NCBI RefSeq assembly: GCF_009301415.1
Contig: NZ_CP045073.1
Span: forward strand, 124,001-188,000
Direction of reading: 5' to 3'
Source of the DNA: Paracoccus kondratievae
GTDB taxonomy: Bacteria > Pseudomonadota > Alphaproteobacteria > Rhodobacterales > Rhodobacteraceae
DNA length: 64,000 bases
The notes under the pieces were generated by a model, which saw only the letters and a list, made by a program, of their open reading frames with translations, had not been told where the DNA came from and searched no databases. The position numbers and the translations under genes are program-made. Position 1 is the first letter of the stretch. Every line of letters starts with the position of its first letter. Shown piece by piece: positions 1 to 64,000 of this stretch.

Positions 1-1374
<1,374 letters not shown>

Positions 1375-1375
<1 letters not shown>

Positions 1376-2253
1376 TGGGCTGGATCCTTGCCACGCTGAT
1401 CGCCGCCGCCGCCCAGACCGGGCGCAATGCGGCGCAGCGTCGGCTGACCGCCGAACTGGGCACCATGGGGGCAACGGCGGTACGTTTCCTTTTTGGTCTG
1501 CCCTTTGCGGCGCTGCTTCTGGCGCTGGTCGCCATGGCCAGGCCGATTCCAGTGCCCGACAGTACGGTCCTGGGCTGGGCGGCGCTTGGCGCCTGCTCGC
1601 AGATCGCCGCCACCGCGCTGATGCTGCTGACGATGGAGAGCCGGGGTTTCGGCGTTACCACCGCCCTGATCAAGACAGAGCCGGTGACGCTGGCGTTGAT
1701 CGGCGCGCTGCTGTTGGCCGAGCCGCTTGGCCCCGCGCGCATGGCTGCAATCGCGACCGCGACGCTGGGGGTCGTGCTGATGTCGGGCGCGGACTGGAGA
1801 CGCGGCGGCTGGCGCGCGGCAAGTCTTGGCATCGTGGCAGGTGCGCTTTTCGGTCTGTCCGCGATTGGCTTTCGCGGTGCTATCCTTGCCCTGCCCTTTG
1901 GGTCCGAGCCGATCCGGGCCGCGACCATACTGGCGATCAGCCTTGCGATGCAAAGCATCATCATGATGGTCTGGCTGGCCGTACTGAATCGCCCGGCACT
2001 GGCCGGAATTGTCCGGCGCTGGCGGGGCTCTTTGGGTGCAGGTGCCTTGGGGGCGCTGGCATCGCTGTTCTGGTTTCTGGGCTTTGCGCTGACCGCAGCT
2101 GCCAATGTCCGCACCCTGGCGCTGGTCGAGGTGGTGATGGCGCAGCTTGTCTCGGGGCGGGTATTCCGCGAGGGCGCGAGCCCGCGTCAGATCGCGGGCA
2201 TGGCGCTGATCGTCCTTGGCGTCGCCGCGCTGGTCGCGGTCAGTGCCCGGTGA
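1375..2253 (+). CDS. EamA/DMT-family membrane transporter
   Basis: The 292-residue, strongly hydrophobic protein has about ten predicted transmembrane helices arranged as two repeats, as in the drug/metabolite transporter superfamily. The substrate cannot be read from the sequence. Its ATG overlaps the hemE stop codon (TGATG), suggesting translational coupling. The 3' end overlaps the convergent LysE-type gene by 14 bp. The family assignment rests on hydropathy pattern, length and segments such as the C-terminal GMALIVLGVAAL. Confidence 0.8.
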
Positions 2254-2833
2254 CGACCGGCAACATCGAGACGACCAGCAAAAGCGCCATCCCCCGGTTG
2301 AAAAGCCGCAGTCGCCCCGGGTCCTGCAACAGCCCGCGCAACCCCTGTCCCATGGCCGCCCAAAGCGTGACCGACGGCAGGTTCACCAGGGTAAAGACCA
2401 TTGCCACCATCAGCGCGCCACCCGCACCCGCAGAATAGGCCGACAGCGCCCCCAGGGCCATCATCCACGCCTTGGGGTTCACCCATTGAAAGGCGCAGGC
2501 GGCAAGAAAGCTCATCGGACGCGCCGTCCTCGTGCCCTCACTTCCCGGTGCAGAGGCGTGAGCGATCTTCCACGCAAGCCACAGAACATAGGCCATGCTG
2601 ACCCATTTGAGCGCCTCGGCCAGACGCGGCGCACCAGTGATCAGCCGGTCCACACCAAGACCCAACAACGCCACCATGGCCCCGAACCCCAAGGCTACGC
2701 CCAAAAGATGCGGAATGCTGCGACGGATGCCGAAATTCGCGCCCGAGGCCATCAGCATGACGTTATTCGGGCCCGGCGTGACCGAGGTGACAAAGGCAAA
2801 GGCGATGAGCGCCCAGAGGATCTGATGTGACAT
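2240..2833 (-). CDS. LysE/RhtB-family amino-acid exporter
   Basis: A 197-residue membrane protein with the LysE/RhtB N-terminal signature FVTSVTPGPNNVMLMASGAN and the PKAWMMALGAL motif in the middle, and about six hydrophobic segments. Members export amino acids or homoserine lactone-like compounds. I take the ATG giving MSHQILWALIAF as start; a longer frame upstream would add residues that look like intergenic sequence. It is divergent from an Lrp-type regulator at 2904, the standard arrangement in which the regulator controls the exporter. Confidence 0.85.
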   Translation of the reverse strand: MSHQILWALIAFAFVTSVTPGPNNVMLMASGANFGIRRSIPHLLGVALGFGAMVALLGLGVDRLITGAPRLAEALKWVSMAYVLWLAWKIAHASAPGSEGTRTARPMSFLAACAFQWVNPKAWMMALGALSAYSAGAGGALMVAMVFTLVNLPSVTLWAAMGQGLRGLLQDPGRLRLFNRGMALLLVVSMLPVVTGH

Positions 2834-2903
2834 TGTGGACTTTCCTGTAAGTCCGGCAATAATATTGTGAAGTTTGTGCAATTTTTAATCTGTTTTTGGG
2901 ATC
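2834..2903. promoter_or_regulatory. Divergent promoter region of exporter and Lrp-type regulator
   Basis: A 70-bp AT-rich gap in an otherwise GC-rich neighbourhood. It holds a short inverted repeat with arms CAATA/TATTG at 2857-2867 and T-rich tracts near 2881-2897. An Lrp/AsnC protein probably binds here to control both divergent genes. The site is inferred from position and composition only. Confidence 0.4.
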
Positions 2904-3377
2904 ATGACGGCGCCTGAGCAATCTGATTTTGAAATTGATCCAATATCCGCGCGGATATTGCGTATCCTGGCACGCAATGGACGCATTCCGAATCAACAGC
3001 TTGCGGCCGAAGTTGGGCTATCCCCCTCGGCCTGTTTGCGCCGGGTGCAGGAGCTTGAGCGGCGCGGGGCGATCCAGGGCTATCGCGCGGTCATTGCCCC
3101 TGCAGCACGGGCAGCGGGCTTTACTGCCTATGTGACCGTGGGGCTTGCGCGCCACTCGAACGAGGCGCAGCTGGCGTTTGAACGCGCCTGTCTGGCCGCG
3201 CCTCAGGTCCGGGAATGTCACAACATCACCGGCTCGGTCGAATATCTGCTGCGGGTCGAGGTCCGCGATCTGGACGCCTATCGCCGTTTTCATACCGAGG
3301 TGCTGGGCGCATTTCCGCAGATCGCGACCATCACCACCCATGTGGTGATGCGCTCGCCCAAGGATGAACGCGCCTGA
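2904..3377 (+). CDS. Lrp/AsnC-family transcriptional regulator
   Basis: A 157-residue protein of normal Lrp/AsnC length. Residues ~12-60 form the winged helix-turn-helix (ARILRILARNGRIPNQQLAAEVGLSPSACLRR with the invariant SPSACLRR recognition helix). Residues ~75-150 form the RAM ligand-binding domain (VRECHNITGSVEYLLRVEV and a C-terminal TTHVVM strand). It probably senses an amino acid and controls the divergently transcribed LysE-type exporter next door. Confidence 0.92.
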   Translation: MTAPEQSDFEIDPISARILRILARNGRIPNQQLAAEVGLSPSACLRRVQELERRGAIQGYRAVIAPAARAAGFTAYVTVGLARHSNEAQLAFERACLAAPQVRECHNITGSVEYLLRVEVRDLDAYRRFHTEVLGAFPQIATITTHVVMRSPKDERA

Positions 3378-3459
3378 TCCCGCGCAGGTGCAGGGCAAAA
3401 AGCGCCCCATCCGGCGGAATGGCCTTTCCGCCCCCTGCCCGGGCAGCTAACAAGAGCCC

Positions 3460-4995
3460 ATGACTTTGCCCGCCCTTTCCCCCGATCAGGCCGACGCATG
3501 GGATGCGCTTGCCGAAGTGCTGGAAGAATCCGGCATAGACCTTGTTTCGGAAGAGATCGCGCCGCCGAAACCTGGCAAGGCCCGGGTGATGGCGGTGATC
3601 GGCAAGGCAGGTTCGGGCAAGACCCTGCTTTTGGCCGAACTGACCAAGGCGCTGAAGGCAGCAGGGGTCGATATCGTCTCGGGCGATTATGAAGGCAAAC
3701 GGCGCAAGGACCGCCGCACCGTCGCCATCCTTGCCCCGACCAACAAGGCGGCATTCGTCCTGCGCATGCGCGGCGTCCCCGCAACGACCATTCACCGCAT
3801 TCTGTACACCCCGGTCTATGACCCGGAATATGAACGCATTGCCGACTGGCTGACCGGCGCGGGCGAACGGCCCTCGGTCGACGGGCTGATGGAGGGGTTG
3901 ACCGAGGCGGCACTGGACCGCGCCAAGGCATTCTATGATCAGCACGCCTCGATCCCCGGCGCACTGGCGGCGGCAGGGCTGCGTGGTTCGGATTTCATTC
4001 GCGGCTGGAAGCGGCGCGAGGAAGGGCTGGACATAGGGCTGGTGGACGAGGCCTCGATGCTGGACGAGCGCCAGTTTGAGGACCTTCGCGAAATCTTTCC
4101 GGTGCTGGTCCTTTTTGGCGACCCGGCGCAGCTGGCGCCGGTCGGGCAATCGGGACAGATGGTCTTTGACCGGCTTGCGGCCTCGCAACGGCTGATCCTG
4201 AACCGCATCCACCGGCAGGAGGGCGACAGTCCGATCCTTGACTTGGCCCATGCGCTGGCCGATCCCGCGCTGGAATTCGATACCTTTGAACGGATGATCC
4301 GCGAAATCTCGGCCCGGGACCCGCGTGTGGTCTGGGCCGAGCGGGTGGAATCGAACCTGATGGCGCAAAGCCCGGTGCTGGTGTGGCGCAATGCGACCCG
4401 CATCAAGCTGATCCACGCCTTTCGCGCAGCCTATGGCGCGCCGGGGGATTCGCTTTTGCCGGGCGAGCCGCTGATTTGCGACGGGTTGGAGCTGCCGCTG
4501 AAGCATCGCAAAAAGCGTATCGACCTTGAGGCCCGGGGGCTGATCAAGGGCGCGCAGGTGATCTATCTGGGTCCGGGGCGCAAGCCCGGGTTTTCACGCC
4601 TGCACGTTGTTGGTGCCGAAGAGCCGCGCCTTTCGGCCGCCTCGATCGTCAAGATCGAAATGCCGGATGTCGAAGAGCCCTTCATCCCCTACGCCGCCCG
4701 CATGGGCGCGGCCTTTCTGCATGGCGCGGCGGTCACGATTCACAAGGCACAGGGCAGCCAATGGCCTGATGTGCAGGTCTTTGCCCCCGATATCGCCGCG
4801 GCTGCCTGGTCGGGCCGCAGCGAGGCGGGTGTCGCCCTGTGGAAGCGACTTGCCTATGTCGCGATAACCCGCGCGCAAGAGCGGCTTTACTGGGTGGTAC
4901 GATCACGGCTGGCCCGGCCCTCGGCCCCGCTTGGCATCGACCATCTTGACGCCCCGGCCGCATCGCTGGAGCTGACGGCCGAAAGCGACGACTAG
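3460..4995 (+). CDS. RecD-like superfamily 1 DNA helicase / AAA ATPase
   Basis: A 511-residue protein with Walker A GKAGSGKT at about residues 48-55, Walker B LVDEAS near 194, a GDPAQLAP sensor-like motif after it, and a C-terminal UvrD-like block TIHKAQGSQW near 426 followed by YVAITRAQERLYW. This motif order is that of superfamily 1 RecD/TraA-type helicases, but RecD partner domains are absent and the protein is shorter than RecD2. Such stand-alone helicases are common in Rhodobacteraceae; the precise role is unknown. It appears monocistronic and is followed by a convergent gene. Confidence 0.85.
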   Translation: MTLPALSPDQADAWDALAEVLEESGIDLVSEEIAPPKPGKARVMAVIGKAGSGKTLLLAELTKALKAAGVDIVSGDYEGKRRKDRRTVAILAPTNKAAFVLRMRGVPATTIHRILYTPVYDPEYERIADWLTGAGERPSVDGLMEGLTEAALDRAKAFYDQHASIPGALAAAGLRGSDFIRGWKRREEGLDIGLVDEASMLDERQFEDLREIFPVLVLFGDPAQLAPVGQSGQMVFDRLAASQRLILNRIHRQEGDSPILDLAHALADPALEFDTFERMIREISARDPRVVWAERVESNLMAQSPVLVWRNATRIKLIHAFRAAYGAPGDSLLPGEPLICDGLELPLKHRKKRIDLEARGLIKGAQVIYLGPGRKPGFSRLHVVGAEEPRLSAASIVKIEMPDVEEPFIPYAARMGAAFLHGAAVTIHKAQGSQWPDVQVFAPDIAAAAWSGRSEAGVALWKRLAYVAITRAQERLYWVVRSRLARPSAPLGIDHLDAPAASLELTAESDD

Positions 4996-4996
4996 C

Positions 4997-5818
4997 CTAG
5001 CTGCGCCGCGACAGTTTGCGCGCCGTCGTGTTCGGGCGGATCTGGATCATGCGCAGCTCAAGCGCCTCAGCCAGCGCCTCACGCGGGATCCCGGTCTCTT
5101 GCGACAGGCGCAAAAGGCCGAAATGCACCCGCGCGAGCTCTTGATAGTAACGGGTGAAACTATAATTGACCGACGCTCCGGCCAGCGCCCCCATCAACGG
5201 CACCGCCTGCGCGGCAAGCTTTTGTGCCAGCGAGACCGAAAGCCGCGGCGCCACCCGCGCGATCAGCGCCTGCACGGTCTGACCGGTGATGGTCATACGC
5301 GCGGCCAGAAGGCCAAGGTCGGTGCCATCATCCTCGGACAGCGGCCCGGCCGAGGCAAAGACATGCAGCGCCTCGCGCCGCGCCTCATCCGAGGTCGGGT
5401 CGAACCCATGTTCAGCGGCAATATCCATGATGGCGCGCAAAAGCAGCGTCACCGTCACCGGCAGCTCAAGCATAGCCCCGCCGATACCTGCCAGACCGCC
5501 GACCGCGCCAGATGTCGTTGAAAGCAAGCGGTTGAACATGTCGCCCCGGTCCCGCATCAGCCCGCGCGAACGCGTGGCCGCGTCAAAGGCCCGGTTCAGC
5601 GCCGCAAACGTGATCCGGTCCACCCGGCCACGCAACGAGTCGGGCAGATGCTCAAGCAACCCCTCGGCCTTGCCGCCGATGGCGGTCATCAACTCCATCG
5701 CCACGCCACCGGCCTGCAGATAACGCCGCGCCAGCCGGTCGATCTCGACATGCACGGTCGGATCGTCGATCGGCGGCAGAACGGCCTGGCGGGCGGGAAT
5801 CTGGGTCTGCTCGGTCAT
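4997..5818 (-). CDS. EcsC-family protein
   Basis: A 273-residue product starting MTEQTQIPARQAV. The centre (STTSGAVGGLAGIGGAMLELPVTVTLLLRAIMDIAAEHGFD) and the C-terminal PLMGALAGASVNYSFTRYY segment match the EcsC family as I know it: hydrophobic, glycine-rich amphipathic stretches in an otherwise soluble protein. The family was named after a Bacillus gene beside an ABC transporter and its biochemical role is not established. I place the start at 5818 because the 40 codons upstream in the same frame look non-coding. Confidence 0.75.
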   Translation of the reverse strand: MTEQTQIPARQAVLPPIDDPTVHVEIDRLARRYLQAGGVAMELMTAIGGKAEGLLEHLPDSLRGRVDRITFAALNRAFDAATRSRGLMRDRGDMFNRLLSTTSGAVGGLAGIGGAMLELPVTVTLLLRAIMDIAAEHGFDPTSDEARREALHVFASAGPLSEDDGTDLGLLAARMTITGQTVQALIARVAPRLSVSLAQKLAAQAVPLMGALAGASVNYSFTRYYQELARVHFGLLRLSQETGIPREALAEALELRMIQIRPNTTARKLSRRS

Positions 5819-5949
5819 CCTGTGGCACCCCGTTTGTCGTAGCCTGCGCAAGAGTTGGGCATTGGCAAGGGAACCCGCAAGGCTTGCCCCGGGTTCCGAA
5901 CGGGAAGGAAACGCCGCCGCATGGCACAGGCTGTACAAGGAATATCACG

Positions 5950-6477
5950 ATGACCATTCGCCGCATGACGCCCGCCCTGACATTCGCAACCGTCCTGTCG
6001 ATTACCCTTGGCTTACAGGCTTTCGCGCAAGAAACGCCCGAACAGCCCGCGCCGGAACCGGCACCGGCTGTCGCAGCGACTGAAAGTGCGGGGCCGACCC
6101 TTGCGGATCTGGGTAAGGACGAGGCCTTTACCGCCGCTTTTCAAAAGATGGCCGAGGGCAACCAGATCCCTGAATGGCTCAGCAAGGGCGCCGTCGTCAC
6201 CCCGACCCAAAAGGTCAGCTTCGGCGGCAAGGAATATCTCGCCATGACCGGCTGCCAGCAGCATGACTGCGGGACGAACCGGATCGCGGTGCTTTACGCA
6301 CCTGACAGCGGCACGGCCTATGGCGTACTCGCGGTGCGCGACGGTGAAAGCTCGGAACTGCTGACCTGGCTTGGCCTTGGCGGTGGACCCGAGACAATCG
6401 ACGGGCGCACCATCCTGTATGCGGCCCTGACCGGCAGCCTTGCCAATCACCCCGAGGCGTTCAACTATCCCGAGTGA
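5950..6477 (+). CDS. Ivy-like vertebrate lysozyme inhibitor, secreted
   Basis: A 175-residue protein with an N-terminal signal peptide (basic start MTIRRM, hydrophobic core, cleavage near AFA-QE), then a proline/alanine-rich linker to about residue 45, then an Ivy-type domain. Its diagnostic loop is GCQQHDC, which corresponds to the CKPHDC loop with flanking cysteines that inserts into the lysozyme active site. It probably works in the periplasm to protect peptidoglycan from C-type lysozymes. The 3' end overlaps the convergent acetyltransferase gene by 13 bp. Confidence 0.8.
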   Translation: MTIRRMTPALTFATVLSITLGLQAFAQETPEQPAPEPAPAVAATESAGPTLADLGKDEAFTAAFQKMAEGNQIPEWLSKGAVVTPTQKVSFGGKEYLAMTGCQQHDCGTNRIAVLYAPDSGTAYGVLAVRDGESSELLTWLGLGGGPETIDGRTILYAALTGSLANHPEAFNYPE

Positions 6478-6995
6478 CGGGGCGCATCGGGGCCGGATTG
6501 GGCCTGGGGATCAATGGCGCGTTCGACCGTGCCCCTGATCCCGGCCCATGCGCCGGGAACGAGCTCGATCCCCAGAACACGGTCGGGGTTTGTCGGCGGC
6601 GGCATCTCGACGTCTTCGAGCTTATTAAAGCCAAACCGCTGATAATAAGGCAGATCTCCGACAAGCATGACTCTGCTCCAACCCATGCCGGTCGCCCGGT
6701 TCAGGCTTTCGCGCATCAGCAGACCGCCCAGCCCCTCGCCCTGCGTTGTCGGATGAACCGCAACCGGGCCAAGCAGCAGCACCGGCTGGCCGCCGATCTG
6801 TACCGGCCAATAGCGGATCGCGCCGACCAGCACGCCAAATTCATTGCGCAGCGTCAGGCACAGCGGGCCGACCGGATCGACCCCCTCTCGCAGCCGGTAG
6901 GAGGACAGCGCCGTTCGCCCCGGCGCGAAACACAGGTCCAGAAGGGCCTCGACCTCGGGCATATCGGCGGGGGTTTCGGGGCGAAGATCGTACAT
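6465..6995 (-). CDS. GNAT-family N-acetyltransferase
   Basis: A 176-residue protein with the GNAT fold signature: N-terminal LRPETPADMPEVEALL, and the acetyl-CoA-binding motif A around LLLGPVAVHPTTQGEGLGGLLMRESL (a Q/RxxGxG/A-like pyrophosphate loop). The following block SRVMLVGDLPYYQRFGF matches the YhbS-like subgroup. The acceptor substrate is not identifiable. It converges on the Ivy-like gene. Confidence 0.85.
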   Translation of the reverse strand: MYDLRPETPADMPEVEALLDLCFAPGRTALSSYRLREGVDPVGPLCLTLRNEFGVLVGAIRYWPVQIGGQPVLLLGPVAVHPTTQGEGLGGLLMRESLNRATGMGWSRVMLVGDLPYYQRFGFNKLEDVEMPPPTNPDRVLGIELVPGAWAGIRGTVERAIDPQAQSGPDAPRHSG

Positions 6996-7203
6996 CCTGA
7001 CTCCGGGATTCGGTAGGGACCGGCGCGGTGAAATGCCCGCCTAACATGCAGGCGCAGCCACGAAAACCGCCTGCACGGCAGGCAGAAAGAAAATTCCCTT
7101 TTGCGCCCGGATCGCAACGGCCATGCGGCAAGATGCTTGACGCGCCCCGTGCATAAGGCCACTTCTGTGGGCCGTTACTGCAGTCAGATCAGCGAGGCCC
7201 GCC
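6996..7203. other. Intergenic region upstream of two divergent genes
   Basis: About 208 bp separate the divergent acetyltransferase and flavin-reductase genes. It must hold both promoters. I see no clear RNA gene, repeat or terminator. Reading frames crossing it on the minus strand look like shadows. Confidence 0.4.
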
Positions 7204-7800
7204 ATGTTCTACCGACCCGAGAATGGTCACGGGCTGCCGCATAATCCGCTGAACGCCATCGTCGCGCCGCGCCCCATCGGCTGGATCTCGACGCGGGGAC
7301 GGATGGGCGACAATCTTGCCCCCTATTCCTTCTTTAACCTGACCGCCTATGTACCGCCGCAGGTGATGTTTGCGTCAACCTCGACCAAATCCGACCGGCC
7401 AGGCACCAAGGACAGCGTGGCCCAGATCGCGGAAACCCGGGTCTTTTGCGTCAATATCGCCGACGGGCCGCTGAAGGATCAGGTCAACGCAAGCTCTGCC
7501 CCCCTTCCGGCCGGGGTAAATGAATTCGAGGCCGCCGGGATCGAGGCTGCCGGATGTCAGACCATCGACTGTCCGCGTGTGGCCGGGGCTGCGGCGGCGC
7601 TTGAATGTCGCGCGACCCGTATCCTGCGTCTGGCTGGCGAGGCGAATTTCATGGTTCTGGGCGTCGTCACCGGCATCCACCTGCGCGAGGACTGCCTGAA
7701 GGACGGCCGCTTTGACCTGCACGCCACAGGCTGGCTGTCGCGTATGGGCTACAAGGATTACACCATCACCAACGAGACTTTCGAGATGGAGCGCCCCTGA
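7204..7800 (+). CDS. Flavin reductase-like (FMN-binding split-barrel) protein
   Basis: A 198-residue protein of the flavin reductase-like/DIM6-NTAB family. The N-terminal [20 protein letters not shown] and the [20 protein letters not shown] segments form the FMN-binding barrel typical of this group. Members bind FMN and reduce flavins or act with monooxygenases; the physiological substrate is unknown. Its stop TGA overlaps the ATG of apt (TGATG), so the two genes are likely translated together. Confidence 0.85.
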
Positions 7801-8363
7801 TGGATAACCGCCCCGAAAAGCGCCGCCGCGACACACGCACGGTCCGCGATTATATCCGCACCATCGTGGATTTTCCCCATGAAGGGATTCTGTTTCGCGA
7901 CGTGACGACGCTTTTTGCCGATGCCCGCGGCTTTCGTATGGCGGTGGACCAGCTGCTGAACCCCTATGCAGGCGATGATATCGACAAGGTCGTGGGGCTT
8001 GAGGCGCGCGGCTTTATCCTTGGCGGCGCGGTTGCACATCAATTGTCCGTGGGGTTCGTTCCGATCCGCAAAAAGGGCAAGCTGCCCGGCGCCGTTATCA
8101 GCGAAGCCTATACGCTGGAATATGGCGAGGCAGTGATTGAGGTTCATGACGATGCGCTGAAACCCGGTGAACGGGTATTGATCGTCGATGACCTGCTGGC
8201 GACCGGCGGGACTGCGGCCGCCGGAATCGCGCTTTGCGAACGGCTGGGGGCCGAGGTGGTCGGCTGCGCCTTTGTCATCGAGCTGCCCGAGCTGGGCGGC
8301 CGTGCTTTGCTGGAGGGGCTGGGACATGAAGTCCACGCCCTGACCGCCTTTGAAGGGGCCTGA
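7800..8363 (+). CDS. apt: Adenine phosphoribosyltransferase
   Basis: A 187-residue type I phosphoribosyltransferase that converts adenine and PRPP to AMP in purine salvage. The PRPP-binding loop [13 protein letters not shown] lies at about residues 126-138, and the N-terminal [21 protein letters not shown] block is characteristic of Apt. Length is normal with a short charged N-terminal extension. It is coupled to the upstream flavin-reductase gene and followed closely by ispH. Confidence 0.95.
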
Positions 8364-8402
8364 TCCCTTGCGGCAAGCCCGTGCCGGGGTTAGGTGACAG
8401 GC

Positions 8403-9353
8403 ATGGACAAGAAACCGCCCCTGACCCTTTACCTTGCCGCGCCGCGCGGCTTTTGTGCTGGCGTCGACCGCGCAATCAAGATCGTCGAGATGGCGCTGCA
8501 GAAATGGGGCGCTCCGGTCTATGTGCGCCACGAGATTGTGCACAATAAATTCGTGGTCGACAGCCTGCGCGAAAAGGGCGCGGTCTTTGTCGAAGAGCTG
8601 GATGAATGCCCCGACGACCGGCCGGTGATCTTTTCCGCCCATGGTGTGCCTAAATCGGTTCCTGCCGAGGCACGGCAGCGCGAAATGGTCTTTGTCGATG
8701 CCACATGCCCCCTGGTCAGCAAGGTCCATGTCGAGGCCGAGCGTCACCATGCCGAGGGGTTGCAGATCATCATGATCGGTCATGCCGGTCACCCCGAAGT
8801 TCTGGGCACGATGGGCCAGTTGCCCGAGGGCGAGGTCCTGCTGGTCGAGACGGTCGATGATGTGGCGGGGCTTGCGCCGCGCGATCCGCAGCATCTGGCC
8901 TTTATCACGCAGACGACGCTGTCGGTCGATGACACCGCTGCAATCGTTGCGGCGTTGAAGGCGCGCTTTCCCTCGATCATCGGCCCGGCCAAGGAAGACA
9001 TCTGCTATGCCACGACCAACCGTCAGGCGTCGGTCAAGGCGATTGCCGGGCAGATCGATGCGCTGTTGGTGATCGGTGCTCCGAACAGTTCGAACTCGCG
9101 CCGTCTGGTCGAGGTCGGCAGCGCCGCGGGCTGTGCCTATTCGCAGCTGGTCATGCGGGCTGATCAGATTGACTGGCGGGCCATCGAAGGCGCCCGGGCG
9201 GTAGGTGTGACCGCAGGTGCCTCGGCCCCAGAAGTGCTGGTCGATGAGGTGGTCGCGGCTTTTCGCGAACGCTATGATCTGACCGTCGAGATGGTCGAGA
9301 CGGCGCGCGAGAATGTCGAGTTCAAGGTGCCGCGGGTCCTGCGCGAAGCCTGA
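8403..9353 (+). CDS. ispH: 4-hydroxy-3-methylbut-2-enyl diphosphate reductase
   Basis: The final enzyme of the MEP isoprenoid pathway, reducing HMBPP to IPP and DMAPP with a [4Fe-4S] cluster. The three cluster cysteines are visible: GFCAGV near residue 18, DATCP near 102 and [11 protein letters not shown] near 201. The C-terminal [13 protein letters not shown] motif is also typical. About 316 residues, normal for the family. An in-frame GTG three codons upstream (8394) is a possible alternative start; I prefer the ATG giving [17 protein letters not shown]. Confidence 0.96.
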
Positions 9354-9378
9354 TGCATGGTCGCAGGTTGCGCGGGAG

Positions 9379-9440
9379 TGGGGGGCGCTGCCCCCGGCCC
9401 TGCGGGCCTCCCCCGGGATATTTTGGCACAGAAGAAGGAC
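9379..9440. repeat. Rhodobacteraceae-type GC-rich intergenic element
   Basis: A compact run of nested hairpins: GGGGG/CCCCC around CGCTG, GGCCC/GGGCC around TGC, then CCCGGG, followed by ATATTTTGGCACAGAAGAAG. From memory this structure and its trailing TATTTTGG..AGAAGAA recur between genes in many Rhodobacteraceae genomes; I could not verify that here. It may terminate ispH transcription, and its purine-rich tail supplies the likely ribosome-binding site of the GST gene. Confidence 0.5.
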
Positions 9441-9446
9441 GGTGGG

Positions 9447-10052
9447 ATGAAGCTCTGGTCGATGCCCTCATCGGGCAATAGCTACAAGGTGCGCTTGCTG
9501 CTGGCCCTTTTGGGCCGCGAATGCGAGATCATTGATGTCGAGGATTCTTCGCCCGAGCTTGCTGAAGCCAAGGCGGCGGGGCAGCTGCCTTTTGGCAAGG
9601 CCCCGGTGCTGAAGCTGGATGATGGGCGGCTGCTGCCTGAATCCAATGCCATCCTGTGCTGGCTTGGCGAAGGGACCTCTTTCGTACCCGCCGATCCTTT
9701 CCTGCGCAGCCGAATGCTGGCCTGGATGTTCTGGGAGCAGAACCAGCATGAAGCCGTCATCGCCGTGCGTGGGGCGTTGCGCAGCTATCCCTCGCGCAGG
9801 CATCTGGCTACGCCCGAGCGCATGGCCGAATTGCTGGAGCGGGGGCACGCATTGTTACAGGTGATGGAGGATCGGCTGGCCGGGCATGACTGGCTGGTGG
9901 GCGATGCGATCAGCCTCGCCGATATTTGTCTGTACGGCTATACACATACCGCCGGGAGCAAGGGCGGGTTCGACATGGCGCGTTTCCCCGGCATCATGCG
10001 CTGGCTTGACCGTATTGCCGCCCTGCCCGGCTATCGGGGCCTTACGGCATGA
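9447..10052 (+). CDS. Glutathione S-transferase family protein
   Basis: A 201-residue protein with an N-terminal thioredoxin-like domain ([22 protein letters not shown], then a [21 protein letters not shown] block containing the cis-proline and the glutathione-contacting ES pair) and a C-terminal all-helical domain with [20 protein letters not shown]-like sequence. I start at 9447, where MKLWS begins after GAAGGACGGTGGG; codons further upstream fall in the repeat element. Its stop overlaps the rnhA start by 4 bp. Substrate unknown. Confidence 0.88.
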
Positions 10053-10516
10053 CTGCGCTATTTGCCTGGACCGATGGTGCGTGCAGCGGCAACCCCGGCC
10101 CTGGCGGCTGGGGTGTCCTGATGCGCGCCATTGACGGCGAACAGATCCTGAAAGAGCGTGAACTGACCGGCGGCGAGGCTGACACCACCAATAACCGCAT
10201 GGAACTGATGGCCGCGATCTCGGCCCTTGAGGCGCTGACGCGGCCGAGCGAGATCACCATCATCACCGACAGCGCCTATGTAAAAAACGGCGTCACGCAA
10301 TGGATCCATGGCTGGAAGCGGAATGGCTGGCGTACCGCCGACCGTAAACCCGTGAAGAATGCCGAGTTGTGGCAGCGTTTGGACGAGGCGCAGGCACGTC
10401 ACAATGTTCACTGGCAATGGATCAAAGGCCATGCCGGTCACCCCGAGAACGAACGCGCAGATGAGTTGGCGCGGGCGGGCATGTCGCCCTTTAAGCCGGC
10501 AAAGGTGACGGAGTGA
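10049..10516 (+). CDS. rnhA: Ribonuclease HI
   Basis: A 155-residue RNase HI that cleaves the RNA strand of RNA-DNA hybrids. All acidic active-site residues are present: Asp9 in [16 protein letters not shown], Glu52 in NNRMELMA, Asp74 in ITDSAYV and a C-terminal Asp in [12 protein letters not shown]. The basic handle [20 protein letters not shown] is of the E. coli type. It overlaps the GST gene upstream by 4 bp and the channel gene downstream by 4 bp, forming a tight operon. Confidence 0.96.
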
Positions 10517-11145
10517 GTGTCGCCGGGCTGATCCCGCTGCTGGACTATGCCAGTGTGCTGGTCTTTGCCCTGACAGGCGCATTGGTCGCGAGCCGGGAGC
10601 AGCTTGATATCGTCGGGTTTATCTTTTTTGCCACGCTGACCGGTATCGGTGGCGGCACGTTGCGGGATCTGGTTCTGGGCCACGCGCCGGTTTTCTGGAT
10701 CGGCCGGCCCGAGTTGCTGCTGCTGACCACGATTGCAGCAGTTGTAGTGTTCTTTACTGCCCACCTTTTGGAAAGCCGTTATCGCGCGATTCTGTGGCTG
10801 GACGCCTGCGCTTTGGCCGTGGCGGTTCCTGCCGGGGTCGGCGTGGCACTGGAAGCCGGGGTCAGCCCGATTGTCACTGTGCTGATGGGGGTGATGACCG
10901 GCACATTCGGCGGGCTGATGCGCGATGTGGTCAGTAACGAGGTGCCGCTGGTCCTGAAACAGGGTGAGCTTTACGTCACCGCCGCTTTTGGCGGGGCGGT
11001 GACGGCGCTGCTGCTACTGTCGCTTGGCGCGGATCGCGGTTGGGCGCTGATCGGTTGCGCGGTGGTGGTCATACTGCTGCGCGCTGGCAGCATCCGTCTT
11101 GGCTGGCGGCTGCGGCCCTATAAGGCGCGGCCGCCGCGCAACTGA
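10513..11145 (+). CDS. TRIC/UPF0126-family membrane channel
   Basis: A 210-residue membrane protein with about seven hydrophobic helices and two copies of the family motif: [13 protein letters not shown] in the first half and [16 protein letters not shown] in the second. These GGxxRD repeats define the trimeric intracellular cation channel-like family (YicG/UPF0126). It starts with GTG overlapping the rnhA stop. Bacterial members conduct potassium in vitro; the physiological role is unsettled. Confidence 0.85.
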
Positions 11146-11151
11146 AAGCCC

Positions 11152-11475
11152 TTAGCTTTCGGACCAGACCGCCATCTCGGTGCCGCCGGGCTCACGGAAC
11201 TGGAAGCGGCGGCCACCGGGGAAAGCAAAGATCGGCTTGGTAATTTCGGCCCCCGCTCCGGTCACGCGGGTAAGCGCACCCTCAAGATCGTCAGTCTTGA
11301 GGATCACCAGCGGCGGGGCCAGCGGGCCGGCTGCGATGCCGCCGGAAATGCCTGCATCGGCAAGTTCCTGATACTCGGGCCCGTAGTCGTTGAAACTCCA
11401 GCCGAAAGCATTGGCAAAGAACGATTTCGTCGCCGGCAGATCGGGTGAGGAAAATTCAAGATAGTCGATTTTCAC
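11152..11475 (-). CDS. VOC-family (glyoxalase-fold) protein
   Basis: A 107-residue single-domain vicinal oxygen chelate protein starting MKIDYLEFSSPDLPATKSFFANAFGW and ending with GRRFQFREPGGTEMAVWSE, the paired beta-alpha-beta modules of the fold. The metal-binding His of glyoxalase I is not obvious at the N-terminus, so enzymatic activity cannot be assumed. It lies on the opposite strand from rnhA and its neighbours and upstream of it (in its own direction) is the truncated haemoglobin gene. Confidence 0.8.
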   Translation of the reverse strand: MKIDYLEFSSPDLPATKSFFANAFGWSFNDYGPEYQELADAGISGGIAAGPLAPPLVILKTDDLEGALTRVTGAGAEITKPIFAFPGGRRFQFREPGGTEMAVWSES

Positions 11476-11522
11476 GGAAGCTCTCCACTGATGTTCCCGT
11501 TTTGTTTACGCCTGCGCGAGTT

Positions 11523-11924
11523 CTAGCGCAAGACCGGAGGACCGGGACGACGCTCACGCAGATCCTCAACTCCCATACGCAGCCCTGCACCGATACGATG
11601 GGCAAGCGCGGACCAGGCACGCGCTGCCTCGGGGGGCAGCATCCGGCGCAGGGTTTCGTCAAACAGCATGAGCCAGGGCGCGAAATGCTGGGCCTTTACA
11701 TCGCCTGCACGCATATGGACCTGCATCGGATTGCCGTCATAGCCGCGCTCATAAAGAATCGCATTGCGCCAGAACCGGGCGATTTTGGCCTCATGTTCAG
11801 GCCAGTCGGTGACATGAGCGGCAAAGATCGGGCCCAGTACCTCATGCCGGCGCACGGCGGCATAAAAGGTCGCAACGACCCGGTCGATCTGTTCAGGGGT
11901 GACATCAAAGCGCGGCGGGATCAT
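11523..11924 (-). CDS. Group III truncated haemoglobin
   Basis: A 133-residue globin of the truncated 2-on-2 class. Segments VATFYAAVRRHEVLGPIFAAHVTDWPEHEAKIARFWRNAILYERGYDGNP and the HFAPWLMLFDETL block with the conserved HFxxW pattern match group III members. These proteins bind oxygen or nitric oxide; their role in Rhodobacteraceae is not defined. It lies 48 bp upstream of the VOC gene on the same strand and the two could be co-transcribed. Confidence 0.85.
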   Translation of the reverse strand: MIPPRFDVTPEQIDRVVATFYAAVRRHEVLGPIFAAHVTDWPEHEAKIARFWRNAILYERGYDGNPMQVHMRAGDVKAQHFAPWLMLFDETLRRMLPPEAARAWSALAHRIGAGLRMGVEDLRERRPGPPVLR

Positions 11925-12148
11925 GGCGCGGATATGGGCCGGTCCTGCAATCGGCGCAAGACCCGCCGTTTCGGCGCGCGCATATGCCGCAAGGCCGTGC
12001 GCGGGCGCTTGCAGGGGTGCAAGCGGTTATCTATAACCCCGGCATGTTCAGCAGGGCGTGGATTTTCCGAATTATTCGCCCGGCGGCGTAGGGAGTCCTC
12101 GCCGCCGGGTCATGCATGTCTGTCCTGCAAGCCAAGGATTCCCGCCAG
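11925..12148. other. Intergenic region upstream of ileS
   Basis: About 220 bp between the divergent globin and ileS genes. A GC-rich inverted repeat is visible near 12082-12108 (GGCGGCG / CGCCGCC around tagggagtcct). No T-box leader, RNA gene or further open frame is convincing. Confidence 0.4.
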
Positions 12149-15079
12149 ATGAGCGATTCGACCACCGATACCCAGGCCGCGCCCGACTACCGCGACACCG
12201 TATTTCTGCCTCAGACCGATTTTCCCATGCGCGCAGGCCTGCCCCAGCGTGAGCCCGACTGGCTGAACCGTTGGGAAAACATCGGCATCTATGACCGCCT
12301 GCGCGAACGGGGTGCAGGGCGCGCACCCTTTATCCTGCATGACGGCCCCCCCTATGCGAATGGCAATCTGCACATTGGTCATGCGCTGAATAAGGTGCTG
12401 AAGGACTTTATCACCCGCAGCCAGCAGATGATGGGCCGCGACGCACGCTATGTGCCCGGCTGGGACTGCCACGGCCTGCCGATCGAGTGGAAGATCGAGG
12501 AAAAATACCGCAGCGAAGGCAAGGACAAGGACGCGGTCGATGTGATCGAGTTCCGGCAGGAATGCCGCCGCTTTGCCGAGCATTGGATCGGCGTCCAGCG
12601 CGAAGAGTTCAAGCGTCTGGGCATCACCGGAAAATGGGATCAGCCCTATCTGACCATGGACTATCACGCCGAGGCGGTGATCGCGGCCGAGTTCATGAAG
12701 CTTTTGATGAATGGCTCGCTTTATCAGGGATCAAAGCCGGTCATGTGGTCGCCGGTCGAAAAAACCGCGCTGGCCGAAGCCGAGGTCGAATACCACGATC
12801 ACACCAGCCATACGATCTGGGTGCGCTTTGGGGTGGTGACGGCTGAAGGGCTGTGGGCAGAGCATACGGGTGCAAGCGTGGTGATCTGGACCACGACACC
12901 CTGGACCATCCCGCAAAACCGGGCCGTCGCCTATAACCCAACGATCGCCTATGGGCTTTACCGGGTCGAGGAAGTGGCCGAAAACGCCAGCGCCAAGACG
13001 GGCGAGCTGGTGGTGCTGGCCGATGCACTGGCTGAGGCAACATTGCGCGCAGCCAGGGCGGAAAGCTGGCAGCGCGTTCGGGATATCGCAGCCAGCGACC
13101 TAGAGGGGCTGGTGCTTGCCCACCCCTTCCGCGGGGTCGAGGGCGCGAATGGCGAATGGGACTATGACGTGCCCATGCTGCCCGGCGATCATGTGACCGA
13201 CGAGGCCGGGACCGGCTTTGTCCATACCGCACCCAGCCACGGCGACGACGACTATCAGCTTGGCCTGAAATACGGGCTTGAGATGACCTACAACGTCGAG
13301 CCGGACGGCTCCTATCGGGCCGATCTGCCGCTTTTCGGCGGGCAGGAGATCCTGACCGCAGAGGGCAAAGAAGGCCCGGCCAATGTCAGCGTCATAAAGC
13401 AGCTGGCCTGGGCGGGTGCATTGCTGGCCAAGGGCAAGATCAAGCACTCGTATCCGCATAGCTGGCGCTCAAAGGCACCGCTGATCTATCGCAATACCCC
13501 GCAATGGTTCGCCGCCATCGACAAGCCGCTGGGTGATGGCATGGACGAATATGGCGCCACCATCCGCGAACGGGCGCTGGCCTCGATCGACCGGCTGGTG
13601 AACTGGACCCCCTCGACCGGGCGGAACCGGCTTTACTCGATGGTCGAGAACCGGCCCGACTGGGTGCTGTCGCGTCAACGCGCCTGGGGCGTGCCGCTGA
13701 CCTGTTTCGTGAAAAAGGGCGCCCGGCCCGGGGATGCCGATTTCCTGCTGCGCGATCAGCGCGTCAACGACCGCATCATCGCCGCCTTTGAAAACGAAGG
13801 CGCGGATGTCTGGTATCGCCCCGGCTTCAAGGACGAGGTGCTGGCCGGCATCGTCGAACCCGGCGAGTACGAGCAGGTCATGGATGTGCTGGACGTGTGG
13901 TTCGATTCCGGTTCGACCCACGCCTTTGTGCTGCGTGATCGCCCGGACGGGACACCCGACGGGATCGCGGATGTCTACCTTGAAGGCACCGACCAGCATC
14001 GCGGCTGGTTCCAGTCCTCGCTCTTGCAGGCCTGCGCGACCAAGGGGCGGGCACCCTATCGCAACGTGGTGACGCACGGGTTCACGCTGGACGAAAAGGG
14101 CATGAAAATGTCCAAATCGCTTGGCAATACCGTCGCGCCGGCCGATGTGATCCGCAATTACGGCGCGGACATCCTGCGCCTGTGGGTGGCGCAATCGGAT
14201 TACAGCGCGGACCTGCGCATCGGTCCCGAAATCCTTAAAGGTACCGCCGACGGCTATCGCCGACTGCGCAATACGCTGCGCTTCATCCTTGGCAACCTTG
14301 CCGAGTTCAGCGAGGCTGAGCGCGTCGACCCAGCGGATATGCCCGAGCTGGAGCGTTGGGTCCTGCATCGCCTTGCCCAGATCGACCGCGATCTGCGCAA
14401 AGGCTATGACCGCTTTGATTTCCAGGGCGTGTTCCAGTCGGTGTTCCAGTTCGCGACCGTCGATCTGTCGGCCTTCTACTTTGATATCCGCAAAGACGCG
14501 CTTTACTGCGACGCACCAGATGCGCTGCGGCGGCGGGCGGCGCGCTCGGTTCTGGACCTGCTCTTCCACCGGCTGGTGACTTGGCTTGCGCCCATCCTGC
14601 CCTTCACGATGGAAGACGTCTGGCTAAGCCGCTTCCCCTCGGAGGATGGCTCGGTCCACTTGCAGGACTTCCCGGTGACCCCCGCCGGATGGCTGGACGA
14701 GACGCTTTCCCGCAAATGGGAAGCGATCCGCCGCACCCGCCGCGTCGTCACTGCCGCGTTGGAAATCAAGCGTACCGACAAGGTGATCGGCGCCAGCCTG
14801 GAAGCCGCTCCGGTCGTGCATGTCGAGGATGCCGAGGCATTGAGCGCCCTGAAATCGGTGGATTTTGCCGAAATCTGCATCACCTCGGATCTGGCGCTGA
14901 CCGCTGACCCCGCCCCGGGCGAGGCCTTCCGCCTGTCCGAAGTGCCGGGCATCGGCGTGGTGTTCGAGGCCGCAGAGGGCGAGAAATGCCAACGCTGCTG
15001 GAAAATTCTGCCCGACGTCGGCTTGCACGAGCATCCGGGCACCTGCGCCCGCTGTGACGCGGCTTTGCGCAGCGCCTGA
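12149..15079 (+). CDS. ileS: Isoleucyl-tRNA synthetase
   Basis: A class Ia aminoacyl-tRNA synthetase of about 976 residues that charges tRNA-Ile and edits misactivated valine. The HIGH motif occurs as PYANGNLHIGHALN near residues 67-80 and KMSKS near 652-656. A large editing domain (CP1) lies between, with WTTTPWTIPQNRAVA. The C-terminus has the zinc-ribbon cysteines CQRCW and CARC. I prefer the start at 12149 because AAGGA lies about ten bases upstream; an ATG 11 codons earlier (12116) is possible. Confidence 0.95.
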   Translation: MSDSTTDTQAAPDYRDTVFLPQTDFPMRAGLPQREPDWLNRWENIGIYDRLRERGAGRAPFILHDGPPYANGNLHIGHALNKVLKDFITRSQQMMGRDARYVPGWDCHGLPIEWKIEEKYRSEGKDKDAVDVIEFRQECRRFAEHWIGVQREEFKRLGITGKWDQPYLTMDYHAEAVIAAEFMKLLMNGSLYQGSKPVMWSPVEKTALAEAEVEYHDHTSHTIWVRFGVVTAEGLWAEHTGASVVIWTTTPWTIPQNRAVAYNPTIAYGLYRVEEVAENASAKTGELVVLADALAEATLRAARAESWQRVRDIAASDLEGLVLAHPFRGVEGANGEWDYDVPMLPGDHVTDEAGTGFVHTAPSHGDDDYQLGLKYGLEMTYNVEPDGSYRADLPLFGGQEILTAEGKEGPANVSVIKQLAWAGALLAKGKIKHSYPHSWRSKAPLIYRNTPQWFAAIDKPLGDGMDEYGATIRERALASIDRLVNWTPSTGRNRLYSMVENRPDWVLSRQRAWGVPLTCFVKKGARPGDADFLLRDQRVNDRIIAAFENEGADVWYRPGFKDEVLAGIVEPGEYEQVMDVLDVWFDSGSTHAFVLRDRPDGTPDGIADVYLEGTDQHRGWFQSSLLQACATKGRAPYRNVVTHGFTLDEKGMKMSKSLGNTVAPADVIRNYGADILRLWVAQSDYSADLRIGPEILKGTADGYRRLRNTLRFILGNLAEFSEAERVDPADMPELERWVLHRLAQIDRDLRKGYDRFDFQGVFQSVFQFATVDLSAFYFDIRKDALYCDAPDALRRRAARSVLDLLFHRLVTWLAPILPFTMEDVWLSRFPSEDGSVHLQDFPVTPAGWLDETLSRKWEAIRRTRRVVTAALEIKRTDKVIGASLEAAPVVHVEDAEALSALKSVDFAEICITSDLALTADPAPGEAFRLSEVPGIGVVFEAAEGEKCQRCWKILPDVGLHEHPGTCARCDAALRSA

Positions 15080-15090
15080 CAGACCATCGT

Positions 15091-15118
15091 ATGGCGCGGG
15101 TTTTCATGCCCGCGCCAT
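15091..15118. terminator. Bidirectional hairpin between ileS and the convergent gene
   Basis: Perfect 10-bp inverted repeat ATGGCGCGGG / CCCGCGCCAT with an 8-nt loop TTTTCATG, placed just after the ileS stop and just before the end of the convergent gene. There is no long T tract after the stem, so termination strength is uncertain. Confidence 0.55.
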
Positions 15119-15135
15119 GCCCCCGACCAGTCGGG

Positions 15136-16488
15136 TCAGCGGAACCAGAGATCCGCGCGACGCAAGGTCTGACGAATTTTCTTTTCCGGCCATTCACTGC
15201 CGTTATCGCCAAACAGCGGCCTGACGCTGCTGCGCCCCTTGCCTTCGATGATAAGCTGCTTTGCCGCTTCGTCCTCGGCGAGGAAAGTCGAGATGCGGTA
15301 ATCGGCGGCCAGATCCTCGATCAGTGCCACCACCTCATCGGATTCGCGGGCATAAAGCAGCGACAGGTTGCGGTAATGGCAGCTTGCCCAGCCGTCCAAG
15401 CCAGCCAGTTCGGGACCCGGGCGGCCTCCACCCAGCGAATGGATCACCAGCGGCAGAGTGATCTGATCAAGCCAGGGGTCAAGGCTTTGACAGGCCAGTG
15501 CGTCGCCCGGCTCATTCCGGATCGCCAGCGACCAATCAAGGAACCGGCGCCCGAACTCTTGCGGGTCGTTGCCAAAAAACCAGCCAGCGTTGAAGTAAAG
15601 ATAACGTTCCCAATACTCGTCGGGCTGGCTTTTATCGAGCGAGCTTTCGTAATCCAGCCCAAAGCGGTCATAGAGCGATTTCCAGATATCGCCATAACCG
15701 GGACCGTAAAGCGGCGGCTCGGGCCATGTTCCGGTCCTGCGCATCGAGGCCGAGGGGCGAGAAAAGTCGATCTCCATCCGGTCCAGCGGCCCGGTAATCA
15801 GCGTATCGCTGTCAAAAAACATAAAGGGCTCACCGGCTGGCAACAGCGACAAGGCTTCGATCTTGTTGCCATAGGGGTAGCCTGCACCGAAATGCTGAGC
15901 AGTAAAGGGCAGGATCTCCGCCCCGAATGCCGCAATCGCGGCGCGTTGCAATGTGGGGATCTGGGTATCGGTGCCCGCCCATGGGCCCTCGGGTTTAGGT
16001 TCGGCCACGATCAGCCGTCCGCGCCAATCGGGTGCATTGCGACGCAGGCTTGCGGCGAACAACGCCGCCTCGGACCCCAATCGCCTGCCCTGCCCGATCA
16101 CCAGGATGTTAAAGGGCGGGGTGCCGGATTTAGCCACCGGCTCCGCGGCCGACTCTGGGGATACGAGCAGCGGAGCGACCGAGGACGGCAGGGATGTCGC
16201 TGCCTTGGGTGCAGCACCTGCCACAGGCTGCGCGGGCAGTTTGCCAGAGGCTTTGGCAGCAGCCTTGCCCGTCGCTTTGCCGCGCGGCTTGTCCTGGGTT
16301 CTGTCGCCCGGTTTTTCAGGCGCTTGTTCTGATTGGGCGCGATGGGCGGCGCGTTCAGCCTGACGCGCAGCGCGCCTTGCCTCCCGTTCGGCCTTATTGG
16401 CCGCCTGACGCGCCGCACGCTCTGCGGCCCGCGCGGCGGCATCCCCTTTGGCCTTTTTGTCGTCCTTATCCTTGTCGTTACTCGTCAT
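15136..16488 (-). CDS. Glycosyltransferase-like protein with charged Ala-rich N-terminal tail
   Basis: A 450-residue protein in two parts. Residues 1 to ~65 are an extremely charged Ala/Arg/Lys/Glu-rich helix-forming stretch (KDKDDKKAKGDAAARAAERA onwards), followed by a Pro/Ala/Ser-rich linker to ~125. Residues ~125-450 look like a GT-A fold transferase: NILVIGQGRRLGSEAALFAASL at the start, a metal-binding-type DxD in FMFFDSDTLITG and an acceptor-like FNAGWFFGND block. No signal peptide or membrane segment is evident. The assignment rests on DxD and context, so the substrate is unknown; the tail may be a DNA-, RNA- or surface-binding element. Confidence 0.55.
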   Translation of the reverse strand: MTSNDKDKDDKKAKGDAAARAAERAARQAANKAEREARRAARQAERAAHRAQSEQAPEKPGDRTQDKPRGKATGKAAAKASGKLPAQPVAGAAPKAATSLPSSVAPLLVSPESAAEPVAKSGTPPFNILVIGQGRRLGSEAALFAASLRRNAPDWRGRLIVAEPKPEGPWAGTDTQIPTLQRAAIAAFGAEILPFTAQHFGAGYPYGNKIEALSLLPAGEPFMFFDSDTLITGPLDRMEIDFSRPSASMRRTGTWPEPPLYGPGYGDIWKSLYDRFGLDYESSLDKSQPDEYWERYLYFNAGWFFGNDPQEFGRRFLDWSLAIRNEPGDALACQSLDPWLDQITLPLVIHSLGGGRPGPELAGLDGWASCHYRNLSLLYARESDEVVALIEDLAADYRISTFLAEDEAAKQLIIEGKGRSSVRPLFGDNGSEWPEKKIRQTLRRADLWFR

Positions 16489-16975
16489 CGTTACCCCACA
16501 TCAGGAATGCCTGCGTGACAGCTCATAGCAATAACCGGGAATGTTATTCCAGAGATGTGTTCAACCGGAAATCAGCAGCCAAAGCGGGATTCGTCTGTAT
16601 CGTAACGAAAGAAATCCAAATGTGCAAAGCCGCCCGTGCCAGCTATATGGATAAGATAAGTTATAAATTCAATTGATTAGGCAGGGTCTATATCCTGTCA
16701 TCCTGACCCGGGAACCCGCCAGGAAATTACCCCTGAGCATCCGGGTAATCTCTTGTCCTCTGCAAATCCGAAAACTCTGCGCGCCATGGTGATATTTGCC
16801 GAACCGGCACGTCCGCTTCTTGTCGCGCCTGGGTTCCTTTTTCACGGCATCAGGAACAAATTGCGAACAAATAGCCCATTGAACCTGCTGCACGGGCTTC
16901 CTATCTTGTCTGCCAGCAGGGGGCGCAGACTGCCTGCCTTAGGGGTTGCGTCTCTTGGCGAGAAAGGACTGATTC
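16489..16975. other. Long intergenic region upstream of lon
   Basis: A 487-bp gap with the promoters of the divergent glycosyltransferase-like gene and lon. It includes an AT-rich patch at 16640-16692 unlike its surroundings. I find no convincing protein gene; short frames on both strands lack ribosome-binding sites and normal codon use. A heat-shock-type promoter for lon is expected but I could not place one with confidence. Confidence 0.4.
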
Positions 16976-19393
16976 ATGAACGAATTCGCTCAAACCACCC
17001 ATCCGGTCCTGCCCTTGCGGGATATCGTGGTGTTCCCGCACATGATCGTGCCCCTGTTCGTCGGACGCGAAAAATCGGTGCGGGCGCTTGAGGCCGTGAT
17101 GGAGCAGGATCTTCCCATCCTTCTCGCAGCCCAGAAGGATGCGGCCATCGATGAACCTGCCGCCGAGGGCATCTTTCGTACCGGGGTGCTGGCGAATGTG
17201 CTGCAGCTGCTGAAACTGCCTGACGGCACCGTAAAGGTGCTGGTCGAGGGGCGTGAACGGGTGCGGATCACCGATTTCGTGCCTAATGACGCTTATTTTG
17301 AGGCAACCTGCGAAGCTCTGACCGAAGAGCCCGGCGATGAGGATACTCTGATCGCCCTGACCCGCGCCGTCTCTGAAGAGTTCGAGCGTTATGTCAAGGT
17401 GCGCAAGAACATCCCCGAAGAGGTTGTTTCGGCCGTCGCTGAAACGCGCGACCCTGCGCGCCTTGCCGATCTCGTCAGCGGTCACCTGGGTATTGCGCTT
17501 GATCGCAAGCAGGATCTGCTTGAGACTCTGAACACTGCCGAGCGGCTTGAAAAGGTCTATGGGCTGATGCAGGGCGAGATGTCGGTCCTGCAGGTCGAGA
17601 AAAAGATCAAGTCCCGCGTCAAGACGCAGATGGAGAAAACCCAGCGCGAATACTACCTGAATGAGCAGATGAAAGCCATTCAGCGCGAGCTGGGCGATGG
17701 CGAGGACGGCTCGAACGAGCTCAACGAGCTGGAAGAAAAGATCAACCAGACCAAATTCAGCAAAGAAGCTCGTGAAAAGGCAGAGGCCGAGCTGAAAAAG
17801 CTGAAGTCGATGTCGCCGATGTCGGCCGAGGCTACGGTCAGCCGCAACTACCTCGACTGGCTGCTGTCGCTGCCTTGGGGCATCAAGTCGCGTATCCGCA
17901 AGGACCTGGGCAAGGCCGAAGAGGTTCTCGACGCCGATCACTATGGGCTTGAAAAGGTCAAAGAGCGGATCGTCGAGTATCTGGCCGTACAGAACCGCTC
18001 GACCAAGCTCAAGGGTCCGATCCTTTGCCTCGTCGGCCCTCCGGGTGTCGGTAAGACCTCGCTTGGCCGCAGCGTTGCCAAGGCAACTGGCCGCGAGTTC
18101 ATCCGTATCTCGCTTGGTGGCGTGCGCGATGAATCCGAGATCCGCGGTCACCGCCGGACCTACATCGGTTCGATGCCGGGTAAGATCATCCAGGCCCTGA
18201 AAAAGGCCAAAACCACGAACCCGCTCATCCTGCTCGACGAGATCGACAAGATGGGTCAGGACTTCCGTGGTGATCCTGCCTCGGCCATGCTGGAGGTGCT
18301 GGATCCCGAACAGAACGCGACTTTCGTCGACCACTATCTTGAGGTGGAATACGACTTGTCAAACGTGATGTTCGTGACCACGGCCAACAGCTACAACATG
18401 CCGGGACCCCTGCTCGACCGGATGGAGATCATCTCTCTTGCCGGCTATACCGAGGACGAAAAGCGCGAGATTGCGCGCCAGCATCTGCTGCCCAAGCAGA
18501 TCAAGGCGAACGGGCTCCGCAAAGGTGAATTCTCGGTCTCGGACGAGGCACTGACCCATGTGATCCGCTACTACACCCGCGAGGCCGGCGTGCGCTCACT
18601 CGAGCGCGAGATCGCCAAACTGGCGCGCAAGGCGGTGACCGACATCCTGAAAGGAAAGGTCAAATCTGTCGATGTGACGCCGGAAAAAGCCGAAGAGTAT
18701 CTGGGTGTGCGCCGGTTCCGCTATGGTCTGGCCGAAAAGGATGACCAGATCGGCGTGGTGACGGGGCTTGCCTGGACGCAGGTCGGTGGTGATCTGCTGC
18801 AGATCGAGGCGCTGCGACTACCCGGCAAGGGTCGCATGAAGACGACCGGGAAACTGGGTGACGTGATGAAGGAATCGATCGACGCAGCATCGTCCTTTGT
18901 CCGTTCGATCAGCCCTGAATTGGGAGTGAAACCACCCAAGTTCGAGAGCATGGACATTCACGTCCACGTTCCCGAAGGCGCAACGCCCAAGGACGGCCCT
19001 TCTGCGGGGATCGCCATGGTGACCTCGATCGTCTCGGTGCTGACCCAGATTCCGGTGCGGAAGGATATCGCCATGACCGGCGAAGTCACTTTGCGCGGCA
19101 ATGTGCTGGCCATCGGTGGGCTTAAGGAAAAGCTGCTGGCGGCACTGCGGGGTGGTATCAAGGTGGTGCTTATCCCGGCAGATAACGAAAAAGACCTGGC
19201 CGAGATTCCGGCCAATGTGAAGGAAGGGCTGAAGATCATCCCGGTCAGCCATGTGCGCGAAGTGTTGCAACATGCGCTGGTGCGGATGCCTGAGCCCATC
19301 GAATGGGATGAAGCTGCCGAAGAAGCCGCCGAGGCCAGTCGGCTTGCCGCCACTCGCGATCAAGGCAGTGGCGGCGCGGCAGTCGCCCATTAA
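16976..19393 (+). CDS. lon: ATP-dependent Lon protease
   Basis: An 805-residue protein with the three Lon parts: N-terminal substrate-binding domain starting at LPLRDIVVFPHMIVPLFVGR, a AAA+ module with Walker A GPPGVGKTS near residue 353 and Walker B LILLDEIDKM, and the C-terminal serine-lysine protease with catalytic Ser in DGPSAGIAMVTS (~678) and Lys in GGLKEKLLAALRGG (~720). It degrades misfolded and regulatory proteins in the cytoplasm. AGAAAGGA precedes the start. A strong terminator follows, with an HU-like gene beyond it as in related genomes. Confidence 0.97.
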   Translation: MNEFAQTTHPVLPLRDIVVFPHMIVPLFVGREKSVRALEAVMEQDLPILLAAQKDAAIDEPAAEGIFRTGVLANVLQLLKLPDGTVKVLVEGRERVRITDFVPNDAYFEATCEALTEEPGDEDTLIALTRAVSEEFERYVKVRKNIPEEVVSAVAETRDPARLADLVSGHLGIALDRKQDLLETLNTAERLEKVYGLMQGEMSVLQVEKKIKSRVKTQMEKTQREYYLNEQMKAIQRELGDGEDGSNELNELEEKINQTKFSKEAREKAEAELKKLKSMSPMSAEATVSRNYLDWLLSLPWGIKSRIRKDLGKAEEVLDADHYGLEKVKERIVEYLAVQNRSTKLKGPILCLVGPPGVGKTSLGRSVAKATGREFIRISLGGVRDESEIRGHRRTYIGSMPGKIIQALKKAKTTNPLILLDEIDKMGQDFRGDPASAMLEVLDPEQNATFVDHYLEVEYDLSNVMFVTTANSYNMPGPLLDRMEIISLAGYTEDEKREIARQHLLPKQIKANGLRKGEFSVSDEALTHVIRYYTREAGVRSLEREIAKLARKAVTDILKGKVKSVDVTPEKAEEYLGVRRFRYGLAEKDDQIGVVTGLAWTQVGGDLLQIEALRLPGKGRMKTTGKLGDVMKESIDAASSFVRSISPELGVKPPKFESMDIHVHVPEGATPKDGPSAGIAMVTSIVSVLTQIPVRKDIAMTGEVTLRGNVLAIGGLKEKLLAALRGGIKVVLIPADNEKDLAEIPANVKEGLKIIPVSHVREVLQHALVRMPEPIEWDEAAEEAAEASRLAATRDQGSGGAAVAH

Positions 19394-19401
19394 AAGAACG
19401 G

Positions 19402-19432
19402 AACCGCGCGGAGTCTCTTCGCGCGGTTTTTT
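19402..19432 (+). terminator. Rho-independent terminator of lon
   Basis: Stem AACCGCGCG (19402-19410) pairs with CGCGCGGTT (19420-19428) around a 9-nt loop, followed by TTTTTC. It lies 8 bases after the lon stop codon. Confidence 0.85.
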
Positions 19433-19466
19433 CTTGACCGAAACTCCGGGGGAAAGGAGTTCGCTG

Positions 19467-19787
19467 ATGGCAAGATCGAAGAACCGGTCAGAAAAGGTTG
19501 GCCCTGCCGAACCTGAGACCGCAAAGGTTCTGCAAAAGCGCCAGCTCATGACGCAAGTGGCGCGCCGAACCGGCCTACGCAATAGCGACGTCAAGACCGT
19601 GGTCGAGGCGACGCTTGCCGAACTTGGCGATGCCATGGCTTTGGGTATGACGCTGGCCCTTCCACCCCTGGGCCGGGCCCGGGTCAGCCGGCGCAACGAC
19701 AGCTCAGGAGGCGAGGTCATCACCCTGCGCCTTCGCCGTCGGCTGCAGGGCTCCGATAAAGACGGTGAGGACGTCAGCGGCGCATGA
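19467..19787 (+). CDS. HU-family DNA-binding protein
   Basis: A 106-residue basic protein. Residues ~28-95 resemble HU/IHF: LMTQVARRTGLRNSDVKTVVEATLAELGDAMALGMTLALPPLGRARVSRR, with a helical body then a shortened beta-arm region. An extra ~25-residue polar N-terminus (MARSKNRSEKVGPAEPETAK) and an acidic C-terminal tail differ from canonical HU. A strong ribosome-binding site GGAAAGGAGT lies just before the ATG. Position immediately downstream of lon is typical. It may bind DNA nonspecifically or act as a diverged nucleoid protein. Confidence 0.75.
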   Translation: MARSKNRSEKVGPAEPETAKVLQKRQLMTQVARRTGLRNSDVKTVVEATLAELGDAMALGMTLALPPLGRARVSRRNDSSGGEVITLRLRRRLQGSDKDGEDVSGA

Positions 19788-19845
19788 ATTTTTCGCAGGA
19801 ATCCTCTTGCAGCTTGCCCATGCTGCAGCTATCTAAGCGCGCATC

Positions 19846-19920
19846 GGGCGATTAGCTCAGCGGTAGAGCGCTTCGTTCACATCGAAGATGTCAGCGGTTC
19901 AAATCCGTTATCGCCCACCA
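19846..19920 (+). tRNA. tRNA-Val (anticodon CAC)
   Basis: A complete cloverleaf can be drawn: acceptor GGGCGAT pairs with ATCGCCC, D arm GCTC...GAGC, anticodon stem CTTCG/CGAAG with loop TTCACAT giving anticodon CAC, and T arm AGCGG/CCGTT with TTCAAAT loop. The CCA end is encoded at 19918-19920. Its 3' 45 bases serve as the attachment site of the small island downstream. Confidence 0.93.
19876..19920 (+). repeat. Attachment-site copy in tRNA-Val (att, left)
   Basis: 45 bp from the anticodon loop to the CCA end of tRNA-Val. The same 45 bp recur at 22696-22740 in direct orientation with one mismatch (G at 19913, T at 22733). This is the classic signature of a tyrosine-integrase element that restores the tRNA 3' end on insertion. 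Confidence 0.8.
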
Positions 19921-19928
19921 GTATTCTG

Positions 19929-19970
19929 AAGGCGCTAGGCAAGGTTTAACAACCCCTTAGCGCCTTTTTT
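19929..19970 (+). terminator. Terminator of tRNA-Val
   Basis: Stem AAGGCGCTA (19929-19937) pairs with TAGCGCCTT (19958-19966; its last two bases open the T run) around a 20-nt loop, followed by T residues to 19970. Confidence 0.75.
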
Positions 19971-20016
19971 CATCCCCTTCCCGACATCTTGTCACCATTT
20001 CCGAAGATGTCCGCGG

Positions 20017-20214
20017 TCACCGCGCGGTCACTCGGAACCGCTGGGGATCAGGGTCCTGCCATTGCAACGGCATCTGCCGATCATACCATCGCGCCAGCCC
20101 GTCCTGGACATGCTCGAACGTACCGCGCAGCGTGACCACGCAATCCAGATCGCCGTTTTGATCAAACTGCCGGAAGGCGAGGCCGGGCAGCGGGGTCGGG
20201 TTGATCAGCTCCAT
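20017..20214 (-). pseudogene. DUF2169-family T6SS adaptor, N-terminal fragment
   Basis: The 65-codon frame starts MELINPTPLPGLAFRQFDQN, continues through CVVTLRGTFEHV and stops after RFRVTAR. From family memory this is the start of DUF2169 proteins, normally about 300-900 residues, which are encoded next to vgrG and help load effectors onto the type VI spike. Here only the first strand-rich segment remains, so the gene is truncated, probably by a deletion whose edge lies near 20020-20040 beside the GGTCAC repeats. Its ATG overlaps the vgrG stop (TGATG), showing the original operon order vgrG-adaptor. Confidence 0.65.
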
Positions 20215-22421
20215 CAGTTCATATCGATCGGCTTACCGCGCATCTGGAAATGATCCGAGGCAACGAAATTGAAGGTCTTGCCGAGGATAATTACCTCGCC
20301 GTTCGACTTCATGATGAACTTGCTGTCGCCGCATTCGATCACGAATTCCTCGCCGACGGCGATCTTCTTGTATTTGCCGACACTTTCCAGCGAGGTCGCG
20401 CCAACGTTCGTGACCTTGGACATCCCGATCTGCTCGGCCCGCGCGATGCCGATGGTGTCGGACTTGAAACTTCCCACGATGGTGTTCATCACCCCCGGCA
20501 GCGGGAAGAGGCCGCCTGCCGCCTCGCCCACGCCGCTGCCGGCATCGCCCAGGGCGCGGCCGGCATCGGGGCGGTCGCTCTCGCCGCCGACCACGCGGCC
20601 CCGACTGCCGAGTCCCCCGGCACCGAGGAAGCCGAGCGCCGAGGAGGCGACCGTCCCGGCAAAGAGATCAAGCCCCGGCCCGGCACCGCCCGCAGCCTCG
20701 CCCGCCTGCTTCAGCAGCCCGGCGGTATGGCCCGCCAGCCCGCTGACGGCCGCCATCAATGCAAAGGCCGAAATGCCGGTGCCGCCCACCACGGTATTCA
20801 TCGACCCGCCGATCTCATGTTTCTGGTTGCCGCCCACTTCAATGGCGCGGTTCCTGCCGACAGCAGCAACCTCGTGTCGATCCACCCGCTTGATGCGATC
20901 GTTCAGAACCCGTGTCGTCTGGTCCTTCTGGGCGTGGAAGAACATGTTCTGGATGCCGTTCTGATCCTCGAAGGCGATCTCGTTGAAGCCCTGCCCCTGA
21001 TGAGTGTTCGAGCGCCAGACGGCCTTTGTCTTATGCTCCGGCAACGGATAGGGCGTATCGTTCTTTCCATTGAAGACATTCCCCGTGACGATTGGCTTGT
21101 CCGGATCGCCTTCAAGGAACTCGACGACGACCTCCATGCCGATGCGGGGGATGACCATGCCGCCCCAGCCTGCTCCGGCCCAGTTCTGCGACACCCGGCA
21201 GCGCATCGAATGCGCGGCATCGAGGTCCCAGTGGAACCGCACCAGGATGCGGCCGTATTCGTCGCAGTCGATCTCGCCCTCACCCACCACCATCGCCGTC
21301 TGCGGGCCATGCACCACCGGCACCGCGGTGCGCCGCGGAGGTGCCATCGGAGCCGTGTCGGGCATCAGCACGTAGCTGCCCGTAAAGGCATAGCCGTCGC
21401 TGCCCTGACCACCCGAGCCATAGGCCTCAGACACGAAGTGGTGCGATGCTGACAGGCACAGGTAGCTCTCGCCCGTGCCGGGGATCCGGTCGCCCGACAG
21501 CGTCACCCGCTTGCCAGACCGCAGGCTCAGGCAATCGCCCACCGCCCGGTTGCGACGGTCCGCGCCACGTTCCTGCGACGTGCGCAGGCCCGCAACCAGC
21601 TTGCCCACGTCCTGCGCCAGATAATCGCCGGGCCAGTCGAAGCTCTCGATCTGGCCCTGCGCATGGGCGGCATCGCCCAGCCGGTCGACCTCCATCGCCT
21701 GGTCAGGATGCTTGAAGTTATAGTCGGTCAGCCGGATGGCCCCGGTGGTGATGTTGCGCTCGGGCGTCCAGTCCCAGAAATGCTCGCCCTCGGCCTGGTG
21801 GTGGCCGTCGTAGCTTTTATAGGGCCGCGCGCCGATCGTCTCATGCGCCAGAACGTCATCGGTCAGCACCAGCGTGTGGCTGCCCATGGCGTGGCGGAAA
21901 TGAAAGCTGATCCCGTGCCGCTCCATCTGGCGGCGGGCGAAGTCGAGGTCGCTCTCGCGGTACTGCACCGTGTATTCCAGCACCGGATAGTCCTGCGACA
22001 GCTGCACATCCAGCGCCGGATCGCCGAGCTGGGCATAGTCCGACAGCAGCTCGCGCAGGATCTGCACCACGGTCCTGTTGTGAAAGATCCGCTGGTTGCG
22101 CCGCCGCCCCGCCAGCCAGAACCACGGGCGCAGCACCAGATCATAGCGGTGACCGTTCTCGCCCACCCCGGCCCATCGCGCCTGCGTGACGATGCCGTCA
22201 AAGGGCTGGGTGCCCTCACGGCCCTCGATCTCGACCGTGGCATGGGTACCGATGAGCGCGTCGAAGTCGAGATCATCGCGGGTGGCCAGCGCCTCGACGC
22301 GGTATTCGAACAGGTCGTTGAGATGGTCCGTGCCGTCAAAGCGCAGAAGCGCCAGCATGTCAGCGCCAAGCGCGGTCGTCAGACGGCCAAGACGCTCGGT
22401 CTGGCGAAGGGGGGCGTTCAT
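20214..22421 (-). CDS. vgrG: Type VI secretion spike protein VgrG (TssI), orphan
   Basis: A 735-residue VgrG. The N-terminal gp27-like part contains PFDGIVTQARWAG and YPVLEYTVQYRESDLDFARRQMERHGISF-like sequence; the gp5-like OB fold has VRFHWDLDAAHSMRCRVSQNWAGAGWGGMVIPRIGMEVVVEFLEGDPDKPIVTG. Both are hallmark blocks. The C-terminal beta-helix region is interrupted at ~540-643 by a ~100-residue Gly/Ala-rich hydrophobic insertion before repeats resume (VMNTIVGSFKSDTIG). No T6SS sheath, baseplate or ATPase genes lie nearby, so it would have to use a system elsewhere. Start at 22421; a TTG two codons upstream is possible. Confidence 0.9.
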   Translation of the reverse strand: MNAPLRQTERLGRLTTALGADMLALLRFDGTDHLNDLFEYRVEALATRDDLDFDALIGTHATVEIEGREGTQPFDGIVTQARWAGVGENGHRYDLVLRPWFWLAGRRRNQRIFHNRTVVQILRELLSDYAQLGDPALDVQLSQDYPVLEYTVQYRESDLDFARRQMERHGISFHFRHAMGSHTLVLTDDVLAHETIGARPYKSYDGHHQAEGEHFWDWTPERNITTGAIRLTDYNFKHPDQAMEVDRLGDAAHAQGQIESFDWPGDYLAQDVGKLVAGLRTSQERGADRRNRAVGDCLSLRSGKRVTLSGDRIPGTGESYLCLSASHHFVSEAYGSGGQGSDGYAFTGSYVLMPDTAPMAPPRRTAVPVVHGPQTAMVVGEGEIDCDEYGRILVRFHWDLDAAHSMRCRVSQNWAGAGWGGMVIPRIGMEVVVEFLEGDPDKPIVTGNVFNGKNDTPYPLPEHKTKAVWRSNTHQGQGFNEIAFEDQNGIQNMFFHAQKDQTTRVLNDRIKRVDRHEVAAVGRNRAIEVGGNQKHEIGGSMNTVVGGTGISAFALMAAVSGLAGHTAGLLKQAGEAAGGAGPGLDLFAGTVASSALGFLGAGGLGSRGRVVGGESDRPDAGRALGDAGSGVGEAAGGLFPLPGVMNTIVGSFKSDTIGIARAEQIGMSKVTNVGATSLESVGKYKKIAVGEEFVIECGDSKFIMKSNGEVIILGKTFNFVASDHFQMRGKPIDMN

Positions 22422-22695
22422 AAACAAGCCTCGTCGGGAGGAAACAGGTCAAACTAAGTTGCTGAAAGTGTGCATGACCAAGCCGGAAATGCCAAGACTG
22501 CAATATTACCAAGCACGCGAGATGGGCGCGGTCACCATTCGGTCACCAGCCTCGGATTCGACCGGATTGCACGATCTTCGACGCCTTTGCACCTTCGCGC
22601 TACCCGGAGCCCCGCGTCCCCCGACGCCTCGGATCCCGCACTTTCGTGCCGTCTCGTGCCATCTGCTGCAATGGAGTGACAAAGCAATTTCTGGC

Positions 22696-22740
22696 TTCAC
22701 ATCGAAGATGTCAGCGGTTCAAATCCGTTATCTCCCACCA
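22696..22740 (+). repeat. Attachment-site copy (att, right): partial tRNA-Val 3' end
   Basis: Direct copy of 19876-19920, 44 of 45 bases identical. It carries the anticodon loop through CCA of tRNA-Val but lacks the 5' half, so it cannot make a functional tRNA. It marks the right border of the vgrG island. Confidence 0.8.
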
Positions 22741-22750
22741 TTATTTTCAA

Positions 22751-22787
22751 CGACTTAGACCAGAACATGCGAAGTGCGCCTAAGTCG
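22751..22787. terminator. Hairpin downstream of the tRNA remnant
   Basis: Inverted repeat CGACTTAG (22751-22758) / CTAAGTCG (22780-22787) with a 21-nt loop. It was probably the original terminator downstream of tRNA-Val before the island inserted. Confidence 0.4.
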
Positions 22788-22809
22788 ATTGAACCTTCCC
22801 TGCGGACGC

Positions 22810-22815
22810 AATCAC
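22810..22815. repeat. Proposed left target-site duplication of the Mu-like prophage (AATCAC)
   Basis: AATCAC directly precedes TGTTGTTTGACA, the proposed left terminus, and the same hexamer follows the proposed right terminus ...CAGGCA at 63886-63891. Duplication plus TG...CA ends is the transposable-phage signature. A 6-bp duplication is one longer than in Mu, and the same GGCA-AATCAC string also occurs at 61014-61023, so the call is tentative. Confidence 0.4.
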
Positions 22816-23206
22816 TGTTGTTTGACACGAATATCTGCAGGGATATGCGAAGAGGCCCGAAGACCTGCGAAGACCTGCGAAAGGCCAGTAAAATAGGGCC
22901 GTGCGGGGACAACGAGGCCGGTGACGAGGCCCGGGCGGTTGTCATGCACTAAGGCTTGAAAAGAGCTTCAACAGGGGTGTGAAGGCCCGTGGCTGTGAAG
23001 TGCCGACAAGGCCAAAGATATCAGCATTTGCGAGGGGTTGAGAGGCCGAGCTGGCCTTGTGTGCGGGCTGCTGAAGCAGCCGAACATGGAAATCCGGCGG
23101 AAAGTTCGGCTTGGCGTTTCCATGTTCCGTTTTATTGTGCGCTCTCAATGAGATAGGCCGGGGCTATCAGGAGGCACCCGCCACAGAACATGGAAACGAT
23201 TTTCGG
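22816..23206. other. Prophage left-end region with repeated motifs, no gene
   Basis: About 390 bp without a convincing gene. It holds a GCGAAG-type cluster at 22846-22880 (ATGCGAAGAGG, CCCGAAGACCTG, GCGAAGACCTG, GCGAAAGG) and three copies of GAACATGGAAA(C/T): 23082-23093 and 23186-23197 direct, 23116-23127 inverted. These are plausible transposase-binding sites of the left end or regulatory sites at the end of the leftward operon. A frame on the minus strand ending NGFEPLTSSM is the usual false translation of a tRNA end. Confidence 0.45.
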
Positions 23207-24013
23207 TCAAACAGGCCGGTTGCTGATCAGCAACTCGGCCCGTCCACCGGTCGGGTCGTTGTGTTTGGCGCTGATGGTATAGGTGGTGCGAACCTCGGTA
23301 AGGTGAAAGGCTGCGAAGATCGCGCGCACTTCGGGTAGGTCGTTCAGAGACAGGATGAACCGCCCGCGAATCCCGGCCAGCAGCCGGGCCATGCGCTGGA
23401 AATCGGCGCGCTCGAACAGCGCCTTGCCGTAATCGTCCTCGCAGCCCCAATAGGGCGGATCGAGGTAGAACAGCGTCTCGGCGCTGTCATAGCGTGGGAT
23501 AAAGTCCGACCAGTCCAGGCACTCGATCACGACGCCAGCGAGGCGGCTGTGCAGGTCTTCCAGCATCGGCTCCAGTGTCGTCAGATTGAACCGGCCGGGG
23601 CGATCCTTGCTGACCCCGAAGTTGCGGCCTGAAACCTTGCCGCCGAAGGCTGTGCGCTGAAGGTAGAGGAAGCGTGCAGCGCGTTCGAGGTCGGTCAGTG
23701 TTTCGGGATCGACCCGCACCAGACGCTCGAACTCGGCCCGGGTGGTCAATTGGAATCGGAGCGTGTCCAGGAATTGCGGATAGTGGCGCTGGAGGATGCG
23801 GAACAGGTTGGCGATGTCGCGCCCACGATCATTGATCACTTCGGCTCGAGGCTTGGTCGAGCGGCGCAGGAAAATGCCGCCCATGCCCACGAATGGCTCC
23901 GCATAGGTAAGGCAGGGCGTGGCGTCGATGATGGCACAGATGCGCTTGGCGAGGTTGCGCTTGCCGCCCAGCCAGGGGGCGACAGGGGCGGTGGGCGGAA
24001 TGGTAGAGAGCAC
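23207..24013 (-). CDS. Dam-like (D12 class) adenine-N6 DNA methyltransferase
   Basis: An alpha-class N6-adenine methyltransferase of ~268 residues. The SAM-binding motif follows APWLGGKRNLAKRI and CLTYAEPFVGMGGIF (FxGxG); the catalytic DPPY is in ETLFYLDPPYWGC near residue 185-190. The C-terminus has FILSLNDLPEVRAIF and ...TYTISAKHN, matching the Dam/D12 family. A TTG at 24034 would extend it by seven codons; I prefer GTG at 24013 because AGGA sits just upstream. Last gene of the leftward repressor transcript. It may protect phage DNA from host restriction or mark it; no cognate endonuclease adjoins it. Confidence 0.85.
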   Translation of the reverse strand: MLSTIPPTAPVAPWLGGKRNLAKRICAIIDATPCLTYAEPFVGMGGIFLRRSTKPRAEVINDRGRDIANLFRILQRHYPQFLDTLRFQLTTRAEFERLVRVDPETLTDLERAARFLYLQRTAFGGKVSGRNFGVSKDRPGRFNLTTLEPMLEDLHSRLAGVVIECLDWSDFIPRYDSAETLFYLDPPYWGCEDDYGKALFERADFQRMARLLAGIRGRFILSLNDLPEVRAIFAAFHLTEVRTTYTISAKHNDPTGGRAELLISNRPV

Positions 24014-24060
24014 GGCGGGTCCTGTGGTTCGCAACGAAAATGGAACATAACAGGAACAAT

Positions 24061-24660
24061 CTATTCGATCGAGCCGGATTTGTCACCTTTCCAATCGCTA
24101 CGAACAGGAACACTTCCACCTTGTAGGTTTGAGTTCTTCATCGCCTTCTGAATATCTCGGCCACGCTCAACCTCCTCCAATGAGGGTGACGAAGAAGGCC
24201 CAACAACAAGTTCATCCACAATAGTTTTTTGCAGCATAACGATGTCAAGATCGCGCCACACCACATAGGCCATCCGAGTGGCGGTCAAGGTGAGCGAAAA
24301 TCCTAACAATGCACCTACGGAATTTCGTACCCAAGCTGGCCATAGCATGAAGGTCTCAAGTCCTGATCCAATCATAACAAGCACGGTCGCAAGGCACACC
24401 CCGGCAAGAGCCAAAACACCAAGGTATTCTGCAGATACGTCATAGACCGCTTGAGAAAGACGCTTCCGCCTGTCGAGCGGAATGCTTTTCCAGTCGAGAG
24501 TTGGCAAGCCCCTGTTTAGCCGAACGAAAATTGCGGCCATCACTATCGACAATGTTGTGGTCAGGGAAGGAAGTACCGCGAAAATGCGACACCAAGGCCC
24601 CCACATCGCAATTGCGACGCCTATGACGCAAGCTGAAGCGATGTGGACAACCCGTATCAT
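24061..24660 (-). CDS. Four-helix membrane protein, candidate RexB-like exclusion partner
   Basis: A 199-residue protein of unrecognised family. Hydrophobic segments lie at about residues 5-25, 28-48, 80-100 and 112-132, leaving a ~65-residue polar cytoplasmic-type tail. The ATG overlaps the stop of the upstream gene by 4 bp (ATGA), so the two are translationally coupled and probably work together. Base composition is clearly AT-richer than the surrounding phage genes. By position (repressor, soluble protein, membrane protein) and topology it recalls lambda RexB, but no sequence similarity could be tested. Other membrane effectors are equally possible. Confidence 0.6.
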   Translation of the reverse strand: MIRVVHIASACVIGVAIAMWGPWCRIFAVLPSLTTTLSIVMAAIFVRLNRGLPTLDWKSIPLDRRKRLSQAVYDVSAEYLGVLALAGVCLATVLVMIGSGLETFMLWPAWVRNSVGALLGFSLTLTATRMAYVVWRDLDIVMLQKTIVDELVVGPSSSPSLEEVERGRDIQKAMKNSNLQGGSVPVRSDWKGDKSGSIE

Positions 24661-25724
24661 TTCGCCTTTATTTTCCCGTCTTCCAAGAACCTCAGGTACA
24701 CCTTTTGAATCTGCTCTGCGACATTGTCGAAATCAAGGAGTGTTCCGCCTTCGTTCGATACGGCGAAAGGCATGCGCATACGCAAAATCGCATCGCCATC
24801 CTTGATTTTTCCAAATTTTCCTTCAATTTCCACATGCGCATCGGTTTCGTCGGCTATAGCAGAGGCAATCTCCTTGACGTTCTTTAGAGTGGCTTCCGTC
24901 CGCGCGCCTTTCACCCTGATCTCGGCCTCTGCTGCGATGTATTCCTCAGGACCCAGAGAACGCACCAGCCTGTTCACCTGATCAGGTCCGAGCACTGCCT
25001 CCACGATACGCATAGCAGCGGAATGAGTCTTATGCTCAGCGCGAACTCGCCTAGAGTAGCTCTTCCGCTGCGGAACTGCGGAAGCAGCCATCTCGCCAGT
25101 TTCGACGGGAACCTTAATACCCTTAGGTGAATTCCCTTTGATTTTTAAGGATCTAACTTGCCCAACGCTATCTTCTCCTAGCACGGCGGCATCAAGCTCA
25201 ATCTTGAATAGATCCGAGGTTATGACTGTGCCAGGCGGGCCGAAAACACTGATCAACCAAGCGAGATACTCAATGATTTGCTTGGGCGTAACAGTCTGAA
25301 GGGTAATCAGAAAGAGATGATCACCTACTGCTAGCCAGTAACCAATTCCTCTGATGAAGTGAGTTCCGTTAGGTGCTTCAGCTTCGGATAGGTCGAAGAA
25401 TGCGGTATCGGTCTCGTCCGTTAGAGCCTTAGTTTGCGCCTCCAACCTTAACAAGGCTTGCAGATCTTTCTCATGGACGCAACAAACCTCGCCGAAGATT
25501 GCAGTTTTAAGATCTGCGACGCGGTTCATCAGGAAGCGTCGGCCTGTGAAATCGCCGTTTGCAGAACTTTCTAACATAATGCGGTCTGCAGGCCTAAGCC
25601 AGAGCGGCTTAGCTTCACGATCTTTCCCACTTAACGCAAGTCTGCAACCCTCTTCTAAGCTCCCGATTTGCTGGCCTTTTGCTGCAAATGTTCGGTAGTG
25701 AACCATATGATAACTTACTGACAA
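24657..25724 (-). CDS. Soluble protein of unknown family next to the repressor, candidate RexA-like sensor
   Basis: A 355-residue soluble protein without recognised domain. The middle (FIRGIGYWLAVGDHLFLITLQTVTPKQIIEYLAWLI, in two strands and a helix) and the C-terminal alternating-charge region resemble the layout of lambda RexA only loosely. It starts with TTG: the repressor's last codons GCAAAGGAGTAA supply AAAGGAG six bases before that TTG, so it is coupled to the repressor; an ATG six codons later (25706) lacks such a site. Downstream it overlaps the membrane-protein gene. AT-rich compared with neighbours. Likely a lysogeny-expressed moron involved in excluding other phages. Confidence 0.6.
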   Translation of the reverse strand: MSVSYHMVHYRTFAAKGQQIGSLEEGCRLALSGKDREAKPLWLRPADRIMLESSANGDFTGRRFLMNRVADLKTAIFGEVCCVHEKDLQALLRLEAQTKALTDETDTAFFDLSEAEAPNGTHFIRGIGYWLAVGDHLFLITLQTVTPKQIIEYLAWLISVFGPPGTVITSDLFKIELDAAVLGEDSVGQVRSLKIKGNSPKGIKVPVETGEMAASAVPQRKSYSRRVRAEHKTHSAAMRIVEAVLGPDQVNRLVRSLGPEEYIAAEAEIRVKGARTEATLKNVKEIASAIADETDAHVEIEGKFGKIKDGDAILRMRMPFAVSNEGGTLLDFDNVAEQIQKVYLRFLEDGKIKAK

Positions 25725-25727
25725 AAT

Positions 25728-26432
25728 TTACTCCTTTGCCGTGTGGCCCCACCAGACCACCTTGCCGATGATCTTGATGGCGGCGAGGTCTTTGCCCTGC
25801 CGCAGCTCGGGCGCGTAATCGGGATTGTCGGATATCAGCATCATCAAATCGGCCGAGGGGCGTTCGATGCGCTTCACGCGTGCCTCGCCATTATCGATCA
25901 GGGCGTAGACTGGTGACCGGCGCTGATCCTTTGCGTCTCTTGTACGAGTTAGAGGATCGTTGCGCTTGGTGTCGATCAGAATCATGTCACCGGGCCAGAG
26001 CGTCGGCTGCATGCTGTCGCCTTGGACGCGGGCAAGCCTGGCGCTGGAAGCCGCTACGCCGATCTTTTTCAGCCAGTCTCGGCGGAATGCAAGCTGGTCC
26101 ACAACTTCTTCGGAACCGTTGTCGTAGCCAGCACCAGCTGCCAGCATCGCGTCGTGGAGTGGGATATGAGCATAGTCAGCACCGTCTAGGGTAACTTGCT
26201 CTATGGGACCAGATTCCCTAGGGGGGCCAAAGTAAAAATCCCATCCCAGCGCATCGCATATCTGCTTCATTTTGACGAGCGTGGGACCAGACTTTCCTCC
26301 TCCGCCACGGCTGACGTTTCGTATGGTGTCAGGTGCTAATCCATACGCGTTCTCCAACGCAAAGGCGTTGGTGCCCAGCTCAATGAGCCTTTCTCGTACT
26401 TTCGCAGCCAGTTCTGTCGGGTCATTCGGCAT
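25728..26432 (-). CDS. Phage repressor with S24 (LexA/CI-like) autoprotease domain
   Basis: A 234-residue repressor. Residues ~8-60 form an HTH (FALENAYGLAPDTIRNVSRG) and the rest an S24 peptidase: catalytic Ser140 in VQGDSMQPTLWPGDMILID and Lys187 in GEARVKRIERP. An Ala-Gly pair at 99-102 (LAAGAG) is the probable self-cleavage site, so induction by RecA-type DNA damage signalling is plausible, unlike Mu whose repressor is not cleaved. It is divergent from the early transcript and faces operator repeats at 26435-26509. Downstream genes of the putative exclusion module follow without a gap. Confidence 0.9.
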   Translation of the reverse strand: MPNDPTELAAKVRERLIELGTNAFALENAYGLAPDTIRNVSRGGGGKSGPTLVKMKQICDALGWDFYFGPPRESGPIEQVTLDGADYAHIPLHDAMLAAGAGYDNGSEEVVDQLAFRRDWLKKIGVAASSARLARVQGDSMQPTLWPGDMILIDTKRNDPLTRTRDAKDQRRSPVYALIDNGEARVKRIERPSADLMMLISDNPDYAPELRQGKDLAAIKIIGKVVWWGHTAKE

Positions 26433-26516
26433 AATTCGGTAAAAAAACCGAAATTGTGGCGCTTGACAATCGGTAATGCTGCCGCTTATTTAATCGGTAA
26501 TGATACCGAGGCAAAA
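26433..26516. promoter_or_regulatory. Lysogeny switch: operators and early promoter
   Basis: Between the divergent repressor and Cro/Ner-position genes lie TTCGGT-aaaaaa-ACCGAA (26435-26452), a half site AATCGGTAATG (26468-26478) and TCGGTA-atga-TACCGA (26494-26509). The shared core TCGGTA/TACCGA is a strong operator candidate for the repressor. A rightward promoter TTGACA (26463-26468) with TATTTA (26487-26492) fits between the sites, so repressor binding would occlude it. Confidence 0.7.
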
Positions 26517-26762
26517 ATGAGCACAGATACCCTTATCCGCTTGGCGCAACTGTACACTGCGCATACAGGTCTGACGCTTTCGACGGTCTCGAGTTACTCG
26601 GCCAACGATGGGAAATGGCTTCCTCGGATTGAGAGTGGCGAAGCGGGATGCACCGTTCGTCGCCTTCAGCGCGTTACTCGCTGGTTCTCCGACAACTGGC
26701 CCGCCGATCTGGCGTGGCCCCGTGACATTCCCCGCCCATCTAAGTCGAAGGAGGCCGCCTGA
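26517..26762 (+). CDS. Small Cro/Ner-position DNA-binding protein
   Basis: An 81-residue protein, first gene of the rightward early transcript and divergent from the repressor, the slot filled by ner in Mu and cro in lambda. TLIRLAQLYTAHTGLTLSTVSSYSANDGKWLPRIESGEAGCTVRRLQRV could fold as a helical DNA-binding domain, but it does not match a family I can name. The start at 26517 follows the operator and leaves the earlier GTG (26454) inside it. Its stop overlaps the next start by one base. Confidence 0.6.
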   Translation: MSTDTLIRLAQLYTAHTGLTLSTVSSYSANDGKWLPRIESGEAGCTVRRLQRVTRWFSDNWPADLAWPRDIPRPSKSKEAA

Positions 26763-27223
26763 TGCCCGAGGCAGCTTACGACCTGCGCGAAATCGCCCGC
26801 TCGGCATTGAACGACATGCTCGAGGACAAGCGAGCAGCCTTCCTGGCCGAGATGCTGACCGAATTGCGCGGCCCGCAGGCCATTGAGCACCTGTCAACGG
26901 TGCGCGCAGCGGTCAGCCTGCGCATGCAGGAGCTGATCGACGAGAAGTTCCCGCTGGATGGTGTTGCTGCGGCAAGAGCCCGGTTTGCGGGCCTTCCTCC
27001 TAAGCCGGACGCGCACGAGGCGGCGCGGATGTCCGCCCAGGAGAAAAGCGATCTGGAGAACCGGATCTACTTTTCCCCGTCCCCATGGCGCGAGGCTTTG
27101 CGCTGGCTGAACGAAAGCTGGGAGGATGGATGGAATCTTCCCGACAATGGTGAGGCCTTCATCGGGGAGGTCCTCATCCGGGCCTCAGACCTGTCTGGAA
27201 TGCGGGGGCGCAGCAAGAAATGA
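26762..27223 (+). CDS. Conserved-looking phage early protein, unknown function
   Basis: A 153-residue, mostly helical and charged protein (MPEAAYDLREIARSALNDMLEDKRAAF) coupled to the preceding small gene. It has no signal peptide, membrane segment or recognised motif. Early position suggests a role in regulation or replication control. It ends with a basic GMRGRSKK tail. Confidence 0.6.
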   Translation: MPEAAYDLREIARSALNDMLEDKRAAFLAEMLTELRGPQAIEHLSTVRAAVSLRMQELIDEKFPLDGVAAARARFAGLPPKPDAHEAARMSAQEKSDLENRIYFSPSPWREALRWLNESWEDGWNLPDNGEAFIGEVLIRASDLSGMRGRSKK

Positions 27224-27257
27224 CCTGCGCGCCCTTCCGCCCGTCGCGTGAAGTTAT

Positions 27258-27518
27258 TCAGCCGTCCTCAGACGGATTGAACCACTCCTTCACGTATTTC
27301 TTGATGGTTTCGTTGTCGACCATCCCCTCCGCACGCGCCTTTACGCGTTCGACCTGCGTTTCGTCGAGCTCCTCGACCAGCGCCCCCATTACAACCGAGC
27401 GCGCAGCGATAAGGTCGAGCAGGCCGTATTTCGTCTTGGCGGTTTCGGAGATGATCTTTTCCGTCAGGCGCTCTTCCAGCGCTTTGATATCGCGCTCGAA
27501 GTCTCTGTTGTCCGTCAT
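27258..27518 (-). CDS. Small charged coiled-coil-like protein on the opposite strand
   Basis: An 86-residue frame, MTDNRDFERDIKALEERLTEKIISETAKTKYGLLDL, predicted helical with heptad-like spacing. It runs against the early operon and lies in the gap between two plus-strand genes. Base content and codon use look coding, and the gap is otherwise unexplained. Function unknown; an antagonist, antitoxin or small regulator are possibilities without direct support. Confidence 0.45.
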   Translation of the reverse strand: MTDNRDFERDIKALEERLTEKIISETAKTKYGLLDLIAARSVVMGALVEELDETQVERVKARAEGMVDNETIKKYVKEWFNPSEDG

Positions 27519-27638
27519 TCGAACAGTCCTTGATCTGTTGTGTAGGTCTTGGGCTCAGGTGCCGGGGGGCGCTGCGAACGCTCCTCGGTGCCGCCAGCCT
27601 ATCATGTCGGGTTTCTCCTTCAAGCTCGGGGGTTTGGC

Positions 27639-27854
27639 ATGATCGGCCCGCTGTTTTCCCATCTCCGCGCTCCGGCTGCCACCGTCGAGCGCCGTGAGCC
27701 CGCCAGCCCGCGTCGCCTCCCCATTTCCCTGCGCGCGGGCTGGCAGAGGCTCAAGGCCGGCCATGACCGGCTGAACGACAGCCGGATCGGCGATGCCCTC
27801 GGCCTTGCCAGCATCATCGTGACCTTCCTGATTTTCTACTTCGTGACGGCCTGA
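27639..27854 (+). CDS. Small single-pass membrane protein
   Basis: A 71-residue protein starting MIGPLFSHLRAPAATVERRE with a basic middle and one C-terminal membrane helix (DALGLASIIVTFLIFYFVTA). It ends one base before the parB-like start. The start at 27639 is chosen because the upstream part of the frame overlaps another short frame and lacks a ribosome-binding site. Function unknown. Confidence 0.5.
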   Translation: MIGPLFSHLRAPAATVERREPASPRRLPISLRAGWQRLKAGHDRLNDSRIGDALGLASIIVTFLIFYFVTA

Positions 27855-27855
27855 C

Positions 27856-28722
27856 ATGAGCGAACCGACCCTGATCCAGTCCAAAACCAGCCTTCCGGTC
27901 GATCAGATCGAGGTTTCCGGCCGCCTTCGCCCCGTGTCAGAGGCCGGCATTGCGACGCTGCGCGCGTCCATTGCCGAGATCGGGCAGATCACCAGCCCCA
28001 TTGCGGTTCGCCAGCTGCGGCGGAACGGCGAGACGATCTATCGGATCATCGACGGCGCACATCGCCATGCCACGGCGGTCGAGCTGGGCTGGACCGAGGT
28101 TCCGGTGCGGGTCTTTGAATGCACCGACGATCAGGCCCGGATCATGGAAATCGACGGCAACCTGGCCGGCGCCGAGCTGAACCCGCTGGACAATGCTGTG
28201 TTTCTGGCAACCCGCAAGGTGGTTTATGAGCGGCTGCACCCTGAGACGAAGGCAGGCGTTGCGGGCGCACTGGCGAAGCACGGTTCTGCAAACGACATGA
28301 TGTCGTTTGCAGAAACCACCGCTGAAAAGTTTGGCCTGTCGCGCCGTCAGGTTGAGCGTCTTGTCGCCGCTGGCTCACGCCTCGGCCCTGATGAAATCGC
28401 CGAACTGCGCCGTGCCCCGCGCCAGGTGACGCTCAAGGACCTGCAGGTCATCGCGAAGATCAAGAAAGCGCCGGATCGCTATCTGGTGGTAAAGGCCCTT
28501 GCTGCAGGCGAGGCCAGGAATGCGTCCGACGCTTTAAAGGCGATTAATGGCGCCGTTGAAGCCGCCCCGAAAAGCCCTGTCGACGAGCAGTATCTGGCGC
28601 TCCAGCGGGCGTGGAAGCGAGCTGGCGCAGCAGCACGGCGGCGCTTTGTCCAGGAGTGCAGCGCTGATCTGACCGACATGCTGAACGCAGCTGCAGATCG
28701 GATGGGGGTGGCAGCGGAATGA
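27856..28722 (+). CDS. ParB/Spo0J-like nuclease-fold protein
   Basis: A 288-residue protein with an N-terminal ParB domain: LPVDQIEVSGRLRPVSEAGIATLRASIAEIGQITSPIAVRQL followed by YRIIDGAHRHATAVELGW, the CTP-binding GxxRxxA-type box in slightly altered form. A middle HTH (AEKFGLSRRQVERLVAAGSRL) follows. Such proteins occur in transposable phages of alphaproteobacteria directly before the transposase. The gene overlaps the transposase start by 4 bp. It contains a perfect palindrome at 28284-28314 that could be its own binding site. Confidence 0.8.
   Translation: MSEPTLIQSKTSLPVDQIEVSGRLRPVSEAGIATLRASIAEIGQITSPIAVRQLRRNGETIYRIIDGAHRHATAVELGWTEVPVRVFECTDDQARIMEIDGNLAGAELNPLDNAVFLATRKVVYERLHPETKAGVAGALAKHGSANDMMSFAETTAEKFGLSRRQVERLVAAGSRLGPDEIAELRRAPRQVTLKDLQVIAKIKKAPDRYLVVKALAAGEARNASDALKAINGAVEAAPKSPVDEQYLALQRAWKRAGAAARRRFVQECSADLTDMLNAAADRMGVAAE
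28284..28314. repeat. Perfect 14-bp-arm palindrome inside the parB-like gene
   Basis: TTCTGCAAACGACA (28284-28297) and TGTCGTTTGCAGAA (28301-28314) around TGA. It encodes ordinary residues (SANDMMSFAET), so the DNA symmetry is probably selected. Candidate parS-like centromere, operator or protein-binding site. Confidence 0.7.
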
Positions 28723-30845
28723 CCACACTTACCCCGAAGCAGGAATGGTGGACCACGGGGGCGCTGGCCGCCAGCGGCCTGCCCGATGTCCCGGAAACTC
28801 GCCGGGGTGTCGATGACATGGTGCGTCGCGGCGATTGGCGCGCCCATCCCAAGTTCGCCCGGCGGCGCGAAGATCGCGGAGGCGGTTGGGAATACCATTG
28901 GAAACTGCTCCCCGTGAGGGCCCAGGCAGCGCTGATCAAGGAAGCCGCTGCGGATCACTCGCCGGCCGAAACGGCCATGGGCCGGGGAGAAGCCTGGGCA
29001 TGGTTCGATGCCCTTCCGGAGACGGTGAAGGATGAGGCTCGCGACCGCCTGACTGTCATTCAGCAGGTCGAACAGCTGGCCCCGCTCATGGGAAAACACT
29101 CTGCTGTCAGCACGGTGGCGGGGCATGCCCGGAAAGCGCCTCGTACGATCTGGAACTGGTTTGCGCTGATCGAAGGCATCGACCCTGCCGACTGGCTGCC
29201 CTATCTCGCGCCCCGGCATCGCGCCGCAAAGGCGATACGTGCCCGGGCCGCGTGCAGCCGGGAGTTCCTGGACTGGCTTAAAGCCGGCTATCTGCGCCTT
29301 GGTGGGCCAAGCTTTGCGGCGGCATATGATGATGCGGTGAAGCTCTGCCGGGATCGGGGGCTGGCCTACCTGACTTCGCGCACCGCACGACGGTGGATGG
29401 ATGATAACGTTCCCCGGGTGACCCAGGTGTTCGCTCGTGAGGGCGAGCGCGGGCTTGCTAAATGCTTCCCTCCGCAGATCCGCGATCGCAGTGGTCTGAC
29501 TGCGCTCGAGGGCGTGAATGCCGACTGCCACAAGATCGACGTTTTCGTGCAATGGCCGGGCATTGATCGTCCTGTGCGGCCGCAGATCGTCGCCTTCCAG
29601 GACCTCTACAGCAACAAGATACTTGCGTGGCGGGTGGATCTCGATCCGAACAAGGTTGCCGTCATGTCTGCCTTTGGCGAGTTGATCGAGACCTGGGGCA
29701 TTCCCCGGCACTGTCTCTTCGACAACGGCCATGAATTTGCCAACAAATGGTTGACTGGCGGCACCCCAACCCGGTTCCGGTTCAAGGTGCGCGAGGAGGA
29801 TCCGCTGGGCGTGCTGCCCATGCTTGGCATTCAGGTCCATTGGGCCACCCCGGCCCATGGTCAGGCCAAACCGATCGAGCGCGGGTTCCGGGATTTTGCC
29901 AGCCGCATCGCCAAGGATCCACGCTTTGCCGGGGCCTATGTTGGCAACCGCCCGGATGCCAAGCCCGAAGATTATGGTTCACGCGCCGTAACGCTCGAGG
30001 AATTCCTGGTCGTTCTGGATGAACGGATCCGCGATCATAATGCCCGCCCGGGTCGCCTGACCGATACGGCCAAAGGCCGGTCGTTCGATGAGACCTTTGC
30101 CGAGAGCTATGCCCGTGCGCCGATCCGCAAGTCCACTCCCGAGCAACACCGGCTTTGGCTCATGGGTCAGGAAGTCCGGCGGTTGCATCGGACGCATGGC
30201 GAACTGACCCTGTTCAAGAACAAATACTGGGCTGACTGGATGAATGCCCATGCCGGAGCGGAGATTGTCGCCCGCTTCGACCCCGAGAACCTGCACGCCG
30301 GGACCCACATCTACACCCTGGCGGGCGAGTACCTTGGACAGGCGGAATGCCGTGAGAAAGTGGGCTTCTTCGACCTGGTCGGCGCGCGCTTGCATGCCAA
30401 GGCACAGCGCGCCCGGCGTAAGGTCGAAAAGCAGCTGCTGGACGCCATGCGCCCGGTGTCGGTGCACGATCTGGCCCGCGAGCTGGATGCGGCGCCCAAA
30501 ACCACCGTGCCACTGGTCGAGGCTAAGGTGGTCGAGATCGCGCCTGCCCGTCGCACCAAGCCTGCGCCTCTCTTCGACCGCGAGATGCCTGTGCCCCAGA
30601 AGGACGCTGCAGTCGAGGCGCGCCGCGAGGCATTGGTGGTCGAGTTCAGACAGCGGAACGAAGAGGTTCAGGAAGAACGCCCGGCTGATCGCTTCCGTCG
30701 CGCTCTCGACATCGAGGCCCGATCCGAGGCCGGGCAACCGATCGGCTCGGCCGAGGCCGACTGGCTGAAAATCTACCGTGAAACCCCGGAATACACGCGC
30801 CAGCGCATGCTGTTCGACGATTTCGGGGAAGCGGGACTGGGATGA
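28719..30845 (+). CDS. Mu-type transposase A (DDE recombinase)
   Basis: A 708-residue transposase. The N-terminus (TPKQEWWTTGALAASGLPDVPETRRGVDDMVRRGDW) is the Mu-type winged DNA-binding domain. The catalytic core shows the DDE triad: Asp in NADCHKIDVFVQW near 268, Asp in CLFDNGHEFANKW near 335 and Glu in QAKPIERGFRDFAS near 387. A C-terminal Mu_DDE-associated barrel and a basic tail that should contact the MuB-like ATPase follow. It catalyses replicative and integrative transposition of the phage. Overlaps neighbours on both sides by 4 bp. Confidence 0.93.
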   Translation: MTTLTPKQEWWTTGALAASGLPDVPETRRGVDDMVRRGDWRAHPKFARRREDRGGGWEYHWKLLPVRAQAALIKEAAADHSPAETAMGRGEAWAWFDALPETVKDEARDRLTVIQQVEQLAPLMGKHSAVSTVAGHARKAPRTIWNWFALIEGIDPADWLPYLAPRHRAAKAIRARAACSREFLDWLKAGYLRLGGPSFAAAYDDAVKLCRDRGLAYLTSRTARRWMDDNVPRVTQVFAREGERGLAKCFPPQIRDRSGLTALEGVNADCHKIDVFVQWPGIDRPVRPQIVAFQDLYSNKILAWRVDLDPNKVAVMSAFGELIETWGIPRHCLFDNGHEFANKWLTGGTPTRFRFKVREEDPLGVLPMLGIQVHWATPAHGQAKPIERGFRDFASRIAKDPRFAGAYVGNRPDAKPEDYGSRAVTLEEFLVVLDERIRDHNARPGRLTDTAKGRSFDETFAESYARAPIRKSTPEQHRLWLMGQEVRRLHRTHGELTLFKNKYWADWMNAHAGAEIVARFDPENLHAGTHIYTLAGEYLGQAECREKVGFFDLVGARLHAKAQRARRKVEKQLLDAMRPVSVHDLARELDAAPKTTVPLVEAKVVEIAPARRTKPAPLFDREMPVPQKDAAVEARREALVVEFRQRNEEVQEERPADRFRRALDIEARSEAGQPIGSAEADWLKIYRETPEYTRQRMLFDDFGEAGLG

Positions 30846-31645
30846 AACCGCCGCCGAGGTGTGCAGGCCCCGGCGACGCAGAAGAAGCGAATGAGGCAAG
30901 TATGATGGACGGAACACCCCTTTTCAACAGTGTAGCCCCCCTGCGGAATGTCGGCGCACTGGTAGAACTCGTCGACCGGGTGCAGAAACGCGGTCATGGC
31001 CTGCCGGGGATGGCGACGTTTTACGGCCCCTCGGGCTTTGGCAAGACCACGGCCGCGATTTATGCCGCCAACCGGTTCAAGGCCTATCAGGTGCAGGTAA
31101 AGAGCGCCTGGACCACCAGAAAATTGTGCACGGCAATCTTGCAGGACCTTGCGGTGCCAGCAGCACGCACCATCGCCGATATGGTTGACCAGATTGCGGA
31201 GGAAATAGCCAGGTCAGCGCGACCGCTGATCATAGACGAGGCCGATCATCTGGTCAGCCGCAACATGATCGAGATCGTGCGCGACATTTACGAAAGCTCG
31301 GGTGCCGCCATCATCCTGATTGGCGAAGAGCTGTTGCCGCAGAAGCTGCAGAAATGGGAGCGGGTGCACGGACGGATGCTGGACTGGGTCGCGGCCGAGC
31401 CCGGCGACCTGGCCGATGTCACGCATCTGGCACGGATCTATTGCCCGGGTGTCCAGCTTGATGACGATCTCAAACACCTGCTTCTGAAGGAATCGAACGC
31501 CTCAATCCGCAGGATCTGCGTCAACCTCGACCGGGTCCGTGAGTTCGCCCTGACCAAAGGTTTGCAGGCGGTTGGCCGTGCCGATTGGGGGAAAACCGGC
31601 TTTTTCACCGGTCATGCACCCACTCCGCGGAGGATCATGGCATGA
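30842..31645 (+). CDS. Mu B-type AAA+ transposition ATPase
   Basis: A 267-residue ATPase with Walker A YGPSGFGKTTAA near 62-70 and Walker B PLIIDEADHLV near 130, and a C-terminal ASIRRICVNLDRVREFALTKG helical domain as in MuB. It would polymerise on DNA, select target sites and activate the transposase. The first ~20 residues (MKPPPRCAGPGDAEEANEAS) look unlike the family; an ATG at 30902 or 30905 may be the true start. The stop overlaps the next start. Confidence 0.85.
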   Translation: MKPPPRCAGPGDAEEANEASMMDGTPLFNSVAPLRNVGALVELVDRVQKRGHGLPGMATFYGPSGFGKTTAAIYAANRFKAYQVQVKSAWTTRKLCTAILQDLAVPAARTIADMVDQIAEEIARSARPLIIDEADHLVSRNMIEIVRDIYESSGAAIILIGEELLPQKLQKWERVHGRMLDWVAAEPGDLADVTHLARIYCPGVQLDDDLKHLLLKESNASIRRICVNLDRVREFALTKGLQAVGRADWGKTGFFTGHAPTPRRIMA

Positions 31646-32220
31646 CCCCTCGGAAGGCAGGCCGTCGCCCGGCATCATCTTCGACCCCTGGCCGTCAGGA
31701 AATCTGGACTGCCATCCGCGCCATGCCGGATCTCTTCACTGTCACCGATCTGATCGACCGCTCGAGGGCCAATCGCAAGACCATCCAGGATTATCTGCGC
31801 TGTCTGCTGGCTGGTGGGGTGATCCAGCCCGAGGGTGATAGTGGTTACAGTCTGATCGATGATCGGGGCTATCATGCACCGCGCCTCAATCGCGCGGGTC
31901 AGCCGGTCACTCAGGGCACGGGTGTCGAGAATATGTGGCGCTCGATGCGCGGGCTTGTCGAGTTCAGCCCCCGCGACATCGCCGCGCACTCGACTACGCC
32001 TGACGCCCTGGTGTCAGAACCCACCGCCAAATCCTACTGCAGCATGTTGCTGCGCTGCGGATATCTGCGCGTCTTGAAAAAGGCTGAGCCGATTGCCGGT
32101 CGTCAGGCGATCTACCGGCTGATCCGCAACACCGGGCCGCGTCCGCCACAAGTCCAGCGCATCAAACGGATCTTTGACCCGAACACCGGTGCGGTGCACA
32201 CCCCCGGAGACGCGCCATGA
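31642..32220 (+). CDS. Winged-helix-like phage early protein
   Basis: A 192-residue basic protein. Residues ~15-75 (GRQEIWTAIRAMPDLFTVTDLIDRSRANRKTIQDYLRCLLAGGVIQ) have the pattern of a winged helix, and a second one seems present at 105-155 (FSPRDIAAHSTTPDALVSEPTAKSYCSMLLRCGYLRVL). It probably binds DNA; position after the MuB-like gene is common in RcapMu-like phages. Both ends overlap neighbours by 4 bp, consistent with one early operon. Confidence 0.65.
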   Translation: MTPRKAGRRPASSSTPGRQEIWTAIRAMPDLFTVTDLIDRSRANRKTIQDYLRCLLAGGVIQPEGDSGYSLIDDRGYHAPRLNRAGQPVTQGTGVENMWRSMRGLVEFSPRDIAAHSTTPDALVSEPTAKSYCSMLLRCGYLRVLKKAEPIAGRQAIYRLIRNTGPRPPQVQRIKRIFDPNTGAVHTPGDAP

Positions 32221-32585
32221 GCGGACCCGTTGAAATCGCCCGTGCCGCCTGGGGCGAAGATATCCCCGAATGGGTCGAGCGGCTCGCCGAGGAATGCGCA
32301 GCCACCAGTCAGAACAAGGTCGCCCGCCGTCTCAATCGGTCAGCTGCGCTGGTTTCGAACGTGCTGCGTCGGAAATACCTCGGAGACATGGCCGCCGTCG
32401 AGGAGGTCGTGCGCGGCGTGTTCATGTTCGCCACGGTCCAATGCCCGGCGCAGGGAGAAATCTCAACCGCCGCCTGCCGGGACTGGATGCGCAAGGCCGG
32501 TCGCTTCGTCAACGTCAATGCTCAGCGGGTGCGGATGTTCCGGGCCTGCAACTCCTGCCCCCGTTACAAAGGAGCCTCGAAATGA
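32217..32585 (+). CDS. Small HTH-containing early protein
   Basis: A 122-residue protein with a helix-turn-helix-like segment ATSQNKVARRLNRSAALVSNVLRRKY at ~28-53. The C-terminal part ends with a CxxC pair (FRACNSCPRYKG) that could bind metal. Unknown function; likely a DNA-binding early regulator or replication-associated factor. Confidence 0.6.
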   Translation: MSGPVEIARAAWGEDIPEWVERLAEECAATSQNKVARRLNRSAALVSNVLRRKYLGDMAAVEEVVRGVFMFATVQCPAQGEISTAACRDWMRKAGRFVNVNAQRVRMFRACNSCPRYKGASK

Positions 32586-32860
32586 CCCCGCACAGCAATG
32601 TTGTCACCTTCCCGGCGACTTTCGGTCCCATGGGTGAGCTTCCTGCCGAACAGCTGCAGGAAATCCGGGACATCGGATTTACGCATTACCGGCATGTCGA
32701 GGACGATCTGATGGGCAAGATGGCGATCCTGCGTGCGGCTTGCCTGATCCTGAGCGATCTGGCCCTGGCAGACCCGGACCCCGTGGCAGGCCTCGACGCA
32801 TGCCTGGCGGATCTGCGCGCAGAGACTGCGAACCTGATCCGCGACATGCAGTCGGAGTGA
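32582..32860 (+). CDS. Small phage protein of unknown function
   Basis: A 92-residue protein, MTPHSNVVTFPATFGPMGELPAEQLQEI, predicted helical and acidic. Its start overlaps the previous stop by 4 bp (ATGA). No motif recognised. Confidence 0.5.
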   Translation: MTPHSNVVTFPATFGPMGELPAEQLQEIRDIGFTHYRHVEDDLMGKMAILRAACLILSDLALADPDPVAGLDACLADLRAETANLIRDMQSE

Positions 32861-32864
32861 GCCC

Positions 32865-33146
32865 ATGAATTTCATCGTCCCGACACCGGCCAACAACGAC
32901 ACAGCCTCAGACGCTGAAATCCATGCCCGTGCCCTGTCGATCGTCGATAGCGTCATCGACAGCGACGCCGCCTGCCTGGTGCTCCGGCATGCATCAGCGA
33001 TGCTGCTGGCGACACTGGCCTACAGTCAGCCTGACCCCGAGACCGCCCTTGAGGAACTGCTGGCCGTTCAGGCCGAGGCTGCAACGGGCATCCTTCAGGA
33101 TGCGCTTGCTCTCGCCAGCTCTCCCCATCCATCGAAAGGAAACTGA
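32865..33146 (+). CDS. Small phage protein of unknown function
   Basis: A 93-residue, alanine-rich helical acidic protein (MNFIVPTPANNDTASDAEIH). It sits four bases after the preceding gene and is in line with the early operon. The middle of both this and the preceding product shows a similar helix-rich pattern (ACLVLRHASAML versus RAACLILSDLAL), so the two may be distant duplicates. Confidence 0.5.
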   Translation: MNFIVPTPANNDTASDAEIHARALSIVDSVIDSDAACLVLRHASAMLLATLAYSQPDPETALEELLAVQAEAATGILQDALALASSPHPSKGN

Positions 33147-33147
33147 C

Positions 33148-33771
33148 ATGACCGCAACCAAAACCTGGACGGATCGGCAGGGGCGCATGGTGCCTGACCA
33201 TCTGGTCTCCGATGCCGAGCGTATGAAGGATGAGCTCGCACATAGACTGGTTTCAAACGCCGAGGGTGTTCAACGGGTCCAGCTGACTTTCAAAAAGTCT
33301 GCCATGGATGAGATGTATGCCGCCAAGGCGCTGCTCTTCGAGAAATACGGCGCCAGAATCGGCGGGCAGAAAGGCGGCTTCGGGATCAGTTCGTTCGATG
33401 GTTCGGCCGAAGTGCGCATCTGTGTCGCAGATCGCATTACCTTTGGACCGGAACTGCAAGCCGCGAAGGCCCTGATCGACGAATGCATCGAGTCCTGGGC
33501 GGAAGGGGCAGACCCCAACATCATCGTGCTGATCAACGACGCTTTTCAGGTCAACAAGGCGGGCCGCATCGACACAAAGCGGGTCTTGCGTTTGCAAAAG
33601 CTGCCCATTCGTCGGCCGGATGGCAGCCAGGACGAGCGTTGGGAGCAGGCGATGCAGGCGATCACCGATGCGCTGATCGTCGACGATACCGCCACTTATA
33701 TCCGTTTCTATCGCCGCAACGACCGCACTGGCGCGATGGATCTGGTGAACCTCGATTTCAGTTCGCTGTGA
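33148..33771 (+). CDS. DUF3164-family phage protein
   Basis: A 207-residue protein starting MTATKTWTDRQGRMVPDHLVSDAERMKDELAHRLV. It carries the DUF3164 pattern: GGQKGGFGISSFDGSAEVRICVADRITFGPELQAAKALIDECI and FQVNKAGRIDTKRVLRLQKLPI. This family is typical of transposable phages, downstream of the transposition genes; its role is not established. GAAAGGA precedes the start with good spacing. Confidence 0.8.
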   Translation: MTATKTWTDRQGRMVPDHLVSDAERMKDELAHRLVSNAEGVQRVQLTFKKSAMDEMYAAKALLFEKYGARIGGQKGGFGISSFDGSAEVRICVADRITFGPELQAAKALIDECIESWAEGADPNIIVLINDAFQVNKAGRIDTKRVLRLQKLPIRRPDGSQDERWEQAMQAITDALIVDDTATYIRFYRRNDRTGAMDLVNLDFSSL

Positions 33772-33776
33772 CCGTG

Positions 33777-33965
33777 ATGATGTTGATGTCGTTCGTCGCG
33801 CCCTTCGCCCTGCTGCTGGTTGGCTTCGTGGTTGCGGTTTCGGCCGGAGTTGCCCGCGATACCGATCTGTTGTCGCCGACCACACCGCTCTCCGCGCTGC
33901 TGGTCGCTGCAGTCTTCCTTGTTCTCCAGGCGATCCTCTGGGTGCGCCTGGGAGCGCAGCTCTGA
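33777..33965 (+). CDS. Small two-helix membrane protein
   Basis: A 62-residue protein with two hydrophobic helices, FVAPFALLLVGFVVAVSAGVA and ALLVAAVFLVLQAILWVRLGA, separated by a short polar loop. It starts at an ATG six bases after the DUF3164 stop. Function unknown; it could affect membrane permeability or superinfection. Confidence 0.55.
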   Translation: MMLMSFVAPFALLLVGFVVAVSAGVARDTDLLSPTTPLSALLVAAVFLVLQAILWVRLGAQL

Positions 33966-33991
33966 CCCTCAAACCGAAACGGAGAACCGAC

Positions 33992-34177
33992 ATGGCGATG
34001 ATCACCCTGACCGATGAAGAGGCCGTGGCGCTCGAAGCTTTCTGCGAGAGCTTCGATTTGCTGACCACCGGCGCATGGGCGCCGATTGAAGCGCATATGC
34101 GCGATGCTCATGCCATTCCCGATCCCGAAGCTGCCCTTGAAGCCGCACGCCGCGCTCTGCGCGGCGAAGTCGAGTGA
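33992..34177 (+). CDS. Small phage protein of unknown function
   Basis: A 61-residue acidic protein, MAMITLTDEEAVALEAFCES, with a good upstream site (ACGGAGAACCGAC). Predicted helical, no motif recognised. Confidence 0.5.
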   Translation: MAMITLTDEEAVALEAFCESFDLLTTGAWAPIEAHMRDAHAIPDPEAALEAARRALRGEVE

Positions 34178-34209
34178 TCCCAATTCCACCTGCCAGAAAG
34201 GAAAAGACC

Positions 34210-34479
34210 ATGGCAAATTTCAGCAAATCCGACCTGATTTCCGCCGTCGCATCGGCCACCGGCCAGAAGAAGGGACAGGTAGAGGAGGTCATCTCCGCTG
34301 CATTCTCGATTATTCGTGAGGAAGCGGAAGGTGGAAAGACCGTTGCAATCCACGGCTTCGGTCGCTTTTCGATCAAGGAGCGTGCGGCCCGGCTGGGTCG
34401 CAACCCGGGCACTGGCGAACCCATTGAGATCGCGGCCAGCCGGACCCTGTCCTTCAAACCAGCGAAGTCCTCGACCTGA
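34210..34479 (+). CDS. Phage-encoded HU-type DNA-bending protein
   Basis: An 89-residue canonical HU: MANFSKSDLISAVASATGQKKGQVEEVISAAFSIIREEAEGG, then the GFGRFSIKERAARLGRNPGTGEPIEIAASRTLSFKPAK beta arm. In Mu, host HU bends DNA within the transpososome, so a phage copy may supply this locally. GAAAGGAAAAGACC precedes the ATG. It differs strongly from the diverged HU-like gene at 19467. Confidence 0.9.
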   Translation: MANFSKSDLISAVASATGQKKGQVEEVISAAFSIIREEAEGGKTVAIHGFGRFSIKERAARLGRNPGTGEPIEIAASRTLSFKPAKSST

Positions 34480-34559
34480 TGCGAAACCCGCCCCGGCAGC
34501 CGGGGCGTGGTCGGCCGGGTGTGGTGGCCCGGTCCTGATGATGCAGCCGAGGTAACAAA

Positions 34560-34784
34560 ATGTCTGTTCGAACCTTCGCAGATGCCACGCTGTTTCAGCG
34601 GGTCCAGATGATCGAGGCCGCCCTTGAGATCGTGCTGAACCGGGGGCCGGAAATGTCGGTTGAGAGCTTCGGGAACGGTGAGCCGATGCATGTCTTCGTT
34701 ATGAACCAGAGCTTTTCCCCGTTTGAACGCACCGCCTACGATCTGCACCAAATCGCCCGCGAGTTGGAGGCGCTGTTGCCATGA
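34560..34784 (+). CDS. Small phage protein of unknown function
   Basis: A 74-residue protein (MSVRTFADATLFQRVQMIEA) coupled by a 4-bp overlap to the GemA gene. No recognised motif; predicted helical at both ends. It is separated from the HU gene by an 80-bp gap with a CCCCGG/CCGGGG hairpin. Confidence 0.5.
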   Translation: MSVRTFADATLFQRVQMIEAALEIVLNRGPEMSVESFGNGEPMHVFVMNQSFSPFERTAYDLHQIARELEALLP

Positions 34785-35254
34785 CTGCCGCCCTGACCCT
34801 GAAGCGCATGATCCATGTCGGCTGCAAGCAGCTTGGCCTTGATGATGACACCCGTCGCGATCTGCAACTGGTCGCAACTGGCAAGACCAGCATGGCGGAC
34901 ATGACCGAGGCCGAATTGCGCCAAGTTGTTGAAGCCCTGAAAAACAGGGGCTTCAAGCCTTATGGAAATACCTATTTTACCAGCGCGAAAGGCAATGGTC
35001 GGCCCAAGGGCCATGCCATGGCACCGCGCGCGGATCTGCGCTTTGTCCATGTACTGTGGAAACTGCTCGGCGAGGCAGGGGTTCTGAAGCGTCCTGGCCG
35101 GGCCGGGCTCAATGCGTTTATCCGGTCGCGCTTCGAGGGCAAATGGCGATCAGTACCGATTGATGTGGATGCTCTGCGCAATGCCGGGCAGATCAACGAT
35201 GTCATCCAGGCATTGAGGGATATGTGCCACCGGGCTGGGGTATCGGTCCAGTGA
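34781..35254 (+). CDS. GemA-family regulatory protein (Mu gp16-like)
   Basis: A 157-residue protein of the GemA/DUF1018 family: LKRMIHVGCKQLGLDDDTRRDLQLVATGKTSMADMTEAELRQVVEALKNRGF at the N-terminus, then a basic middle and LRNAGQINDVIQALRDMCHRAG at the end. In Mu, GemA modulates host gene expression and DNA topology. Overlaps the next gene by 4 bp (GTGA). Confidence 0.85.
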   Translation: MTAALTLKRMIHVGCKQLGLDDDTRRDLQLVATGKTSMADMTEAELRQVVEALKNRGFKPYGNTYFTSAKGNGRPKGHAMAPRADLRFVHVLWKLLGEAGVLKRPGRAGLNAFIRSRFEGKWRSVPIDVDALRNAGQINDVIQALRDMCHRAGVSVQ

Positions 35255-35511
35255 AACAGCGCGTCCACGTCAGCGATCATGCCCTGTTGCGCTACCTCGA
35301 ACGGGTCGGCGGGTTCGAGATCGAGCGGCTGCGCAAGGAAATCTCCGCTCGGCTCCAGCCCTGGTCTGGCATCGGCTATGGCGCGGTCGTCATCGACGGC
35401 CACGCCTATGTCATCGACAACAATCCCATGAAGGGCGCGATTCTGGTCACAGTGCTGCCATCGGGCAGCGCATATCGCGGCATCCTCAAGGCGCGGCGCG
35501 GGGAAGCCTGA
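35251..35511 (+). CDS. Small phage protein, possible nuclease/toxin fold, unknown
   Basis: An 86-residue protein beginning at GTG: MKQRVHVSDHALLRYLERVGGFEIERLRKEI. The 'VSDHALLRYLERV' start followed by VVIDGHAYVIDNNPMKGAILVTVLP has the length and strand pattern of small RelE/HigB-like or barnase-like proteins but I cannot assign a family. Its stop and the Mor-like start share one base (TGATG), so it belongs to the GemA-Mor operon. Confidence 0.55.
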   Translation: MKQRVHVSDHALLRYLERVGGFEIERLRKEISARLQPWSGIGYGAVVIDGHAYVIDNNPMKGAILVTVLPSGSAYRGILKARRGEA

Positions 35512-35933
35512 TGAACGCCCGCGCCGATCTTCCGAAGGATGCCTGGATAGACGAGCTGGAACGCGACCTTGGCCGCGCGGCCGCACTGCGGCTGCTGGCC
35601 AATGCCGGCGGTCAGCGTCGGGATATCCCCAAGCGCGCCGAGGGTTCGGTGCTGGCTGCGGAAGTCGGAACCGATGTGGTGACGTGGCTGGCCTGTCGTT
35701 TCGCAGGCACGACACTTGACATTCCCAGCCCGTGGGGCCGCGAAAGGCAGGACCGGGCCAATGCGCTTCGCGCGGCTATCCTTGATGCAGGATTGACCGA
35801 TCCGAGACGCTCGGCCAATGTCATCGCCACCGAGTTTGGCGTCTCGGCAAAACACGTCCACAATTTGCGCGCAAAGATGCGCAAGGAATACGGAATGGTA
35901 CCGTATCTGCCGCTGTTCGATCAGCGGGACTGA
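35511..35933 (+). CDS. Mor-like middle/late transcription activator
   Basis: A 140-residue protein with the Mor/C-type pattern: helical N-terminal dimerisation part (DELERDLGRAAALRLLANAGGQRRDIPK) and a C-terminal HTH (RSANVIATEFGVSAKHVHNLRAKMRKE). In Mu, Mor activates middle genes, and C, its relative, the late genes; here only one such gene is found, so it may do both jobs. The lysis and morphogenesis genes start ~100 bp downstream. Confidence 0.8.
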   Translation: MNARADLPKDAWIDELERDLGRAAALRLLANAGGQRRDIPKRAEGSVLAAEVGTDVVTWLACRFAGTTLDIPSPWGRERQDRANALRAAILDAGLTDPRRSANVIATEFGVSAKHVHNLRAKMRKEYGMVPYLPLFDQRD

Positions 35934-36031
35934 CACCCCGGCACATACCTCCCGGGGGACTAATTCAGACCCCCGTGTCAATCCCGATCATGGATCGGGA
36001 CCGCAGCGGATCCCCGACACGGAGATTTCGC
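35934..36031 (+). promoter_or_regulatory. Probable late-operon control region
   Basis: This ~98-bp gap separates early/middle genes from the lysis and head genes. It contains a perfect inverted repeat TCCCGATC-ATG-GATCGGGA (35982-36000) and the GC-rich palindrome CCCGGG. It is the expected place of the Mor-activated promoter; no exact promoter boxes can be assigned. Confidence 0.45.
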
Positions 36032-36892
36032 ATGCGCCTTGAGGACCACAGGATCATCGACATTCCTTTCAACGCCGCTCAGCATATGGGTGGTGCCATC
36101 ACGCCTGAAGTGCTGATCCTGCATGATACGGCCGGCAGGCTGACCAGGGGAAACAGCGCTGCCTATCTGCGCCGCAACGATGTCGGCGTGTCGGTACATT
36201 TTGTGGTCGAACGTGATGGCAGCTGCGAACAGCAGGTGCCGACTAACCGCCGAGCAAACCACGCGGGGAAATCAACGTATCACGGGCGGTCCGGCTGTAA
36301 CGAGTTTTCGATCGGCATTGAAATCGTCAATCCCGGCAAGATGGAGCCCATCGACGGAGTTCCGCTGCGAGGATTGGCTTGGTGGGGGCAGATCCTGACG
36401 GATGGGCTTGAGGGTGATCTGGCAGTCAAAGCCACGCCTGAACACGGCTCTGGCGTCTGGATGGCCTATACCGAGGCACAGATCGAGACTGTTACTGCGC
36501 TGGCCCGTGCCTTGTTCTCGGGCATACCCACGCTGCGTGATATCCGCACTCACTGGTATGTCTCTCCGGGTCGGAAAGTGGACACGAACCCGCTTTTCCC
36601 GCTTGAACAGGTCCGAAACCGGGTACTGGGTCGCGATGATCCTGCCGATCTGGTGGCCGAGAGCGGTTCCATTCCCATGCCTGCGGTCACCCTGGCGCGG
36701 GTGGCAACCGCCGGTTCGCGGCTGAACATGCGCCGCTGGCCGTCGTTCAATCCCAATGTCATCGCAGGCATTCCGAACGGCACGGTCGTACCGGTTCTTC
36801 GCAGCGGACTGTTCGACGGCCGGGGCTGGCTCTGTGTCCAATATGACGGCCTCGAAGGCTGGATCTCCGAAACTTACGCACAGCTGCTTTGA
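36032..36892 (+). CDS. N-acetylmuramoyl-L-alanine amidase endolysin with SH3 domain
   Basis: A 286-residue endolysin. The amidase_2/PGRP domain has zinc ligands in VLILHDTAG (His ~30), the NEFSIGIEIVNPG strand and THWYVSPGRKVDTNPLF (His ~174, and catalytic-type Lys/Asp). Residues ~215-286 form a bacterial SH3 domain (RLNMRRWPSFNPNVIAGIPNGTVV ... DGRGWLCVQYDGLEGWISETYAQLL) for wall binding. No signal peptide, so a holin should release it. ACACGGAG precedes the start. Confidence 0.88.
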   Translation: MRLEDHRIIDIPFNAAQHMGGAITPEVLILHDTAGRLTRGNSAAYLRRNDVGVSVHFVVERDGSCEQQVPTNRRANHAGKSTYHGRSGCNEFSIGIEIVNPGKMEPIDGVPLRGLAWWGQILTDGLEGDLAVKATPEHGSGVWMAYTEAQIETVTALARALFSGIPTLRDIRTHWYVSPGRKVDTNPLFPLEQVRNRVLGRDDPADLVAESGSIPMPAVTLARVATAGSRLNMRRWPSFNPNVIAGIPNGTVVPVLRSGLFDGRGWLCVQYDGLEGWISETYAQLL

Positions 36893-36902
36893 GGTTGTCC
36901 AA

Positions 36903-37253
36903 ATGAACTCATTCTGGTCTGAAATTTCTGTCGCTCTCGTACCTGGGCTCGTTACCCTGTTTGGCACGCTGCTGACGATTATCCTCGATCGTGCTGCTGC
37001 GGTCGCGCGGTCGCGCTGGGGGATCGAAATCGAAGCCCGGCATCGGGAAGCTCTTCATTCTGCCATCATGTCAGGTGTCCGGTCGGCACTGGCGAGGGGA
37101 TTGTCTGGCGATGCTGCGGTTCGTGCCGCAATCAGTCATGCTTCCAACAGCGTACCCGACGCGATCACCGCCCTGAACCCTGCATCCGGCGTTCTTCGGT
37201 CGATTGCGGAGGCTAAGCTGCGTGAGGCTGCAGGTCAGGTGATCGGACAATGA
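36903..37253 (+). CDS. Holin-like small membrane protein
   Basis: A 116-residue protein with one N-terminal hydrophobic helix (VALVPGLVTLFGTLLTIIL) then a long basic/amphipathic helical tail. Position directly after the endolysin suggests a holin or holin-like function. Overlaps the DUF2730 gene by 4 bp. Confidence 0.6.
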   Translation: MNSFWSEISVALVPGLVTLFGTLLTIILDRAAAVARSRWGIEIEARHREALHSAIMSGVRSALARGLSGDAAVRAAISHASNSVPDAITALNPASGVLRSIAEAKLREAAGQVIGQ

Positions 37254-37603
37254 ATGCCGCGCCTGCCGAACTCGGCCCGATGCTCGCGGTGGTGCTGACG
37301 GTGCTGAGCATCGTCAACATCATTTACACTTGGTGGCGCACCCGCGACCAGAACGTGGAAACCCGCTTTAAGGCAGGCAGTGAACGTATGGACCGGCTGG
37401 ACGCCCGTTTGGCGAGCGTTGAGCAGACACTGCGGGCACAGCCCAGCAAGGAAGATCTCCACCAGCTGCATCTGACGATCAAAGAAATGCAGGGTGAAAT
37501 GAAAACGATGAATGCGATCATGGAAGGCAACAACAAGATCATGGCGAGGCTTGAGACCATCGTCGCCCGTCATGAGGATCATCTGCTCGACGGTGTAAAA
37601 TGA
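37250..37603 (+). CDS. DUF2730-family protein (Mu gp25-like)
   Basis: A 117-residue protein: one N-terminal membrane helix (MLAVVLTVLSIVNIIYTWW) followed by a long coiled coil (MDRLDARLASVEQTLRAQ ... EMKTMNAIMEGNNKIMARLETIV). This matches DUF2730 proteins at the gp25 position in Mu-like phages, thought to belong to the lysis/spanin module. Confidence 0.8.
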   Translation: MNAAPAELGPMLAVVLTVLSIVNIIYTWWRTRDQNVETRFKAGSERMDRLDARLASVEQTLRAQPSKEDLHQLHLTIKEMQGEMKTMNAIMEGNNKIMARLETIVARHEDHLLDGVK

Positions 37604-37908
37604 TGAATGACTACGCCCAGACCCTCCGCCGCCACCGTCGCCTGGCAATCCTGCGCTTCCTGGAAGCGAGCCCGACCTATACGTCGAACGTTTCCATTCT
37701 GACTGACGTGCTGAACAGCGATGGTATCGGGATCGACACATCCCGCGACCAGACAGCCACTGAACTGGCGTGGCTGGCAGAAACGGGCTTCGTTACCCTT
37801 ACCGGTCAGCCGGACTTCCTGGTCGTGACGGCGACGTCGCGGGGCGTCGATATTGCGCTCGGCCGGGCAACGCATCCCGATATCCAGCGTCCCAGCCCGA
37901 GGCGCTGA
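37600..37908 (+). CDS. Mu gp26-like winged-helix protein
   Basis: A 102-residue protein, YAQTLRRHRRLAILRFLEASPTYTSNVSILTDVLNSDGI then TATELAWLAETGFVTLT, a winged-helix fold as in the VpaChn25_0724/gp26 family of Mu-like phages. It precedes the small terminase gene as in Mu. Function unknown. Confidence 0.8.
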   Translation: MMNDYAQTLRRHRRLAILRFLEASPTYTSNVSILTDVLNSDGIGIDTSRDQTATELAWLAETGFVTLTGQPDFLVVTATSRGVDIALGRATHPDIQRPSPRR

Positions 37909-37909
37909 C

Positions 37910-38449
37910 ATGCCACCGCCCCGGAAGATCGATCAGCTGCCACCGGAAACCCGGCAATGGCTTGAGGATACCCTGCGTGAGCGCGGCTTTGCGGATTATG
38001 TCCAGATCACCGATGAACTGAACAGCCGGCTGGCCGAATCCGGCAAGGTTGTCAGCTTTCACCATGCCACAGTGCATCGGTTCGGGCAGGAATATCGCGC
38101 CTTCATCGAGACACAGGAAAAGGCGAGTGCATGGGCGCAGGGCTGGATGCAGGAGAACGGCCTCGAAGAGGAGGCCAAGCGCCATAACGTCCTGTTCCAG
38201 ATGGTGACAGCGCTGGCCTTCAAGGCAATGGAATCGCAGATGCAGCGGGACGGCGACGAGATCGATCCGAAGGAGCTGCATTTCATCGGCCGGATGCTGA
38301 AGGACATCATGGCCTCGTCCGGTATCCGCCAGCAGATGATCGCAGCCGAACGCAAGATGCAGGCCGAGAAGCTGGAGGCGGCAGTTGCATCGGGTGATAT
38401 CGACGCCGAGGCCGCCGCCAAGGCGCGTCGGATCATGGGGTTCGGGTGA
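37910..38449 (+). CDS. DUF3486-family small terminase subunit (Mu gp27-like)
   Basis: A 179-residue protein starting MPPPRKIDQLPPETRQWLEDTLRERGFADYVQITDELN, with the DUF3486 signature including VSFHHATVHRFGQEYR. It corresponds to Mu gp27, placed directly before the large terminase, and is thought to recognise packaging sites. The C-terminal half is a long charged helix. Confidence 0.82.
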   Translation: MPPPRKIDQLPPETRQWLEDTLRERGFADYVQITDELNSRLAESGKVVSFHHATVHRFGQEYRAFIETQEKASAWAQGWMQENGLEEEAKRHNVLFQMVTALAFKAMESQMQRDGDEIDPKELHFIGRMLKDIMASSGIRQQMIAAERKMQAEKLEAAVASGDIDAEAAAKARRIMGFG

Positions 38450-38634
38450 TATCCGTGAGCGCCCGCAGCACCATTATCGACCTGCGCCGCGATGCGCGCG
38501 CCGTCGCTGGCCTCGGCCTCACGGGCGTTCCGATCCGCGAGACCATGCAGCGCGCTGCTGACGTCCTGGAACGTGTTCTCGACGAATACCAGCTGCTGCG
38601 CGCATACGCCGACCTCCCGCAGGAGGATGCATGA
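38446..38634 (+). CDS. Small phage protein between terminase subunits
   Basis: A 62-residue protein starting with GTG that overlaps the upstream stop and the downstream start by 4 bp each. Predicted helical (IIDLRRDARAVAGLGLTGVP, then AADVLERVLDEYQLL). No motif. An alternative GTG three codons later (38455) is possible. Confidence 0.55.
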   Translation: MISVSARSTIIDLRRDARAVAGLGLTGVPIRETMQRAADVLERVLDEYQLLRAYADLPQEDA

Positions 38635-40052
38635 GCGCGCCCTTCGCCCCCGTTGTCAATTTCCTGCCCTATCAGCGTAAATGGATTGAGGATCAGTCGC
38701 GCTTCAAAATCGGCATGTTCAGCCGTCAGACCGGCAAGACCTTCACCACCGGGGGCGAATGCGCCGACGATTGCTTCCAGGGCTGGATCGAGGACCGCCG
38801 CGCCCGCTGGGTGATCCTGTCGCGCGGCGAGCGTCAGGCTGCCGAGATGATGACCGAGGTGATCAAGCCGTTCACCAAGGCGTTTTACGAGGTTTACAAC
38901 ACCCTGTTAAAGGGGGGTGAGCCGGTCTTCTCCGAAGGCGAATTTCGTGCCCCGCAGAACAAGGGGCCGGACGCGGTTTACAAGGCGCTGGAGGTCGGTT
39001 TTCCGAATGGCAGCCGGATCACCGCCCTGCCGGCCAACCCGGACACGGCGCGGGGGTTTTCAGCCAATGTGATCCTTGACGAATTCGCGTTTCACGCCAA
39101 GTCCCGCGATATCTGGGCGGCGCTCTTCCCGGTCATCTCCAAGGGCCAGCAGAAGCTGCGGGTGATTTCCACCCCGAACGGCAAGGGCAACAAGTTCTAC
39201 GAGCTGATGACGGCCGAGGATTCGGTGTGGTCGCGCCATGTCGTCGACATCTACGAGGCGGTGCGTCAGGGGCTGGTGCGCGACATCGACATGTTACGCA
39301 AGGGCATGGCCGACGAGGATGCCTGGGCGCAGGAATACGAGTTGAAATGGCTGGACGAGGCGTCGAGCTGGCTGGATTACGACCTGATCAGCAGCGTCGA
39401 GCACCCGGCTGCCGGTTTGCCGGGCCTGTATCAAGGTGGGCCGTGTTTCGTTGGCGTCGACATCGCGGCCCGCAACGACCTTTTCGTCATCTGGGTGCTG
39501 GAGCTGGTCGGCGACGTGCTCTGGACGCGCGAGATCATCGCCCGGCGGCGTATAAGCTTTGCTGAACAGGATGATTTGCTGGCGCAGGTGATGCGCCGCT
39601 ACCGGGTGGTACGGCTGCGCATGGACCAGACCGGCATGGGCGAAAAGCCGGTCGAGGACGCCAGGCGCCGACATGGCGAGGATCGTGTCGAAGGGGTGCT
39701 GTTCTCGGCCGCGATCAAGCTCGACATGGCGACCTCCATGAAAGAGCGGTTCCAGGACCGCCGTGTGCGCATCCCGGCCGGTGATCCGGTGCTGCGGGCT
39801 GACCTGCATTCTATCAAGTCTCAGGTCGGCGTCACCGGCACCAGGCGGCTGATCGCGGACGGCGACAGCGACGGTCACGCCGACCGTTTCTGGGCCGGCG
39901 CCCTGGGCATCAGCGCGGCCGAGCTGGGCGAGTCGGTTTACGAATATGAGGGCCTGCCCGGCGCACGCTCGCGCTACGCGGCCCCCGACCAGGACGATGA
40001 CGACGAAGAGGCCACCGGCGGACGCTGGGGCCATGGCGGAGGGACGTGGTGA
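38631..40052 (+). CDS. Terminase large subunit (Mu gp28-like)
   Basis: A 473-residue packaging ATPase/nuclease. Walker A-like SRQTGKTF lies near residues 31-38, Walker B VILDEFAF near 147-152, and the coupling motif VISTPNGKGNKFYE follows. The RNase H-like nuclease domain begins at FVGVDIAARNDLFVIW, with a later acidic DQTGMGEKPVEDAR. It drives headful DNA packaging. An acidic DQDDDDEE tail ends the protein. Confidence 0.9.
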   Translation: MSAPFAPVVNFLPYQRKWIEDQSRFKIGMFSRQTGKTFTTGGECADDCFQGWIEDRRARWVILSRGERQAAEMMTEVIKPFTKAFYEVYNTLLKGGEPVFSEGEFRAPQNKGPDAVYKALEVGFPNGSRITALPANPDTARGFSANVILDEFAFHAKSRDIWAALFPVISKGQQKLRVISTPNGKGNKFYELMTAEDSVWSRHVVDIYEAVRQGLVRDIDMLRKGMADEDAWAQEYELKWLDEASSWLDYDLISSVEHPAAGLPGLYQGGPCFVGVDIAARNDLFVIWVLELVGDVLWTREIIARRRISFAEQDDLLAQVMRRYRVVRLRMDQTGMGEKPVEDARRRHGEDRVEGVLFSAAIKLDMATSMKERFQDRRVRIPAGDPVLRADLHSIKSQVGVTGTRRLIADGDSDGHADRFWAGALGISAAELGESVYEYEGLPGARSRYAAPDQDDDDEEATGGRWGHGGGTW

Positions 40053-41635
40053 TGCTGCTCGATCAATTTGGCCGGCCGATGCAAACGGTGCCGGAGGCGG
40101 AACTGCTGGAACGGCAAGCGATTGCCGCCCTCGGATCGGTGCGCCAGATCCAGTCCGGCCATCCCGCCGATGGGCTCACGCCGGTTCGGCTGGCCTCAAT
40201 CCTGCGCGAAGCAGAGACAGGCGATGCGGCTGCCTATCTCGAGCTTGCCGAACAGATGGAGGAGAAGGACCTCCATTATGCCGCCGTGCTGGGGGTCAGA
40301 AAGCGTGCAATCCGCTCGCTGGAACTGCATGTCGATCCCGGCGACGAGAGCGAACCGGCCCGCAAACTGGCCGAAATGACACGCGACATTCTGATGGCGC
40401 CCGCTATCCGAACCTCACTGATCGACATGATGGACGCGATCGGCAAAGGCTTCTCCGTTTGCGAAATTGTCTGGGAGCGTGACGGTAAAGGGTTGCGGAT
40501 TGCTGATGTCGATCATGTTGATCCGCGCTGGTTCGAATTTGATCGCGAAAACGGGCGGCACCTCTATCTGCGCGACAATGCAGGCCCGCAGCCGCTGCGG
40601 CCCGACAGTTATGTTATCCATCTGTCCAGGGCCAAGAGCGGCTTGCCGATCAGGGGCGGCCTCGCCCGGCTCGCCGCCTGGGCATACATGTTCAAGAATT
40701 ACACGGTTAAGGACTGGGCAATCTTTTGCGAGGCCTACGGCCATCCCCTTCGCCTCGGAAAATATGACAGTTCGGCCACCCCGGCCGACCGCCAGACGCT
40801 TTTGCGTGCCGTGCGCCAGATCGGGGTGGACATGGCGGCGATCATCCCGAAGTCGATGGAGGTCGATGTCGTCAACGGCGCGACCACGGGGGCGGAAAAG
40901 CTCTATGAGGGCAAGGCGCGCTGGTGGGACGAACAGATCTCCAAAGGGGTGCTGGGTCAGGTTGCCACCACAGACGCGATTGCAGGTGGTCACGCGGTTG
41001 GCAAAATCCACGAGAACGTGCGCGACGATATCCGCGATGCCGATGCCGAGCAGCTGGCCGCGACATTGCAGCGCGATATTGCCGGTGCCCTGCGGCGGTT
41101 GCATTTCCCGGCCAATACCCGCGTCCCGCTGCCGAATGTCCGGTTCGCAGCCAAGGAGGCGGTGGACCCTCGCCTGCTCCTGGAGCTGGCGAAGGAGTCT
41201 GGCAACCTCGATCTCCCCATCGCCAAGGCCGATATCTACCGGGCCTTCGCCATCAGCGAGCCGGATGCGGACGAAGAGGTGATCCGTGTCAGACGGCCGG
41301 AACCGCCGGAGGTGGTGCCGTTGCCCACGCAGGTACCGCCGCCTGATCCCGAGGCTGAACGGCAGGCAGCGTCCCTGCTTACCGAGACCCGTTCCCGCGA
41401 CAGCATTGACGCCCTGGTCGATCAGTTGATCGCCGAGGGCGACATGCAACGCGTGGCCGAGGCCGATCTCGGGCCGCTGATCGAGGCGATCCGCCGCGCG
41501 GCCGACATGGACGAGGTGCGCGACGTGCTTGTCGCGTTCCTGGACCGTGATCCTGCCGCCCTGGTCGATCTGCTGACCCGCTCAACCTTCGCCGCCCGAC
41601 TGGCCGGCGAGGTCGGCGCAACGATCCGGGGCTGA
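40052..41635 (+). CDS. Portal protein (DUF935, Mu gp29-like)
   Basis: A 527-residue protein of the DUF935 portal family: LHYAAVLGVRKRAIRSLELHV, FSVCEIVWERDGKGL, DPRWFEFDRENG and FKNYTVKDWAIFCEAYGHPLRLGKYD are recognisable gp29 segments. It forms the ring through which DNA enters the head. I start at the ATG sharing a base with the terminase stop; GTG codons at 40046 and 40049 precede it. The C-terminal ~110 residues are acidic and less conserved. Confidence 0.88.
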   Translation: MLLDQFGRPMQTVPEAELLERQAIAALGSVRQIQSGHPADGLTPVRLASILREAETGDAAAYLELAEQMEEKDLHYAAVLGVRKRAIRSLELHVDPGDESEPARKLAEMTRDILMAPAIRTSLIDMMDAIGKGFSVCEIVWERDGKGLRIADVDHVDPRWFEFDRENGRHLYLRDNAGPQPLRPDSYVIHLSRAKSGLPIRGGLARLAAWAYMFKNYTVKDWAIFCEAYGHPLRLGKYDSSATPADRQTLLRAVRQIGVDMAAIIPKSMEVDVVNGATTGAEKLYEGKARWWDEQISKGVLGQVATTDAIAGGHAVGKIHENVRDDIRDADAEQLAATLQRDIAGALRRLHFPANTRVPLPNVRFAAKEAVDPRLLLELAKESGNLDLPIAKADIYRAFAISEPDADEEVIRVRRPEPPEVVPLPTQVPPPDPEAERQAASLLTETRSRDSIDALVDQLIAEGDMQRVAEADLGPLIEAIRRAADMDEVRDVLVAFLDRDPAALVDLLTRSTFAARLAGEVGATIRG

Positions 41636-41637
41636 TC

Positions 41638-42948
41638 ATGGCCCAGACAGTCCTGGAGCCGCTGCCGCACCGCGAAGCCATCGAATATCTCCGCTCCAAG
41701 GGCTTCGCGCACGAGCTCCAGCGGTTCCATCATCTTGATCATTTCCGCGAGGATCATGCGCGCAACTGGGTCGTCGCCAAGGCGATGCAGGACGATGTCA
41801 GCCGGGCGATCCGTGAGGCGGTGGAATCGGCGCTGGCAGATGGCCGGCCGCTTGGCGAATTCCAACAGGATCTGGCGCCGCGCCTGCAGCGCATGGGCTG
41901 GTGGGGCAAGACCGAGATGGAGGACCCGGTCACCGGCGAGACCGAACTGGTCCGGCTCGGCTCGATGCACCGGCTGCGGGTGATCTTCGACACCAATATG
42001 CGCACCGCCCATGCCGCCGGGCACTGGGCAGCGATCCAGCGCACGAAGACGGCTTTCCCGTATCTGCACTACATCCAGATTCAACGGCCGACGAAGCGGC
42101 ATGACCACGCCCGGTTTCATGACAGGATCTGGCGGGTCGACGATCCGATCTGGCTGAAGATCTATCCGCCGAACGGGTATTTCTGCGGTTGCGTTGTCAT
42201 TCAGCGCACCGAAGGCTGGATGCGGCGCAATGGCCGGACGGTCGACCCGCCTCTTGATCTGGAAGAAGAGGAATGGACCCACAAGCGATCCGGCGAGGTT
42301 CACATGATCGCGCGCGGCATCCAGCCCGGGTTCGACACCAACCCCGGTGCGGTCTGGCTCGACATCGGGGCGGACTGGGAGCGGATGACGCCGGACCTGA
42401 CACCTGCACGGCGCGTCACCGAAAAGGGCCTGATCGAGGGGCTGCGGCTGCGCCGGTTGTCGGACGGACGCGAGACGCTGATCATCACCGATGCGGATTC
42501 GCGGCCCGTGGCCATGAGGACGGCGGACCCGGAGAGGCCCAATGCGGTGTCTCTGGATGGCCTGGACGTGCCGGAGCGATCGAGCCTCCTGCACAGCCAT
42601 ATCACCGATGCCGCGCTTTCGACCGAGGACCTGCTGACCTTCGATGACTATGTCGCCCATGCCATCACGGCGATTTCGCCGGGCGGGTCCATGTGGCGTG
42701 TGACCCGAGTGCCCGGCAGCAGCCTTCGGGGGTTATTGGGGCATTACGCCACTGATCTGCCCAGCTTCGCTGATGAACTCCGGCAGAATGAACACGCCGC
42801 CCAGATCTTCTTTCACGCCCGGTTGCTCTGGCTTGAGAAAATGGGGGCCGTGACCTATCATTGGCGTATGTCGGAGCGCGTCCGGCAGATCATGGACGCG
42901 AATGCCGATCTGGTTCGAAGGTTGTCCGATGTCCGCCCTGCGCCCTGA
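41638..42948 (+). CDS. Phage head morphogenesis protein (Mu gp30/F-like)
   Basis: A 436-residue protein with a Mu F-like minor head domain: LRVIFDTNMRTAHAAGHWAAIQRTKTAFPYLHYIQI followed by RPTKRHDHARFHDRIWRVDDPIWLKIYPPNGYFCGCVVI, carrying the cysteine/His pattern typical of these domains. It follows the portal gene by two bases. The C-terminal part (~290-436) is an additional domain with unclear role (SLLHSHITDAALSTEDLLTF). Confidence 0.85.
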   Translation: MAQTVLEPLPHREAIEYLRSKGFAHELQRFHHLDHFREDHARNWVVAKAMQDDVSRAIREAVESALADGRPLGEFQQDLAPRLQRMGWWGKTEMEDPVTGETELVRLGSMHRLRVIFDTNMRTAHAAGHWAAIQRTKTAFPYLHYIQIQRPTKRHDHARFHDRIWRVDDPIWLKIYPPNGYFCGCVVIQRTEGWMRRNGRTVDPPLDLEEEEWTHKRSGEVHMIARGIQPGFDTNPGAVWLDIGADWERMTPDLTPARRVTEKGLIEGLRLRRLSDGRETLIITDADSRPVAMRTADPERPNAVSLDGLDVPERSSLLHSHITDAALSTEDLLTFDDYVAHAITAISPGGSMWRVTRVPGSSLRGLLGHYATDLPSFADELRQNEHAAQIFFHARLLWLEKMGAVTYHWRMSERVRQIMDANADLVRRLSDVRPAP

Positions 42949-43105
42949 TCCCGACCTCTTCGACGTTGCCGCCTGGCAGCAGCGACTGGACGAGCTGCGC
43001 GCCGAGCAGCCGAGCAGCCTTCGCGATGCCAAGATCGAATACGCCGAGGCCCATATCCGGGCCATCGGAGGCATCCCCGAAAAATCGGCCCCAGAGGCGG
43101 CCTGA
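42929..43105 (+). CDS. Small phage protein of unknown function
   Basis: A 58-residue protein, MSALRPDPDLFDVAAWQQRL, overlapping the end of the head-morphogenesis gene in another frame by 20 bp. Its charged helical pattern looks coding, and a terminator follows 11 bp after its stop. Function unknown. Confidence 0.45.
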   Translation: MSALRPDPDLFDVAAWQQRLDELRAEQPSSLRDAKIEYAEAHIRAIGGIPEKSAPEAA

Positions 43106-43115
43106 CGCCCCGGAC

Positions 43116-43152
43116 GGCCCACGCTCCCCGAAAGGTGGAGATGGGCCTTTTT
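43116..43152 (+). terminator. Terminator-like hairpin before the protease gene
   Basis: GGCCCA..CTCC (43116-43127) pairs with GGAG.TGGGCC (43137-43147), then TTTTT. It would separate packaging genes from the head-maturation genes. A further C/G-rich ATCCCGGG repeat pair follows near 43227-43248. Confidence 0.6.
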
Positions 43153-43281
43153 GAACGCGCTGCGGCGGATTTGAATACCATCCCGTTCCGACCCTGACCC
43201 GTCCGGCGCGACCGGGGCAGGCAACATCCCGGGAACTGCATCCCGGGGCATTTATTTTTCCGGTCGTGGCAAGTGGTCGCC

Positions 43282-44301
43282 ATGACCAACCTGACCCGAA
43301 ATATCTGCGCCGCTGTGGCGGTGCCTGCCGACCCGGCCGAGTGGATCGAGCTGATGCCGGTGGGTGAATTTCGTCTGGGTGACGGGCGCGCAAGGCTCGC
43401 CCTGCGCCTGGATGATCCAGAGACCGTTATCCGCACCAGTCTCGCGTCGGCTGCGGGTGGCATTCTGCCCATCGATTTCGATCACCGCTCATTTGCGAAA
43501 CAGGGCGAACAGGACAGCCGCGCGGCAGGCTGGATCACCGGCATGAAGGCCGAGGGCGGCCGCATCATGGCCTCCGTCGAATGGACGGCGGAAGGACGCG
43601 CGGCGCTGGAAGGTCGGTCTTACCGCTTCCTCTCGCCGGTCTTCAAAAACAGGAAGGACGGCCAGGTGGTGCTGATCGAGGGCGCCGGCCTCGTAAACAT
43701 CCCGGCACTGCCCCAACTCCGTCAACTTGCTTCAAAGGAAATCTCCATGGACCCGATCGAGCAGATCGCGGGTGTCCTCGGCCTTGCGGCCGACAAGCCC
43801 GAAGACATCGTGGCGCGCGTCACCGCGCTCGCCACGGCCGAGACCCAGCTTGCCTCCATCACCAAGGCAGCCGGCGTAGAGGGCGAGGACGCCGTCACCC
43901 AGATCTGCGCAAAGCTGGCCGAGAAAGCGCCCGATCCGGGGGCCTTCGTGCCGATGGCCACTTTCCAGGAGGTCCAGACCCAGCTTGCCTCGCTGCAAAA
44001 AGACGTCAGCAAGGACAAAGCCGATGCCGCGCTGGAACGTGCCCGTGAGGCCGGCAAGCTCACCCCGGCGATGGAGGAATGGGCGACCCAGCTTGCCTCG
44101 AAGGATCTCGCTTCTTTCGAAAGCTGGGCTGCCTCGGCCCCGGTCATGGTCGAACTCGGCACGCGCAAGCTGGCCGGAAAGCAGCCCCCGGCACCGAGCC
44201 CCGACAAGCTCACCGACATCGAACTTCAGATGGCCTCGGCCATGGGCGTCTCCGAGGAGGACTTCCTCGCCACCCGTAACGCTGAACAGAAAGGCGCCTG
44301 A
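43282..44301 (+). CDS. Prohead protease with scaffold tail (Mu I-like)
   Basis: A 339-residue protein. Residues ~1-150 are the phage Mu I-type protease (LPIDFDHRSFAK, SRAAGWITGMKAEGGRIMASVEWTAEGRAALEGRSYRFLSPVF and VNIPALPQL). Residues ~156-339 are an Ala/Glu-rich helical scaffold. An internal ATG at 43747 with AAAGGA upstream begins that half separately (see next entry). It matures the prohead. A GTG three codons upstream (43273) is an alternative start. Confidence 0.85.
   Translation: MTNLTRNICAAVAVPADPAEWIELMPVGEFRLGDGRARLALRLDDPETVIRTSLASAAGGILPIDFDHRSFAKQGEQDSRAAGWITGMKAEGGRIMASVEWTAEGRAALEGRSYRFLSPVFKNRKDGQVVLIEGAGLVNIPALPQLRQLASKEISMDPIEQIAGVLGLAADKPEDIVARVTALATAETQLASITKAAGVEGEDAVTQICAKLAEKAPDPGAFVPMATFQEVQTQLASLQKDVSKDKADAALERAREAGKLTPAMEEWATQLASKDLASFESWAASAPVMVELGTRKLAGKQPPAPSPDKLTDIELQMASAMGVSEEDFLATRNAEQKGA
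43747..44301 (+). CDS. Nested in-frame scaffolding protein (Mu Z-like)
   Basis: An in-frame start within the protease gene: ATG at 43747 preceded by AAAGGA eight bases upstream, producing 184 residues (MDPIEQIAGVLGLAADKPED). In Mu, gene Z lies within I in the same way and encodes the scaffold. Composition is Ala/Lys/Glu-rich and helical as expected. Supported by the ribosome-binding site and family precedent, not by direct evidence. Confidence 0.6.
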   Translation: MDPIEQIAGVLGLAADKPEDIVARVTALATAETQLASITKAAGVEGEDAVTQICAKLAEKAPDPGAFVPMATFQEVQTQLASLQKDVSKDKADAALERAREAGKLTPAMEEWATQLASKDLASFESWAASAPVMVELGTRKLAGKQPPAPSPDKLTDIELQMASAMGVSEEDFLATRNAEQKGA

Positions 44302-44303
44302 TC

Positions 44304-44693
44304 ATGGCTGCACTTGAGAAGAATGCCGGCCGCACCCGTGTCGGCGAAGGCCGCCGTTTTCGCAATCCGGTTGCCGCCGACACCCATATCTTTAGCGGTG
44401 CTTTGGTCGCGCTCGATGCCGCTGGCAACGCCATCCCGGCAGCCCCTGCCGCCCCGGTCATGCGCGGCGTGGCGCTCCATGAGGCCGACAACACCCAGGG
44501 CGCAGCCGGCGAAACCTCGGTCGAAACAGATCGCGGCCCCTTCCTCGTCGCCAGCGACGGCTCGATCGGCCGCACCCATATCGGCGCCGATGTCTTTGTT
44601 GTCGATGACAACACGGTCGGCGCGGCCGGGACGCTGGTTGCGGGCAAATGCCTGGATGTGACGCCCGAGGGCGTCACCGTCGAAATCCTCTGA
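44304..44693 (+). CDS. Head decoration-like protein (DUF2190-like)
   Basis: A 129-residue protein at the Mu gp33 position, between the protease and the major head gene. The strand-rich sequence (FSGALVALDAAGNAIPAAPAAPVMRGVALHEADN ... VVDDNTVGAAGTLVAGKCLDV) resembles DUF2190/capsid decoration proteins. Family membership is inferred from pattern and place. Confidence 0.65.
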   Translation: MAALEKNAGRTRVGEGRRFRNPVAADTHIFSGALVALDAAGNAIPAAPAAPVMRGVALHEADNTQGAAGETSVETDRGPFLVASDGSIGRTHIGADVFVVDDNTVGAAGTLVAGKCLDVTPEGVTVEIL

Positions 44694-44706
44694 TCGGAGA
44701 TCCGCA

Positions 44707-45606
44707 ATGGATATTACCAAAGCCTCCCTTGCGGCGCTGAATACGGCGTTCACCACCGCCTTCAACGCCCGCCTGACCGGCACTGAAACGACCTATGGGC
44801 GCATCGCCATGACGGTGCCGTCCTCGACCCGGCATCAGGCGTATCCCAAGCTCTCCGAGCTCGGCCCCATGCGCGAATGGGTCGGCGAGCGCTTTGTCGA
44901 GCGTCTCGAAAAAGACGGCTTCACCATCACGAACCGGAAATTCGAAAAGACCATCGCCGTTCCTGCCGACGACATCAGCGACAACCAGATCGGCCTTTTC
45001 ACCCCGATCATCAACGATATGGGACAGGTCGCGGCGGAGCTGCCCGACGATCTCGTGTGGGATCAGCTGGAGAAGGGGTTTACCACCGAGCATTATGACG
45101 GGCAGATGTTCTTCGACGCTGATCACCCGGTTGTTGGCGAAGATGGCTCGGAAACCTCGGTCTCGAACTTCCAGGGGGGCACCGGCGCGGCCTGGTATCT
45201 GGTTGATACCACCCGTGCGATCAAGCCGCTGATCTTTCAGGACCGCGAAGCGCCCAGGATTACCGCCAAGACCAACCTCAACGACGACAACGTGTTTTGG
45301 CAGGACGAGTTTGTCTGGGGCGCGAAACGTCGCTGTGCTGCTGGCTTCGGGGCCTGGCAGTTGATTTTTGCCTCGCGCCAGCCACTGACGGCGGAGAATT
45401 ACAAGGCGGCGCGCGCAGCCATGAACGGCATGCGCGGTCACAAGGGCCGCAAGCTGAATCTGCGCCCGAAACTGCTGGTGGTTCCCTCGACGCTGGAAGG
45501 TGCCGCACGCGAGTTGCTGATCGCCGAGCGCAATGCCGCTGGCGCGACCAACGTCTGGCGCGGCAGCGCCGAGCTGCATGTCGAAAACCGGCTTACGCTG
45601 ATCTGA
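44707..45606 (+). CDS. Major head (capsid) protein, Mu T-like
   Basis: A 299-residue protein of the Mu gpT family: MDITKASLAALNTAFTTAFNARL, SSTRHQAYPKLSELGPMREWVGERFVERL and FFDADHPVVGEDGS are hallmark segments. It forms the icosahedral shell with the HK97 fold. The gene follows the decoration-like gene closely and ends before a hairpin at 45623-45646. Confidence 0.9.
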   Translation: MDITKASLAALNTAFTTAFNARLTGTETTYGRIAMTVPSSTRHQAYPKLSELGPMREWVGERFVERLEKDGFTITNRKFEKTIAVPADDISDNQIGLFTPIINDMGQVAAELPDDLVWDQLEKGFTTEHYDGQMFFDADHPVVGEDGSETSVSNFQGGTGAAWYLVDTTRAIKPLIFQDREAPRITAKTNLNDDNVFWQDEFVWGAKRRCAAGFGAWQLIFASRQPLTAENYKAARAAMNGMRGHKGRKLNLRPKLLVVPSTLEGAARELLIAERNAAGATNVWRGSAELHVENRLTLI

Positions 45607-45622
45607 CGGCGGTCATCTTCCC

Positions 45623-45646
45623 GTGGGGGCGTTACGCGCGCCCCCA
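45623..45646. terminator. GC-rich hairpin downstream of the major capsid gene
   Basis: GTGGGGGCG ... CGCCCCCAT around a short loop, with no strong T tract. It might attenuate transcription or stabilise the capsid mRNA 3' end. Confidence 0.4.
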
Positions 45647-45670
45647 TCGATAAGCTGACAGGAGGCCATC

Positions 45671-46186
45671 ATGGCGCGCAAACCCGCACAGACCAAGGCT
45701 GAAGACAAGGCCAGGGACGCGACCGACGCGACCGAGGACAGGATCACGGCTGCGGCCGGAGACGATCAAGGCGCCGTCGATACCGGTGCGGCCGGGAACA
45801 CGGATACCGAGGGGGGTAACGGCGCCGCATCTGCGGCCGACACCCCCGATCATGCCCAGGGCGCGGATGTCCCTGGGCAAACCGGCGGGGAGGAAGGGTC
45901 TGACCTTCCCGCCGGACACTACAAGGGTTCGGAACGCCCGTTCACTATCAAAAGCTTCGACGGGCTATCGGCCGAGGCGCAGCCGATCGTCCCGGCGGGA
46001 ACCGACATCAACGTTGCAAATCCGGCATGGATCGTCACCTGCCATCGCGAGGGCGGTCGCCGTCGCGCCGGCCGGCGCTGGCCCAAGGGAGAAACCCATG
46101 TCCCGGCCGGCGAGCTGGCAGCCTACGACCTTGCCATCCTCAACGGCGACCCGCGGTTTTCCGTCCGCCCGGCTGATCGGAACTGA
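45671..46186 (+). CDS. Mu gp35-like protein
   Basis: A 171-residue protein. The N-terminal ~75 residues are low-complexity Ala/Asp/Gly/Thr-rich (KAEDKARDATDATEDRIT). The C-terminal part (AWIVTCHREGGRRRAGRRWPKGETHVPAGELAAYDLAILNGDPRF) carries the 'RAGRxWPxGETxVP' motif of Mu gp35/HI1506-type proteins. A strong ACAGGAGG site precedes the ATG. Role in head-tail joining is assumed from position. Confidence 0.75.
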   Translation: MARKPAQTKAEDKARDATDATEDRITAAAGDDQGAVDTGAAGNTDTEGGNGAASAADTPDHAQGADVPGQTGGEEGSDLPAGHYKGSERPFTIKSFDGLSAEAQPIVPAGTDINVANPAWIVTCHREGGRRRAGRRWPKGETHVPAGELAAYDLAILNGDPRFSVRPADRN

Positions 46187-46189
46187 CCG

Positions 46190-46621
46190 ATGCCCTATGC
46201 GTCCCTCGACCAGCTGAAGGAGGTGATCCCGGCCCGCGATCTTGAGCTCCTCACGGATTTCGAGCGCACCGGGACACCGTCCGACGACCGCCTCGTGCGG
46301 GCGCTGAACGATGCCACCTCCGAGATCAACAGCTATATCGGTAAGGTGGTCACGTCGCTGCCGCTGGCCGAACCGCCGCACCTCCTGACTGTGCTGTGCC
46401 GCGATCTGGCCATGCATCGGCTTTACGTCAATCTCGGCCACGACATGACCACCTATCAGCGGTTGCGCAAGGATGCGATCGAGACGCTGAAGGCCATCCG
46501 GGACGGCGAGACCGCCATCGGCGACGACGGCGACGGGCCGAGCGAGCTGACTTCGCCGGGCGTGGCGATGACGGATGGTCCCGAGCGGCTGATTACCCGT
46601 GACAGCCTGAAAGGCTACTGA
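46190..46621 (+). CDS. DUF1320 head-tail connector (Mu gp36-like)
   Basis: A 143-residue protein, MPYASLDQLKEVIPARDLELLTDFERTGTPSDDRLVRALNDATSEINSYI, matching DUF1320/gp36 proteins of Mu-like phages, which adopt an adaptor fold at the head-tail neck. Located between gp35- and gp37-like genes as expected. Confidence 0.85.
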   Translation: MPYASLDQLKEVIPARDLELLTDFERTGTPSDDRLVRALNDATSEINSYIGKVVTSLPLAEPPHLLTVLCRDLAMHRLYVNLGHDMTTYQRLRKDAIETLKAIRDGETAIGDDGDGPSELTSPGVAMTDGPERLITRDSLKGY

Positions 46622-46622
46622 C

Positions 46623-47132
46623 ATGACCGGTGTCAGCATCACCTTCGATCTCGACGACCTCGGGGCGCTGTCGGATCTCGATCAGATTGCGGCGGCCGGC
46701 GAGGACCTGTTCGAGCTGATGGATGCTATCGGCCGCGTCCTGGTCAACGGCGCGGTCGAGCGCATCACGGTCACCAACATCGATCCCGACGGCATCGCCT
46801 GGCCGCAGAGCTTTCGCGCCGAGGTCTTTGGCGGGCCGACACTGCATTCCACCGGCCATCTGGCGCGGTCGATCACCTCCGCGCCAGAAGCGCGTGAAGT
46901 CACAGTTGGGTCAAATCTCATTTACGCCGGCGTCCACCAGGAGGGCGCGATCATCCGCGCCAAGACGGCGGGCGGGCTGCATTTCATGCTGGCCGATGGC
47001 GAGGAGGTCGTTGTGGGCGAGGTAACGATCCCGCGCCGGACTTATCTCGGCATCTCGACCGGCGAGCGTGAGGACATCGCCGATCTGACCGTCGCTTACT
47101 TTTCGGGCCTGCTCGGCGGGGGGATGCAGTGA
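46623..47132 (+). CDS. Virion morphogenesis / tail completion protein
   Basis: A 169-residue protein with the gpG-type pattern: LFELMDAIGRVLVNGAVERI, HSTGHLARSITSAPEAREVTVGSNLIYAGVHQEGAII and RRTYLGISTGEREDI. Such proteins complete the tail or neck in phage families with long tails. It overlaps the next gene start by one base. Confidence 0.75.
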   Translation: MTGVSITFDLDDLGALSDLDQIAAAGEDLFELMDAIGRVLVNGAVERITVTNIDPDGIAWPQSFRAEVFGGPTLHSTGHLARSITSAPEAREVTVGSNLIYAGVHQEGAIIRAKTAGGLHFMLADGEEVVVGEVTIPRRTYLGISTGEREDIADLTVAYFSGLLGGGMQ

Positions 47133-47578
47133 TGCTTCAGATTGATCCTATCGCCGTCGCCGCTTTCCTGCGCGCTGCTGTGCCGGCCTTCGTCTCGGTC
47201 GGGCAGGCGCGCGACCTTGCGGCCGTGCGCCGGGAGACCATCCGCTGGCCGTCCGCGTGGATCGTGCAACTGGCCGAGACCGCTGCTGACAACCGCTATG
47301 CCAGCGACGACATGATCGAGCAGCCGGTCACCGGCCGGATCGCGGTGATCATGGCGGTGCGCGATATCGCCGATCGCACCGGCACCCGGGCCGCGACCGA
47401 TCTTCAGCCACTGCGCGAGGCCGTCATGCTTGGCCTCGGCCGCTTCATACCCGCCGGTGCCGATCAGGCTTTCCGCTTTTCGCGGGGCCAGCTCGTCAGC
47501 GGTGTCGACGCCCAGGGCGGCATGTTCTGGCAGGACGAATTCACGCTGCGCTTTGACCGGCGCATTCCACTGAGTTGA
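47132..47578 (+). CDS. Tail terminator-like protein (gp37 family)
   Basis: A 148-residue protein between the tail completion and tail tube genes, the usual place of the tail terminator. Strand-rich sequence (AWIVQLAETAADNRY ... GRIAVIMAVRD) is compatible. A GTG one codon upstream (47129) is an alternative start. Family assignment is from position and length. Confidence 0.6.
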   Translation: MLQIDPIAVAAFLRAAVPAFVSVGQARDLAAVRRETIRWPSAWIVQLAETAADNRYASDDMIEQPVTGRIAVIMAVRDIADRTGTRAATDLQPLREAVMLGLGRFIPAGADQAFRFSRGQLVSGVDAQGGMFWQDEFTLRFDRRIPLS

Positions 47579-47589
47579 AGGAGAAAAAC

Positions 47590-48519
47590 ATGGCACGCTT
47601 TGCGCAGCGCCTCATCCGAGAGAAGCTGGAAACTGTACCCGGCACCGCCATCGCCACGCTGGCAACGGATGCCATCCTTGCCCGCAATGTCACTCTCTAC
47701 AATCTCGAAGCCGATTACCAGGCGATGGATTTTGTGACCGGAACGGAAGGCGCGCAAGGCGATGACGTGACCAACGTCCGGTCAGGTGCCGATTACGAGA
47801 TCGAGGCCGCGCCGCCGGCTGTCGCCGGCCAGCCGCCGCATTATGCGCACCTGCTGCAATCCAGCGGCTGGGCCGTGGCCGATGATGATGGCGATGCCGT
47901 CTTTACGCCGCTGGCGCTGGAACTGCCAATCCCGTCCTGCACCATGCAGCTGCGCAACGGTGCCCTGATGCAGAACGTCGCCGGGGTGCGCGGTTCGGTG
48001 AGTTTCACGGCCGAGACCGGTAAGAAGCCATTCTTCCGTTTCTCGCGCCGGGGAAAGTATGTCGCACCGATCGCCTTCGATCCGGTCGCCCATGATTTCG
48101 CGGGTTGGCCGCGCGCCCTGACCTGCACCCCGGAAAACATGTTCGCGTTCACCCTCGGTGGCCAGAAGCTCTGCTGCACCGCCTTCAGCTTCAACGATGG
48201 TCGCCAGCCGCAGGCTGAGACCTACATGAACTGCGAGGACACCACTCTGACGCCGCGCAACTGCACCGGCTCGATGACAGTGAAATGGCCGGCGCTGGCG
48301 ACCAAGGACCTGCTGACCCAGATCCGCAACGGCGTGACCGAGCCATTGGTCTGGACGCTGGGCAACACCCCCGGGCAGATCATCTCGATCACCGCACCGC
48401 AGGTGCAGATCAAGATGTCGGGTGAGCAGAACCTGAATGGCGATCTCGGCATCTCCCTCGATCTGGTCTTCCGCCCGACAGGCGCTGGCAATGACGAGAT
48501 CGAAATCCGCTTCTCGTAA
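47590..48519 (+). CDS. Phage tail tube protein
   Basis: A 309-residue protein, MARFAQRLIREKLETVPGTA then long beta-rich stretches, with a C-terminal Ig-like or tube-type ending (ISLDLVFRPTGAGNDEIEIRFS). Position immediately before the chaperones and tape measure identifies it as the major tail (tube) protein. GGAGAAAAAC precedes the ATG. Confidence 0.75.
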   Translation: MARFAQRLIREKLETVPGTAIATLATDAILARNVTLYNLEADYQAMDFVTGTEGAQGDDVTNVRSGADYEIEAAPPAVAGQPPHYAHLLQSSGWAVADDDGDAVFTPLALELPIPSCTMQLRNGALMQNVAGVRGSVSFTAETGKKPFFRFSRRGKYVAPIAFDPVAHDFAGWPRALTCTPENMFAFTLGGQKLCCTAFSFNDGRQPQAETYMNCEDTTLTPRNCTGSMTVKWPALATKDLLTQIRNGVTEPLVWTLGNTPGQIISITAPQVQIKMSGEQNLNGDLGISLDLVFRPTGAGNDEIEIRFS

Positions 48520-48553
48520 TCCCCCTTCAACACCCCTTCAAGGACAGAGCCGC

Positions 48554-48925
48554 ATGTTCACCTTTACCGACCGCTATACCTTCGAATGGCCCGTCCGGGT
48601 CAGGCTGCCGACTGCTGACGGCGAGATCGTTCAGGAATTCACCGGTATGTTTCTCATGCCCGATGACGAGCTCGAGATCTTTGCCCCGGTCGAAGCCGAG
48701 ACAGCGACAGCAATGGTTGAGGTGACGCGCGAGCGTCTGGCGAAATGGTGGGTCGGCTGGAAGGGCATTGCGGTGGAGGGCGGGGGTGAACTGCCCTTCA
48801 GCGCCGAGAACCGTGACAAGCTGTTGCGCCAGCGTGCCGTGCGCATCGCGGTCGATGTCGCGCTTTCCGAGGCGGTGCTGGGCATCCCGTCGCAATCCGT
48901 CCCCGGGATCCGCGAAAAAAACTGA
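48554..48925 (+). CDS. Tail assembly chaperone (G-like), frameshift donor
   Basis: A 123-residue protein, MFTFTDRYTFEWPVRVRLPTADG, directly upstream of the tape-measure region. It ends at ...REKN* on the sequence GAA AAA AAC TGA. The A AAA AAC heptamer at 48916-48922 is a canonical -1 slippery site, so some ribosomes should continue into the next frame and make a fused GT-type protein, as in lambda. Confidence 0.8.
   Translation: MFTFTDRYTFEWPVRVRLPTADGEIVQEFTGMFLMPDDELEIFAPVEAETATAMVEVTRERLAKWWVGWKGIAVEGGGELPFSAENRDKLLRQRAVRIAVDVALSEAVLGIPSQSVPGIREKN
48916..48922 (+). promoter_or_regulatory. Programmed -1 ribosomal frameshift site (A AAA AAC)
   Basis: The heptamer lies in zero frame as A AAA AAC, immediately followed by the TGA stop of the first frame. 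After slippage the next codon is CTG and the -1 frame stays open to 49290. Genes in this place in nearly all long-tailed phages use the same device. Confidence 0.8.
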
Positions 48926-49290
48926 TCCGCGCCGCGCAGGCCATCTGGGGCGGCGCGGCGATCTCGGAAGACCTGGTTGCGGATCTGATGGCCGAGGGCA
49001 TGACCCGGCCCGAGGCCATGACCATGGCGCGGACAATGGTTGGCGAGGGTGAGGTAAGCAATGTCCTGTTGCCTGCATCGGATCACGATCTGATCCGTCT
49101 CATCCTCGCCAGCAACAACCGCTGGCTCCGCGCATCGGCAGGTCTCGGCCCATCTATCCCGATCGGGCTCGATTTGCCCGCCGTGGATGTGACGGCGCGT
49201 TGGCTGGGCATCAATCCCGATGCCCGGCTGCTGGACGGCCTCATGATCCTTGAACGTGAGGCGCTGAAACTCATGAGGACCGAGCGGTGA
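48922..49290 (+). CDS. Tail assembly chaperone extension (T-like), made by -1 frameshift
   Basis: A 122-residue frame read without interruption from the slippery site (LIRAAQAIWGGAAISEDLVA onward). It has no good independent start; the first in-frame ATG is at 48988, without a ribosome-binding site. It would be joined to the upstream product, giving a ~245-residue GT-like chaperone that binds the tape-measure protein. Its end overlaps the tape-measure start by 4 bp. Confidence 0.75.
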   Translation: MIRAAQAIWGGAAISEDLVADLMAEGMTRPEAMTMARTMVGEGEVSNVLLPASDHDLIRLILASNNRWLRASAGLGPSIPIGLDLPAVDVTARWLGINPDARLLDGLMILEREALKLMRTER

Positions 49291-52200
49291 GCAATACGGA
49301 CATGCGCGCATCCCTGACGGTGACAGCCGATGCCAGCGCCCTGGTCGCAGAGATGCGCAAGGGCAGTGAGGGCCTGCGCGAGATCCGCCGCGAGGCCGAA
49401 GCTGCGGCCAGATCTGCCGCAGTCGCCGCCTCCGAGCAGGGGCGCATGGCCGAAAAGCTCAACCGCACCTTCAGCGGTTTTGGTGCCAGCCAGAAATCGG
49501 CGCGCGACAGTGCCAGTGTGTTCGAAGCCAGCCGCGAATACGAGGCGTTCCAGCGTGAACGGGCCGAACAGGCGGCGCGGGCCTATCGTTCGATCGAGGA
49601 AAGCCTCAATCCGCTGATCCGGGCGGAACGGGAACTGGCCGAGGCGCAGGCAGTGGTGAACCGTGCCCTTGCCGAGGGCCAGACCAGTCAGGCCGCCGCC
49701 AACCGGACACTTGCTCAGCTGCAGGCGCGCTACGAAGGGTTTGTGCGGGCACAAAGCCCGGCCGCGCAGAGCGCCCGGGCATTTGAGGCCGCAATCGAAG
49801 CCGAGGCGACGGAGATCCGGCAGCTGACGCTGGCGCTTGATCCGGCGGCGCGCGCCCAGGCCGAGTTCGCCCGGGTGCAGAACCTGACCACCAGCGCGGT
49901 GCGCAACGGCACCATCACCCAGGACGAAGCCAACCGGGTGATGCAGCTGTTTGAGGCCCGGCAGAAGGCCATCGGCAAAGGTGGCTTTGCCATGGCGGGC
50001 GGGTTGCAGAACGCCAGCTACCAGATGACCGACATCATCGTTCAGATGCAGGGTGGTCAGGCGCTGGGGCTTATCCTCGCGCAGCAGCTGCCGCAGTTGC
50101 TTGGCGGGTTCGGCGCTCTCGGCGCGGCACTGGGCGTAGTGGTCGCCCTCGGCGCGCCGCTGGTGACCTCATGGCTGACCTCGGGCGATGCGGCCGGATC
50201 GCTTGATGACCGGCTGCAAAAGCTTGAAGCGCGCATGGCATCGGTAAAGGACCACATGGAGCTGCTGGGCAACCATAAGCTGGATGAAACCTTCGGCAGC
50301 ATGACGGGTGATATTCGGGAACTCACCGAGGTGCTGTTAGCGCTGGATCGCGCTGCTGAACTGAAACAGCTTGGCCTTTCTCTGGATAAGATACTGTCGG
50401 ATCCGATTGATCTGAGCTTCTGGCAGAAACTGAACCGGCCACTCTGGGGCGAGGGTCGTCGGGAATTCACCGAGAACATCAATCGCGGTAGGTATGCGGA
50501 TATCACCGAAGGGCGTGGTCCATCCTACGACGACTACCGTGCCCGGCAGGGTGAAATCATCGATCTGGCGAAGGCTGGAAAGGCAGAGGAAGCCGTCAAG
50601 CGTGTCAAGGATCTGGTCGAGGAATTCACAGGCGGCGGTCCTGTTACCGACCTGAATGATGAATTGGTCACAATGCTGATTAATCTGGGCGCAACAACCC
50701 AGCAGATGGCCGAACTCGAAGCCTTCTTGAATGGGACAGCGAAGGCCAACGCCATCACCCGCCAGATTGATGAGATGGTGCGCGCCTCCGAACAGCAGGC
50801 CGAGCTGTCACGTGCTGCCCTGAAATTTGGCGAGGACAGCGCCGAGGTCGAGGCTGTTCGTGCCCGGCAGGCCAGGGAAAATCTGGCGATCCAGCTGCGC
50901 GAGATGAAAGTGGTCGAAGGCAGCGCCGAGGAACTGCGCGCCATGGCCGCGCTCGATGCCGATCTCGCCGCCTCGGCCGATCTGCGCGCCCAGGCGCGCA
51001 AGAAGGAATCCGACGCGCTCTTTGCGGACCTCACCCGGCAGGGCGAGCTTTCCGCCGCGATCCTGAAATTCGGCAAGGACAGCGCCGAGGTCGAGGCCCT
51101 GCGTGCCCGCCATGCACGCGAGGTCAACGACGAACGCCTGAAGGAAATGGGGCTCGCCCCGGGCCTGCTGGCGCTGGCGCAGAAGCTGTTTGCGGTGGAA
51201 CAGCAGCGTGCCCAGCAGATCAAGGACAGCGAGGCCGGCCGGAAGGCCGACCAGATGTCGGCCAGCCTGCGCGAGCAGGCCGAGATCAACCGGGCCATCG
51301 CCCTGCACGGCCGGGACAGCCTGCAGGTGAAGGAGCTGCAGATCGCGGCCGAGCGGCGCGCTTATGCCGAGTCCCTGAAAACCCTCCAGGTCTCCGAGGA
51401 GCGCAAGCGCCAGCTTATGGCGGAATGGGAACAGGCCCGGGGCCTGGCCTCGGCCGATCCCTTCGGTCAGATCGCCGCCGCACGAGGAATGGCCCGCAGC
51501 CAGCAGGAACGCATCCAGCAACTGAAGCTGGAACAGGCGCTCCTCGGCCAGTCCGAGGCGGTGCGGTCGCGCATTCTTGCACTCTGGAAGGCCGAACAGG
51601 AAATCCGCCGCCAGGGGATCGACGCGACCAGCGAGCGGGCACGCCAGCTGCGCGAGACCGCCGTCGAGGAAGATGCGCTGGCCCGTAGCATCGAACGCCA
51701 GAAAACCGCCTGGGAGGATGTCGAAGCCGCAGCCGAAAGCGCCTTCGACAGTATTCTCGACAAGCTGATGGACGGCGACTGGGAGGAGGCGCTGGAGGAA
51801 GCCGCCAAGGCCGTCGCCGGGACGCTCTTTGACCTCTCGGTACGCAACCCGGGCAAGAATGCGCTGTTCGGGAAGGATCTGCCCACCATGAACGATGTTG
51901 GCGGTCTGCAGGGCATCTGGGCGCGCCTGACCGGCCGGGGCGACGGCTCCGATATCGCCATCCCGGCGCCCGCCACCAATGTCGGCGCCATGAATGTCCA
52001 GGCCGCGAACGTGGTGATCGGAGGCCCCGGCGTCATGTCGCTCCTGGCGGGCATGTCCGGCGCCGCGAACGGCGCGGCTGCGCCCGGGTCGTTTTCGGGC
52101 TTGGGCGGGGCGGATTCGGTTCAGGCGCAAGCCTGGCAGTTCTTTGCCTCAAAGGGCCTGAAGCCGCATCAGATCGCCGGCATCATGGGCAACATTTCCG

Positions 52201-53072
52201 CCGAGAGCGGTTTCGATCCCTTCGCACGGGGCGATAACGGTCAGGCATTCGGCCTGTTCCAGCACAACGACCGCAAGGGCAAGCTCTTCGATTTTATCGG
52301 CGGGGCAGGCAATCTCGGCGATGTGAACCGCCAGCTGGAATTCGCCTGGCAGGAACTGATGACTTCGGAAAACCCGGCCTATCGGCGCTTGCTGGCCTCG
52401 ACAGATGCCCGCAGCGCCACCGAGGCTTTCCTCGGTTTCGAGCGGCCGAGGGGGTTTTCGATGGCCGACCCGACCGGATCGGAGGCCTATGCCAAGCGTG
52501 TCGCGGCTGCCGAAGCTGCGCTTGCCAAGTTTGGCACCACCACCCAGACCACGACTGCGGATCTCGGCACCCTCGGCAATGGCATGGGTGTCTTCGGTCA
52601 GGCGCTTCAGGGCTTTGCGCAAGGTGGCACTCAAGGCGGTCTTAATGCACTGCTCGGCGGGTTGGGCCAAGTGGTGGCTGGAGCGTTGGGTATTCCCGGA
52701 TTTGCGTTTGGTGGGGATTTCGGCGGTGGCCTGCGGATCGTTGGGGAAAACGGCCCGGAGCTGGAATTCACTGGCCCGTCCCGGATCATGAACGCGGAAC
52801 TGACCCGCCAGCTACTGTCGTCACGCAGCTCGGGCGGTGCCGCCAATATCCCGGTTGCGCCGGTCGATACCCGGCCAGTGATCAATGTCGTGAACAACAG
52901 CTCGGCCGAGGTGGGCGAGATCCACGAAAGCACCGATGCGCGGGGCCAGCGTCAATATGACCTGATCGTGTCCGACATGGTGGCGCGCGGTGTCAACAAA
53001 CGCGGCGGCGCAGCTGCCAAGGCATTCCGCAACATGGGCATGACCCCTGCGGTGCGGAGGCGCAACGCATGA
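49287..53072 (+). CDS. Tape-measure protein with tail lysozyme domain
   Basis: A 1261-residue helical tape measure that sets tail length. The N-terminal ~240 residues are a long coiled coil; a membrane-like segment at ~250-300 follows. Imperfect repeats around 'ALKFGEDSAEVEAVRARQAREN', 'ILKFGKDSAEVEALRARHARE' and 'IALHGRDSLQVKELQIAAERR' occur at ~510-710. Residues ~950-1080 (FFASKGLKPHQIAGIMGNISAESGFDPFARGDNGQAFGLFQHN) form a phage tail lysozyme that could locally open peptidoglycan during injection. The tail tip end is Gly-rich. Confidence 0.88.
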   Translation: MSNTDMRASLTVTADASALVAEMRKGSEGLREIRREAEAAARSAAVAASEQGRMAEKLNRTFSGFGASQKSARDSASVFEASREYEAFQRERAEQAARAYRSIEESLNPLIRAERELAEAQAVVNRALAEGQTSQAAANRTLAQLQARYEGFVRAQSPAAQSARAFEAAIEAEATEIRQLTLALDPAARAQAEFARVQNLTTSAVRNGTITQDEANRVMQLFEARQKAIGKGGFAMAGGLQNASYQMTDIIVQMQGGQALGLILAQQLPQLLGGFGALGAALGVVVALGAPLVTSWLTSGDAAGSLDDRLQKLEARMASVKDHMELLGNHKLDETFGSMTGDIRELTEVLLALDRAAELKQLGLSLDKILSDPIDLSFWQKLNRPLWGEGRREFTENINRGRYADITEGRGPSYDDYRARQGEIIDLAKAGKAEEAVKRVKDLVEEFTGGGPVTDLNDELVTMLINLGATTQQMAELEAFLNGTAKANAITRQIDEMVRASEQQAELSRAALKFGEDSAEVEAVRARQARENLAIQLREMKVVEGSAEELRAMAALDADLAASADLRAQARKKESDALFADLTRQGELSAAILKFGKDSAEVEALRARHAREVNDERLKEMGLAPGLLALAQKLFAVEQQRAQQIKDSEAGRKADQMSASLREQAEINRAIALHGRDSLQVKELQIAAERRAYAESLKTLQVSEERKRQLMAEWEQARGLASADPFGQIAAARGMARSQQERIQQLKLEQALLGQSEAVRSRILALWKAEQEIRRQGIDATSERARQLRETAVEEDALARSIERQKTAWEDVEAAAESAFDSILDKLMDGDWEEALEEAAKAVAGTLFDLSVRNPGKNALFGKDLPTMNDVGGLQGIWARLTGRGDGSDIAIPAPATNVGAMNVQAANVVIGGPGVMSLLAGMSGAANGAAAPGSFSGLGGADSVQAQAWQFFASKGLKPHQIAGIMGNISAESGFDPFARGDNGQAFGLFQHNDRKGKLFDFIGGAGNLGDVNRQLEFAWQELMTSENPAYRRLLASTDARSATEAFLGFERPRGFSMADPTGSEAYAKRVAAAEAALAKFGTTTQTTTADLGTLGNGMGVFGQALQGFAQGGTQGGLNALLGGLGQVVAGALGIPGFAFGGDFGGGLRIVGENGPELEFTGPSRIMNAELTRQLLSSRSSGGAANIPVAPVDTRPVINVVNNSSAEVGEIHESTDARGQRQYDLIVSDMVARGVNKRGGAAAKAFRNMGMTPAVRRRNA

Positions 53073-53497
53073 TCGCCACATGGCCTGCAACGCTCCCGCC
53101 CCCGCAACGTGACAGTTGGCAGCTTCAGCCGCAGGATGCGCGGCGCAAGCGTCAGAACGATGCCGGCCCGCCGGGCTATCGGCGGCGGTTTTCCTCGGTC
53201 GCCAGATCCGTCTCCATGGTGGTGAAGCTCACTCATGACCAGCGCGCGATCTTCGATCGCTTCTTTTGCGAAACCTGTCAGCAAGGGTCGCTGCGGTTCT
53301 GGATGCCAGACCCCAGCACCGATGGCTGGCCGCTGACCACGGGATCGGGCGAACCGCTCTGGGTCAATGCCCAGACCAGAGAGCCGCTGACGCTAAGCGA
53401 GCGCTGGCTCTGTGCCTGGGGCGATCAGCCACCGGCAGAGACTGTCGTCGATCAGGTCAAATTCCTGAAGTCCTTTCAAATCTGGGTGTTGCCATGA
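53069..53497 (+). CDS. Minor tail protein
   Basis: A 142-residue protein (MIATWPATLPPPQRDSWQLQ) with FDRFFCETCQQGSLRFWMPDP in the middle; this pattern fits the small tail proteins that follow the tape measure in RcapMu-like and GTA-like tails. Overlaps both neighbours by 4 bp. Confidence 0.65.
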   Translation: MIATWPATLPPPQRDSWQLQPQDARRKRQNDAGPPGYRRRFSSVARSVSMVVKLTHDQRAIFDRFFCETCQQGSLRFWMPDPSTDGWPLTTGSGEPLWVNAQTREPLTLSERWLCAWGDQPPAETVVDQVKFLKSFQIWVLP

Positions 53498-54021
53498 GCC
53501 GTCGCCTGTCCCTTAACGCGCGCCTTGCCCATGAGTCGGAATATTCGGGCGAGATCGAGGTGGTGCTGTTTCTGATCGAGCATCCCGATCTTGAAGCACC
53601 GATCCGGCTCTCGACTGACAATGCGGTGCGGTTCTCGGTCGATCCCGAGATCTATTGCACGCTTTCGACCTGGAAGGGTGCAAGCCATGCCAACGACCCG
53701 TGGCTCTGGATCATCGCCTCGGCCGTATTGCCGGGCGATGCCGAGGACGCCCCGGCCCAGGCGACGCTGGTGCTGGAAAACCTCGACGCCGGAATGGTCG
53801 AGATCATCCGGTCCTTCACCACGCCCGCCACCGTCAGCATGGCGGTGGTGATGGCCGACAGCCCGGACCACGTCGAGGCCGAATGGTCCGGGCTGCAAAT
53901 CGTCTCGGCCGAGATCACCGGCGGCGAGATCGTTCTCGCGCTCTCGCGCGACGAGATCGAGCTGGAACCCTTCCCGTCCGGCCGCCTGATCAAAAACCGA
54001 TTTCCGGGGCTGCACCTATGA
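53494..54021 (+). CDS. DUF1833-like distal tail protein
   Basis: A 175-residue beta-rich protein (MSRRLSLNARLAHESEYSGEIEVVLFLIEHPDL ... STDNAVRFSVDPEIYC). Length, position and pattern suggest the DUF1833-type minor tail family, a distal-tail component. The start is fixed by the 4-bp overlap with the previous stop (ATGA). Confidence 0.6.
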   Translation: MSRRLSLNARLAHESEYSGEIEVVLFLIEHPDLEAPIRLSTDNAVRFSVDPEIYCTLSTWKGASHANDPWLWIIASAVLPGDAEDAPAQATLVLENLDAGMVEIIRSFTTPATVSMAVVMADSPDHVEAEWSGLQIVSAEITGGEIVLALSRDEIELEPFPSGRLIKNRFPGLHL

Positions 54022-54218
54022 CCGCCATGCATTCGATCCTGTCACCCGCCGCCCGCGCCCTGCTTGCCGAGGCTTATCGTGAAGGCAAGGCATCGACAAA
54101 AGGGCGTCGTGCAGCAGTCGCTGAGCTCGCGGAACGCGGGCGACTCATCAGCAAACGTGGAAAGGGCATCCTCACGCCGGCCGGGCGCTTTGATGCTGGC
54201 AAGGAAGGTGCAGCATGA
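54018..54218 (+). CDS. Small basic tail-region protein
   Basis: A 66-residue basic protein, MTAMHSILSPAARALLAEAY, with a winged-helix-like repeat of ...RGRLISKRGKGILTPAGRFDAG. Its 4-bp overlaps on both sides show it belongs to the tail operon. Function unknown. Confidence 0.6.
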   Translation: MTAMHSILSPAARALLAEAYREGKASTKGRRAAVAELAERGRLISKRGKGILTPAGRFDAGKEGAA

Positions 54219-54661
54219 GCTGGTCTGATCGGTTCATAGGCATTCCCTATCTGGACCTCGGCCGGACCCGTGCCGGCTGCGATTGCTGGGGCCTGGCCTG
54301 CGTCATCTATCGCGAGGAACTGGGCATCAGCCTGCCTGAATACCTGGGCGATTATGCCTCTCCGGACGAACTGGCCGAGGTGGCGGCACTGATCGACCGT
54401 GACCGGGCCTCGCTGCTCTGGGTGCCGGTCTCGGGACCCGCCATGGCCTTTGACATTGCCCTGTTCCGGCGCGGCCGCTGGTCCAGCCATGTCGGTATTG
54501 TCATCCGCCACGGGCTGATGATCCACATGGTCGCTGATGATCACGCCAAGGTACAGACCTATCGCGACGGTCCCTACAAGCACCGTTTTCAAGGCCATTA
54601 CAGGCACGTTTCAAGAGCGGTTGAACGCCCCGTGCAAATCCTGTCGGAGGCCCGTCGATGA
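54215..54661 (+). CDS. NlpC/P60-family peptidase of the tail tip
   Basis: A 148-residue NlpC/P60 protein. The catalytic Cys lies in AGCDCWGLACVIYREELG (Cys near 24) and the His in SSHVGIVI (near 91). Such tail peptidases, like lambda K, cut peptidoglycan or process tail proteins during assembly and entry. It overlaps the J-like gene by 4 bp. Confidence 0.85.
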   Translation: MSWSDRFIGIPYLDLGRTRAGCDCWGLACVIYREELGISLPEYLGDYASPDELAEVAALIDRDRASLLWVPVSGPAMAFDIALFRRGRWSSHVGIVIRHGLMIHMVADDHAKVQTYRDGPYKHRFQGHYRHVSRAVERPVQILSEARR

Positions 54662-57600
54662 TCAGGACCGCCGGCATTCCCGTACTTGCCGCTTCACAGT
54701 TCGATCTACGCATGGACCGCGTCGAACTGACCCTGCCAGAAGGGCTGACGCTCATGCAGATCGTGTGCCAGACACTGCCGGGCGTCTCCGCCGAGGAACT
54801 GAAGCTGGTGCGCGTGGCGCTGGTCGGCGCCAACGGCTCCAGCGTCATCGGTTTCGACCTCTGGCATGCGGTGCGTCCGAAACCCGGCATCCGCGTCGTC
54901 ATCCGGGTGCTGCCCGGCAAGGGCGCGCTGCGGGCCGTTCTTTCGGTTGTCGTCGCCATCGCCGCCGTGGCGATCGGTACCATGTTCGGCCCGACGCTGG
55001 CCGGTGCCCTCGGCTGGGGCACCAGCGCCACCGCCATCGGCGCGGCCTCGGCCCTGATCGGCATGGGCGTCAACCTGATTGGCTCGCTCCTGATCAACGC
55101 TCTGGTGCCACCGGTCCAGCCAGATCAGGAAAAAAACCGCAGCTCCTATTCCATCAGCGGCTGGAAGAACCGGCTCGATCCCGACGGCGCCGTGCCCTTC
55201 GTCCTCGGCAGCATCCGCTATGCGCCGCCATTTGCCGCGCGGCCCTATACCGAGATCGTCGGCGACTGGCAGTACATCCGCTCGATATTCCTCTTCGGCG
55301 AAGGCCATACCATCCCGACCGACTTCCGCATCGGCGACACCTCGGTCGGCGAATTCGACGAAATCCAGATGGAAGTGCGCCAGGGGCTGGCTTCGGATCT
55401 GCCCTGCAGCCTGTTTCCGCAGCAAGTCATCGAAGAGGGGATCGGTGTCGATCTGACCCGGCCACTGCCGCGCGACGATAGCGGCGAAGTGGCCAAGATC
55501 ATCGAAGAAGTTCCCAACCCGACGAACCCGGAAGGGCCACCGCTGCTCGTCATTCGCGATCCGGTCGGCATTGAGACCCCGGTGATCCGCACCACCGGAG
55601 CGGATGCGAAGCGTGGCTCGATCATCCTCGCGTTCCCGGCTGGCCTGATCAAATTCACCGACGAGGGTAAGAAGCGTACCGTCACCGTGCGGATCAGGGT
55701 CGAACAGCGTCTGGCCGGCGCCGAGGAATGGCAGGCGGTGACCACGCTGAATATCTCGGGCAAGAAAACCGAGGCATTTTATCGTCAGCATACCTGGAGT
55801 TTCCCGACACGCGGTCGCTGGGAGGTCCGGCTGACCATGCTCACTGACGAAAGCGACAACAGCCAGATCCAGCAACGTACGGTCTGGGCCGCGCTGCAAA
55901 CCATCCGGCCCGAATATCCGATTGCGATGGATCGCCCGTTGTCGCTGGTGGCCGTGCGGGTCAAGGCCACCCATCAGCTATCGGGTGCCCTCGACAACTT
56001 CAGCGCCCTGGTGTCCCGCATCTGTCTGGACTGGGATCATCAGACCCGGACCTGGGTGACCCGTGCAACCTCCAACCCGGCCAGCCTCTACCGGCTGGTG
56101 CTGCAGCATCCCGCCAACCCCAAAGCAGTCACGGATGCCGGCATCGATCTGGAGCAGCTTCAGGACTGGCATAACTTCTGCCGGCTGAAGGGTCTCTCCT
56201 ATAACAGGGTGCTGGATCAGGCCGGTACTTCGCTGCGCGACGTGCTGACCGAGATCGCTGCCGCCGGCCGCGCCACACCACGCCATGACGGATTGCGCTG
56301 GGGTGTCGTCATCGACCGGCCGTCCGACCTCATCGTCGATCACATCACCCCGCGCAACTCCTTCAACTTCTCCTGCCGCCGTGCCTATGCTGAACATCCG
56401 CACGGCTTGATCATCCGCTTTCAGGACGAAACCAACGACTTCAAGGAGAACCAGCGCATCGTGCCGTGGCCGGGCCACACCGGCCCGATCGATCTGACCG
56501 AGGCGCTGGATATGCCCGGCATCACAGACCCGGATCTGATCTTCCGCGAAGCCCGCCGGCGCATGCACGAAGCAGAGCTGCGGCCGGATGTTTACGAGGT
56601 CACCCAGGACGGCGCCGCCCGGGTCGCGACCCGGGGCGACACCGTAGTCATCAGCCATGACGTGCTGTCGCAGGTCCAGAAGGCCGCGCGGGTCAGGGAC
56701 GTGGTCGGCAACAGAATCCTGCTCGACGACGATGTCACCATGATCGCCGGGCGCGACTATGCCATCCGATTTCGCAAGATAACCGAAGAGGACACCATCG
56801 GCGTCTCGCATGTCAGAGCTATCGTTAACGCGCCCGGCACCGCAAAGCTCCTGACAGTCACCGGTTCCGGGCCGATGCCGGTCGCCGATGATCTGATCCT
56901 CTTCGGCATTGCAGGGCAGGAAAGCATCCGCGCGGTCGTGACCCAGACAGAGGCGACAGAGGATATGTGCACGCTGCTGCGCTGTGTCGACGCTGCACCC
57001 GAGATCGACATCCTGACCGACGCGACCCCGATCCCGGCCTGGTCGGGGCGGGTCGGTGCCGAGATCGACGAGAACCTGCTGCAGCCCTCGGCACCGCGCT
57101 TCGTCCAGATCACCACCAGCCCGACCGATGCCGGCGCGCTGGCAATCGAATATCTGATTGAGCCTGGCAGTGGCGTCGTCAGTTCGGCGCGGTTCCAGAT
57201 AGACCATCGTGCGCAAGGCGCGCCCAGCTGGACCGGCACCATCATTCCCGCTGCGAACGGCGGCGGGCGCATCACCGGCTACGACGACGCCCAGGACATC
57301 GAGATACGCGCCCGCGCCATATCGGATACCGACATCGCAGGCCCCTGGGGTCCGACCATCACCTATACGATCGGCACCGGCGGTGCAGGCATTCCGTCCG
57401 CGCTCGATGACGGTGATGTCAGCGTCACCGCACTGCTCGGTGGCGGCCGGATCGAATTCGTCACCGGCACCGATGCCAATCTCGCCCAGATACAGCTCTA
57501 CCGCTCGACCTCGGCCGTGCTTGATCGTGAAACTGATGCCGTCGGCGCACCTCTCGAGGTCGCCGCCTCGCGCAGCTATTCCATGACCGTCGGTGACACC

Positions 57601-58050
57601 ACGCGGACCAATCTGCTCACGGCCAATGCCTGGGAGGCCGGCGACGGCTGGACCATCCTGGGCGCCGGGGCTGGCCATGCAGCGGGTGCAGCCGGGGATC
57701 TGTCGCATGGGGTCACTACCACGACCGGGCGCTGGTATCGTTATGGCCTGACCGTTGCCGGCCGCACAGCCGGCACCCTGACCCCGCGCCTGACGGGCGG
57801 TTCCACCGTCCCCGGCGATATGATTGTCGGCAACGGCCAATATCGCGGCTTGCTTCAAGCGGTCTCGGGCAACAACCGCTGGCGCCTCGCCGCTGATGCT
57901 GATTTTGACGGCAGTATCTCGGCGGCGGCGCTTTTCATGCAAACCACTGCCTGCCTCGCGCAGGGCACCCATTACCTGTGGCTTGAGCCGCAGTCGGGAG
58001 ATGGCGTGCCCGGCCCGGTCGCCGGCCCCTTTATCCTTGAGGTGATCTGA
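54658..58050 (+). CDS. Central tail fibre / host-specificity protein (J-like)
   Basis: A 1130-residue tail-tip protein. Near residues 95-150 it has an Ala/Gly-rich hydrophobic stretch (VVVAIAAVAIGTMFGPTLAGALG) as in lambda I/J-type proteins, then a tail-associated domain with NRLDPDGAVPFVLGSIRYAPPFAA. The central and C-terminal regions are beta-rich (fibronectin-like repeats around 810-900) and end in a receptor-binding-type domain. It probably contacts the host surface first. Fused directly to the esterase fibre gene by TGATG. Confidence 0.82.
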   Translation: MIRTAGIPVLAASQFDLRMDRVELTLPEGLTLMQIVCQTLPGVSAEELKLVRVALVGANGSSVIGFDLWHAVRPKPGIRVVIRVLPGKGALRAVLSVVVAIAAVAIGTMFGPTLAGALGWGTSATAIGAASALIGMGVNLIGSLLINALVPPVQPDQEKNRSSYSISGWKNRLDPDGAVPFVLGSIRYAPPFAARPYTEIVGDWQYIRSIFLFGEGHTIPTDFRIGDTSVGEFDEIQMEVRQGLASDLPCSLFPQQVIEEGIGVDLTRPLPRDDSGEVAKIIEEVPNPTNPEGPPLLVIRDPVGIETPVIRTTGADAKRGSIILAFPAGLIKFTDEGKKRTVTVRIRVEQRLAGAEEWQAVTTLNISGKKTEAFYRQHTWSFPTRGRWEVRLTMLTDESDNSQIQQRTVWAALQTIRPEYPIAMDRPLSLVAVRVKATHQLSGALDNFSALVSRICLDWDHQTRTWVTRATSNPASLYRLVLQHPANPKAVTDAGIDLEQLQDWHNFCRLKGLSYNRVLDQAGTSLRDVLTEIAAAGRATPRHDGLRWGVVIDRPSDLIVDHITPRNSFNFSCRRAYAEHPHGLIIRFQDETNDFKENQRIVPWPGHTGPIDLTEALDMPGITDPDLIFREARRRMHEAELRPDVYEVTQDGAARVATRGDTVVISHDVLSQVQKAARVRDVVGNRILLDDDVTMIAGRDYAIRFRKITEEDTIGVSHVRAIVNAPGTAKLLTVTGSGPMPVADDLILFGIAGQESIRAVVTQTEATEDMCTLLRCVDAAPEIDILTDATPIPAWSGRVGAEIDENLLQPSAPRFVQITTSPTDAGALAIEYLIEPGSGVVSSARFQIDHRAQGAPSWTGTIIPAANGGGRITGYDDAQDIEIRARAISDTDIAGPWGPTITYTIGTGGAGIPSALDDGDVSVTALLGGGRIEFVTGTDANLAQIQLYRSTSAVLDRETDAVGAPLEVAASRSYSMTVGDTTRTNLLTANAWEAGDGWTILGAGAGHAAGAAGDLSHGVTTTTGRWYRYGLTVAGRTAGTLTPRLTGGSTVPGDMIVGNGQYRGLLQAVSGNNRWRLAADADFDGSISAAALFMQTTACLAQGTHYLWLEPQSGDGVPGPVAGPFILEVI

Positions 58051-60140
58051 TGACCGCCACCAACAACCTGCCCACGACCCAACTCGCTGACAGTGTCGTC
58101 GTGAACCATCAGGGCAATACAAGGAAAATGCTGATCACGACGCTGGGCGAGTTGCTCGGCAATGGCGGCAGTGGTACGAACTCCCCCCTCGCGGCCGAGG
58201 TGCAGGAACGCATGGCTGCTGACGACGCGATTCGTGCCGATCTTGGCAACGGCCGTGTCTGGCATACCTCGAACAGCGATATCACGTCCCAAACGCCGCC
58301 TGACGGCACCGACCAGATCAGTGTGGCGAATACCGCTGGGGTCGTGACCTGGCGGCGTCTGTCGTCCCCGCCGGGCACGGTGCTGCCCGATATCCACGCA
58401 CAGACGCAGGATGGAACCTGGTGGCAGCGAGCAGAGGATACGCCAGCCCTGAAGGCACGATTGACCGCGGAGACCGAAGCGCGCAACCGCCAGATGCAGG
58501 CAGGCAGCATCATCAAGCTGACCGATATCGCGGGCACAGCGAACGCGATCTCCGCGTCGTCTGGTATCTCCGATTTGGACTTCCCGGTCATCGGTGCCTA
58601 CACGGCCGCCATCAAACCTGTTGCGGATGCGGATGGAGAAATCCTGCTTGATGTTGACGGCATCGGCGGGCGGCGCGTTGTCGATATGGATGGCGCTGCT
58701 CTGCCAGCTGGCTACTGGCGGGCGGAACGGGTCTATTTCCTCCGCTACACGGGAACGGTGGCCGCAGGCGAATGGCGTGTCATCGCGGGTGGCTTCACAG
58801 CGTCCGACCTGCAGGTTGCGATCAGGTCGCTGACCAGAATCCAGTCTGAACCACCTCTGGTCCCTGTCGTGACCACCGACGAAGGGAAGGTCGCTGTCTG
58901 GCTGAAGGATGGGGACCTCGACGCCAAAGGCATGGCCCGGCATCTGCGTCAGGAGGCCGTCAAGGATATCGTCTCCCGCGTCCCTCATGGCGCGGTTGTG
59001 CCGCTCATTACGGCTGGGGACCGGGTTGTTTCCTGGCTGGACGCGAAGGGCCGGTTTCGAGCCTTTGGCTTGCCTGCGCCTGTTGATGACACGGGACTCC
59101 CTTCAACCGTTGTTCCGGTTGCAAGCGATGGCCGGACGCTGCACCGGATGCGGCGCAAGCTGAGCCTGGCCCGCGCCGGGGTTGCGGGCACAAAGCTGCG
59201 CATCGCCATGACAGGGGACAGCTGGTCGGAAATGACCAATATCCCGTCCATGCTGGCTGATCTGATATCCGTCAAAACCTCCAGTGCTACGGGATCGTTC
59301 ATCCAGGCCAATAATGGGTCGCTATGGGCGGGCGGAAGTCTGACCGCATCAGCGGGATGGACGCGGCAGGACGCCTCGACCAACAGCGACTGGCCATACG
59401 GAACCGGCCCTGACGGACAGAATTACCACACCACGGGCGATGGCGAGACGATCACAATCACCCCATTAGACGCGGTATCGGCGCGCATCTACACGCGGAA
59501 GTGGGGGGCCTCCTGGACCTATAGCGTGAATGGCGGGGCTCCTGTCAGCGTCACGGAAGCCGATGCAGATGGCGAGCTCACGGCGACCGAGATCGTTGGC
59601 TTGAGCACAGGGTTCAACAGCCTCACGATCACCAAGACGGGCGGTGATGGCAGGCTGGTCTTCTGCGGGGTGATGAATGTCCGCCACACCCCGATCGAGA
59701 TTGCCAAACTCGGCAACGGCGGGCTGACCGGCTACAGGATGCGCGACTATGCCCCTCTCGTGGGCGATGTCTGGGCCGACATCGATCCCGATCTGGTCAT
59801 CATCAACCTCGGGACCAACGACTATCGCAACGCCTATTCAACGGTTGCGACCTACATTGAGGGGCTGACTGCGTTCATCACCATGATCCGCGCCTGGGTG
59901 CCCGATGTGGGCATTCTGATCGTCGTGCCGCCGCAGTCGGACGGGGCAGCGGTCACGCCGCTCAGCGCCTACCGCGATGCGGCTTACAGGCTGGCCATCG
60001 AAAACGGCTGCGAGTTCCTGAACCTGCTCGACAGCTGGGGTCCCTATGGCGGCGGTCTGTGGGCCGATGCGCTGCATCTCAACGAGGCCGGATCGCTGGC
60101 CTATGCCGATCAAATCTATTCGCATTTCATTGGAGTCTGA
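58050..60140 (+). CDS. Tail fibre with SGNH/GDSL esterase domain
   Basis: A 696-residue protein. The N-terminal ~370 residues are an attachment/strand-rich region. The SGNH hydrolase domain follows: block I GDSW near residue 389 (catalytic Ser), block III GTND near 587 and block V DALH near 672. It likely removes acetyl or other esters from the surface polysaccharide that the phage binds. Starts at an ATG overlapping the J-like stop. Confidence 0.85.
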   Translation: MTATNNLPTTQLADSVVVNHQGNTRKMLITTLGELLGNGGSGTNSPLAAEVQERMAADDAIRADLGNGRVWHTSNSDITSQTPPDGTDQISVANTAGVVTWRRLSSPPGTVLPDIHAQTQDGTWWQRAEDTPALKARLTAETEARNRQMQAGSIIKLTDIAGTANAISASSGISDLDFPVIGAYTAAIKPVADADGEILLDVDGIGGRRVVDMDGAALPAGYWRAERVYFLRYTGTVAAGEWRVIAGGFTASDLQVAIRSLTRIQSEPPLVPVVTTDEGKVAVWLKDGDLDAKGMARHLRQEAVKDIVSRVPHGAVVPLITAGDRVVSWLDAKGRFRAFGLPAPVDDTGLPSTVVPVASDGRTLHRMRRKLSLARAGVAGTKLRIAMTGDSWSEMTNIPSMLADLISVKTSSATGSFIQANNGSLWAGGSLTASAGWTRQDASTNSDWPYGTGPDGQNYHTTGDGETITITPLDAVSARIYTRKWGASWTYSVNGGAPVSVTEADADGELTATEIVGLSTGFNSLTITKTGGDGRLVFCGVMNVRHTPIEIAKLGNGGLTGYRMRDYAPLVGDVWADIDPDLVIINLGTNDYRNAYSTVATYIEGLTAFITMIRAWVPDVGILIVVPPQSDGAAVTPLSAYRDAAYRLAIENGCEFLNLLDSWGPYGGGLWADALHLNEAGSLAYADQIYSHFIGV

Positions 60141-60141
60141 A

Positions 60142-60858
60142 ATGGCTATCGTTCACGCTCATAACTTGGGTAACGTGTCCCTGCCGGGCAGCGGATATCC
60201 GCCCCTCGGGGCATTCTCGATCCCCTATGCGGATCGTCTCGGTGGGGCCTTCTTTCTTGGCTATGGTCGTGAGGTGGCGGCGGTCAACTGGGGTGCTGAC
60301 ACCGAGGTCAGTATCATCGGCAATCCCAACTTCCAGAACGGATACGCTGCACTGGACGGCGCGAATTACATCGAGACGGGCGTCGAGGAAACTATCGCCT
60401 CGACGCTCTTCCTCGTCTTCCGAGAGACCAGTGATAGCGCGGTCGGGGCGTTCGGGAACTATGGCGGCCCCAGCACAATTGGCACGAGTCTGTATGTCTC
60501 GGCCGGCAGCACGGTAATGAGCGTCAACACCGGACGGATCGGCGGCACGGGCGGCTCGGCCTCGGTGACCTCTGACACCAGCGGCTGGGGCATCTATTCC
60601 GCCAGTATCCCCGCGACCGGACAGGCAAGGCTGCGCAACCATGTCACGGGCAACGTGTCGGTGGCCGGTGCCGCGACAGATCGTGAGTTGAACGGGGCCG
60701 GCCCGCTGCGCATCGGTGCGCTCTATTCCGCATCGTTCCCCGGTGCATCGCGCGTGTTCGCGGCGCTGCAGTATCGCACCAATCTGAGCGACGAAGAGAC
60801 GCTGGTTGTCGGCATCCACCTGCGCCAGATGGCAGAGGCTGCTGGGCTGACGTTCTGA
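60142..60858 (+). CDS. Lectin-fold-like tail protein
   Basis: A 238-residue glycine-rich beta protein. The stretch ETIASTLFLVFRETSDSAVGAFGNYGGP and the C-terminal LRIGALYSASFPGASRVFAALQYRTNLSDEETLVVGIHLRQMAEAAG look like the LamG/concanavalin-like jelly roll, whose final strand and helix have this form. Probably a second receptor-binding or fibre-associated protein. GGAG and a terminator flank it. Confidence 0.65.
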   Translation: MAIVHAHNLGNVSLPGSGYPPLGAFSIPYADRLGGAFFLGYGREVAAVNWGADTEVSIIGNPNFQNGYAALDGANYIETGVEETIASTLFLVFRETSDSAVGAFGNYGGPSTIGTSLYVSAGSTVMSVNTGRIGGTGGSASVTSDTSGWGIYSASIPATGQARLRNHVTGNVSVAGAATDRELNGAGPLRIGALYSASFPGASRVFAALQYRTNLSDEETLVVGIHLRQMAEAAGLTF

Positions 60859-60883
60859 GGTGGGTACCAACAACTCCAAATCA

Positions 60884-60905
60884 CCCGCCACTCTGGCGGG
60901 CTTTT
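60884..60905 (+). terminator. Rho-independent terminator of the tail operon
   Basis: Stem CCCGCCA (60884-60890) / TGGCGGG (60894-60900) with a 3-nt loop and trailing CTTTT. It closes the late transcript. Confidence 0.8.
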
Positions 60906-60923
60906 ATGTGCAAAGGAGGCGGG

Positions 60924-61133
60924 ATGGCCGATTCCCGGCCCGATCCCGCAATTGCGGCAGTAGGTCAGCGCCGTGACCGCGCTGCCTGCGGCGATCGGAA
61001 TTTAGATGCAAAAGGCAAATCACACCGTTGCATAATTGCCCCTGTCGAGCTCTCCCGTCTGCACACAGCCACGGGCGAATGCGGTCATGCCGCCGTATCT
61101 TGCGATGCAAATGGGCTCGGGCACATTTTTTAG
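60924..61133 (+). CDS. Small cysteine-containing protein, hypothetical
   Basis: A 69-residue frame, MADSRPDPAIAAVGQRRDRA, with an excellent ribosome-binding site (AAAGGAGGCGGG) and four cysteines (CGD, HRC, GEC, SCD). It lies just after the tail terminator. It could be a real moron product, but no relative is recognised. Confidence 0.4.
   Translation: MADSRPDPAIAAVGQRRDRAACGDRNLDAKGKSHRCIIAPVELSRLHTATGECGHAAVSCDANGLGHIF
61007..61017. repeat. TGCAAAAGGCA inverted-repeat copy
   Basis: TGCAAAAGGCA at 61007-61017 is the exact reverse complement of TGCCTTTTGCA at 61171-61181. The first copy is directly followed by AATCAC. The two copies bracket the promoter-like region before the methyltransferase. 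Confidence 0.6.
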
Positions 61134-61212
61134 GGGATAGGCTAGGGTCAAGGTTTTCTTTGGCATTTCATGCCTTTTGCACGAAAATCAGTTAAAAATT
61201 TGAGGCAGTGCA
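61134..61212 (+). promoter_or_regulatory. AT-rich promoter region of the methyltransferase
   Basis: An AT-rich 79-bp stretch including TTTTCTTTGGCATTTCATGCC and AGTTAAAAATTTGAGGCAG before the ATG. The gene likely has its own promoter, as expected for a modification function expressed apart from late genes. Confidence 0.45.
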
Positions 61213-62958
61213 ATGGGAAAAGACTCTCGCAATGCGTTCTACTTTGGCGACAATCTTCACGTGTTACGTGAGTATGTCTCAGACGAAAGCATCGATCTGA
61301 TTTATCTCGATCCGCCGTTCAACTCGAACGCAAACTACAACCTGCTCTTCAAATCTCCTGACAAGAAGCGCTGGTCCGACGCGCAGATCACCACATTCGA
61401 GGACACCTGGAGATGGGGGGATCTGGCGGATGCCCAGTTCCGCGAAACCGTTCACGCCGGCGGTAAGGTCGGGGAGGTTCTGAGCGCCTTGCGCCGGATA
61501 CTCGGTGAGAACGACATGCTGGCCTATCTGACGATGATGACTGCGCGGCTGGTGGAACTGCATCGTGTGCTGAAGCCGGCGGGCAGCCTGTTTTTACACT
61601 GCGACCAGACCGCGAGCCATTACCTCAAGGTGGTTCTCGACGCGGTGTTCGGTTTCGACTGTTTCCGGAGTGAGGTGACCTGGAAACGCACGCATGCGCA
61701 TGGAAATGCCAGACGGACGTTCGGTTGCATAACCGACGAGATTTTCTTCTATGCGAAGTCGCGCGGGCATGTGTGGAACCAGCCATTCCGTACGCTGAGC
61801 CGGGAGGAACTGGATCGGAAATACCCCTGCCAGGACCCTGACGGCAGACGGTGGCAGTCAGTCACGTTGCGCAACCCAAGTGACAGGCCCAATCTCAAAT
61901 ACAGCTATACAGCGAGTAACGGCATCACTTATCAGCCGCACAGGAATGGCTGGTCTTGCAATGAAGACAGAATGCGCCGTTACGACCGGGAGGGGCGCCT
62001 GCATTTTCCGTCCCGCCCCGATGGTGCGCTCAGACTGAAGATGTATGAGGATGACAGCCCGGGTGAGCGCATACAGAACCTTTGGGATGATATCGGGCCG
62101 TTGAGCTCGCATGCGCGTGAGCGCCTCGGCTATCCGACGCAGAAACCTGTCGCACTTCTGGAACGGATTATTGCGGCGGCGTCGAACGAAGGCGATCTGG
62201 TTCTCGATCCCTTCTGCGGGTGTGGCACGACGCTTCACGCGGCGCAGAACCTCGGCCGGCACTGGATCGGGATCGATGTCGCGGTTCAGGCGATGCAGGT
62301 GGTTGGCGACCGGCTCCGGCATGCCTTCCCGTCTGTCGCCTATGATGTCTTCGGCCTGCCGGCTGACGCTGACAGCGCGATGTGGCTGGCCGCCCGGGAT
62401 CCGTTCAAATTCGAGGAATGGGCCTGCCTGCGCATCGGCGCCATGCATTCCGGGCGCTTTCGTAATGACGGCGGGATCGACGGTTCGTTCTATTTCCTGC
62501 ATGGCCGGGATGAGGCGAGCCGGGGCATCGTCTCGGTGAAAGCGGGGCGAAACCTCAACCCGGGCATGGTACGCGACCTTGTCGGCACGCTCCAGCGCGA
62601 GCGGCAGATGACGGGCGATCCTTCGACCATTGCAGTGCTGATCACTGCCCACCCTCCGACCTCGGGGATGGTCGATGAGGCCCGGCGTGTGGGCAGGGTC
62701 GAAACAATGGCCGGGGATATTCCGGCTGTGCAGATCCTCTCGGTCGCGGATCTTTTTGGCGGCCGGACCATTCAGGTGCCGCTGATGCTCAATACCGTGA
62801 CAGCCGCCGCCATCGGACGGAAGAAGGATCGTTCTGCCGCTTACACCGACCCGCGAGAGATATTCCGTCAGCGGGAGATTCTCTTCACGTTCAGCGGTAC
62901 GCCGGCCGGGCTTCGTCATCAGCAGGTCTTGCCGGAGCGGCGGAGCCTGAGAGCCTGA
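61213..62958 (+). CDS. DNA methyltransferase fused to an Mrr-like endonuclease-fold domain
   Basis: A 581-residue protein in two parts. Residues ~15-370 form a beta-class amino methyltransferase: DLIYLDPPFNSNANYN (DPPF near 33) precedes LDPFCGCGTTLHAAQ (FxGxG near 332). Residues ~390-560 match a known C-terminal module with GGIDGSFYFLHGRDE and SVKAGRNLNPGMVRDLVGTL, a PD-(D/E)XK-like fold in which the usual Glu is Ser (SVK), so it may be inactive or sense DNA. It occupies the right-end place of Mu mom. Possible roles are phage DNA protection or attack on rivals. Confidence 0.82.
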   Translation: MGKDSRNAFYFGDNLHVLREYVSDESIDLIYLDPPFNSNANYNLLFKSPDKKRWSDAQITTFEDTWRWGDLADAQFRETVHAGGKVGEVLSALRRILGENDMLAYLTMMTARLVELHRVLKPAGSLFLHCDQTASHYLKVVLDAVFGFDCFRSEVTWKRTHAHGNARRTFGCITDEIFFYAKSRGHVWNQPFRTLSREELDRKYPCQDPDGRRWQSVTLRNPSDRPNLKYSYTASNGITYQPHRNGWSCNEDRMRRYDREGRLHFPSRPDGALRLKMYEDDSPGERIQNLWDDIGPLSSHARERLGYPTQKPVALLERIIAAASNEGDLVLDPFCGCGTTLHAAQNLGRHWIGIDVAVQAMQVVGDRLRHAFPSVAYDVFGLPADADSAMWLAARDPFKFEEWACLRIGAMHSGRFRNDGGIDGSFYFLHGRDEASRGIVSVKAGRNLNPGMVRDLVGTLQRERQMTGDPSTIAVLITAHPPTSGMVDEARRVGRVETMAGDIPAVQILSVADLFGGRTIQVPLMLNTVTAAAIGRKKDRSAAYTDPREIFRQREILFTFSGTPAGLRHQQVLPERRSLRA

Positions 62959-62981
62959 CTCACAGAACCCGACCAGGGGCA

Positions 62982-63001
62982 GCGAGCGGGCACCCGCTCG
63001 C
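62982..63001. repeat. Perfect 9-bp hairpin after the methyltransferase
   Basis: GCGAGCGGG (62982-62990), CA, CCCGCTCGC (62993-63001), with no T tract. It may act as a terminator or an mRNA-protecting structure. Confidence 0.5.
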
Positions 63002-63190
63002 CGCACGAGGGGCCAGTATCGAGGCGGGTGCTTAGCGACCCAATAGGTGGGGCTGTGACGTAGATCGACCGAACTGATCTGCTGCAAACTTAGCTGTCAC
63101 GCACTGCAAAAATTCGCGTCACGCTACAATCACCGAACTCGCGCAATTAAGCGAGCGACTCTGCGCGCCCCACCACAGGGGGCTGACAGC
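63002..63190. other. Intergenic region upstream of small right-end genes
   Basis: About 190 bp holding GTCACGC repeats (63096-63102 and 63118-63124) and an AT-rich patch that may be a promoter for the next gene. No gene seen. Confidence 0.35.
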
Positions 63191-63460
63191 ATGAGCGGTA
63201 CCACTGATAAAATCGCCAAAGCCCGGATCGATACGCTGATCCTGACCGCTCGCACAAACGCTATAAAAACCGGGGGCGATCCAGCAGACGCCGTGTTCGA
63301 GCTGCCAGTTGCGGCGGCAGAAATTTGCGATCAGCATCAGATTCGAAATGGCGTGGCAGAGGCGTTTAGCCGCGTCGTCCCCAGCGCTATCGCTTGTGCA
63401 GCCAACTCAACCTGCCAAGCGCCACTGACCCACCCCCGCGACGAGAAGGAGAGGACATGA
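63191..63460 (+). CDS. Small right-end phage protein, unknown
   Basis: An 89-residue protein starting MSGTTDKIAKARIDTLILTARTNAI. It overlaps the next gene by 4 bp (ATGA). No family recognised. Prophage right ends commonly carry such accessory genes. Confidence 0.5.
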   Translation: MSGTTDKIAKARIDTLILTARTNAIKTGGDPADAVFELPVAAAEICDQHQIRNGVAEAFSRVVPSAIACAANSTCQAPLTHPRDEKERT

Positions 63461-63690
63461 GCGAGCTACGCTGGGGCGATGTTTTATGCGCCGCGATCGA
63501 TGCCTGGCTGCGCAGCATGGCCGAACAAACCGGTCTCGGCCAGAGATCTGCCGACGTTGATTTCATAAATACTGTCGTTACGGGGCGATATGGAATCTGC
63601 GTATTCACCCCTGCCCTCGCCACCGGAGAACGCGCGATGAGTGACGATCTGATTGACCGATTGCGGCACCATTACAAGCAGCGGATATAA
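63457..63690 (+). CDS. Small right-end phage protein, unknown
   Basis: A 77-residue protein, MSELRWGDVLCAAIDAWLRSMAEQTGLGQRSADVDF, with the strong site AAGGAGAGGAC. It is coupled to the previous gene. Function unknown; the pair may form one accessory unit. Confidence 0.5.
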   Translation: MSELRWGDVLCAAIDAWLRSMAEQTGLGQRSADVDFINTVVTGRYGICVFTPALATGERAMSDDLIDRLRHHYKQRI

Positions 63691-63885
63691 TCCATACTCG
63701 GCGTGCCACGAAGCCGCTTCGGAACAGCATGCGTTTTTCGGACAGGTTCGACTGCCCGAAAATCCGGATGATCTCAAGCTTTTCGGATGCGGGATATCCG
63801 CCCGGGAAACCAAATTATCCGTGGCTTTCTGCGCGAAAACGGATCTCTCCCTGCGATCTTGCGTGCAAAGGGGCTCTGTCAGGCA
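63691..63885. other. Prophage right-end region with CGAAAA repeats
   Basis: No gene seen. Four CGAAAA motifs lie in 105 bp: TTTTCG at 63735-63740 and 63780-63785, CGAAAA at 63757-63762 and 63834-63839. Mu transposase sites also carry a CGAAA core, so these are candidate right-end binding sites. The proposed terminus is ...CAGGCA at 63880-63885. Confidence 0.45.
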
Positions 63886-63891
63886 AATCAC
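63886..63891. repeat. Proposed right target-site duplication (AATCAC)
   Basis: Second copy of the hexamer found before the proposed left terminus (22810-22815). Confidence 0.4.
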
Positions 63892-63935
63892 CCGAGTGCC
63901 CCAGCAGGCGGAGGCACAGCCCGCGCTCCTTGCGG

Positions 63936-64000
63936 TCAGACCGGAATCTGCCGCAAGATCAGGAACAGAAGCGCCGACAGAAGCGCCGCGGCTGGAACAG
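63936..64000 (-). CDS. C-terminal end of a membrane protein, partial
   Basis: The minus strand reads VPAAALLSALLFLILRQIPV then stop, a hydrophobic C-terminal helix of a gene that starts beyond the window. Too short to assign a family. It suggests that host chromosome resumes right of the prophage. Confidence 0.4.
   Translation of the reverse strand, partial: VPAAALLSALLFLILRQIPV

Follow-up and report, generated by a model that had tools for sequence, protein, structure and literature searches.

The locus examined here raises the question of whether two overlapping reading frames of a Paracoccus kondratievae prophage are translated separately or are joined by a programmed -1 ribosomal frameshift. 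It lies on the forward strand of the 64,000-nucleotide stretch of DNA that was analysed (the window), and all features below are on that strand. The zero frame (48554..48925, 123 aa plus TGA), assigned as the G part of a tail assembly chaperone, begins at ATG 48554; a Shine-Dalgarno-like AAGGA (48540..48544, read by eye) is located 9 nt 5' of this codon. Its 3' end reads GAA (48914) AAA AAC TGA (48923-48925), which places a slippery heptamer, A AAA AAC (48916..48922), in the zero-frame register, with the stop codon (48923..48925) immediately 3' of it. The -1 frame, the T part of a predicted fusion, covers 48922..49290 (122 codons plus TGA at 49288-49290), and its stop is overlapped by the GTG start (49287) of the tape measure gene. 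This frame is already open from 48817, that is, through the heptamer, as is the second frame of lambda. Its earliest ATG, GTG or TTG is ATG 48988, 22 codons beyond the heptamer, where no Shine-Dalgarno-like run was seen by eye. The first-pass annotation had thus correctly described the end of the zero frame, the position of the heptamer, the -1 frame open as far as the tape measure gene, and the second frame lacking a start of its own at the junction.

The chaperone pair sits between the genes for the tail tube (major tail protein; 47590..48519, PF18906) and the tape measure protein (49287..53072, phrog_19487, E 1.9e-229). The gene order is tail terminator, tail tube, chaperone pair, tape measure, NlpC/P60, tip attachment protein J, and N6/N4 DNA methylase. 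A Mu transposase, an AAA ATPase in the MuB place, a terminase, the Mu portal and Mu F proteins, a gpT capsid protein, and a virion morphogenesis protein are also encoded around the pair. The element is a Mu-like prophage whose tail module is of siphophage type, as in RcapMu. A tail lysozyme domain (PF18013) occupies residues 946-1082 of the tape measure protein, and the methylase gene (61213-62958) follows the tail genes toward the right end of the window. A tRNA-Val(CAC) gene was located in the window at 19846-19920 in a tRNA scan of the prophage's own genome.

The protein encoded by the first frame is related to known tail assembly chaperones indirectly, through PHROG, PF08748 in relatives, RCWATERBOI_47 and BFVD. 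It matched phrog_569 (E 2.5e-12) and, at a weak E of 0.002 across 27 residues, phrog_313 'Tail assembly chaperone', and tblastn revealed similarity to RCWATERBOI_47, which is named as a tail assembly chaperone. A Pfam search with the first frame gave no match. When the first frames of four relatives were scanned, two reached the PF08748 (Phage_TAC_4) cut-off of 21.1 bits (L115, 22.3 bits; L059, 21.1 bits), L009 stayed under it (17.4 bits) and L003 had no match. An AlphaFold model built from four sequences (pLDDT 80.8) had three BFVD matches under E 0.001, all without a name, and the next matches included named tape measure chaperones (E 2.8e-3 to 1.5e-2). Foldseek comparison of this model with the PDB returned nothing under E 0.001, and the HK97 chaperone 2ob9 aligned at noise level, tied with unrelated chains (Z 2.6, rmsd 5.0, 86 aligned). 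The sole PDB-sequence match of profile A1, a weak one to an amylase-binding protein, was rejected.

Searching with the first frame by tblastn gave six phage records representing four phages, with Rhodobacter, Rhodovulum, and Pelagibaca as hosts. The second frame found three of these six records, adjoining the first frame by one base, which corresponds to the -1 register. Genomes matched, the prophage's own included, numbered 5 of 295 (P0001) and 5 of 125 (P0002), and profile A1 matched 31 of 390 and 19 of 385 (own included). We tabulated 57 first-frame loci, among them that of the window. The heptamer abuts the stop in 44, lies 3-32 codons upstream in 10 (counted if more than 90 open -1 codons follow; two AAATTTT and eight AAC types), and is absent in three; in 54 of the 57, a stretch of 106 to 189 codons of the -1 frame beyond the heptamer is free of stops. 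Eight additional distinct loci (L011, L012, L014, L109, L114-L117) all have the heptamer abutting the stop, bringing the total to 65 loci (52 abutting, 10 upstream, 3 none). The 52 abutting heptamers comprise 27 AAAAAAC, 24 GGGAAAC, and one AAAAAAT, followed by TGA in 46 and TAA in 6, and include that of cyanophage S-CBS1. Since the 65 loci contain near-duplicates (e.g. L003/L004, L115/L116, L052/L062), the abutting ones were thinned to less than 50% ungapped identity over the last 80 residues, leaving 37 loci with 17 AAAAAAC, 19 GGGAAAC, and one AAAAAAT. Profile matches left out, without a locus, were G023:C11 (later read as L144), G510:C3, G510:C11:134046, G606:C1:2112634, G574:C19, and G589. 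Loss of the heptamer in close relatives, named by the first-pass annotation as evidence against its reading, was looked for and not seen: A AAA AAC is present in all eight relatives of alignment A2.

The three profile matches in which the heptamer is absent (L038, L039, and L043, out of 57) are weak and correspond, by eye, to chaperone-like small proteins before an apparent prohead protease; they are probably something other than the frameshifted chaperone. Two further features of individual loci were observed. Eight extra residues (48881-48904, 24 nt, in frame) stand in the window directly before GIREKN and are missing from three aligned relatives and from L001, L002, and L006. In L045 (1818-2384) and L046 (1818-2279), tandem repeats with ENCLQ-like and QNTC-like units lie in the -1 half between the junction and the conserved domain.

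The heptamer itself is not rare, as A AAA AAC occurs 10 times on both strands of the window against 2.5 expected. Its placement is. Among 1335 distinct stop-to-stop open frames of at least 100 codons in the fetched loci and the window, only 55 have an X XXY YYZ heptamer exactly at the stop; 51 of these are of the AAC/AAT types (the chaperone set, taken as a group), and four others remain.

A GC-rich stem starts a few bases 3' of the heptamer in the window. The consensus stem-loop (48930..48960), in which 48930-48937 and 48953-48960 form the outer stem, starts 7 nt past the heptamer. In nine sequences (the window and eight relatives), the consensus stem has 11 pairs, five of them with changes on both sides, and 88.9% of the pairing cells are paired compared to 38-58% when the 3' side is slid by 1 to 3, a figure that is favoured by the derivation of the consensus from the same alignment. 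When the first 50 nt downstream were folded against synonymous-codon shuffles, 29 of the 37 thinned loci fell below the shuffle mean (mean z -1.39, Wilcoxon p 2e-6), with z below -1 in 24 and below -2 in 14. At a control position at codon 50, the mean z was -0.32, with seven loci below -1 and four below -2. The downstream fold was no stronger than the shuffles (z above 0) in 8 of the 37. Considering all 54 loci with a site, z was below -1 in 33 and below -2 in 17, and the first 50 nt folded more strongly than the mean of the remaining -1 frame in 48; L046, L058, and L059 reached z near -5 at the site, while their -1 frames fold weakly elsewhere.

The second frame matched phrog_680 (E 1.4e-7), and its AlphaFold model had a pLDDT of 54.7. 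The domain PF08809 (DUF1799) gave no match at E 0.1 to the second frame of the window, nor any in its own genome, and the second frame of the close relative L110 scored below the cut-off (21.2 bits). The second frames of five of six relatives scanned exceeded it (RcapMu, 42.9 bits against a cut-off of 26). The link of the second frame of the window to DUF1799 runs via its relatives and phrog_680. A phylum sample yielded 38 DUF1799 matches in 29 of 398 genomes; 30 were fetched, and the eight matches without a locus stand outside the count. In each of the 30, a canonical heptamer stands in the -1 register, the path from it into the domain is open, and a zero frame at least 60 codons long lies upstream. 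The heptamers are 20 AAAAAAC, 9 GGGAAAC, and 1 AAAAAAG, and 24 abut the stop, which is TAG in 3 of these 24. Within 250 nt before the domain, 32 heptamers are in the right register, compared with 14 in one and 1 in the other of the remaining registers; the group of 14 consists in part of seven-A runs read one base earlier. This sample was unthinned, and one locus (G046) is shared with the first-frame set. In a class sample, 16 of 17 loci conform (15 abutting), 15 of the 17 also belonging to the set assembled with the first frame. The one that does not conform, L161, is identical with the L045 locus, and its AAAAAAT site is outside the 250 nt scanned. Four annotated phages were taken from the tblastn lists, and three of them (HK578, VarioGold, and Pseudomonas YMC11/02/R656) follow the pattern. 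The fourth, Klebsiella phage JVSB2, lacks a heptamer as defined here; its first frame ends CGC CAA AAG CCT TAA, and a tetramer-type A AAG shift (L156 1060-1085) would reach a DUF1799-like frame.

Because all 30 fetched DUF1799 loci lie in the -1 frame behind a heptamer, DUF1799 looks like the T half of G-T chaperones. A bolder generalization can be offered tentatively, and we think it rather less likely than its opposite: that DUF1799 does not form a separate gene family and instead represents the T half, read in the -1 frame, of tail chaperones across Pseudomonadota phages and one cyanophage; that these are expressed from a single stereotyped cassette, in which N NNA AAC runs directly into the zero-frame stop and a stem-loop follows within a few bases; and that the abutting stop contributes to the signal itself, for instance by making the ribosome pause as it terminates or by setting the ratio, and does not merely coincide with the gene end. 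A limited literature search found no printed work tying DUF1799 to frameshifting. PHROG 569 and 680, matched by the two chaperone halves, are labelled 'tail length tape measure protein', though a long tape measure gene follows, and RefSeq likewise calls one half or the other a tape measure (e.g. NC_031059 gp45, NC_020839 RHWG_00008).

The G/GT arrangement of long-tailed phages, put forward in the first-pass annotation, is supported by the gene order, the junction without a start, the conservation of the heptamer, the covarying stem-loop, and the family links. A programmed -1 ribosomal frameshift yielding two tail assembly chaperones from one start is very probably what operates here. Most ribosomes would terminate at TGA 48923, yielding a G-like protein of 123 aa. 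In a minority, tRNA-Lys and tRNA-Asn would slip back one base on A AAA AAC, aided by the stem-loop starting about 7 nt downstream, and the shifted ribosomes would continue to 49290, producing a predicted 245-aa G-T fusion. If lambda is a guide, G may cover the tape measure protein, with the T part recruiting tail tube subunits. That slippage takes place in cells, how efficient it is, which residue stands at the junction, and what G and GT do are inferred from the sequence evidence. Tandem slippage on a heptamer would give E-K-N-L-I-R as the main junction and E-K-K-L-I-R as a minor form. The junction peptide suggested earlier, EK-K followed by LIRAAQ, would accordingly have targeted the minor product.

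The heptamer could also be read as a site where RNA polymerase stutters on A7 and produces frame-shifted mRNAs that are then translated normally. Seven consecutive A are indeed found in the window, in 17 of the 27 AAAAAAC loci, and in the AAAAAAT locus. However, 24 of the 52 abutting loci carry GGGAAAC, with only three A before the C, and another 10 have six, so that no long homopolymer run is conserved. Transcriptional slippage in bacteria usually occurs on longer runs. The X XXY YYZ pattern is kept while its bases vary, as tRNA re-pairing demands; because the first triplet swaps between AAA and GGG with this pattern retained, the slippage is attributed to the ribosome and not to the polymerase, and we consider polymerase stutter very improbable.

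We hold it to be just as improbable that the second half is a separate protein, reinitiated by stop-start coupling either at the CTG overlapping TGA or internally, for instance at ATG 48988. The -1 junction codon is CTG, which is a rare start codon, and the second half is annotated as its own gene from an internal start in RcapMu50, RCWATERBOI_48, and VarioGold p13. Yet where the stop is TAA (6 of 52) or TAG (3 of the 24 abutting DUF1799 loci), the overlapping codon becomes CTA, which is no start. In 34 loci a start codon lies no more than 30 codons from the site, and a Shine-Dalgarno-like 4-mer precedes it in only eight of these; 18 loci have no such start; similarity among the second frames reaches the junction codon; and coupling leaves the heptamer unexplained. 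A single gene broken by sequencing error or decay would account for the frame break itself and nothing more. The identical break at the corresponding position in dozens of phages and prophages from independent genomes reduces this explanation to a negligible probability, and a programmed ribosomal frameshift is the reading retained below.

Frameshifted tail chaperones are textbook. The finding described here is real, conserved, and of a known type; within a limited literature search, the stop-abutting cassette and the identity of DUF1799 are mildly new points. The earlier description of A AAA AAC as an optimal slippery site applies to mammalian ribosomes and not to those of E. coli, in which, according to PMC5009743, it is much less shift-prone than A AAA AAG and hence a weak site. 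The same paper gives a lambda G/GT ratio of 30:1, mentions that the tail chaperones of different phages use -1, -2, or +1 shifts, and mentions a zero-frame stop right after the frameshift site for dnaX of some bacteria (PMC5009743). Other sources report 6 and 7% experimentally for two genes of an HK97-like chaperone cluster (PMC3711429), a programmed frameshift as the usual finding in chaperone genes (PMC8601537, a survey of R. capsulatus phages), and the heptamers AAAAAAC and GGGAAAC for phiCbK and Colossus (PMC3556154). Among insertion sequences, a cluster with A_AAA_AAC is described as proven (PMC4066793).

A low shift efficiency may be what these phages need. The preference for AAC and an abutting stop, set against the AAG preference of E. 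coli, offers a testable point on the slippage of bacterial ribosomes. Two explanations of this preference were tried and rejected. Under one, the host tRNA set would favour AAC over AAG, with tRNA-Lys(CUU) making AAG a poor site; only tRNA-Lys(UUU) was found when ARAGORN was run on 43 tRNA matches of the prophage's own genome, where tRNA-Ile(GAU), tRNA-Ala(UGC), and tRNA-Tyr were also missing, so that absence from this set is no proof. Under the other, C as the last base would avoid a start codon formed with TGA, which fails for the TAA loci and for the non-abutting loci (8 of 10 AAC). For annotation, the gene pair is one that is ordinarily split, and a naming rule is suggested in which DUF1799 and PHROG 569/680 appear to represent a single frameshifted chaperone in its two halves.

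Comparison with known systems places the locus among several described chaperone pairs. Rhodobacter phages RcapMu (49/50) and RcWaterboi (47/48) are, like the prophage, Mu-like siphophages with an equal gene order and a similar first frame, and the RcapMu record carries 'potential -1 frameshift' on the homologous gene. They differ in the heptamer (G GGA AAC) and in a first frame that is only about 31% identical, and their second frames were not found by tblastn with that of the window. In the Pseudomonas Mu-like phages B3 and D3112, in-frame heptamers (CCCTTTC, GGGTTTT, and TTTTTTC, with no AAC type among them) lie 41 to 43 codons before the chaperone stop. The HK97 chaperone is recorded as 'translated due to a -1 frameshift'. 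Lambda G/GT resembles the pair in its position before the tape measure gene, its -1 heptamer, and a second frame open through the site; however, its heptamer is G GGA AAG, with five codons between heptamer and stop, and its record was absent among the first-frame tblastn matches at E 0.01. Caulobacter phages phiCbK and CcrColossus had no tblastn match to the first frame; the Colossus chaperone gave a weak BFVD fold match to the first-frame model (E 0.30), and in phiCbK the heptamer likewise abuts the stop, there TAA. The records of Pelagibaca phage vB_PeaS-P1 and Rhodovulum phage vB_RhkS_P1 list two genes, the second from an internal start, with no mention of a frameshift in the stretches shown; both halves are similar to those of the window and are joined at A AAA AAC TGA in the -1 register.
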